DNA of 37,487 nucleotides from Planctomycetota bacterium (GTDB lineage Bacteria > Planctomycetota > Planctomycetia > Pirellulales > Pirellulaceae), in NCBI GenBank assembly GCA_027619595.1, contig JAQCHP010000038.1, positions 1 through 37,487 of the forward strand. The letters are read 5' to 3'. Numbering within the stretch: position 1 is the first letter of the stretch; each line of letters begins with the position of its first letter. The notes under the pieces are model-generated. The model had not been told where the DNA came from, ran no database searches, and worked only from the letters and a program-made list of their open reading frames with translations. The position numbers were made by a program, and so were the translations under genes. This document shows positions 1 to 37,487 of the stretch, in pieces.

Positions 1-439
1 TTTCCGATGAGAATTTCTCTTTTCTCACTTTACCAATCCGGCTCAGGCCCGATCCTTTCGTACGCAAAATAAATCCGCTACGGCGTTGCCCGGAGGGCGA
101 CACAAGGACTTGCAATGCGAATTGGTGGTTACTTCCATCGCGCACACCTCAGAATGAGTACTTGCAAATTCTTGTAGACCATAACATTGCGTGTGACCTC
201 AAGTATCTCCGGGAATAACGCTATTCATGTGCCCCCCTCCGGGCTGGAAAGCTTGCGTGTCCGCTATCCGGTGGCTTACGCCCTCGGCAGGGATTGTATC
301 GACACGTCGCGCCTTCTTCAGTTCGTTAAGGCATGCAGCCAAATGGCCGCGGAAGAATCAACGCGTTAGCGCTGATCGCGTCGTGCTGGTTAGCTCGAAG
401 ATTACGCGACGTATCTGTTTCGCATTCGACGGAATCGGA
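1..439. other. Non-coding start of window
   Basis: I see no convincing gene here. The short open frames on the plus strand have no ribosome-binding site and no recognisable motif, and they run into the antisense of the PII gene. The stretch lies downstream of that minus-strand gene. I found no clear terminator. Confidence 0.5.
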
Positions 440-1641
<1,202 letters not shown>

Positions 1642-1695
1642 GGTACACTGTGGTTTACTGTCTAGTGTTTTAGGTTGACTGTTTAGGTTAACTGT
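1642..1695 (+). repeat. Four direct repeats, consensus GGTNNACTGT
   Basis: Four decamers lie in one orientation: GGTACACTGT at 1642, GGTTTACTGT at 1652, GGTTGACTGT at 1673 and GGTTAACTGT at 1686. Start-to-start spacings are 10, 21 and 13 bases. Eight of ten positions are fixed, which is iteron-like. The array is about 330 bases upstream of the recombinase start, so it could be the left end of the mobile element or a protein-binding array. No copy is found at the right end of the element. Confidence 0.6.
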
Positions 1696-2024
1696 ATATC
1701 AATCGACTCGAGGTGAAAGAACATTGAACTAATCCGCTTCGCGGAGGGCAGGACCAGACAGCAAGAACCTGTCCCTCTCGGCTCTTCTCCGCCAGTCATC
1801 TCTAGCCTGTCTCCAGGTGGCGCAATTTGATCGCTGAGTGACTCGCTGTCAGGCACTTTCAATCGGTTGCACTGGGATGGATTTCGTACCAGCGCCAGTC
1901 GATGGAATCGCAGCGACTTGGTGACTTCGGTAACGATTAAAGCGATTATTTCGATTTGCGCTGTCGCCTTTTGCGCTCCATGCTTTCTGTGAATGACCTA
2001 CCGCACCACCACAGGAGATCGAGC

Positions 2025-3055
2025 ATGACACCGTTGCGCAAGCGCATGACCGATGAGATGACAATTCGCAACTTTTCGCCACACACCATGGCTGCGTATC
2101 TATCCGCCGTGAGCAAGTTTGCTCAGTTCATGCGAACGTCCCCAGAACTCCTGGGTCGGGAAGATGTTCGACGATATCTCATTTATCTGGTCGACAACAA
2201 GCGGTGTGCCTGGAGCACCTACAACATTCATCTTTGTGCGATTCGATTCCTCTATCAAGAGACGTTGGGACGAGAAATGTTCCTCACAGGCATTCGTTGT
2301 CCAAGAGAGGAAAAGAAGTTGCCCGTTGTGCTGAGCTGTCCCGAAGTGCAGCAAGTCCTCGACGCCACAAAGAATCTCAAGCAACAAGCCATACTTTCCA
2401 CGCTCTACGCCACAGGCTTACGCGTGTCAGAACTCGTGGCGCTGACCGTGAGCGACATTGACAGTCAGCGCATGGTGATCCATGTCCGCTTAGGAAAGGG
2501 AAAGAAGGACCGATATGTGCCCTCTCTTCCATGCTCCTGGAATTGTTGCGAGGGTATTGGAGTGCATATCGTCCCAGTCACTGGCTGTTTATGGCAAGTC
2601 GCTCCCGGGCGCCACTCGCCCCAATATCGGTGAACCGACTCTGCCGGCAGATTCGCCAGCAGACCGGTCTTGCGAAACCCTTAAGTCCGCATGTTCTGCG
2701 CCATACCTATGCCACGCATTTGCTTGAAGCAGGAACCGATCTGCGAACCATTCAGCTCTTGCTGGGACATCGCAATCTCAAGACCACGGCCATCTATACC
2801 CACGTCTCACCAGCCCGACTGGAGTCGGCACCGAGCCTACTTGACCTGCTGCAAAAGTCGGCGAATTCAAATGCTTCCGCTGACCAACCCGAGACACGAA
2901 CATTGTCCGCTCAAAAACAATCGCAAAAAAGGCAAGTGTCCAAGTCGCGTTCCGTTTCTCGCCAGCAGTCTCCTATTCAGAAGACTGATAGAACAAAGAA
3001 ATCTACGGCTAAAGCTAAACCGAAGCCAAAGCTGAACGCTAGGAGGCGTGCGTGA
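2025..3055 (+). pseudogene. Tyrosine recombinase/integrase, frameshifted
   Basis: The gene opens at ATG 2025 behind an AGGAG at 2013-2017. The first frame carries a SAM-like core-binding domain and the start of the catalytic domain, with the first catalytic Arg in ATGLRVSEL and the beta-hairpin Lys in [10 protein letters not shown]. The second frame carries [22 protein letters not shown] and the nucleophile Tyr in IYTHVS. All catalytic positions are therefore present but in two frames. The break is at the CCC at 2520-2522; one extra C would restore a continuous protein of about 343 residues. A lysine/arginine-rich tail of about 70 residues follows the catalytic domain. Its stop overlaps the transposase start, implying translational coupling. 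Recombinases beside IS91-type transposases are known; the role here is inferred. Confidence 0.85.
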
Positions 3056-4333
3056 TGACTAACGGGTCTCTGCGAATCGCTGATGTCTTTCGAGCCGGTC
3101 AATCGGCCTTCTTGGATCGATACGGTGATCAAGTGCCGACGGATCAGCGCCGTGTACTGCGCGATATCATCGCTTGTCGCACCGCAGCATTGGGTGGACA
3201 CGTTAAAGAATGCGATGAGTGCGGTCACTGCCGTGTCTTTTACAATTCTTGCCGGAATCGCCATTGCCCGGGCTGTCAGGCCGGAGCACGCGCCGCGTGG
3301 TTCGATGCACGAGAGGCGGAATTGTTGCCAGTTCCGTACTTTCATGTCGTCTTTACGCTCCCTCAAGAACTCGCGAACGCGGGACTCCAAAACAAGCGTG
3401 TGATTTACTCGATATTATTCCGTGCCGCATCGAACACGCTCTTGGAAGTGGCCGCGAACCCCAAACATCTCGGCGCGCGGATCGGAGTTTTGATGGTGCT
3501 ACATACCTGGGGACAGAACCTCATGGCACATCCGCACGTCCATTGTATCGCAACGGGGGGGCGGAATCTCGGAAGATGGCTCGCAGTGGATCCGGGGCCG
3601 TCGTCGTAACAAGTTCTTTTTGCCAATTCGTGTCTTGAGTCGCGTCTTCCGTGGAAAATTCGTGCAGGAATTGAGGAATGCACGGGCGCAGGGAGAGTTG
3701 CAATTCCACGGCAATTTGGCTGAATTGGCGGATCCTACACGATTCGAATCGTTCGTCAGTTCCCTCATCCGGCATAATTGGGTAGTCTATGCGAAGCGCC
3801 CCTTTGGTGGCCCACGTCAGGTCCTCAAGTATCTGGCTCGCTACACACATCGGGTAGCGATCTCCGACTCGCGTCTGCTGAATTTGTCGAACGACGAAGT
3901 TACCTTTAAGTACAAAGACTACGCGGACAACAACGGAAAAAAGGCAATGACGTTATCGACGACGGAATTCATTCGTCGCTTTTTGATGCATACCTTGCCA
4001 AACGGATTCGTCCGTATCCGCTACTATGGCTTCCTCGCAAATCGATTTCGCCGAACGCAAATCGACCATGTGCGCGGGCTGCTGGGGTGTGGACTCGGAG
4101 AGTCGCCACACAATGCCCAGATTGCCGCCGACCCATCGGTTGACCACGAATGCCCAAGAGACGTTTGCCCTGTATGCAAGACCGACCAATGGCGGGTGGT
4201 GGAACGAATCGACGGTATTCACCCATCCACTCCAGCTCGTCCCCATTTTGCACACCTACTCCGTCAGCCCGATGACGGCTCGGTGGAAGTCATCCATTTC
4301 GGAATACCATCCGGACTTCTGGACACGTCGTAA
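3055..4333 (+). pseudogene. IS91-family transposase, frameshifted
   Basis: The start is ATG 3055, eight bases after an AGGAGG and overlapping the recombinase stop. Family features are an N-terminal zinc ribbon (CDECGHC...CRNRHCPGCQ), the HUH motif in HPHVHC, and the Y2 motif YLARYTHR, whose two tyrosines are four residues apart and would attack DNA in rolling-circle transposition. A further CPVC motif lies near the C-terminus. The frame breaks in a seven-G run at 3555-3561; removing one G gives the expected TGGGISEDG and joins the halves into about 425 residues, normal for the family. As sequenced, the upstream frame stops at 3607-3609, so no full-length protein is expected without recoding. 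Confidence 0.88.
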
Positions 4334-4666
4334 TCATGTTCCGCCCGTCACTGTCTCACTCATCTCATGCCATTGCGATTCGCTCCCGGGAAAAAACTAT
4401 GCGCGGAACGAAGATCGGGAAGGATGGGACAATCGAGGACAATCGCGCGATCGCTACACGCGGAATCTGGAACGAGCATTCGAACCTCAAAGCCTGGGTC
4501 AACCGCGCAGGAAGCAAGCCTTACCCAGCGCAGCGATTGTCCGCCAGACGCGATCAAACCCCATAGATCGCGGATCCGTTCAACGCGGTTTATCCCAGCG
4601 TGCCGGTCATGTCAAACGTGGGGACCCGCGCGTTTGCGCGGCACGTAGGATAAACCACTCTTCGTT
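4334..4666. other. Intergenic region, right flank of the mobile element
   Basis: No gene is supported here. The stretch contains CCCGGGAAAAAACTA at about 4386-4400, which resembles a motif upstream of the other two PEP-CTERM genes. It ends in the inverted repeats described separately. A plus-strand open frame that runs through it from inside the transposase has no family features and looks like chance. Confidence 0.5.
4587..4656 (+). repeat. Long inverted repeat (stem about 18 bp, one imperfection)
   Basis: The left arm is GGTTTATCC plus CGTGCCG at 4587-4605. The right arm is CGGCACG plus GGATAAACC at 4639-4656. The arms match except for the three-versus-two-base segment between the two blocks. 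The loop holds a small hairpin, CGCGCGTTTGCGCG. There is no T-tract, so it is not a typical terminator. It could be a terminal structure of the IS91-type element or a leader hairpin of the next gene. Confidence 0.65.
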
Positions 4667-4688
4667 ATGAAAAACCCACAAGAGTGGT
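4654..4688 (+). promoter_or_regulatory. Hairpin enclosing the start codon of the PEP-CTERM gene
   Basis: ACCACTCTT at 4654-4662 is perfectly complementary to AAGAGTGGT at 4680-4688. The 17-base loop contains the ATG at 4667-4669. It overlaps the previous inverted repeat by three bases, so the two structures could compete. There is no clear Shine-Dalgarno sequence in front of this ATG, unlike in the two paralogues. It may control translation or may be the trace of an insertion that replaced the native leader. Confidence 0.5.
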
Positions 4689-5911
4689 GTCGTTTTGTGG
4701 CGGTTTTAGCCCTACTGGCAACTTCGGCCGCAAACAGTGCCTGGGGAGCAACGGCAACCTATTCGGAAGAAATGACAGCCGCGCCCGACACGGACAAGTG
4801 GGGTTGGGTGGACGACGCCGGGGCGAACGGCGTTTGGAGCGACCCGGCAGATACGCGTGGTAATCTTGAAACACTAGCCAATGCCTGGGGCGCAAACGGG
4901 GTTTGGCGAATTCCGAATGGTGATTTCCCTCTTTCAGATTCGGGCATGTCGTTAGCCGAACCGGGAGCCGCCGGGGCTCAGCGGCCGAACTTGATAGATA
5001 CACCTGTCAAGGGCCCCGAAATGACCTACGAGGTCCGCTACCGAATTAATAGCTCCATGGGCGTTGCACTCGACACCGGTCTGGAGGAGGTGATCCAATG
5101 GCCCACGACAGGTGTAGGTGCTGCCGATTTTGCGGTGTTCCCGATCCAGTTTCACGTCACCGGCAATCACCCCAGTATACCTGGCTGGCGAATTTGGATA
5201 GGTTACGCCAATCACAATGGAGACGAAAATATCGACGGCTATTACTTCACTCACATGAATGAGGGCATTGGTAGCCTAGGTGGTTCGCAACAAACAATTG
5301 CCCCCGAGGTCACGGGGCCTCCACCGTTTGACACTTGGCAGACCCTGCGCATGACCGAAAGATATGATCCGACGGGTGGACCCGGAAGTACGCCTACCGG
5401 CGAGATCAACGTGTACCTCAATAGCAACCCAACGCCCATCGCTACGTTTGACCTCGATGGTGTTAATCCGTTTCCATGCTGTTCGCGTAGCCTTGGTATG
5501 CAAAGAAATGGGGGGGGTGGGAGTTCCCAGGGTGGCGACAATCCTGACCCGAAATGGGAGGCCGTAGATTACCGCGGAATGGAAGTCGCCTTCGATTATA
5601 TCCGTATCGTGGACCGTGTTATTCCCATTACGGAAGCCTTAAATGCACCCGGTGGCGGTGGCTGCATCGGTAATGTGAATGGCGATGGCACGACAGACGG
5701 TGCCGACGTGGCGATCATCTACAATGCCTGGGGTACGAATAATGCCCAGGCCGACTTGACCAAGGATGGCATCGTTGACGGTGCTGACCTAGCGGAAGTT
5801 TTCAACTGCTGGGGACAAGCCGACGTAGCTCCGGTACCCGAGCCTGCCAGCCTGGGTATTTTGGGTATGGGTTTGGTCGGACTGCTGGCTTCGCGCCGCC
5901 AGTCGAAGTAA
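4667..5911 (+). CDS. PEP-CTERM protein with dockerin-like repeats (copy 1)
   Basis: The protein has 414 residues: an N-terminal signal peptide ending near SAWGA, a large beta-rich domain of about 300 residues, and a tail conserved in all three paralogues. The tail starts with VIPITEALNAP. It continues with two calcium-loop-like repeats, GNVNGDGTTDGADVAIIYNAWG and DLTKDGIVDGADLAEVFNCWGQ, which resemble type I dockerin F-hands. It ends with VPEPASLG, a hydrophobic helix and a basic end at about 390-414, the PEP-CTERM sorting signal recognised by an exosortase. The central part resembles concanavalin/LamG-type beta sandwiches (INVYLNSNPTPIATFDLDG, then FDYIRIVD), but I infer that only from pattern. 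It is expected to be exported and processed at the envelope. No exosortase or cohesin gene is visible nearby. Confidence 0.85.
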   Translation: MKNPQEWCRFVAVLALLATSAANSAWGATATYSEEMTAAPDTDKWGWVDDAGANGVWSDPADTRGNLETLANAWGANGVWRIPNGDFPLSDSGMSLAEPGAAGAQRPNLIDTPVKGPEMTYEVRYRINSSMGVALDTGLEEVIQWPTTGVGAADFAVFPIQFHVTGNHPSIPGWRIWIGYANHNGDENIDGYYFTHMNEGIGSLGGSQQTIAPEVTGPPPFDTWQTLRMTERYDPTGGPGSTPTGEINVYLNSNPTPIATFDLDGVNPFPCCSRSLGMQRNGGGGSSQGGDNPDPKWEAVDYRGMEVAFDYIRIVDRVIPITEALNAPGGGGCIGNVNGDGTTDGADVAIIYNAWGTNNAQADLTKDGIVDGADLAEVFNCWGQADVAPVPEPASLGILGMGLVGLLASRRQSK

Positions 5912-5942
5912 TTCGATCCTACTAGGCAGCGATATTCGTATG

Positions 5943-5976
5943 GCCGTGGCAGACTTGAGCTGCCACGGCTTTTTTT
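5943..5976 (+). terminator. Rho-independent terminator after PEP-CTERM copy 1
   Basis: There is a perfect 10-bp stem, GCCGTGGCAG with CTGCCACGGC, around a 7-base loop, followed by seven T. It lies 32 bases after the stop codon. Its sequence is unrelated to the terminators of the other two PEP-CTERM copies. Confidence 0.9.
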
Positions 5977-6271
5977 GCCGTTGCACCGCCGTCGGAGTCG
6001 AAACGGGCCTTTGCGCGTGCGCGCGAACATGAAACATAAATTGCCGATCGATAAGTCGTAGGCCTGAAGTTGCGACGGATCCTATATCGAATATTCCACG
6101 ACTGCGGACCAATGCCAAAAAACAGGTCGCGATTCGTGAGCATCTTATGGATGTGATGGCGACTCAAAAAATGTGAGTAACGGACAAGACTTGTACCCGA
6201 GGTGCTTCATTTGGTAGCGTCCAATCTTGCGCATTTCCAGTCCGTCGTGAAACAAATTAAGGAACCGCCCA
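5977..6271. other. Intergenic region before the DUF1579 gene
   Basis: No gene or clear repeat is seen. The region presumably holds the promoter of the next gene, whose ribosome-binding site AAGGA lies just before its start. Confidence 0.4.
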
Positions 6272-6805
6272 ATGACTCGGCCAAGAATGTTTCGGCGCCT
6301 GTTCGTCTCAATTTGCCTGTCGACCGCCCCCGTTGGAATGGCTCAGGGACCGACACAGCCTGGGCCTGAACACGCTATCCTGCGGGAATTGGAGGGGACC
6401 TGGGACGCTGTCGTGAAAATGGAGGGACACGAATCAAAAGCGACCGCAACTTACAAAATGGATTTGGGCGGACTGTGGCTGATCAGCAACTTCCAAGGGA
6501 ACTTCGGCGGGGCTCCCTACCAAGGGCACGGGATCGACGGGTACGACCAAGCCCGAAAGAAGTACGTAAGTTACTGGTTTGATTCCATGACGAGCGCCGC
6601 CATGGCGTTCGATGGCGATTACGATGCCAGCACGAAAACACTCACTATGTCGGGCGAAGGTCCAGGACCTGACGGAAAACCAGCGAAGTTCAAGACCATC
6701 ACACGCAACGTGGACAAGAACCACCATACGTTTGAAATGTTAACCGTGGGAAAAGATGGTAAAGACACTTCCATGATGAAGATCGAATATTCCCGCAGGC
6801 TGTGA
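6272..6805 (+). CDS. DUF1579 family secreted protein
   Basis: The protein has 177 residues with a signal peptide ending near GMAQG. After it come the typical DUF1579 features: HAILRELEGTWDAVVKM, then MDLGGLWLISNFQGNFGGAPYQGHGIDGYDQARKKYVSYWFDSM, then a long run of beta strands with DGKPAKFKTITR. The family is predicted to form a lipocalin-like beta barrel and has no established biochemical role. An AAGGA about ten bases before the ATG supports this start. It is transcribed convergently with the downstream dehydrogenase, about 87 bases apart. I am sure of the family and do not assign a function. Confidence 0.88.
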   Translation: MTRPRMFRRLFVSICLSTAPVGMAQGPTQPGPEHAILRELEGTWDAVVKMEGHESKATATYKMDLGGLWLISNFQGNFGGAPYQGHGIDGYDQARKKYVSYWFDSMTSAAMAFDGDYDASTKTLTMSGEGPGPDGKPAKFKTITRNVDKNHHTFEMLTVGKDGKDTSMMKIEYSRRL

Positions 6806-6862
6806 TTCGAGCACGGAAATGGATTCACGGCCTAACTTCGAACCAAGCCTGTACTTGGCGCT

Positions 6863-6890
6863 GCGATCGCGGAGCGATCGGCGACATTGT
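6863..6890 (+). repeat. CGGAGCGA-type short repeat
   Basis: GCGATCGCGGAGCGATCGGCGACATTGT is a palindrome-centred unit of the same family as the units at 10178, 10211, 11762 and 13264. It lies between the converging DUF1579 and SDR genes. Confidence 0.6.
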
Positions 6891-6892
6891 CG

Positions 6893-7642
6893 CTACATTG
6901 TCCGGCCGCCGTCAATCACGAGACACTGACCTGTCGTCATCTGTGTTTGACATGCCAGATAACAGACTGCAGCCGCGATATCATCCGGTTGCGAGGCCCG
7001 GGGAATGGGATAGTCAGCCGTTAGCCTCTCGATTTGATCGTCCGTTTTCCATCCGCGTAACCAACGGGTATCGATCGGGCCGGGGCACACTGCATTCACG
7101 CGGATCGCCGGAGCCAGTGCGCGCGCAAGAGAGCGGGTCATCGTGTTGAGCCCTCCCTTGCTGGCGCAGTACGCGATCGACGATCCCAGTCCGCCCATTC
7201 CTGCAACCGAACTCACATTCACTACCGAAGCTTGCGCCGACTTTCTCAGGAGTGGTACCGCAGCCCGCGTGACAAAAAACGGCCCCTTCAGATTCACCGA
7301 CAAAATGCGGTCCCACATGGGCTCCGTAAGTGCATCGAGCTCCCGATGTTCCACGAAGTACGTGCAACCGGCGTTGTTGACGAGCACATCCAGACGCCCC
7401 CACGTCGCTTCAATTTGCGTAATCATGCGATTTACGGCGGCATCATCACTTACATCACAGGCAATGACCAGACTCCGTCGCCCTACGTCTGCCACAAACC
7501 GTGCGGTTTCTTGGGCCTCAGCTTCGCTCTGGGAATAGTTGATCACGACGTCGAATCCATGCTCCGCCAGCCGTATCGCACAAGCTCGACCGACTCCCGT
7601 GGCGGAACCGGTCACAAGGGCTACTGGGGTTGAATCGGCCAC
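6893..7642 (-). CDS. Short-chain dehydrogenase/reductase (FabG-like)
   Basis: This is a 249-residue classical SDR, an NAD(P)-dependent oxidoreductase. It has the cofactor motif TGSATGVG near residues 11-18, the acidic CDVS, the NNAG motif in VLVNNAGCTYF, the catalytic Ser in VVNVSS and the YxxxK pair in AYCASKG. PGPIDT follows, and a typical C-terminus DDIAAAVCYLACQ...TGQCLVIDGG. Length and motifs match 3-oxoacyl-ACP reductase-like members, but substrate cannot be deduced and many such enzymes act on sugars or other alcohols. It is probably cytoplasmic. It is co-directional with the small HExxH gene, 121 bases downstream of it. Confidence 0.93.
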   Translation of the reverse strand: MADSTPVALVTGSATGVGRACAIRLAEHGFDVVINYSQSEAEAQETARFVADVGRRSLVIACDVSDDAAVNRMITQIEATWGRLDVLVNNAGCTYFVEHRELDALTEPMWDRILSVNLKGPFFVTRAAVPLLRKSAQASVVNVSSVAGMGGLGSSIAYCASKGGLNTMTRSLARALAPAIRVNAVCPGPIDTRWLRGWKTDDQIERLTADYPIPRASQPDDIAAAVCYLACQTQMTTGQCLVIDGGRTM

Positions 7643-7763
7643 TTCAGAAAACTCCTATTCATTGTCCAACGGAGACCACGAACGAACGACGGCTGCCGAA
7701 TCTTGAACGAGCAAAAGCAAATGGTGTGTACGAGAGTTTGAATGACAACTTTTGAAGGACACC

Positions 7764-8144
7764 TTAAGTGCGGCAAAATCCCCAACTGGCCGCGAGGGCA
7801 TCGGCCGCTTCCTCGACGTCCTCAATCTCGCCCCAACCGCCGTTCCTCAAATAGGCGTGGGCGAACTCGTGGGCGATCACGTAATGGGCAAATTCCAAAG
7901 AGCACTCTGCCAACCGAGGCCGGAGCACAACGGATCGGCTGCTACTGCCATGAGGGCCAGGACAAGCCATCCACAGTGTCCACCCTTTCCCCGGTACAAA
8001 GTTCTCGAGGGAAATACTGAATCGTGGATCGTCCAACAGATCCCGTTGAACATACTCGGGCAATGCGTCTAAGACCGTCCGCACGCGATGGCCTAGTGAC
8101 GGGCAATCGGCAAACGCTTCCATAAGGTCAGTCATTGGCTTCAC
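7764..8144 (-). CDS. Small putative zinc-metallopeptidase-like protein (HEFAH)
   Basis: This is a 126-residue protein of no family I can name with certainty. The notable feature is VIAHEFAHAYLRNGG near residues 88-102, an HExxH zinc motif, followed about 15 residues later by EDVEEAADALAASWGF, where an acidic residue could be the third ligand. This matches the arrangement in SprT-like and ImmA/IrrE-like minimal peptidases. There is no signal peptide or membrane segment. The open frame starts with GTG at 8142-8144, and an ATG three codons later (8133-8135) is equally possible; neither has a strong ribosome-binding site. It may act on a cytoplasmic protein partner, but no partner is evident. Confidence 0.6.
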   Translation of the reverse strand: MKPMTDLMEAFADCPSLGHRVRTVLDALPEYVQRDLLDDPRFSISLENFVPGKGWTLWMACPGPHGSSSRSVVLRPRLAECSLEFAHYVIAHEFAHAYLRNGGWGEIEDVEEAADALAASWGFCRT

Positions 8145-8613
8145 ATCGCTACGGATCTCGCGGCGGCGGCCGGTACCCCTGATTCAAGTCGACTCGATTT
8201 CCGCCGCTCGCCGTCATCCCCTGGCTCGATATCATCTGCTTCTCACAGGGACACGGAGACACAGGGAAGGAATCCAGACCAAGGTCATGATGCTGTGAAA
8301 GCCACTCAGTCTACTAACATGCTCCGTTCACTACCACCGCTCCGATTTCGTTATCCGTTCCGCGATATCCAATGCCTCTCCGTGCCTTTGTGTCTCCGTG
8401 AGAAATCCGTTCCCCGCGTCAAGCCGTAACTGACGCCCATTGGGCTACCGTGCCGACTGCGTATCGGTGCCGGCCGGGCGAAGGTGTGTCTCACACCATA
8501 TACACACCCAGCAGCCCTATGCTAAAATGGAGCCGATACCTGGGGGCATCGTCCCGCGGCAGACACAACCCGCCCGAGCCCACTTCCCAACATCCCGCCT
8601 TACGAGATATCCA
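8145..8613. other. Intergenic region holding a MITE-like repeat
   Basis: No gene is supported between the divergent HExxH and Gfo/Idh/MocA genes. The region contains the inverted repeat at 8240-8404. An open frame extends the Gfo/Idh gene 58 codons upstream, but it lacks any family similarity and places the twin-arginine signal internally. Confidence 0.5.
8240..8404. repeat. MITE-like inverted repeat of ACGGAGACACA type
   Basis: The left arm at 8240-8270 begins TTCTCACAGGGACACGGAG. The right arm at 8375-8404 is its imperfect reverse complement, ending CTCCGTGAGAA. The outer seven bases (TTCTCAC/GTGAGAA) pair perfectly, and the arms agree at about three quarters of positions. The 100-base interior has no gene. 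Related purine-rich GGAGACACA sequences are common as dispersed repeats in many environmental bacterial genomes. Confidence 0.6.
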
Positions 8614-9945
8614 ATGAGCGAAACAACGAACCGTCGCGAATTCTTGCAGCAATCGACCGAAAAAGCGGCATTGGCCGTCGCCATCGCTTCGCTGGGGGGT
8701 GTTCACGCCCAGGCCGCTGACAGCAATCGCAAAATCCGCCTGGGGCTGATCGGCTGCGGTGGAATGATGGGTGGTCACGTCCAAGATAGTCTCTTGTCGC
8801 AACGTGAACAGATGACGGTAGGCTGGCTATGTGACGTCGATCCGCAACGCATTGATCGGATTGGCGCAGAACTCGCGAAGTACCAAACCGATAAGCCGCG
8901 ACATACTTCGCGTTTTGAAGATGTCCTGACCGACCCCAACATCGACGCCTGTGTGATTGCCACGCCCCACCATTGGCACGCCCCGATCGCCCTGCGTGCG
9001 ATTCAGGAGGGGAAAGACGTCTACGTAGAAAAGCCCCTCTCACACGTCTACAACGAAGGACCGGCACTGATCGCGGCGGCGAAGAAACATGGCCGTATTG
9101 TGCAACATGGCAGCCAGATGCGCAGCAGTCCGATCACGGAAAAAGCGGGAAGACTCCTCAAGGAAGGAATCATCGGTGAGGTCAAAGTTGCTCGTGCTTG
9201 GACTGCCGAGACCCGAGAAGGATTTAAGGCACTGCCCGATGGCACTCCTCCGGAAGGGGTCGATTACGACCGTTGGCTGGGCCCCGCGCCGGCCCATGCG
9301 TTTAACAAACACAGGTTTCATGGCAGCTGGCGGATGTTCCGCGACTACGGTAACGGCGAAATTGGTGACGATGGCATCCATGATCTGGACATGGCGGCTT
9401 GGGGCCTGGGGGTCGATACGCTGCCGAAAAAAATTACGGCCCGCGGCGGACGCGTAATGTCGTATGAGAACATCAGTGAATATCCCGATAACATGCATTC
9501 CATCTACGAATATCCGGACGGTCGAGTCTTGATCTACGAAAACTACCCATTCACGGGCTACGGTTTGTTTGGGTTTGACAATGGGAATGTATTCTACGGG
9601 ACGGAAGGCTATATGGTCTTCTCACGACGCGGCGCCTTCAGTGTCTTCCTGGGAAACAAAGAAAAGAAAGGCCCGACGGAAGGGAAAGAATTGCGAGGCC
9701 AACACGGCTATCACGAACATATGGCCAACTTCTTCGATTGCATTCGGCAGCGAACGCAACCGCGTGCGTCTGCAGAAATCTCCAATCGGAGTTGCGCACT
9801 GGTTCACTTTGGCGAAATTGCCTACCGCACACGCGGTGTCCTGGAATTCGACGAACAGGCCGGAAAGTTTGTCGATTGCCCAGAAGCTGATCAACTGCTG
9901 ACCAAGAATTACCGACAACCGTACGGGTTTTCTGTAGATTCCTAG
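8614..9945 (+). CDS. Gfo/Idh/MocA family oxidoreductase with Tat signal
   Basis: The protein has 443 residues. It begins with a twin-arginine signal (NRREFLQQS, residues 6-14, then AALAVAIASLGGVHAQA), so it is probably exported folded with its nucleotide cofactor. A Rossmann domain follows with IRLGLIGCGGMMGG, then CVIATPHHWHAP and VYVEKPLSH, the EKP motif whose lysine is catalytic in the family. The C-terminal half is the usual dimer/substrate domain with GDDGIHDLDMAAWGLG. Members oxidise, reduce or isomerise sugars or glycosides with NAD(P); many planctomycete members are secreted. I chose ATG 8614 because the signal peptide then lies at the N-terminus. The stop is immediately followed by a CGGAGCGA-type repeat and a gene-less 3' module. 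Confidence 0.9.
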   Translation: MSETTNRREFLQQSTEKAALAVAIASLGGVHAQAADSNRKIRLGLIGCGGMMGGHVQDSLLSQREQMTVGWLCDVDPQRIDRIGAELAKYQTDKPRHTSRFEDVLTDPNIDACVIATPHHWHAPIALRAIQEGKDVYVEKPLSHVYNEGPALIAAAKKHGRIVQHGSQMRSSPITEKAGRLLKEGIIGEVKVARAWTAETREGFKALPDGTPPEGVDYDRWLGPAPAHAFNKHRFHGSWRMFRDYGNGEIGDDGIHDLDMAAWGLGVDTLPKKITARGGRVMSYENISEYPDNMHSIYEYPDGRVLIYENYPFTGYGLFGFDNGNVFYGTEGYMVFSRRGAFSVFLGNKEKKGPTEGKELRGQHGYHEHMANFFDCIRQRTQPRASAEISNRSCALVHFGEIAYRTRGVLEFDEQAGKFVDCPEADQLLTKNYRQPYGFSVDS

Positions 9946-9976
9946 TCGCCTTTCGCAGAGCGATCCGGGCTCCTAT

Positions 9977-10014
9977 GTCGCCTTTCGCTCCGCGAAAGGA
10001 GCGAAAGGGGGACG
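9977..10014. repeat. Palindromic CGGAGCGA-type repeat
   Basis: CCTTTCGCTCC pairs with GGAGCGAAAGG around a short GCGAAA-type loop, followed by GGGGAC. A partial unit (TCGCCTTTCGCAGAGCGA) directly follows the upstream stop codon at 9946-9963. Confidence 0.65.
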
Positions 10015-10054
10015 TTGGTTGCCGTATCGGACTCTGACAGCTGGAACTAGCAAG

Positions 10055-10206
10055 CCTCGCCGCCGTTCGTAAATTGGCGTTTGGTTCGTAACAGACGCTC
10101 AATGCAATCTTAGCAGCCGTACCGCTTGGCGGTGCGGCTGCTTTCTTTTGGTCGCAGGGGCTCTAGAGAAAAACGCAGCCTTCGCGGAGCGAAGGGCGAC
10201 AATGCA
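10055..10206 (+). pseudogene. Gene-less 3' module: relic of a PEP-CTERM gene end plus terminator
   Basis: The sequence from 10055 matches the last codons of PEP-CTERM copies 2 and 3 (CGCCGCCGTTCGTAA, encoding RRRS and stop). It then follows their 3' flanks: AAATTGGCGTT, ACAGACGCTCAATGCAATC, the terminator hairpin, GGGGCTCTAGAGAAAAA and a CGGAGCGA unit. No PEP-CTERM coding sequence precedes it; the upstream gene is the Gfo/Idh/MocA oxidoreductase. It is the trace of a deleted paralogue or a partial duplication. Confidence 0.75.
10113..10150 (+). terminator. Terminator of the gene-less module
   Basis: GCAGCCGTACCGC pairs with GCGGTGCGGCTGC (13 bp, one G-U) around TTG, followed by TTTCTTTTG. 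It is nearly identical to the hairpin at 13200 and similar to the one at 11697. Confidence 0.85.
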
Positions 10207-10240
10207 ACAGCCTACGCAGAGCGAAGGGGGACAATGCAGA
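10178..10240. repeat. Two tandem CGGAGCGA-type units
   Basis: GCCTTCGCGGAGCGAAGGGC is followed by GACAATGCA, and 33 bases later a diverged copy, CCTACGCAGAGCGAAGGGGG, is followed by ACAATGCAG. The same unit follows PEP-CTERM copies 2 (11762) and 3 (13264). Confidence 0.65.
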
Positions 10241-10552
10241 CTTACTCCCTCGCCCCGTCTGCGGGGGAGAGGGGGGCCAGATTACGAAACGGGAAGCACA
10301 ATGCGGCACACAATGCGCAACATCATTGTCCCAGCCAATTCGCCTCCTTTGCCAACTTCTTATCCACCCAGGCATACCCGCTCAAAAATCAAGAAAAGCC
10401 ACATATTCACCTCGATAACTGCAGTACCGTCAAGCGAGAAAAGACTAGACAGTTATTAATTTTCCGATTAAAACAAGTGGAGCGGCAATGTCGGTCAACA
10501 CGGATCGTCACCCGTTGATTTTCGATAGTCTGGCCTTTTAGGAGAGAGTTTG

Positions 10553-11656
10553 ATGAAATTAGTTATGAATCTGCTAAGCGTATTCGCCTTGGCGTTGCTT
10601 TCGGCACAGTCAATGGCCGCTACGGCGATTTGGTTCGAAGAGGGAAACGAACTGCCGGGCATCAATTGGCAGCGTCCACTGGACGACGCGGATGGTTTAC
10701 TAGCGAGCGATATTGTTCTGGCTGATCCTGTTACTTTGCTCGAAGACGGTGTTGGCGCTTGGAAGATCCCGTGGGGAGGAGCGGGTGGCGGCATGGCTTG
10801 GACAAACGCGGACGGTGTCAATGCGTTTACTTCGCAACCTCTGCCGCACGTGGTGACCCCAACTCACGGCCTTGCGGAATGGACGTTTGAGATGAGGTAC
10901 CTGCTTAGTGAAGATCCGTACACGCAAGAAGAAATTGATTCTCCGCACTCGTCCCTGTTTGAAAGCTACCCGATGGCTGTCAGCGTTGGCGCGTTCACAC
11001 ATGTGCCGATCGATTACCACGACGGATTGAGTCCGGCGAGAAGTTTTCGACAACTGAAAAGCAGTGAGGCGTCCGAGTCGGTAATCGTCGAGACTCCGGG
11101 CGAACAAACTTCACGCGGAGTTTGGCACAAAGTGCGAATGACGCAAGATGCGTCGTTCCAAAAGGTCTATTTCGATGACACTCTGATCGGCACCATCGAC
11201 ATCTCCAACGCGAACCTCGCCTGCCAATTCGCCGGTTTCCTCTGCACACGCAGCTTGTATGTCCGCCAGTATGGGCAAGGCGGGTCGGGCGATTCACGGT
11301 CTCGCCAAGAGGCGTATATCGACTACATGCGCATTACAAACTCCGTTGTACCGATCGGTGAAGCTCTGAACGCTCCGGCAACGGGCGGCTGTGGCGGCGA
11401 TCTCAACAACGATGGGACAACGGACGGTGCCGACGTCGCGATCATTTACAACGCGTGGGGACCGGCAGCTCCCGGCAGTCCAGCCGATATCAACGTACCG
11501 GGCGGCGATGGCAACGTCGACGGAGCTGATCTCGCAGCCGTATTCAATTGCTGGGGTCAAGCGGACGTTGGTCCAGCCTCGGTGCCAGAACCTGCCAGTA
11601 TTGGTATCCTGGGCGTAGGTTTGGTCGGGCTGCTCGCAGCGCGCCGCCGTTCGTAA
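10553..11656 (+). CDS. PEP-CTERM protein with dockerin-like repeats (copy 2)
   Basis: The protein has 367 residues: a signal peptide ending near QSMAA, a beta-rich domain of about 250 residues, then the shared tail. The tail has VVPIGEALNAP and two dockerin-like loops (GDLNNDGTTDGADVAIIYNAWG and VPGGDGNVDGADLAAVFNCWGQ), the second with a longer PGSPADINVPGGDG linker. It ends with VPEPASIG plus a hydrophobic helix and ARRRS. The ATG at 10553 follows a strong AGGAGAGAG; the TTG codon just before it is not needed. VYFDDTLIGTIDISN and YIDYMRITN suggest a concanavalin-like sandwich, which is inference. It is expected to be exported and cleaved by an exosortase. A terminator follows at 11697. Confidence 0.86.
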   Translation: MKLVMNLLSVFALALLSAQSMAATAIWFEEGNELPGINWQRPLDDADGLLASDIVLADPVTLLEDGVGAWKIPWGGAGGGMAWTNADGVNAFTSQPLPHVVTPTHGLAEWTFEMRYLLSEDPYTQEEIDSPHSSLFESYPMAVSVGAFTHVPIDYHDGLSPARSFRQLKSSEASESVIVETPGEQTSRGVWHKVRMTQDASFQKVYFDDTLIGTIDISNANLACQFAGFLCTRSLYVRQYGQGGSGDSRSRQEAYIDYMRITNSVVPIGEALNAPATGGCGGDLNNDGTTDGADVAIIYNAWGPAAPGSPADINVPGGDGNVDGADLAAVFNCWGQADVGPASVPEPASIGILGVGLVGLLAARRRS

Positions 11657-12004
11657 ATTGGCGTTCGGTTTGTAACGGACGCTCAATGCAATCTCAGCAT
11701 CCGTACCGCGTAGCGGTGCGGATGCTTCCTTTTTGTCGCAGGGGCTCTAGAGAAAAACCGCGGCCTTCGCGGAGCAAAAGGGGACGCGAATCATCCAATA
11801 AAAGGTGGTCGCCAGCCGCTGACCGCCCGCATATAAATGCCCCGAAAGTGAATCTCCCCCGGAAAAAACTAGACATATCCGAGTCATTCGATTATAAAGA
11901 AGCAGTACACGCTGACGGGCGTCTTGTACGCGGCAGCGGAAGCTGTGTTATGGTAAATCCGTTTTCGTTTAAAAGATTCTTTGGCTTTTGGGGAGATGAA
12001 ATTG
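11657..12004. other. Intergenic region between PEP-CTERM copies 2 and 3
   Basis: It holds the terminator at 11697, a diverged CGGAGCGA unit at 11762-11788, and GAAAAAACTAGACA at 11862-11875, which matches a motif upstream of copy 2 at 13 of 14 positions. No gene is seen. Confidence 0.55.
11697..11735 (+). terminator. Terminator after PEP-CTERM copy 2
   Basis: GCATCCGTACCGC pairs with GCGGTGCGGATGC around GTA, followed by TTCCTTTTT. Compared with the hairpins at 10113 and 13200, the stem carries paired changes at the same position in both arms (GCAGCC/GGCTGC versus GCATCC/GGATGC). That is a compensatory change supporting selection on the structure. Confidence 0.9.
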
Positions 12005-13159
12005 ATGAAATCTAGCGTAATTCTGCTTGGTTTCGTGGCGTTTTTGAAACTTTCAGTGAATTCGTACGCAGCTAACGCAACCTGGTCGGAAGAGATGAAC
12101 GCAGACCCCGATCCGGCGCGATGGGGACGATGCAGTGGCGAAGCCGCTCCTTCACCATATGGAGCGTGTACTTCCTCAAAATTTCCGCAGGCAGACGCGT
12201 TCAGAAACGCCATTACCGAAACGGGGGGCATTTGGGAGTTTGCGGGAGATGTGGGTGGCGACATCAGTCACGGAATGGGAGTTATCGACGGGCCACTCGG
12301 GACAAGCCGGCCCAGCCCGATCGCTGGCGCAGCACAGTTTACTGTGGAATTTAAGTTTCGGTCGACCACCCCTCTGGGTGACATGTTGGATCAAGCAGCC
12401 CCGGCAGCATGGAATTTCCCGGTTGCCGTCAGCAGTGACAGTACGGGAAATGTCCCGTGGACTTTCAAATATGGTTTGCGAGCAACCGAAGAAGACGGAC
12501 CCAAAGTAACAATTGACCTGGGTATGAACGCAGCTGGGGGCGGCGATAACAACAGCTCGGTGACTGACGAAACCGTCCCCTACGATGACGGATGGCACGT
12601 TGTACGGGTGATACAAGACTATACGGGGAATCAGGAAACTGGCAGCCCAACAAGCGGATACATGGATATCTATTTCGATGGCTTGCTCCTCAAGGAAGCT
12701 CCCTCTGATCTTCACACCTTCAATCTCGCGCTGGCCAACATCGAGGGGCCGATTGGAGCCAAGGTCGCAAGAAACCGGACCTTTTATATCCATCAGGACA
12801 ATCAAGGAAGTGGCTCCTCGAGTTTGCCGTTCCAAATGGATTACCTCCGCACTGTCAACTCCATCGTACCGATCGGCGAAGCGCTGAACGCTCCATCAGT
12901 AGGCGGCTGCGTGGGTAACCTGAATGGTGACAATACAACGGATGGCGCCGACGTGGCGATCGTCTACAACAACTGGGCGACCAACAACGCCCAGGCCGAT
13001 ATCAACAAGGATGGCACTGTCGACGGTGCCGACTTGGCTGAGGTATACAACTGCTGGGGTCAAGCCGACGTCGGTCCAACCTCGGTACCAGAACCTGCCA
13101 GTATCGGTATCCTGGGCGTAGGTTTGGTCGGGCTGCTGGTCGCTCGCCGCCGTTCGTAA
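12005..13159 (+). CDS. PEP-CTERM protein with dockerin-like repeats (copy 3)
   Basis: The protein has 384 residues with the same architecture as copies 1 and 2. A signal peptide ends near NSYA, and ANATWSEEMNADPDPARWG resembles the mature N-terminus of copy 1. A beta-rich domain follows with GYMDIYFDGLLLKEA and FQMDYLRTVNSIVPIGEALNAP. Two dockerin-like loops follow (GNLNGDNTTDGADVAIVYNNWA and DINKDGTVDGADLAEVYNCWGQ), then VPEPASIG, a hydrophobic helix and ARRRS at 361-384. I chose ATG 12005 because GGGGAG lies nine bases before it; an ATG at 11996 overlaps that site and is less likely. The tail is closest to copy 2, consistent with a local duplication. Confidence 0.86.
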   Translation: MKSSVILLGFVAFLKLSVNSYAANATWSEEMNADPDPARWGRCSGEAAPSPYGACTSSKFPQADAFRNAITETGGIWEFAGDVGGDISHGMGVIDGPLGTSRPSPIAGAAQFTVEFKFRSTTPLGDMLDQAAPAAWNFPVAVSSDSTGNVPWTFKYGLRATEEDGPKVTIDLGMNAAGGGDNNSSVTDETVPYDDGWHVVRVIQDYTGNQETGSPTSGYMDIYFDGLLLKEAPSDLHTFNLALANIEGPIGAKVARNRTFYIHQDNQGSGSSSLPFQMDYLRTVNSIVPIGEALNAPSVGGCVGNLNGDNTTDGADVAIVYNNWATNNAQADINKDGTVDGADLAEVYNCWGQADVGPTSVPEPASIGILGVGLVGLLVARRRS

Positions 13160-13199
13160 ATTAGCGTTCGGTTTGCAACAGACGCTCAATGCAATCTCA

Positions 13200-13237
13200 G
13201 CAGCCGTACCGCGTCGCGGTGCGGCTGCTTTCTTTTT
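13200..13237 (+). terminator. Terminator after PEP-CTERM copy 3
   Basis: GCAGCCGTACCGC pairs with GCGGTGCGGCTGC around GTC, followed by TTTCTTTTT. The stem is identical to the hairpin at 10113. Confidence 0.9.
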
Positions 13238-13263
13238 GCCGCAAGGGCTCTACAGAAAAACCG

Positions 13264-13293
13264 CAGCCTTCGCGGAGCGAAGGGCGACAATGC
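13264..13293. repeat. CGGAGCGA-type repeat unit after copy 3
   Basis: AGCCTTCGCGGAGCGAAGGG followed by CGACAATGCA is identical in core to the unit at 10178. It forms the distal edge of the duplicated 3' module. Confidence 0.65.
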
Positions 13294-13411
13294 AACCGAT
13301 GGCTGTACCCAAGGGGAAAAATCAATAGAATATCGACCATGCCAGGACTGAACGATGCTTGCCGGTATCAATGAAGCTATCATTATCTCCCTTCCCAACG
13401 GATACTAGTCG

Positions 13412-14956
13412 ATGACACACCGCGACGCTGACGCGATCGTAATTGGCGCTGGCCATAACGGACTTGTTTGTGCAGCTTACTTGGCCAAGGCTGGACTCGA
13501 CGTACTGATTGTCGAGCGGAGCCATCGCATCGGTGGTGCCTGTGTGACGGAAGAATTGGTGCCAGGCTGCCATTTCTCTACCTTTGCCTACAACGCTCTG
13601 GGCCCTGGACCGACCATCTGCCGCGACCTGGAAGTACCCGCCGATGCTTTCGAGGTTATCGAACCGGAACCCAAGCTGCTGTCTCCGTTTCCCGACGGCG
13701 ATCACATCCTGTGGTGGGGTGACGCGCAGAAATCGGCGGCCGGCCTGGCAAAGTATGGGCAAAGCGAAGTCGACGGATTCTTCGCGTATCAGGAACTGAT
13801 GCAGCGAGGCAAAGAGATTGCCCAGGAATTTTTCCTGAGCCACCATCCCCCGACGCATAAGGAACTGTACGACCGATACCGCGGGACGCCACACCAGCCG
13901 ATGCTGGAGGCGATGTTGACTCGCAGCCACTGGGACGTCCTGGGCGATTATTTTGTGAGCGAGAAAATCAAGTGCGCGTTGGCACGTGCCGACGATTGCG
14001 GCTACCCCACCGCTGTCGGGTCTCTGCTCGCCGAAGTCGTGGAATCGGCCAATGATGGCGCTGGGATCGAACGACGAGCGGGTATCGTGCGAGGCGGCAT
14101 GGGGAAGATCTCAGCCGCCTTGGCCGACGCTGCGCGACGTTTTGGAGTCACGATCCGCACCGAATCGCCCGTTGAAACCGTGCTGGTCGAACAGGGTCGC
14201 GCGTGCGGCGTTCGCCTGCAAGGAGGAACCGAACTTCGAGCGAAAATCGTCGTATCCAACGCCGATCCAAAGCGGACTTTTCTCCGACTGGTGGACGAGA
14301 AGCATATCCCCTCGGAGTTCCGCAACCAGGTGCAGCGGATTAAGACGCGCGCGGGTTATATGAAGTATCACGCTGTGCTGAGCGGTATGCCAAAATTCTC
14401 ATGCCTGCCCCGTGACGTCGATGTCAGTGCGGCCCGAATCGCCCCCTCGCTGGAATACTACGAACAGGCTTGGCTCGATGCGCAAGCGGGTATCCCCGCG
14501 CGCCAACCAATCCTCAGTCTACAATTTCCGACGCTGCTCCTTCCCGAAATGGCAACGCCTGGTAAGCAGATTCTTGGCATCTGGGTGCGATTCGCTCCGA
14601 TTCGTCCACGGGATGGCGATTGGGACGAGTGGCGTCCTCGAGTACTCGAATCGATCGTTCAAACGACTGAACAGTACGCGCCGGGGTTTCGCGAGTTGAT
14701 CGAATGGCAACGTTTATACACCACAGCCGACATCGAATCGGAAACCGCGATCACCGACGCTTCCATCCGCCATGTCGATATGACGCTCGACCAGTTACTT
14801 CACCGCCGACCCTTGCCAGCCTGGTCTGCCTACCAGACGCCACTGGATGGACTTTGGCTGTGCGGGTCAGGGACTCACCCCTGTGGTTCGGTAACCGGAG
14901 CCCCCGGTCACAACGCCGCAAAGGCGATCCTTTCTTCGTTTAACGGCAAGCCGTAG
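13412..14956 (+). CDS. FAD-dependent oxidoreductase, PYROXD2/phytoene desaturase-like
   Basis: The protein has 514 residues. The N-terminus DAIVIGAGHNGLVCAAYLAKAGLDVLIVERSHRIGGAC is the FAD/NAD-binding Rossmann motif of the amine oxidase/phytoene desaturase superfamily. TEELVPGCHFSTFAYNALGPG is typical of the PYROXD2-like branch. The middle has GGMGKISAALADAARRFGVTI and IVVSNADPKRTFLRLV. The end, GLWLCGSGTHPCGSVTGAPGHNAAKAIL, is the second FAD-contact region of the family. No carotenoid genes are nearby, so a carotenoid role is not supported and the substrate is unknown. The last codons (encoding FNGKP) and the stop fall inside a short dispersed repeat (14930). No strong ribosome-binding site precedes the ATG. 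Confidence 0.85.
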   Translation: MTHRDADAIVIGAGHNGLVCAAYLAKAGLDVLIVERSHRIGGACVTEELVPGCHFSTFAYNALGPGPTICRDLEVPADAFEVIEPEPKLLSPFPDGDHILWWGDAQKSAAGLAKYGQSEVDGFFAYQELMQRGKEIAQEFFLSHHPPTHKELYDRYRGTPHQPMLEAMLTRSHWDVLGDYFVSEKIKCALARADDCGYPTAVGSLLAEVVESANDGAGIERRAGIVRGGMGKISAALADAARRFGVTIRTESPVETVLVEQGRACGVRLQGGTELRAKIVVSNADPKRTFLRLVDEKHIPSEFRNQVQRIKTRAGYMKYHAVLSGMPKFSCLPRDVDVSAARIAPSLEYYEQAWLDAQAGIPARQPILSLQFPTLLLPEMATPGKQILGIWVRFAPIRPRDGDWDEWRPRVLESIVQTTEQYAPGFRELIEWQRLYTTADIESETAITDASIRHVDMTLDQLLHRRPLPAWSAYQTPLDGLWLCGSGTHPCGSVTGAPGHNAAKAILSSFNGKP

Positions 14957-14992
14957 GCGTCTCTTTCTTCGTTTAACTGCGACGCGCAGGAG
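14930..14992 (+). repeat. Two direct repeats, CTTTCTTCGTTTAAC type
   Basis: CTTTCTTCGTTTAAC occurs at 14930-14944 and again at 14963-14977, 33 bases apart. The following bases are related (GGCAAGCCGTAGGCGTCT and TGCGACGCGCAGGAGTCC). The first copy overlaps the 3' end of the flavoprotein gene and supplies its stop codon. Confidence 0.65.
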
Positions 14993-15060
14993 TCCGCTGC
15001 GAACCAACACTAGATTCAGCAAGGTACGGGGCGCCCATCGAACTCACGGCCGCGGCCGAC

Positions 15061-15615
15061 ATGTCTGCACGCACAATTTGGCAGCAAGACGGCGGACAGG
15101 TTGTCCAGAGCGACATTGTCCGGGAACGATTCTATCACGTCACAAAAAAACTGCCGCGTGAAGTGAGTATTAACTTTCAACACAAGAGTGCACCGCTTCC
15201 GGACGGATACTTGCCGGCCGGCGGCGAAACGTTTCGGTCGCAACCGAGTGGTTATTTCTACGGCTGGACGCGCGATATGCGCACCCGCCTCGCTTCACGC
15301 GGAGATGCCCATGATCCGCTGCGAAACACCTTTATTCACTTTATGGCGGACACCGCGTGGGAAATCGAAGTCGAAAACGGCCAGTATGAGGTAATGGTCT
15401 GTGTGGGAGAAACGGTTTACGGCCAGGAACGCGCCACGATTTATGTTGAAGGCATCGAATTCTGCAAGGACCTGGTGCTACCGCGCAAGGAAACCCGCGA
15501 AATCACGCGACTTGTCGCTGTCAAAGATGGCCGGGTCACACTTACTTCCCACGAAGATAACCGCGTGCAAAAAGCCACACGCCTCAACCATTTGCGCATC
15601 CGACGCGTTGAATGA
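15061..15615 (+). CDS. Malectin-like/galactose-binding-type domain protein
   Basis: This is a 184-residue protein formed by one beta-sandwich-type domain. VSINFQHKSAPLPDGYLPAGGETF, GYFYGWTRDM, FIHFMADTAWEIEVENGQYEVMVCVGE and ATIYVEGIEF match, in order, the malectin-like sugar-binding modules that planctomycetes usually carry inside large secreted proteins. Here it stands alone and lacks a signal peptide at the only available ATG. That start also has no ribosome-binding site. It may be a free-standing binding domain or the surviving part of a larger gene. The DUF1501 gene converges on it 21 bases downstream. Confidence 0.65.
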   Translation: MSARTIWQQDGGQVVQSDIVRERFYHVTKKLPREVSINFQHKSAPLPDGYLPAGGETFRSQPSGYFYGWTRDMRTRLASRGDAHDPLRNTFIHFMADTAWEIEVENGQYEVMVCVGETVYGQERATIYVEGIEFCKDLVLPRKETREITRLVAVKDGRVTLTSHEDNRVQKATRLNHLRIRRVE

Positions 15616-15636
15616 TGGGCCATCGCGACTGAATCA

Positions 15637-17094
15637 TCAGGCCAATATCTCTCGAACTATATTTCCATGCACGTCGGTCAGCCGATAACGACGGCCCTGG
15701 AATTTGTACGTGAGTTGTTCGTGATCGATGCCCAAGAGGTGCAACAGTGTCGCATGCAGGTCGTGCACGTGCATGCCATTTTCGGCGATGTTGTAACCGA
15801 ATTCGCAGGAGGCGCCGTATTGGCTTCCTGGCTTCACGCCGCCACCTGCCAGCCAGATACTAAAACAGCGGGGATGATGGTCACGCCCAAATTTATCGGA
15901 TATTTTTCCCTGGCAATAGTTGGTCCGGCCGAATTCCCCACCCCACACCACCAACGTATCGTCCAACAGGCCATGTTGCTCCAGGTCTTTGACCAGTGCG
16001 GCGGCGGGTTGATCGGTCTCCGTGCATAACGCCGGAATACGACCGGGAACGTCGCCGTGATGATCCCAGTCCTGGGGATACAGTTGGATAAATCGCACGC
16101 CACGCTGAGCGAGCCGCCGCGCCAGCAGGCAATTCGCAGCAAACGTGCCCGGTTTACCAACGTCGGGACCATACGATTCGAGAACGTGCGGAGACTCCTG
16201 GGATAAGTCCGTTACCTCGGGAATACTCGTCTGCATCCGGTAGGCCATTTCATAGTTGTCGATCCGCGATTGAATTTCCGCATCCGGCGTCGTTTCGAGT
16301 TGATGCTCATGCAGTTCCTGCAGGCGATCGAGTAACATCCGCCGACCTTCGGCTCCTAGTCCGCCCGGATTTCGCAAATAGAGTACTGGATCATCGGCTG
16401 CCCGAAACAACACACCTTGATATTGCGATCGCAGGAATCCGCTGCCCCACAAATGGGCTCCTAGCGGCTGTCCCCCCTTACCATTCGTGACGAGCACGAC
16501 GAACGACGGCAAGTTGGCATTCTCCTGACCCAGTCCGTAGCTCAGCCACGCACCGAAACTCGGCCGACCCGCGATTTGTGTTCCCGTTTGCAGCAGCGTC
16601 ACACCGGGCCCATGATTGATCGCTTCGGTGTACATGGAATTGACGACACAAATCTTATCGGCGATACCAGCGGTGAACGGCAGCTTGTCGCTGAACCACG
16701 CCCCTGCTGGTCCATGCTGTTTGAATCGAAACGGCGAACCGACCATCGGAATTGAAGCTTGGTTCCCTGACATACCCGTCAGTCGTTGACCACCGCGTAC
16801 ACTTTCGGGCAACTGCTGACCATGTCTCTCCTTTAAGAGGGGCTTGTAGTCCAATAGATCTAGTTGCGACGGCCCTCCTGACATGAATAAAGAAATAATC
16901 CGCTTGGCCTTCGGCGCAAAATGAGGCGATCCGAGCACACCGCGATCTACCAACGCGGCGGCCGAGTCACGTGTCAACATTTCCGATAGCGCGATTCCGC
17001 CGATCCCCAGACCAAATCGCTGGAGGAAACGCCGGCGGCCGTCATAAACCTCTCCGTCTGGTACAACTTGCTGTGCTACGTCATCTGCCTTCAT
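15637..17094 (-). CDS. DUF1501 family exported protein (pair 1)
   Basis: This is a 485-residue DUF1501 protein of the alkaline phosphatase/sulfatase superfamily. It has a twin-arginine-like N-terminus (RRRFLQRFGLG, residues 20-30). RIISLFMSGGPSQLDLLDYKPLL follows, then SFGAWLSYGLG, VRFIQLYPQDWDHHGD, DTLVVWGGEFGRTNYCQGKISDKFGRDHHPRCFSIWLAGGGVKPG and LHATLLHLLGIDHEQLTYKFQGRRYRLTDVHG, all characteristic of the family. The biochemical activity is unknown. The start codon overlaps the stop of the upstream PSD1 gene by four bases (ATGA), so the two are co-translated and presumably function together in the periplasm. Confidence 0.93.
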   Translation of the reverse strand: MKADDVAQQVVPDGEVYDGRRRFLQRFGLGIGGIALSEMLTRDSAAALVDRGVLGSPHFAPKAKRIISLFMSGGPSQLDLLDYKPLLKERHGQQLPESVRGGQRLTGMSGNQASIPMVGSPFRFKQHGPAGAWFSDKLPFTAGIADKICVVNSMYTEAINHGPGVTLLQTGTQIAGRPSFGAWLSYGLGQENANLPSFVVLVTNGKGGQPLGAHLWGSGFLRSQYQGVLFRAADDPVLYLRNPGGLGAEGRRMLLDRLQELHEHQLETTPDAEIQSRIDNYEMAYRMQTSIPEVTDLSQESPHVLESYGPDVGKPGTFAANCLLARRLAQRGVRFIQLYPQDWDHHGDVPGRIPALCTETDQPAAALVKDLEQHGLLDDTLVVWGGEFGRTNYCQGKISDKFGRDHHPRCFSIWLAGGGVKPGSQYGASCEFGYNIAENGMHVHDLHATLLHLLGIDHEQLTYKFQGRRYRLTDVHGNIVREILA

Positions 17095-20000
17095 CGTTTC
17101 ACCACCGATTCATCGTGATTGAGCAGCGATTGTGCCAGGACACACGCAGCGGCGGCGTGTGGTATCGGCACACTGGATTGATGGGCCGTTGCGCCAACAT
17201 GTAACAGCGCATTGGCCTCCGACGCGTGTTCAGTGAAATAGTCACACTGCTCATTGTAGAGACGTTTGAGTATCTCGAACTCACGCGTATCTGGCTTCCG
17301 ACTGAGACACTGCACAAATCCCCGCTCAATCATCGCAGTTACGTCCCCCTTCGCCTCAACATACAAGCTTTCTCCCAAGACACGCGCGGCCTCGACGTAT
17401 TGTATCCCATTTAGCAGAATAAGTGGCTGCAAGGGTGAATCGGTTCGTTCTCGGCGGGCGGTACACACGGCCCGACGCGGCGCATCAAAAGCGACCAATG
17501 CTGGCGGCGGACCAGTCCGCCGCCAGTGCGTATAGATGCTACGACGGTACAAGCCACTGCCGCTCGAGGGACTCGTCGGTTTGAATGACTCGCTCATTTC
17601 GTACGGAAACACCGGCGCTCCGCCCACCTGTGGATGAAGCAACCCTGCAGATAGGAGCGCATTATCGCGGATCATTTCGGCGGAAAGTCGAAAACGCGGC
17701 CCGCGTGCCAACCATAGATTTTCGGGGTCATCCGCCATGATTTCCGCATCCGCAACGCTCCGCTGACGATACGTATGGCTCATCACAATCGTCCTGAGAA
17801 TCGCCTTGGTATCCCATCCGCTATCGATAAATCGCAGCGCTAACCAGTCGAGCAATTCGGGATAGAGTGGTGGCGTCCCCTGACTACCGAAATCTTCGGC
17901 GGTCTTCACCAAGCCAACTCCAAATAAACCTTGCCATAGCCGATTTACCGTCACTCGAGCCGTGAGCGGATGTTTGCGATCGGTCAACCATTGAGCCAGA
18001 CCCAGTCGGTTGCTCGGGGCATTGTCGGGGAGTGGCAGAAACGCGGCCGGTACACTCGAAAAAACTTCCTCTCCGCGACCGTTATACTCCCCGCGACGAA
18101 GCACAAACGCTTGCTTAGGTTGGGGGAGTTCCCGCATGACCATTAACTCACGAACCGAGTCCATCAATTGATTCTGTTCTACTCTCGCCGCAGAAATCGC
18201 TGTGAGTTGTTGTCGTTGGTCTTCATCGACCGTCGTCACGAAATGTTCGAACAACATCGCTCGATCGGCAGGCGTGAGCTGTTCGCTAGGCAACTGCAGC
18301 AGGCGAGTCGCAGCCTCGCCATGGAACGTGGCCAAAGACTCCAGCGGCGACAACGCTCGACCAAACACACGCAATTCGTCGACCTGCCCCCCGGGGAATC
18401 CTCGATCTCGCGATCGTTGTCCGATCGTGAGCTGATCGCCACCCTCTCCTGTGATTTGTTTCGTGAGATGGTCTTTGAGTACGCTAACCTCAGCCGGTCT
18501 GCCGTTGACCGTCAGTCTCAATCCATCCGCTCGGCTACTCCCGTCGGATGAAACAACAACATGTGTCCATTCAGCGACCGGCAGCGGTTGACTCGCTTCG
18601 ATGGAAATCGCGTTTCCTGGCCAAAAATGATTGAGCGACCAACGCAAGTGACCGTCGATGATCAACAGCTCATAGCCCTGGCTACCGGAATCAGTCCATC
18701 CCCTCGTGCAGTGCAACACGACCGCCCGCTCCAGTTCACGCGGAGTCTTCAACCACAACGAAACGCTAAAGGGTTCGTGTCGCGCGAACTTTCCCAAAGG
18801 CAATATCAACCCATCATCGCCCGTAAACTCAATCGCTTGCCCCGCAATTCCCGCCACAAATTTAGCATCGCCACCCAGTACCGCCGGCTTGTCGGCTGCT
18901 ACATCATTGGCCAGTTTATTCCCTTCGATGGTCTCAAAACCATAACGAGCCAACTCGTTGTCGATCTTGATCTCGGTCGGCCGGTCGTTGAGCCAATGCG
19001 AAAACGCTTCGTGGGACTCTTCCTTCGACGTGTGCCATCGCATCTCGAGATCTTTCGTTTTCCGTTGCAACAATTCGATCCGTGCTTTTGTTGGCACGTC
19101 GACAATCGACAGCGTCGGAGTCGGTATCGTGGGCGGAGCGTAAGAATACAAGCCCGACTCATCGATGTTCTGGAACATCGCGAACAACTGATAGTAATCG
19201 CGCTGCGTCAACGGGTCATACTTATGATCGTGGCAACGAGCACATTCGAAGGTTAATCCAAGAAAAGCAGTGGAAAATGTTTGTACGCGATCGCACACGT
19301 ATTCGACGCGATACTCTTCTTCGACGCTCCCGCCTTCCGACTCTTGTTGATGCAAACGATTGAACGCGGTGGCCACAATCTGCTCGTCAGTTGGATTGGG
19401 CAATAGATCACCGGCCAGTTGCCAGTGAACAAACTGATCGAACGGAAGATTTGTGTTAAACGCCTTGATCACCCAGTCTCGCCATAGGGAGACATCGCGA
19501 TCCCGATCGACCTGAAACCCGTAGCTGTCGGCATAGCGCGCTATATCGAGCCAATCGACTGCCATCCGTTCACCGAAACCAACCGACTGCAAAAGTCTGT
19601 CAACGACGCGGCCGTACGCGTCTGGCGAATTGTCCGCTAAGAACGCTTGCGCCTCAGCCGGTGATGGTGGCAAGCCGGTCAGGTCAAAACTCACTCGACG
19701 GAGTAGTGTCGACTTATCGGCTTCGGGCTGCGGCACTAGTCCGCGTGTGGCTAATCCCTTCCACACAAATGCATCGATTTCCGTCGGCGCACGATCGTGG
19801 TTTGGCCGAATCGGTTGAAGCGGAACAAATGACCAGTGGTCCTGATAGGCGGCCCCTTCGGCGATCCACTGGCGAATGATTGCGATTTCGTGCGGCGAAA
19901 GACGGCTTAGTTTCGACCCTGGAGGTGGCATTTGCACGTCCGGATCGTCGCTCATCATGCGGGTCAGAGCTTCGCTTTCGTCGGGCCGGCCTGGAACAAT

Positions 20001-20207
20001 GCCGCGGGCAGTAATGGCTGATTCCCGCACATCCAACCGCATATCGGCAGTTCGCTTGTTCGGGTCGTTTCCATGGCAGGCAAAACATTTATCGGAAAGG
20101 ATTGGCCGAATATCCCGATTGAAAAGCAACGGCTCAACCGCCTGTGCCGACGCGGCTCCCAGCAAAAAGCCGCTGAAAATCGAGCAGAATAGCAACGGAC
20201 GATTCAT
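17091..20207 (-). CDS. PSCyt1/DUF1549/LamG/DUF1553 protein (pair 1)
   Basis: The protein has 1038 residues. A signal peptide ends near ASAQA. A planctomycete cytochrome C (PSCyt1) domain carries CFACH at 41-45. DUF1549 (PSCyt2) spans about 140-350, with LRRVSFDLTGLPP and a second CxxCH, CARCHDHKYDP, at 322-326. A LamG-like jelly roll lies at about 420-610 (EPFSVSLWLKTP), and DUF1553 (PSD1) at about 740-1000 (LTARVTVNRLWQGLFG and LARGPRFRLSAEMIRDNALLSAG). It probably binds heme c in the periplasm and may oxidise or bind a polysaccharide-derived substrate; neither is proven for the family. I chose ATG 20207 because it starts a clean signal peptide, while the longer open frame adds 21 non-signal residues. 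It is the first gene of a two-gene operon with DUF1501. Confidence 0.93.
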   Translation of the reverse strand: MNRPLLFCSIFSGFLLGAASAQAVEPLLFNRDIRPILSDKCFACHGNDPNKRTADMRLDVRESAITARGIVPGRPDESEALTRMMSDDPDVQMPPPGSKLSRLSPHEIAIIRQWIAEGAAYQDHWSFVPLQPIRPNHDRAPTEIDAFVWKGLATRGLVPQPEADKSTLLRRVSFDLTGLPPSPAEAQAFLADNSPDAYGRVVDRLLQSVGFGERMAVDWLDIARYADSYGFQVDRDRDVSLWRDWVIKAFNTNLPFDQFVHWQLAGDLLPNPTDEQIVATAFNRLHQQESEGGSVEEEYRVEYVCDRVQTFSTAFLGLTFECARCHDHKYDPLTQRDYYQLFAMFQNIDESGLYSYAPPTIPTPTLSIVDVPTKARIELLQRKTKDLEMRWHTSKEESHEAFSHWLNDRPTEIKIDNELARYGFETIEGNKLANDVAADKPAVLGGDAKFVAGIAGQAIEFTGDDGLILPLGKFARHEPFSVSLWLKTPRELERAVVLHCTRGWTDSGSQGYELLIIDGHLRWSLNHFWPGNAISIEASQPLPVAEWTHVVVSSDGSSRADGLRLTVNGRPAEVSVLKDHLTKQITGEGGDQLTIGQRSRDRGFPGGQVDELRVFGRALSPLESLATFHGEAATRLLQLPSEQLTPADRAMLFEHFVTTVDEDQRQQLTAISAARVEQNQLMDSVRELMVMRELPQPKQAFVLRRGEYNGRGEEVFSSVPAAFLPLPDNAPSNRLGLAQWLTDRKHPLTARVTVNRLWQGLFGVGLVKTAEDFGSQGTPPLYPELLDWLALRFIDSGWDTKAILRTIVMSHTYRQRSVADAEIMADDPENLWLARGPRFRLSAEMIRDNALLSAGLLHPQVGGAPVFPYEMSESFKPTSPSSGSGLYRRSIYTHWRRTGPPPALVAFDAPRRAVCTARRERTDSPLQPLILLNGIQYVEAARVLGESLYVEAKGDVTAMIERGFVQCLSRKPDTREFEILKRLYNEQCDYFTEHASEANALLHVGATAHQSSVPIPHAAAACVLAQSLLNHDESVVKR

Positions 20208-20595
20208 GGGAAGAAGCCACTTTATCTGGAAGGCGATTGCACGAAATCGCAACGAGCGGGATCTCTCCATTCTAGCTGGGCAGGGAAGAGCCGTAAATCG
20301 GCGAGTATGTCAGGAACTGCGAGCAATTCCAACGTATCGTTGGCTCACCGAAAAAGCTGCCGGCAAAATGATGACGCTCGACCTGCCGACATGGAGTGCT
20401 ACCGCAGAAATGGCGGCCGATTCCCACGCGGTGGGGGGTTATCCAATTCCCATCGACAATTATGTCGGGCTTCGCGTTCGGCGCGAGATAGCTGTCTGGA
20501 GCTGGCCCAAGTAACAGGAATATTTTTCCGGAACAGCAAGTGTTCGGCCGTGACAAAAAACGAAGGCGGCCCGATTGCCCGATTATCCACCGGGC
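20208..20595. other. Intergenic stretch upstream of PSD1 pair 1
   Basis: No supported gene. A 94-residue minus-strand open frame (20272-20556) has no recognisable motif. The region must hold the promoter of the leftward PSD1/DUF1501 operon. Confidence 0.4.
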
Positions 20596-20979
20596 CTAGG
20601 GGGTGCGAAACGGCGACGCCGGGAGTCCCTCGCGGTTCATGAGATTGGGATTCGCCAGTTGCTCCCAGCCGAAACGAACCGCCACGGGACGCGGAACGTG
20701 CGGGCTCGACACGCTAACCGTCGATCCCTCAATGGTGGCCATGGCGGAAACAAATTTGCCATCCTCGCCGGCGATTTCAAACCAATCGAGGGGCTGACCA
20801 TTCCTCGACGCCAAGCCGCTGCCAACGTGGTCAAACTCCAACACGATCCGATCTCCGCGGATGAAATAGTGGCGATAGAGAGGGCCGCTATAGACTAGAT
20901 CCTTGCGATCGTACGTCTTGGCGAGCGCACAAAGAGCCAAGCGGTGGCCAACTTCACGCTTGTTGGGCGGATGCAGATC
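20596..20979 (-). pseudogene. Sialate O-acetylesterase, C-terminal fragment
   Basis: About 127 residues match the C-terminal part of sialate O-acetylesterases (SGNH carbohydrate esterases): DLHPPNKREVGHRLALCALAKTY, LVYSGPLYRHYFI, VLEFDHVGSGLASRNGQPLDWFEIAGEDGKFV and VSSPHVPRPVAVRFGWEQLANPNLMNREGLPASPFRT. The N-terminal two thirds of the enzyme, including the Gly-Asp-Ser block, is missing. The open frame extends upstream to 21105, but the added residues are not esterase-like except for a few just before the match (SIHEVGLG). The catalytic DxxH may survive around DLHP. It sits between two divergent PSD1 operons, so it is probably a relic of an esterase gene deleted during a rearrangement. Confidence 0.8.
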
Positions 20980-21402
20980 GCCGAGCCCAACCTCATGAAT
21001 CGAACTGGCCTTCCGGCTTCCGCCTTTCGTACCGACATGCCACACACGCCCTAAGTCCATCTCAAACGCAGGTGCAGACCCCGGCGGATGGGCTAGGATC
21101 GTCATTGATTACTGCCATCGGACCTCACGTGGAGTCCGAGCGACGGTGCCGTGCGCATATCGACGGGACTATTGTGAGAGCGAAGGTTGTTTGGCCAAGT
21201 CGACGCAAGTATATTTGAAGGGAGCTTCGATCGGCAAAGGTCTTTTCGTGCTGGCATGGCCCAGTCGGCGTTCCACGGGTGCTTGAGGTTGCAACGTTTT
21301 ATTTTGCAACGTCTTCCGAGATCCAACGGTCTCGGCGCTGTGAGGAACAGCAGTGTTACCACTGTAAGAGACAACAACATTGCCGCTGATTGGAACGCCG
21401 CC
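20980..21402. other. Intergenic stretch upstream of PSD1 pair 2
   Basis: No supported gene. The open frame that extends PSD1 pair 2 upstream to 21187 lacks family similarity. The region probably holds the promoter of the rightward operon. Confidence 0.4.
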
Positions 21403-24400
21403 ATGAACAAAACCTTCCTGCGTCTCTTGACTTGCGGCGCGATGATCGTGGCTATCGTCACGTCGGCTTCATCCAACGACGTCCCGCCGATTGCTCTTGT
21501 CCAATCGCCGGTCCCGAATTCCCAGCAAGCCGACTTTTTCGAACAACAAATCCGTCCGCTGTTATCGGAAAAATGTTTCTCATGCCACGGTCCCAAGACG
21601 AAGTCGGTGAAAGGGGGCTTGCGGATGGACTCGCGGGCGTCGCTATTGCGAGGAGGTGACACCGGACCGGCAATCGTACCCGGAAATCCCACCGAGAGTT
21701 TGCTCATCCAATCGGTCCGCTACGAGGGCCCCTACGAAATGCCACCCAAAGGGCGCCTCAGGGAGAAAGAGATCGCAGTACTCGAGACCTGGGTGCGAGA
21801 CGGTGCGTTTTGGCCCGAACATGAAACCACTGCACCGACCAAGTCCATCGAGTTCGACTTACAAGCCCGCAAGGCAACTCACTGGTGTTGGCAACCTCTG
21901 CGCAACGAGCTTCCGCCTCAAGTTCAACTCACCGGTTGGATGAATAATTCGGTGGATGCCTTCATACTGTCGCGTCTCGAAGCCGCGCAGTTGTCTCCTA
22001 GAGTGCCCGCCTCACGGCACACATTGGTACGACGTTTGAGCTTTGATTTGCTCGGTGTTCCACCAGCCATTCAAGAGGTGGACGAAGTTGTTGCCGACTC
22101 CCGTCCCAACGCCATCGAAGCCTATGTCGATCGGCTCATGAGTTCACCACGCTTCGGCGAACATTGGGCCAGGCATTGGATGGACTTGGTACGGTACGCC
22201 GAAACGTACGGACATGAGTTTGATTACGCCGTGCCCCATGCCTTTGAGTATCGAGACTATCTGATTCGCGCATTCAACGCAGACGTCCGTTACGACAAAT
22301 TCGTCAGTGAACACATTGCGGGAGATTTATTGGAAGTTCCACGCATCCATCCCAGCGAGGGATTCAACGAGTCGATTCTCGGCAGCGCTTTTTGGTGGCT
22401 GGGCGAAGCGGTACATGCACCTACCGATGTGCTGATGGACGAAGCGGAGCGACTCGACAACATGGTCGACGTCATGAGCAAGACGTTCCTCGGCTTGACC
22501 GTGGCATGTGCACGTTGCCATGATCATAAATTCGATGCCATATCGTCGCAGGACTACTATTCGCTCGCAGGGTATGTACAGGACTCACGACGCCAATTTA
22601 CACAAGTCGACCCACAAGGTCAGGTAGCAAACATCGTCGCTGGCATGCAGGAAACAGTTCGTCGCGCGAGCGACACTCTGCGACACGCTTACGCCATAGA
22701 ATCGACCGACGGAGCCGACGTGTTCCGTAGATCACTTCTGGCGACTCGCGACGCAGTGCGCAACGGCCTGTTCACTCAGACCCCCGATGGACTTCCTCCC
22801 CAAGCCACCCCAGGGGACGAGCAGTCCGGGATGATCCTGGCTGCAGCAGGTGATCGCTATCGCCTATCCCCAAATTCGGTCCAACATTGGATAACAGCGA
22901 TTCTTTCTCCGCAAATTCGCGCGGGGCACCCACTTTCGATTTGGCGAGACGCACTGTTAGCGGAACAAAAGGCGACCGACGGTCAATGGGAGGTAAGCAA
23001 ATTCTTGTCGGCCCAACATGCGCAACACGAAGCTTACCAAAAGGGCTACCAGGAATACCTGCATGATAGTCTCCCACTCCTGGAACAATGGAGCGTTGAC
23101 ACGAATTCCTTGAATTCCTCGGGATTTGCTTTCGCCTCAGGAGTCTTGCGAGGCGGTTGGGATCCGTTGGCAGCTTCTCCCATGCTGCGAAGTTTGAGTG
23201 TACTGGACAGCGGCAGATGGTCGGCGAAGTTGATGGGGAGTTGGCGTTCACCGACGTTTATCCTGCGGGAACCGCGACTGCACTACCGTGTCGCAGCGCG
23301 CAACGGCCTCTTGCGAGTGTATGTGGACGGATACTTCATGTCCGACGCATCGCGATTGCTCTTTTCTCATACCTATACCGACGTAAATACGAATGGCCCA
23401 TTCCTGAGCTTCGAGCAAACAGACAATCTCGACAAATACATTGGCCATCGCGTCTATTTGGAGGCGCTCGATCGCGGCGACGGATACATGGCGATACGTG
23501 ACATTCGCCAAGCTCACCGAGGTCCTATCGATCCTCCAACACTCGCAGCGCAGGTCGTGCTGAAGCTTGGTACAGGACCGGCCAACGAAACCATGGAGGG
23601 TCTTGCGGCACGTCTCGCCCATCTGCATGCAACCACATTAAGCGACTGGCGCAACAATGCTATCAACGAGTTCCAGCAGGAATGGCTGCGAGACCTCATG
23701 CAGGACGAACTCATTTCGCTCCCATCCGACAAACGAGCGGAAATGGCAGATTTGCAAGCTGAATGGAAACAATATGAGGACGCTCTTCCCCCCCCGCGCC
23801 TCGCACTTGCATCTGCCGATGGGACAGGTCTCGATCGACCGATTGCGATCCGAGGGAATCCTCGAACGCTTGGCGCCATCGCTCCCCGGCGGCTGCCTGT
23901 CGCGATCGCAGGTGACCTGCAGCCCACGGCACCGACCGATCACTGTGGCCGCAGCGAACTAGCTTCGCATCTCTTGGTCGATGGAAGACATCTGGTGGCT
24001 CGAGTCATCGTCAACCGACTGTGGCATCATGTATTTGGACGCGGCATCGTCCCTACCGTCGATAACTTTGGCGTGTTGGGGCAACCTCCCACGCACCCCG
24101 AGCTTTTGGATTTTCTAGCACACGAACTCGTCCGCCATGACTGGTCGCTCAAACACATCCTGCGAATCTTGGTTTTGTCACAGACCTACCAGATGTCGAG
24201 TGATCCTTGTGCTGCAGATGCCGAAGATCCTGCCAATAACCTTTGGCACCGCATGATGGTCCGTCGCTTGCCAGGCGAAGCCATTCGCGACGCCATTTTG
24301 GCGGTATCAGGCGAACTGCGCAACACCATGTTTGGCCCCAGCGTGCCAATCCACGTCACGCCTTTCATGGAAGGGCGGGGCAAACCGACAAGCGGCCCCT

Positions 24401-24882
24401 TAAATGGCAATGGACGTCGCAGCGTCTACGTCGAAGTACGCCGAAACTTCTTGTCTCCAATGATGTTAGGTTTTGACTCGCCCATTCCATTTAATACAGT
24501 AGGTCAACGCAGCAATTCAAACGTGCCGGCGCAAGCACTGATTCTCCTGAATGACCCCTTCGTTCTGACCGAAAGCCAACAATGGGCAATGCACTTCGTA
24601 CGTACGACTGCCACTGTCGTCGACTCAACGGCTGTTGTTGCATCCTTCCCCAGTAACGAGGCAGCGCACCTCGACGATATTTCTCGCATTCGCCACCTGT
24701 ATCAGCAAGCTTTGAGTCGCTTGCCAACGGACGACGAACTACAAGTATTAAAAACGTATCTCCACGACCGGCGAAAAACATACAATGATATGTCATGGGC
24801 CACGCAGCGTATCGAAGAGCAGGCCTGGGAAGACATGTGTCATGTCATGTTTAATGTGAAGGAGTTTGTGTTTCTTCATTAG
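21403..24882 (+). CDS. PSCyt1/DUF1549/DUF1553 protein (pair 2)
   Basis: The protein has 1159 residues and starts with a signal peptide (MNKTFLRLLTCGAMIVAIVTSAS). The PSCyt1 domain has CFSCHG at 58-63 and PYEMPPKGRL. DUF1549 shows VDAFILSRLEAAQLSP, LVRRLSFDLLGVPP and a second heme-type motif, CARCHDHKFDA. A long middle part has no LamG signature, unlike pair 1. DUF1553 follows with LVARVIVNRLWHHVFGRGIVPTVDNFGVLGQPPTHPELLDFLA and RRSVYVEVRRNFLSPMMLGFD. The ATG at 21403 is chosen because it begins the signal peptide. The DUF1501 partner starts 98 bases after the stop, so coupling is looser than in pair 1. The low similarity in the middle suggests the two pairs are old paralogues with different substrates. 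Confidence 0.93.
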   Translation: MNKTFLRLLTCGAMIVAIVTSASSNDVPPIALVQSPVPNSQQADFFEQQIRPLLSEKCFSCHGPKTKSVKGGLRMDSRASLLRGGDTGPAIVPGNPTESLLIQSVRYEGPYEMPPKGRLREKEIAVLETWVRDGAFWPEHETTAPTKSIEFDLQARKATHWCWQPLRNELPPQVQLTGWMNNSVDAFILSRLEAAQLSPRVPASRHTLVRRLSFDLLGVPPAIQEVDEVVADSRPNAIEAYVDRLMSSPRFGEHWARHWMDLVRYAETYGHEFDYAVPHAFEYRDYLIRAFNADVRYDKFVSEHIAGDLLEVPRIHPSEGFNESILGSAFWWLGEAVHAPTDVLMDEAERLDNMVDVMSKTFLGLTVACARCHDHKFDAISSQDYYSLAGYVQDSRRQFTQVDPQGQVANIVAGMQETVRRASDTLRHAYAIESTDGADVFRRSLLATRDAVRNGLFTQTPDGLPPQATPGDEQSGMILAAAGDRYRLSPNSVQHWITAILSPQIRAGHPLSIWRDALLAEQKATDGQWEVSKFLSAQHAQHEAYQKGYQEYLHDSLPLLEQWSVDTNSLNSSGFAFASGVLRGGWDPLAASPMLRSLSVLDSGRWSAKLMGSWRSPTFILREPRLHYRVAARNGLLRVYVDGYFMSDASRLLFSHTYTDVNTNGPFLSFEQTDNLDKYIGHRVYLEALDRGDGYMAIRDIRQAHRGPIDPPTLAAQVVLKLGTGPANETMEGLAARLAHLHATTLSDWRNNAINEFQQEWLRDLMQDELISLPSDKRAEMADLQAEWKQYEDALPPPRLALASADGTGLDRPIAIRGNPRTLGAIAPRRLPVAIAGDLQPTAPTDHCGRSELASHLLVDGRHLVARVIVNRLWHHVFGRGIVPTVDNFGVLGQPPTHPELLDFLAHELVRHDWSLKHILRILVLSQTYQMSSDPCAADAEDPANNLWHRMMVRRLPGEAIRDAILAVSGELRNTMFGPSVPIHVTPFMEGRGKPTSGPLNGNGRRSVYVEVRRNFLSPMMLGFDSPIPFNTVGQRSNSNVPAQALILLNDPFVLTESQQWAMHFVRTTATVVDSTAVVASFPSNEAAHLDDISRIRHLYQQALSRLPTDDELQVLKTYLHDRRKTYNDMSWATQRIEEQAWEDMCHVMFNVKEFVFLH

Positions 24883-24980
24883 AATACACAGCGACTATGG
24901 GCTTGGATTGTACAGATCCGAAATCACCTCCGAAATTATTGCCTGTTTAATCGACTTTTCGACTACTTAGAGTGAATTCC

Positions 24981-26414
24981 ATGTCGGGACACCCCTGCGG
25001 ACGCTACCGTCGCTTGATCTCACGCCGCCAATCGCTGCAAGAGGTGGCAAACGGCTTTGGCGCCGTGGCGCTGTCTGCCATGCTTGGCCGTCAATTGCCC
25101 GCTCGATCGACCAGTGCTAAATCGCTCCCGGTGAAACATTTCCCGGCCAGGGCGCAAAATGTCATCTTTCTGTATATGGACGGCGGACCTTCGCAGGTCG
25201 ATACCTTCGACCCCAAGCCGATGTTGGACAGGTATCACGGCCAGGATCCGCGAAAGGTTATTGGGGAGTTACTTCCCACTCAGTTTGACAGCGTTGGAAC
25301 CGTCCTGAAATCCCCTTGGAAATTTAAGCAGTACGGTGAGAGTGGCATTTGGGTCAGTGACTTGTTCCCTCACTTAGCAGGTGTCGTGGACGAAATCGCC
25401 GTCATTCGATCGATGACATCGGAGTTCTCGACGCACACGAACGCGAATTATTTCTTACACACGGGGAGCGGACTGCAAGGCCGTCCAAGTATGGGCGCCT
25501 GGTTCGAGTATGGACTCGGAAGTGAAAATGACAATTTGCCGGGCTTTGTTGTCCTGAACGGTGGGCTGATTCCACCTGGTGGGCTAGATAACTTTAATAG
25601 TGGATTCTTGCCAGCCAGTTACCAGGGGTCCGTCTTTCAAGCGGCGGACGTTCCCTTGGCCAACATTGCACCCACCGAAACAGTTCCCGGTACGCAACGA
25701 AGTAAGCTCGAACTCATGTACACCTTGGATGCCTTGGGTCTACAGCAGCATGGGCGCGACGATGCGATCGAGTCCGCAATTGCCAATTACGAATTGGCAG
25801 CCCGTATGCAACTGGCGGTGCCCGAGTTGGTGGATATCTCCACAGAGACCGATGCCACGCGCCGCCTTTACGGCTTGGACGATGAATTTGCCAACACCCG
25901 AACCTTTGGGCGACAATGTTTGATCGCACGACGACTTGTGGAGCGCGGCGTTCGCTTCGTCGAACTGACGGGCCCCGCCGGCAACGGAGATCGATGGGAC
26001 CAGCACAGTAATCTCGTCGATGGACACAATAAGAATGCTAAGACCGTGGATCTGCCCATTGCCGGCCTGATTCAAGACCTGAAATCCCGCGGTCTACTCG
26101 ACCAAACCTTGATTGTCTGGGGAGGGGAGTTCGGCCGAACACCCTTTGCCCAGGGTTCGAACGGACGCGACCACAACCCAACCGCGTTCTCGGTTTGGAT
26201 GTGCGGTGGCGGAATCAAGAGTGGGGTAACCTATGGCGCGACCGATGAATGGGGCTACCGCGTAATCGAAAATCGCGCTGAAATTCATGACTTGCACGCC
26301 ACAATCCTCCACTTACTGGGGATGGATCACGAACGATTGACCTTTCGATACGGCGGGCGCGATATGCGATTGACCGATGTCCATGGCAACGTGCTACTCG
26401 ACGTCGTCGCATAG
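24981..26414 (+). CDS. DUF1501 family exported protein (pair 2)
   Basis: This 477-residue protein has the same family signatures as the pair 1 partner: NVIFLYMDGGPSQVDTFDPKP, SMGAWFEYGLGSENDNLPGFVVL, RGVRFVELTGP, QTLIVWGGEFGRTPFAQGSNGRDHNPTAFSVWMCGGGIKSG and HDLHATILHLLGMDHERLTFRYGGRDMRLTDVHG. An arginine pair (RRQSLQEVANGFG) lies near residues 15-17, a weak twin-arginine-like signal. I prefer ATG 24981 over the GTG three codons upstream. Its stop lies 25 bases from the stop of the convergent heme protein gene. Confidence 0.93.
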   Translation: MSGHPCGRYRRLISRRQSLQEVANGFGAVALSAMLGRQLPARSTSAKSLPVKHFPARAQNVIFLYMDGGPSQVDTFDPKPMLDRYHGQDPRKVIGELLPTQFDSVGTVLKSPWKFKQYGESGIWVSDLFPHLAGVVDEIAVIRSMTSEFSTHTNANYFLHTGSGLQGRPSMGAWFEYGLGSENDNLPGFVVLNGGLIPPGGLDNFNSGFLPASYQGSVFQAADVPLANIAPTETVPGTQRSKLELMYTLDALGLQQHGRDDAIESAIANYELAARMQLAVPELVDISTETDATRRLYGLDDEFANTRTFGRQCLIARRLVERGVRFVELTGPAGNGDRWDQHSNLVDGHNKNAKTVDLPIAGLIQDLKSRGLLDQTLIVWGGEFGRTPFAQGSNGRDHNPTAFSVWMCGGGIKSGVTYGATDEWGYRVIENRAEIHDLHATILHLLGMDHERLTFRYGGRDMRLTDVHGNVLLDVVA

Positions 26415-26439
26415 GGACCGCGATCAAGCCCCATCTGCG

Positions 26440-28254
26440 TCACGAGCCCCCGACGACCTCGAAGTTGACGGTAGAATCCGTTGGCGTCAGGAATTCTATC
26501 CGCAGCGAAGAGGACTCACTCTCGGACAACTCCACGCGCACGGTCACTACGTGCAATCCGGGCGACAGAATTATGGAATCTTTGTTGGTGCCACTTACGG
26601 CATCGGTGTCCATCCACGCTTGGAAGTTTTCGGTCGATTCGATGCTTATTTGGATCGATCCGGCCTGAGACACCTGTATCTCGCCTTGCAATACCAATGT
26701 GCACGGGAGTTTCCCTGTCGATATTTCACCCAACGGCAAGTGACCAGAGACTTTCCCGTAAACAGACTTCCAGTCGGAATCTTGTCGGGCCAACACCATC
26801 TGCCGCAGGAGCTCAAGATGCGGCTCACCCTCCAACCATTCGGTGGGAACATTTTGTAGCTGGCGCCAGCGTTGGATTGTTTTGGCGGTCTGCACGGCGT
26901 AAGCCCCCGGTCGACCGAGGTCCGATACAAAGCGGCAAAGGTCGACCAGTTCATCGTGCGTCAGAAACCTAGTAAGTCCCTGTGGCATCATCGATGGCCC
27001 TTCCGTTTCTTCTTCGATATCCGCAACGGGAACAGCAATCTTTTGTCCCTGAGCGTCGCGAATGTTGACTTGTACCTCATCGCGATCAAGCACAACGCCC
27101 GTCAAAATGATTCCGGTAGACAAGATAAACCGTCGCGTTGCGTATTGCTCTTTGACCGCCCGGTTGGGTTCGAGAACCGAAGTCACGATGTAATCGACGG
27201 GAGACGAACCACCCACGCCGCTTAAATCCGGACCGACTTGCCCCCCAGCTCGGTTGACACTGTGGCAACTCATGCAACTCAATTCTTTCCGTCGAAAAAT
27301 TTGCTCACCACGCGATGGATCTCCTTGGGCGGTCACGTCGGCCACTACCTGTGCAATTTGTGCCGGAGTCGGCGGCGATTCATCTCTGGACATACCGGCC
27401 GACTGACTGAGCACATCGACAAGTCCACTGTCACTTCGACCGACCGCGTACAAGGCCCTCAGTAGTCGCTTGGCCGTATCGGACGGCAGACGGTGGTCCC
27501 TTAGCGCCGCAGCCAGACGCTCTGGCCCGTCTTTCCGTTGCAAAAACGCTTGCAACAGTTCGGTCGGATCCTCGCTGGCAGGGTCCATCTCCGACAGGAG
27601 CGAACCTGCGACATCTGCGGCCGTCTCCAAGTCCGCGTGGGCCAATCCGGCAGCCGCCAGCATGCGCACGGAACGCGGCAATGTGCTGCAAGAGAGTTCC
27701 CGAAGAGCCGCCTGACTGTCGGAATTGTTGATCGCACCGAGCCCTTCGACGACGACACGCTGCGTCGCCTCCGGAGTATTCACATCACGAGCCAAATTCA
27801 ACAGATCGGGTGTTATTGACTCCTCGCGCCAGGCGGAAGCAAGGCGAATGGCCGCACGCTGCACTTCAGAATCCTGAGCCGACGGACCCTGAGCCAACCG
27901 TGGCGCGGAAATGAGCTTCCGCACAAACGATCGATCGCCAGCCGGAAACTCTTTACGTGTCACGGCCGCTTCGGTCAACCAAACGACTACCTTGCGCTGC
28001 AAATCGTTCACGGTAGGTTCGGCGCGGAAGGTACGATCGACGACGACCTGCAAGTCGTGCGAATTGCCTCGCTGGCAGATCATTTCGATGACGGCCTCCG
28101 TGCGCGCCTCCGGAAGTCTTCCACTTTGCAATAATTTCAACAGCGCTCCGACAGCGCTCGTCTTGTCGCCAGCCATGACGAAGGCAGCCAACAACACCAC
28201 AGACGTTATCACACCGACTGTTGCCACGATCGAACGGTTAGAATTGCAATTCAT
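26440..28254 (-). CDS. HEAT-repeat/heme c protein (PVC-type, C-terminal half)
   Basis: The protein has 604 residues. It has its own signal peptide (residues 1-29, ending near VMAGD), helical HEAT-like repeats to about 300, then the heme-binding domain with CMSCH at 327-331. After that come GGQVGPDLSGVG, ILEPNRAVK-type sequence (VLEPNRAVKEQY), TGVVLDRDEVQVNIRDAQGQ and SMMPQGLTRFLTHDELVDLCRFVSDLG. This is the order found at the C-terminus of single-chain PVC-type heme-binding CxxCH proteins. A further domain of about 150 residues follows. It lies 15 bases after the stop of the dehydrogenase gene, so the two are probably co-transcribed and form one periplasmic electron-transfer complex. Confidence 0.88.
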   Translation of the reverse strand: MNCNSNRSIVATVGVITSVVLLAAFVMAGDKTSAVGALLKLLQSGRLPEARTEAVIEMICQRGNSHDLQVVVDRTFRAEPTVNDLQRKVVVWLTEAAVTRKEFPAGDRSFVRKLISAPRLAQGPSAQDSEVQRAAIRLASAWREESITPDLLNLARDVNTPEATQRVVVEGLGAINNSDSQAALRELSCSTLPRSVRMLAAAGLAHADLETAADVAGSLLSEMDPASEDPTELLQAFLQRKDGPERLAAALRDHRLPSDTAKRLLRALYAVGRSDSGLVDVLSQSAGMSRDESPPTPAQIAQVVADVTAQGDPSRGEQIFRRKELSCMSCHSVNRAGGQVGPDLSGVGGSSPVDYIVTSVLEPNRAVKEQYATRRFILSTGIILTGVVLDRDEVQVNIRDAQGQKIAVPVADIEEETEGPSMMPQGLTRFLTHDELVDLCRFVSDLGRPGAYAVQTAKTIQRWRQLQNVPTEWLEGEPHLELLRQMVLARQDSDWKSVYGKVSGHLPLGEISTGKLPCTLVLQGEIQVSQAGSIQISIESTENFQAWMDTDAVSGTNKDSIILSPGLHVVTVRVELSESESSSLRIEFLTPTDSTVNFEVVGGS

Positions 28255-28269
28255 GCTCGTCCCGCCAAC

Positions 28270-31041
28270 CTACGGCGTTGATTCGGTTTCTGCCTTCATT
28301 CGACGTTCCAGTGTCTTGGTCGTTTCCTGAAACACCAATTTGATAAAATCGTCCTGCGGATAGATCAGTGACTCGACCAATACGTCATTGGCCTCCTCTG
28401 CATCGGCTTCGCCGAAAAAACTGAGCGCCCATATCGCCTGCAAACGGACACCTGGATGGTCGTCAGCGATTTGTGTGCGCAAGAGTTCGAGTGCGTCAGG
28501 AACACGGTCGCGCCAATAAGCAAGGACTCGAGTCGCAGCAGCCCGCGCCCGGTAATCTGGGGATTGCAAGACCTGCTTTAACAGTTCGACATCGACAATA
28601 TTATGGCTTTGATGCAACCAGAGAGCCTCCAGTCGATGATGTTCCACGTCGGCATCTTGGGGGTCCAACAATTCCAACCATTTTTGGACTGCAACAACCA
28701 CCTGGTCCGTGGGACGGCTCGACAGCTCAATTCTAACGCGATAACGAGTTCGGTCGTCGTTACTCTTTAGCAGTTCGAGCAAGCTAGCCAGCGGTTGACC
28801 TGCAACAGGGGGAGCGACGATCAGTTCACGGTCGCTGCAACGGATTCGATAGACGCGGCCGTGTTCGCGATCGCGACTCGGATCTCGCAAGTGATGCTGC
28901 ATATGACCGATGATCGGATTTTGCCAGTCCGTGAAATAGATCGACCCATCCGGCGCCACTTCGACGTCGGCCGGTCGGAAGTTCGGGTCGGACGAGGCGA
29001 CGATCGGCTCCAACTCCGTCGCCGTTATGCTGGAGTCTTTCTCATCCACTCGATAACGCAGCATCCCCTGAAATCCAATGACGTTGTTCACCAGAAGATT
29101 TCCGCGAAACTCCTCCGGAAAATGACCACTATTCAAAATTTCCACTCCCGAACAGGGCCGCGTGCGTTTTGCATAGACGGTCGGTGGTCGGGCATGTTTG
29201 TGTGGAAAATCGATATCTCCCGAGAACAGCAATGCATGGTAGGGGTCCGCGCCTGTGCCGTCGTACACGATGTCTTGGCCCCAGCGATCAAACACATGCC
29301 CGTGCGGATTCGCAAAACCAAACGACACATACACATCAATTTTGCAGGTACGTGGCTCAAAGCGAAACACCGCTGCGTCAGCGACACGTCGCGGCGCTCC
29401 CCAAGGAGTTTCGATCTGGGTTTGATGGAAAGTACCTTCCTGAAAATAGAGCGAACCTCCTGGATCCATCGTAAAACTATTGGCGGTGTGGTGCGTGTCA
29501 GCGGTATCAAGACCATGCAGAACGCGTTCCTTCACATCGTATTGATCGTCGTTATTGGTATCTTTCAGGAACAAGATGTCGGGACCTTGAGCCACAAACA
29601 CTCCACCATTCCAAAACTCAAATCCGGTGGGGTTATGGAGATCTCCCGCGAAAGTCTGGCAACGATCAGCAGTTCCGTCCTGGTCCGTGTCTTCCAAGAT
29701 TAACAACTTGTCCGCCATCGCTTCCGTAGGCTTCCAATGCGGGTAAGTGCGCCACACCGTTACCCAGAGTCGACCGCGGGTATCAAAGGCCATCTGAACC
29801 GGATTAACAAGTTCCGGGAACATTTTCTCGTCAGCAAACAGCGTCACTGCCAGTCCCTTGCCAACCGTCATCTTATCGATCGCTTCCGCACCCGAAAGGA
29901 ATTCATGTCGTCCGTCCGGTAGGGAACCAGGTGTGTTCGATATCACGGGAATGAATTCTGGCAAGTTATCGTCCTGAACCTGAACACGATTGCCTCGGGC
30001 CACCTCCCATACGACGCGGTCGCGGTTCGAGGTCATCACGTCGAGCACTTCCAATTCGCGTTGCTGTACGGAATAGTTCGACAATCCTTCGCCATAGCCG
30101 CCGGGGCCTTCCGAAAACTTCAGGAAGGCGCGATCTCCGTACGTGGAAAAGCCATCGGTAGTACGGTAGCGATGAAACCACATCCAATTCTTATCATTGA
30201 CCGCCTTTCGCAATGTTTCCAGGGACGAAGTATCCGGAGGCACTTCAGCAAACAAAGCTTCGTGCATAACCGTCGCGACCAACCGATGGCCAGCTTCGTT
30301 GAGATGGATCCCATTGATAGTTAACGCCTGTTTTCGGGAGTGTGAGGTGTTCATCTCGTTTGAGCCCAGGGCATGCAGGTCCACAAACAATACATGGTTC
30401 GCAGCAGCTACATCTTTCATGACAGCAGCATACGATCGCATCCGTCTATTTGCTGTGTCCACCCTATCACGACTAGGCAGATTGGGATCGTCGATGTGCT
30501 CTTGTGGCCAAGGGGAAAACAACACAATTCGCGGCGCTGTACGGCCGTTATACTTTTGCTCAAGAGTATGCTTGAGGAACGCGTCAACATTTGCTTTGAA
30601 GCGGTCAAGTCCGCTTTCCCCTGCCGATGATTCGTTGTAACCAAAAAAGGCAAAAATCACATCGGCGTTCGTGTTTGTGGTCGCCAGACGGTTCTCACGC
30701 ACCTTCCCCTCATCCCGCGGGGAAAGTTTCGCAGGCTGTGGAACGGGAGCATTTCCGCCCAACCACTCGTCTTGTGAACCAAACGACATCGACCGCATTC
30801 GCTGGCTCGCCTCTTTCCATCCACCAATTTCGTCACCACCTACCGCCAAATTCCGGAATACCAAGTGGTGATCGGGAAAGCGATTGTGAATGAAGGTCTC
30901 CAGCCATCCGTCATGTTGCATACGCTCGGCAAAACCATTACCAATGACGCAAATGTGGTCACCTGGCTGCAACGTCAGGACTTCGGCTTGTGCCAGAGCG
31001 CAGGAAACCCACAGAAAACCTAGAACTGCCAACCATCGCAT
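28270..31041 (-). CDS. SGNH-like domain fused to PVC-type dehydrogenase (beta-propeller)
   Basis: The protein has 923 residues with a signal peptide ending near ALAQA. Residues about 30-262 form an SGNH/GDSL-like hydrolase domain. Its block I reads VIGNGFAERM, without the usual Ser after Gly-Asp; block III is FFGYNES, and block V is NGIHLNEAGH. Residues about 388-735 form the membrane-bound-dehydrogenase-type propeller (TIGR02604-like): LVNPVQMAFDTRGRLWVTVW, LLILEDTDQDGTADR, TADTHHTANSFTMDPGG, FGFANPHGHVFDRWGQ and FRPADVEVAPDGSIYFTDW. HEAT-like repeats end the chain. I chose ATG 31041, behind GGCGGGAG and at a clean signal peptide; the open frame extends 179 codons upstream without support. 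The heme domain that usually follows is encoded by the next gene. Confidence 0.88.
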   Translation of the reverse strand: MRWLAVLGFLWVSCALAQAEVLTLQPGDHICVIGNGFAERMQHDGWLETFIHNRFPDHHLVFRNLAVGGDEIGGWKEASQRMRSMSFGSQDEWLGGNAPVPQPAKLSPRDEGKVRENRLATTNTNADVIFAFFGYNESSAGESGLDRFKANVDAFLKHTLEQKYNGRTAPRIVLFSPWPQEHIDDPNLPSRDRVDTANRRMRSYAAVMKDVAAANHVLFVDLHALGSNEMNTSHSRKQALTINGIHLNEAGHRLVATVMHEALFAEVPPDTSSLETLRKAVNDKNWMWFHRYRTTDGFSTYGDRAFLKFSEGPGGYGEGLSNYSVQQRELEVLDVMTSNRDRVVWEVARGNRVQVQDDNLPEFIPVISNTPGSLPDGRHEFLSGAEAIDKMTVGKGLAVTLFADEKMFPELVNPVQMAFDTRGRLWVTVWRTYPHWKPTEAMADKLLILEDTDQDGTADRCQTFAGDLHNPTGFEFWNGGVFVAQGPDILFLKDTNNDDQYDVKERVLHGLDTADTHHTANSFTMDPGGSLYFQEGTFHQTQIETPWGAPRRVADAAVFRFEPRTCKIDVYVSFGFANPHGHVFDRWGQDIVYDGTGADPYHALLFSGDIDFPHKHARPPTVYAKRTRPCSGVEILNSGHFPEEFRGNLLVNNVIGFQGMLRYRVDEKDSSITATELEPIVASSDPNFRPADVEVAPDGSIYFTDWQNPIIGHMQHHLRDPSRDREHGRVYRIRCSDRELIVAPPVAGQPLASLLELLKSNDDRTRYRVRIELSSRPTDQVVVAVQKWLELLDPQDADVEHHRLEALWLHQSHNIVDVELLKQVLQSPDYRARAAATRVLAYWRDRVPDALELLRTQIADDHPGVRLQAIWALSFFGEADAEEANDVLVESLIYPQDDFIKLVFQETTKTLERRMKAETESTP

Positions 31042-31643
31042 GCGTTGCTCCCGCCAGAAACTCAAAGGCCGTTGGAATAAGAGGTGTGTGACTGAGTCAG
31101 TCAGAGGGGAAGGATCTAGAGAAGATTGTAGTTGGGCGTACCAACTGCCACTAGCTACCCAATAGTTTCTGGACGAAGTTTCGCGTAAGAAGACACATGG
31201 CAACTCGGGAATGGCTGGACTGGTGGGCGTTGCTCCTTCCCGTCGGCGGCCTAACATCGCATTCGGTCGCCACTCGGATCGTTGGGGGCCCTGCAGGTAG
31301 GGTTGGGCGGAGTGCCGCTGCTCGTTGCATTCGATCTCGAAGGCAGACGAAAGCAACTGCGCCGGCAATTCGCCGGAGAGTAATGGAATGTACCCCATTG
31401 CGACCGCACCACGGTTCATCGCTATGCCAACCTGCTTGAGGTTGTTCATGCACGCAGCACGCACCTTGAATTCTCCGTCTTTTTGCGGTTGCTTGTCTGC
31501 AGAACGCGAGAAACGGACGGTATAACTGGAGCGAGGGGATGAAGGGGGTACCGGCGTTAAGCAGCGGAAGGGCATCAACGCTGGCGGCGCTGACGGTCGA
31601 CGAAATTGCCCCGTCCTCGACGGGACTTACTTAAGACGCTGGT
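31042..31643. other. Intergenic region with a possible gene relic
   Basis: No intact gene. On the minus strand at 31417-31461 the reading RAACMNNLKQVGIAM resembles the core of DUF1559 pseudopilins (typically CxNNLKQxGxA). It is not preceded by a pilin N-terminus and nothing else fits, so it is at most a decayed fragment or chance. Confidence 0.3.
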
Positions 31644-32643
31644 TTAGGGCACAACCAGCGTTGCCACCTGATCGCTCACACCAATCCGTGCGATGGTCCC
31701 GCTAGAAAACACGAGAAAGTCGCTTTCAATGCCGTCGGAGAAAATCACACCCCCGGATGGCATAAGCGATTCCACGACCAGTTGCTCACCCTCGTCCAAC
31801 ATCCCCGCGACGAGGTTGGCTTTCGAGTGCCGGCTCACGAACGGCCCAAAGTAATTGACGTGCATCCCAACCGATTCGTGGTCGTTCGTCGATCGCATGT
31901 CCCAACATTTTTGCCACACCAGCAGTCATATTAAATACGCTGGAGAGCCAGCCGGTGGAACCCGCACCCGTGGAAACTAGAATACCGCTCGACGACTGAG
32001 GCTCGCTTACGCCGTCTGCTTCTAACATGTAACGCGCAGAGACGTGAGTTTGACTTCCAACGAACAAATCGTTAAAGGCAAGTAGGCGTTGACCGTCATT
32101 GAGAGCCACCTGCGCCAGCGTTACTGCACGCTGCTTGAAACGACGATCGAGCACTCGCTTTACTGCATGACTCGCCTGGTCCAAAGCGAATGGAAGCAGC
32201 ACGCCGTCAATTTTTTGGGGATCGGGATTTACACCCACGATTGGAACATGCCCCACATACTTTGCCACGTTTGCCACCAGGCCATTTTGCCCGATGACAA
32301 CCACTGCCTCACAGCCACCAAATTCGAAATTGGGCACGAACTCGCGATCGACGACAGTCACTGTAAGGTCTAGCAATTCCAGTTGCCGCAAAATGGTTTC
32401 GACAGCGAACCGAAACGCCGTGTCTTCACGTTCGTACTCCGCAAAATCGGCCTCGGGCGCCGGCTGCTGGATGGGATCCGATCGTTTTTCAGCGTTTCTC
32501 TGCGATGAGACCGCCGCTTGTTGCCCACTTTGTGCCAAGCCCAGCACGAACCTCGCTTGTCCAACAGTGCCCCAACGCGCCCGCAGCTTCTTTAAACGTG
32601 TGGGCATCGTCACGACGGCAACGGTGGGCCGAACCTGTCGCAT
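31644..32643 (-). pseudogene. NAD-kinase-like protein, frameshifted
   Basis: The first frame (from ATG 32643) has VVVIGQNGLVANVAKYVGHVPIVGVNPDPQKIDGVLLPF, NDLFVGSQTHVSARYML and SSGILVSTGAGSTGW, the fold of ATP-NAD kinases. The second frame (to 31644) has GEQLVVESLMPSGGVIFSDGIESDFLVFSSGTIARIGV, the family C-terminus. The break is at 31834-31844, where a single CCGTTCGTGAG (minus strand) is read in both frames as VRE and PFVS. Two tandem copies would give the expected VREPFVSRHS, so loss of one 11-base copy explains the frameshift. The catalytic-loop aspartate of GGDG/GQDG is Asn here. The start lies three bases after the stop of the SPFH gene, so they were one operon. Confidence 0.82.
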
Positions 32644-32646
32644 TGA

Positions 32647-33609
32647 CTAATCCTCGTCTTTGGTTCGCATTAACGTTGCGAGCAAATCGGGCGAAATATT
32701 GAGTTCGCCGATCTTTTCAGCACTTTCCGCCAGTTGCCGGAAGGCGAGGGCAATATTGAGCTTTGCATCGCCGCCGCCCGTGGCTGCCATGATCGTCCGC
32801 CAATCGACTCCCTTAAGCGGCTCCAAGAGTTGGCCCAACGCCTGTGCCCGCGACTCGGATTCTTTTTTTTCGTTGCCCACTCGGTGGTCCACCAACATCG
32901 ATCGTTGCTCTTCTACAGCGATATCCGCAGCCATCTGCGTTTCACGCTTCTGGCGTTTCTTCTGTTCCACCGCAATCTCCGTATTCAATTCATTTTCCTT
33001 GATCGTCCGTTCCTGCAGCACGGCCGCGTTACGGCGTGTATAAACGGCCTCGTCGGCCTTCCGTAATAATTCTTCGCGTGCTTCGGCCTGAAGGGCCTTC
33101 GACATCTCGGGTGTTGGCTTGATCGAGAGAATTGATAATCCCATGATTTCAATACCCAACAGGGAAACCACTTCCGCTTGTCGAAGTCCAGTAAGCATCT
33201 CGCCAACTAAGAGATCGCTGCCCACGAGTACATCGCGTAGTGGTCTTTTTTGCATGAAAGATCTGGCCGAACTTTACGCTGCGTGTACAAGCCGATCGCT
33301 GAGCTTCGTAGGGTCGTCGGAACGATAACGGCCGCGGCCATCGATACTGTAGTCCAGCGATATGGCCAAACGTTGCGGATCAGTAACCCGATACGTTAAC
33401 TCCGCCTGTACCGTGGCCTCCTGAAAATCGGCCGTCGCTTCGTTAAAAACGAGTGGTACATCGACACTGGCAAGCGACACCTGCACGATTTCAGCGGTTG
33501 GTGCAAAATACCAAAATGTGAGCCCAGCCCCGTGCTGCTTCAATTTTCCCCCTACGTATTTCATCACGTATGTAGTGGGAGGCGATTTCAGATAGCGAAA
33601 TCCAAGCAT
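32647..33609 (-). pseudogene. SPFH/band-7 domain protein, interrupted by a stop codon
   Basis: The frame from ATG 33609 (behind AGGGAAG) reads through a band-7-type beta domain (GAGLTFWYFAPTAEIVQVSLASVDVPLVFNE, then ATVQAELTYRVTDPQRL and LSDRLVHAA). It meets TAA at 33274-33276 and continues in the same frame. The rest has the helical and coiled-coil part (MSKALQAEAREELLRKADEAVYTRRNAAVLQERTIKENELNTEIAVEQKKRQKRETQMAADIAVEEQR). A CAA-to-TAA change is the simplest explanation. Full length would be about 320 residues. SPFH proteins form membrane-associated oligomeric scaffolds; no transmembrane anchor is obvious here. A shorter product might start at ATG 33255, which has no good ribosome-binding site. 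Confidence 0.82.
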
Positions 33610-34062
33610 AATTGTCTTCCCTATATCCTATTCGTGGCCGGCTAATTCCACCCTTCATCTCAAGGATAGCCTACGCAAGCACAGCCTGTCGCCCAAAGCG
33701 ATTATTCGGAATGTAACACCTAATTTACGAGTGCGGAACTCCCACCGACCGTCGGACGACCGCCCTCCAACTGTGGCAGGAGTTGCAGCAGATTCTCGGC
33801 TCCGAAGGCTGGACCTGCCGTGACTGCCGGCACCTCATCGCGTCGGCGCCTCTTCATTGGTCGCTTTCTGCGACGGGAGTTCCCCACGTTCAAATCTCCA
33901 TGTATCCTGGCTTGAATTTGGCGTAGTCCAGATAACGGTTTCAAAGCTACACCGAGACTCTCGGAGGAAACGCCTCCGTTCGGAGTTTGTTCGCATTTTC
34001 TCGCACTCGGGAAAATGCGTGCTGAATCGGTCACCGTTGAGAATGGAAAGAAGTAGGCCACT
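33610..34062. other. Intergenic region between SPFH and uvsE genes
   Basis: No gene with a start codon. A plus-strand frame free of stops (33717-33926) reads YECGTPTDRRTTALQLWQEL, then LQQILGSEGWTCRDCRHLI, which looks protein-like but has no start and no known family. Two inverted repeats precede uvsE: CGGAGG/CCTCCG at 33962-33978 and CGCATTTTC/GAAAATGCG at 33992-34019. Confidence 0.4.
33992..34019 (+). promoter_or_regulatory. Perfect inverted repeat upstream of uvsE
   Basis: CGCATTTTC and GAAAATGCG form a perfect 9-bp palindrome around a 10-base spacer. The right arm ends 43 bases before the uvsE-like start codon. There is no T-tract. It could be an operator for damage-dependent control; its sequence does not match an SOS box that I recognise. 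Confidence 0.4.
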
Positions 34063-35214
34063 ATGCGACTTGGACTCTGCTGTCAGTTTATGCAACAGCC
34101 GATTAAGTTCCGCACCACAACGGCAACTGCAGTTGCCAAGATGGATCGGCCCGATGCGTTGGCAAAACTAAGCCGACTCTGCCTGGAAAACGCGGAATCG
34201 CTATTCGCTGCATTGCAGTTCTGCGCGGCGAATGGAATTGGCTGTTTTCGCATTAACAGTCAAATTCTTCCCATAAAAACGCATCCCAGCTGCGGCTACT
34301 CACTGGGTGACTTGCCCGCAGCCAAGGAAATCCTTGATCGATTCCAAGCATGCCGAGCGTTTGCGAAAGAGCATTCGCTCCGCACCTGTTTTCACCCAGA
34401 CCAATTCGTGGTGCTTAATTCCCCCAGACCCGATGTCGTGGAGAAATCGGTGCAAGAACTGGAGTACCAGGCGGAGGTTGCGGAATGGGTCGGGGCTGAC
34501 GTTGTGAATATCCACGGTGGCGGGGTCTATGGAAACAAGGAAAAAGCACTTGCCGATTTTGCACGCAACCTCGATAGACTTTCACGCCGAGTCCGAAGTC
34601 GACTTACCGTCGAAAACGACGACAAGTCCTTTACGCCGGCTGACCTGTTGCCCATCTGTCAGGAAAGTGGAATCCCATTGGTCTATGACGTCCACCATCA
34701 TCGTTGTAATCCCGACGGAATGACAATCGAGCAAGCCACGCGCAAGGCCATGAAGACATGGGACCGAGAACCAATGTTTCACATCTCAAGCCCAAGAGCC
34801 GGATGGAGCGGTCCCCAGCCTGCGCGGCATCACGATTTCATTGACATCCAAGATTTTCCAGACTGTTGGCGAAGAAAAAAGGTCACGGTCGAGGTGGAAG
34901 CCAAGGCCAAAGAAATTGCGGTGCAACGTTTGCTCGGTGACTTGAAATCCTGCCAAGAACCGGCCGCAACCTGGTTTGTCTACATGCTGCGGTGTGCCGA
35001 CGGCTCACTCTACACAGGTATCAGCAATGACGTGCAACGACGTGTCAAACAGCACAACTCCGGCACAGCGTCGCGTTATACCCGAGGTCGTTTGCCTGTC
35101 GTCCTGCTCTATCAGGAGCCGCAGTGCAGCCAAGGGGCTGCCCTGCGAAGGGAACTGGAGATCAAAGCCCTTTCTCGAACCGTGAAAGAATCGATGGTAG
35201 ATGCGCTACAATAA
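34063..35214 (+). CDS. uvsE: UV-damage endonuclease (UvsE/UVDE) fused to GIY-YIG nuclease domain
   Basis: This is a single 383-residue frame. Residues 1-295 are a complete UVDE TIM barrel that nicks DNA 5' to UV lesions. The N-terminus is MRLGLCCQF...PIKFRTTTA. Candidate metal ligands are H111 (FHPDQFVVLNSP), H151 (NIHGGGVYGNK), E184 (TVENDD), D209 and H212 (YDVHHHR), H240 (MFHISSPRAGW) and E279 (VEAKAKE). Residues 303-372 are a complete GIY-YIG domain of the YhbQ/UPF0213 type: WFVYMLRCADGSLYTGISND, RRVKQHNSG, YTRGRLPVVLLYQE and the catalytic-type Glu in LRRELEIKAL. The linker is only about ten residues. No stop or ambiguous frame separates them. Coupling one lesion-specific nickase with a second nuclease would allow a dual cut, but that is inference. 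Confidence 0.92.
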   Translation: MRLGLCCQFMQQPIKFRTTTATAVAKMDRPDALAKLSRLCLENAESLFAALQFCAANGIGCFRINSQILPIKTHPSCGYSLGDLPAAKEILDRFQACRAFAKEHSLRTCFHPDQFVVLNSPRPDVVEKSVQELEYQAEVAEWVGADVVNIHGGGVYGNKEKALADFARNLDRLSRRVRSRLTVENDDKSFTPADLLPICQESGIPLVYDVHHHRCNPDGMTIEQATRKAMKTWDREPMFHISSPRAGWSGPQPARHHDFIDIQDFPDCWRRKKVTVEVEAKAKEIAVQRLLGDLKSCQEPAATWFVYMLRCADGSLYTGISNDVQRRVKQHNSGTASRYTRGRLPVVLLYQEPQCSQGAALRRELEIKALSRTVKESMVDALQ

Positions 35215-35226
35215 ACTCCTAGTGGC

Positions 35227-35568
35227 CTACGAGACACGGGGCGAAAACAACAGCCAAAGTCCGATGCAGACAGACGCGAGCACCAATCCAGCGCCCATCG
35301 CCCCCCAAAAACCGAGTCCTAGACGTTCGGCAATAGCGAGCGGCACGAAGAACGGAAGTCCTAGCGGCACCAAGACCAGCGTCTCTCGTGCCATTTGCGA
35401 CAGGCTTCGCAGATCGTGGTCTCGAAACCACGATGCTCCGAAGGCCAGGATGCTGACCAAAGGCAATGTCAACAACAACGCTCCCAGTCGCGGTGATCGT
35501 CGCGAAATTTCCGAAACGGACAAAATGACAACCAACGGAACTACGACTCGGATGATAATCGAAATCAT
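35227..35568 (-). CDS. DUF3147 family membrane protein
   Basis: The protein has 113 residues with four hydrophobic helices. IIIRVVVPLVVILSVSEISRRSPRLGALLLTLPLVSILAF and the end of the chain, GFWGAMGAGLVLASVCIGLWLL, are typical of DUF3147 inner-membrane proteins, whose function is unknown. ATG 35568 follows AAGGAG by five bases; the longer open frame, by 55 codons, is not family-like. It converges with the UvsE fusion gene (12 bases apart). Confidence 0.88.
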   Translation of the reverse strand: MISIIIRVVVPLVVILSVSEISRRSPRLGALLLTLPLVSILAFGASWFRDHDLRSLSQMARETLVLVPLGLPFFVPLAIAERLGLGFWGAMGAGLVLASVCIGLWLLFSPRVS

Positions 35569-36006
35569 AAGACTCCTTGCGTGCGCAAGTGCGCCCTTAG
35601 GTAACGTACGAAATCCCTGGTGAACTAGCTGGCATCCACTGTCGTCGACGACGGTGATACTTGCGGTTAGAATAACATGCCGACCTAAGAAATGAACCAT
35701 GGCTTGCAATGAACTTCGGGGGCGAGGGAGCATGGGATTTCGGTGGAGTCAATGGTTCTCTGATTGCATTTCTGCGCCGCGCACTTGAGCTGATGAGAAG
35801 TCGCTAATTCGCATTCCTTCGAGATCTGGCTTAGCCCCCTATGAATGCATTGCGGCGCCGCACGACCGCGCTGAAAGCGAATCCGAAAATGTTGTGGGTA
35901 AAGACAAGTGTGGGAAACCCGTCCTCCGGGCTGTGGGAAACAACCGCCTGGGCCTTATACCAGAGACATGTTATTGTGGGACGTCATTTCGAAAGAGGAT
36001 CGTTAA
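35569..36006. other. Intergenic region, divergent promoters likely
   Basis: No supported gene between the divergent DUF3147 and TMEM175 genes. Short open frames have no recognisable features. I see no clear repeat or terminator. Confidence 0.4.
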
Positions 36007-36594
36007 ATGATGACTCGCAGCCGATTGGAGGCCTTTAGCGATGGCGTGATTGCCATTGTGTTGACGATCATGATGTTGGACCTGAAGGCTCCCGCGACGG
36101 CGGAGGTTAGCGGGTTGCGACCGCTGATTCCTGCATTTTTCGGTTACATATTGAGCTTCGTTCACGTGGGGATCTACTGGAACAATCACCATCATTTGTT
36201 TCAGGCAGTACGGTCGGTCAATGGCGCGGTGTTGCTCGCGAACTTGCATTTGTTATTTTGGATTTCACTCGTGCCGTTCGGCACAAGCTGGATGGGGAGG
36301 AGCAACTTCGCGACGTGGCCCGTCGTGACGTACGGCATCGTGTTGCTGTTCTCGGGAAGTGCATATTTCCTATTGGCTCACTTATTGGTCTGCCATCACG
36401 GCCACGACTCGACCCTAGCGAAGGCAATCAACAGCGACTTCAAAGGGAAGATCTCGCTCGTCCTCTATGCGGTCGCGCTGCCGTTGGCATTCGTGCACCC
36501 GTGGCTAGCGTGTGGCGTTTATTGCCTTGTCGCGGCGATGTGGCTGGTGCCCGATCGGCGCATTGAGATGACGATTTATCAGCAGCAGCCGTAA
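36007..36594 (+). CDS. TMEM175/DUF1211 family membrane protein (putative K+ channel)
   Basis: The protein has 195 residues and about six hydrophobic helices. It starts TRSRLEAFSDGVIAIVLTIMMLDL, which contains the RxxxFSD signature that lines the pore of TMEM175 channels in helix 1. SFVHVGIYWNNHHHLFQAVRSVNGAVLLANLHLLFWISLVPF is the conserved helix 2-3 region. Bacterial members form tetrameric potassium-permeable channels; selectivity here is not tested. Two adjacent ATG codons (36007 and 36010) are possible starts behind AGAGGA. The pirin gene follows 34 bases later and is probably co-transcribed. Confidence 0.92.
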   Translation: MMTRSRLEAFSDGVIAIVLTIMMLDLKAPATAEVSGLRPLIPAFFGYILSFVHVGIYWNNHHHLFQAVRSVNGAVLLANLHLLFWISLVPFGTSWMGRSNFATWPVVTYGIVLLFSGSAYFLLAHLLVCHHGHDSTLAKAINSDFKGKISLVLYAVALPLAFVHPWLACGVYCLVAAMWLVPDRRIEMTIYQQQP

Positions 36595-36628
36595 TTCGTC
36601 CCGTCGCAACCAATTCGAGGAGCCTGTC

Positions 36629-37327
36629 ATGTTTCAAGTTCGCGGAGCCGCTGACCGCGGTCACGCTAATCACGGATGGCTCGACACCTGGCACACTTTT
36701 TCATTCGCGGACTATCAGGATTCTCGCCACGTGCGGTTTCGATCACTGCGTGTGATGAACGAGGACCGCGTCGCCGCCGGTCAAGGGTTCGGCACGCATC
36801 CGCACCACGACATGGAGATCGTCACCTATGTCTTGTCGGGTGCGTTGGAGCACAAGGACTCGATGGGGAACGGTGAAATTCTTCGCCCCGGTGAGTTCCA
36901 ACGTATGACCGCCGGGACCGGGATCACGCACAGCGAGTTCAATCCGTCGAAGACCGAGCCGGTACATCTCTATCAAATCTGGCTCTTACCCGAACGATCC
37001 GGCCTGACACCGAGCTACGAGCAGAAGGCGTTTCCCGTCGGTGATCGCGTCAATCAATTACGACTCGTGGCATCGCGCGACGCGGCGGAAGGTTCACTCA
37101 CGATTCACTCGGATGCGAGAATCTATCTGTCGAGTTTGAATGATGGGCACGAGCTTCAATTTCAAATGTCTGATGGGCGTCATGCATGGTTGCAAGTGTT
37201 GCGAGGAAGTGTCTCAGTCAACTCCATACGTCTCAGCACGGGTGACGGAGTGTCCGTCGTTGAAGAGCACTCCGTGACAATCCGAGCCGATTCGGATGCC
37301 GAGATCATGCTGTTCGACCTAGCGTGA
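36629..37327 (+). CDS. Pirin family protein (YhaK/YhhW-like bicupin)
   Basis: The protein has 232 residues and two cupin folds. The N-terminal cupin carries the four metal ligands in the canonical pirin order, H57 and H59 (GTHPHHDMEIVTYVLSG) and H101 and E103 (GITHSEFNPS). HVRFRSLRVMNEDRV and NGEILRPGEFQRMTAGTGI frame them. Related enzymes show quercetin 2,3-dioxygenase activity, though the physiological role is usually unclear. A GAGGAG seven bases before the ATG supports this start. No signal peptide is present, so it is cytoplasmic. Confidence 0.94.
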   Translation: MFQVRGAADRGHANHGWLDTWHTFSFADYQDSRHVRFRSLRVMNEDRVAAGQGFGTHPHHDMEIVTYVLSGALEHKDSMGNGEILRPGEFQRMTAGTGITHSEFNPSKTEPVHLYQIWLLPERSGLTPSYEQKAFPVGDRVNQLRLVASRDAAEGSLTIHSDARIYLSSLNDGHELQFQMSDGRHAWLQVLRGSVSVNSIRLSTGDGVSVVEEHSVTIRADSDAEIMLFDLA

Positions 37328-37487
37328 CGCTCGGAGTAAGTGAAGATTGTTTCGCGAGTTCGTATAGGATCGCGAGACGCGTATTCCACCACGCAAAAAC
37401 GTGCCTCTTCAGAAGAATCCGTGGGTAAATTTCCTTTCGGGTAGTGCTCCGAGGTTGTGATACAGGGCGATTTCATAGGCTTTTTGT
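37328..37487. other. Non-coding end of window
   Basis: No gene, terminator or repeat recognised after the pirin stop codon. Confidence 0.4.

Follow-up and report, generated by a model that had tools for sequence, protein, structure and literature searches.

A fusion of UV-damage endonuclease and GIY-YIG domains in planctomycetes, a candidate bifunctional repair nuclease

Does a single planctomycete gene encode both a UV-damage endonuclease (UVDE) and a second nuclease, and if so, could the two act on the same lesion? The question arises from a locus in a 37,487-nucleotide stretch of DNA from a Planctomycetota bacterium of the family Pirellulaceae (assembly GCA_027619595.1, contig JAQCHP010000038.1), the whole of which is referred to here as the window. 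The gene occupies positions 34,063 to 35,214 of the plus strand, begins with ATG, and encodes 383 amino acids followed by a TAA stop codon at 35,212–35,214; an in-frame TAG at 34,054–34,056 lies three codons ahead of this ATG and limits how far upstream translation could begin, and the open frame amounts to 385 codons. The in-frame fusion read there by the first-pass annotation was borne out, both domains scoring above the Pfam cut-offs within this one frame. The first, a UVDE TIM barrel (residues 1–290; 34,063–34,932), matches PF03851 (UvdE) over residues 4–268 (E 1e-62; 212.3 bits, cut-off 24) and, in an NCBIfam scan of the 383-residue protein, the UvsE equivalog TIGR00629 over residues 11–295 (182.8 bits against 124.45), with a second UvsE model, NF002640, falling below its own cut-off (166.3 against 456). 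The second, a GIY-YIG domain (residues 304–378; 34,972–35,196), matches PF01541 over residues 304–373 (E 4.2e-14, 53.1 bits against 22.6). Between them lies a junction (residues 291–303; 34,933–34,971) that comprises the end of the C-terminal helix of UVDE and a short linker. The fusion is thus genuine, a complete UVDE barrel joined to a complete GIY-YIG domain. Since the nearest long frames on either side (33,274–33,609 and 35,227–35,733) both lie on the minus strand, the fused gene appears to stand alone, and it is the sole match in a search of the window's own genome. Further upstream on the minus strand, a Band 7/SPFH gene (32,647–33,609) apparently lies in two frames, possibly through a frameshift or contig error: 33,274–33,609 matches Band_7, and 32,647–33,255, which has no Pfam match, resembles its continuation by eye. 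Likewise, visual inspection suggests that two overlapping frames at 31,644–32,643 (minus strand) belong to a single broken NAD-kinase-like gene, with no Pfam match at E 0.001.

Recurrence across planctomycete genomes, which the first-pass annotation had named as support, was found when that check was run. A full-length fusion without a stop is present in 3 of 98 near relatives and, in wider genome sets, in 8 of 396 from the order, 5 of 392 from the phylum, and 25 of 397 from the class (one of which, G950, carries two copies), these sets overlapping and each counting the window's own genome. In a scan of named genomes, 127 stretches matched the search pattern, 117 encode relatives, and 80 were kept; fusions account for 27 of these 80 loci, and in three cases the N-terminus is incomplete. 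By title, 26 of these 27 are planctomycete and one (L068) is labelled only 'bacterium', although titles of metagenome bins (e.g., Kuenenia) may carry wrong labels. The isolates with the fusion include Blastopirellula marina DSM 3645 (L071) and Roseimaritima sediminicola (L074). Altogether, the fusion occupies 39 of the 185 loci collected and is represented by 33 distinct sequences. Solo UVDE and solo GIY-YIG proteins are both widespread in the order, phylum, and class sets. Putatively viral contigs (IMG/VR) yielded three solo UVDEs and no fusion; the three (L186, L187, and L188) are UVDE-only relatives with 60–71% identity.

Both catalytic centres appear complete at the level of individual residues, in agreement with the metal ligands, tyrosine pair, arginine, and glutamate that had been read from the window alone. 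For the barrel, alignment to Thermus thermophilus UVDE fills what we take, by residue number, to be the ligand positions with H74, H111, H151, E184, D209, H212, H240, and H256, and E279 was assigned by its motif and by alignment to a second PDB chain. The numbering used for T. thermophilus is offset from that of the PDB chain by 21 throughout, and in the chain named K229L the residue at position 229 is Leu. Two T. thermophilus residues are replaced: the carboxylated Lys229 corresponds to Met238 in the window protein and Tyr105 to Phe115, and across the fusions the Lys229 position holds Met, Leu, or Val and the Tyr105 position Phe. The core residues of the GIY-YIG domain are Y307, Y317, R327, H331, and E364. 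In the alignment of the 33 distinct fusions, these five and the seven barrel residues H111, H151, E184, D209, H212, H240, and H256 are present in all 33; H74 is found in 32 of the 32 rows that reach its position (one row falls short), E279 in 32 of 33, and G319 of the GIY-YIG domain likewise in 32 of 33, the exception being L099.

The joint itself is compact. Nine residues separate L294, the last conserved Leu of UVDE, from W304, the first Trp of the GIY-YIG domain, close to the linker of about ten residues without a stop first described; the same spacing is three residues in 14 of the 33 fusions, including the Blastopirellula-like ones, and 5 to 11 in the rest. Most UVDE-only homologues terminate within about 30 residues of residue 290, the point at which the fusions enter the GIY-YIG domain. 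An AlphaFold2 model of the fusion, built from 39 aligned sequences, has a mean pLDDT of 85.8 that dips to a mean of 65 over residues 291–300, and its pTM of 0.74 does not fix the relative placement of the two domains. Structure comparison places the predicted barrel with SacUVDE (3tc3, Z 32.4, rmsd 2.4 over 280 residues) and with 4gle (Z 32.0), all matches listed being to the barrel and none bearing on the GIY-YIG fold. A single-sequence model of the GIY-YIG domain alone reached a pLDDT of 60.6 and was set aside.

The two halves have also been maintained to a similar degree. Among the 22 closest pairs, dN/dS ranges from 0.053 to 0.113 for the UVDE half, and it ranges from 0.031 to 0.217 for the GIY-YIG half in the 19 of those pairs with finite dS, the pairs sharing ancestry and hence being non-independent. 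Mean pairwise identity over 528 pairs is 0.737 for UVDE and 0.721 for GIY-YIG. Both halves are under similar purifying selection and, with the catalytic residues retained as well, neither an error nor an inert passenger can account for the fusion.

What kind of nuclease the second half represents bears directly on its possible role. The first-pass annotation had likened it to UvrC and Cho, a likeness that did not hold. A GIY-YIG profile built from 25 domains (20 fused, 5 solo) matches two UPF0213 structures in the PDB (E 8e-23 and 1e-20) and, more weakly, SLX1 (E 0.0011, with a second SLX1 at E 0.95); no UvrC chain appears among its PDB matches up to E 10, and no UvrC model matches the fused protein in the NCBIfam scan up to E 1. 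Membership of the UvrC/Cho group was accordingly rejected. A survey of the superfamily describes the bacterial Slx1 relatives as one cluster marked by the absence of a C-terminal Asn (PMC1564403), and no Asn follows E364 in the window protein, nor is one conserved in the alignments. The RING/PHD finger of eukaryotic Slx1 has no Pfam match up to E 1, and the protein ends 19 residues past E364. Judged from these profile matches and residues, the GIY-YIG half is of the UPF0213/Slx1 type and not of the UvrC/Cho type. Escherichia coli YhbQ and Bacillus subtilis YazA are counted in the Slx1 family, and Slx1-Slx4 acts on simple-Y, 5'-flap, and fork structures (PMC7017083). Because Slx1 cleaves flaps and branched structures, any second cut here is more likely to follow strand displacement than to be made, in the manner of UvrC, on the 3' side in intact duplex. 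Among open-licence papers, we found no activity data for bacterial UPF0213 proteins. A Neisseria relative has reportedly been described as a single-strand-specific nuclease, and no paper on that nuclease was found in the same literature. In another genus (g167), stand-alone GIY-YIG proteins (L160, L161, L162, L163, and L166) carry a different N-terminal part of about 65–70 residues or more, a further indication that domains of this type combine with diverse partners.

Every fused row of the UVDE tree belongs to a single group of 69 rows (33 fused and 36 solo; SH-aLRT 87), in which solo UVDEs are interspersed among fused ones. By a quick method, the fused or solo label changes 16 times within this group, at least four of these changes being forced by well supported branches, and 14 times when the far row L013 is left out. 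A single clade of fused UVDEs was rejected (p 0.0003, L013 excluded). The GIY-YIG tree is poorly resolved and is compatible with a single clade of fused domains (p 0.086, seven long-branch rows excluded). Both trees agree with a history in which the GIY-YIG half was captured once and then lost repeatedly, which may be what happened; repeated gain or transfer is a possible alternative. An origin from two adjacent genes was considered and set aside: among the solo UVDE loci examined for it, a separate partial GIY-YIG match occurs only in L078 and L130, at distances of 2.8 and 3.7 kb.

Broken copies were found in both directions. Of 79 solo loci, two give direct evidence of loss, with a GIY-YIG remnant behind an intact UVDE: L004, which has a stop codon, and L103, which has an internal deletion. 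Conversely, the second and partial matches of the class search revealed an intact GIY-YIG half with a damaged or truncated UVDE half in L189 (a second copy), L190, L196, and L197; in L196, identity to the query is 43% for the UVDE remnant and 65% for the GIY-YIG half. No UVDE remnant with a convincing score precedes the solo GIY-YIG domains at 53 loci, many of which have only about 230 bases upstream. The broken copies suggest that either half can serve on its own, and they thereby weaken the argument for an enzyme that must make two cuts.

The repair setting of the fusion is an ordinary one. All 17 genomes tested for UvrC, eight of which carry the fusion, have a match above the cut-off, and a Pol I-type 5'-3' exonuclease domain occurs in all 17 genomes of a largely overlapping set, of which 10 carry the fusion. 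In genome G000, the UvrC (TIGR00194) matches lie on contigs other than that of the fusion. Replacement of nucleotide excision repair by the fusion is thus unsupported, a missing Pol I-type 5' nuclease is rejected as the reason for it, and the fusion is an addition to ordinary repair. As a side observation, the UvrC proteins of all 17 genomes in the first set are short (e.g., G000:C57:24986-26260), with profile positions of about 235–368 giving way to about 15–20 residues and matches ending near position 540 of 574. A separate UPF0213-type gene was seen in none of the eight fusion genomes searched with PF01541, where every other match is either a UvrC-like gene or, in G134, G148, and G192, short and weak. 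Of the 25 fusion genomes in the class search, 17 yield one match each and 8 yield more, some of these being a separate GIY-YIG; replacement of the solo domain by the fusion, which holds in 8 of 8 genomes of the smaller set, therefore fails as a rule.

How might the two halves work together? UVDE nicks 5' of UV photoproducts and also accepts other lesions (PMC8307549). Our preferred reading, held tentatively and as plausible short of probable, is that of a conserved bifunctional planctomycete repair nuclease in which a UVDE nick would be followed by a tethered GIY-YIG cut of the displaced strand. By analogy with the UVDE family, the barrel would recognise a UV photoproduct and nick directly 5' of it, leaving a 3'-OH, which a polymerase, most likely Pol I, could extend so that the lesion-bearing strand is displaced as a 5' flap. 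The tethered GIY-YIG domain, if it behaves like members of the Slx1/UPF0213 cluster, would then cut the displaced strand 3' of the lesion, and a ligase would seal. Rad2/FEN1 may process the UVDE nick in fission yeast (PMC8620282), and the GIY-YIG half would replace that step in cis. Some observations weigh against this mechanism: with a Pol I-type 5' nuclease and UvrC in every genome tested, there is no obvious call for a second flap cutter, and the solo UVDEs mixed among fused ones, along with the broken one-half copies, speak against tight coupling. A further reading, which we regard as rather doubtful, is a one-protein UV excision nuclease that brackets the lesion between a UVDE cut on its 5' side and an Slx1-type GIY-YIG cut on its 3' side. 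As part of that same doubtful reading, the 3' cut could fall in duplex or on a displaced flap, and the lesion would leave on an oligonucleotide without UvrA, UvrB, or UvrC.

The main rival, a real possibility that we place somewhat below an even chance, holds that both halves are active on separate substrates: the GIY-YIG half may do an ordinary UPF0213 job, such as cutting branched or single-stranded DNA, and the fusion may mainly tie the supply and place of that nuclease to DNA damage. Such a loose partnership would suit halves that are separable in both directions, each of them widespread on its own, and a domain type that also occurs behind a different N-terminal part in another genus; moreover, where no separate UPF0213-type copy accompanies the fusion (8 of 8 genomes), the fused copy may be the sole source of that nuclease. 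It sits less easily with the placement of all fused UVDEs in one tree group, the constant site of the joint, and the short linker, nor does the argument from sole supply extend to the 8 of 25 fusion genomes in the class set with further matches.

A UvrC-like dual incision in intact duplex, in which the GIY-YIG domain would cut at a constant offset on the 3' side of the lesion and UVDE on its 5' side, freeing a short oligonucleotide without a polymerase, is unlikely. Both active sites are intact, and the 3' cut of UvrC is itself made by a GIY-YIG domain (PMC8307549), but the domain considered here is of the UPF0213/SLX1 type. UvrC, moreover, is positioned by UvrB, and no UvrB-like helper is fused here.

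Still less credible is a mobile, promiscuous GIY-YIG domain that became attached and persists with little effect. The superfamily survey allows that many GIY-YIG fusions may reflect domain mobility (PMC1564403), and repeated losses fit the UVDE tree; however, active-site residues kept in 32 to 33 of 33 fusions and strong purifying selection on the domain are hard to reconcile with a passenger. No conserved neighbourhood emerged either, the commonest neighbour cluster occurring at 5 of 25 loci and the next two at three each, with many flanks short; these neighbours are unannotated, so that the counts are silent on mobile elements. Finally, a sequencing or assembly artefact joining two genes through a lost stop codon, a refutation that the first-pass annotation had envisaged, can be dismissed as having a negligible chance, for even if the two frame-broken-looking upstream genes hint at errors in this contig, 33 distinct sequences from isolates and many assemblies read through the joint without a stop.

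To our knowledge, how the damaged strand is removed after a UVDE nick is poorly settled in bacteria. The fused protein, which unites the enzyme that nicks with a candidate second cutter in a single polypeptide and occurs in cultured species, makes the post-nick step directly testable. The fusion also offers a functional handle on bacterial UPF0213 nucleases, and if both cuts were indeed made, it would constitute a very small UV-lesion excision system compared with UvrABC. As first supposed, the fusion does not seem to be a described system: no description of it was found in the titles and opening abstract lines of the matching open-licence papers listed, and the two papers in which UVDE and GIY-YIG occur together are a phage genome paper, with the two as separate genes, and a review. 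The architecture may well be listed, uncommented, in domain databases.

Set beside known systems, the fusion resembles UVDE/UvsE/Uve1 (PF03851, TIGR00629) in its whole TIM barrel, metal ligands, Gln104 equivalent, and SacUVDE fold, and differs in its C-terminal GIY-YIG domain and in the Met and Phe at the Lys229 and Tyr105 positions of T. thermophilus. With UPF0213/YhbQ/YazA, the non-eukaryotic Slx1 cluster, it shares the best PDB sequence matches (1zg2 and 1ywl), the same core residues, and the lack of a conserved C-terminal Asn, whereas the solved UPF0213 structures show free-standing proteins, 96 and 107 residues long, and the domain of the fusion is appended to UVDE. UvrC and Cho belong to the same superfamily (PF01541) and act in lesion excision, a role that is predicted for the fusion; they nevertheless represent another subfamily, the fusion has no second nuclease domain of the UvrC type, and UvrC is encoded separately in all 17 genomes. 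Other repair enzymes have likewise been joined in frame to GIY-YIG domains, namely exonuclease-Cho in Mycobacteria, EndoIII-GIY (MJ0613), and MutS-GIY in plants (PMC1564403), but their partners are different, and the terms UVDE and UV damage are absent from that survey. The closest parallel in proposed order, a UVDE nick followed by a flap nuclease, is the fission-yeast UVDE pathway (UVDER) with Rad2/FEN1 (PMC8620282), in which, unlike the planctomycete fusion, the two activities reside in separate proteins and the flap nuclease is unrelated to GIY-YIG.
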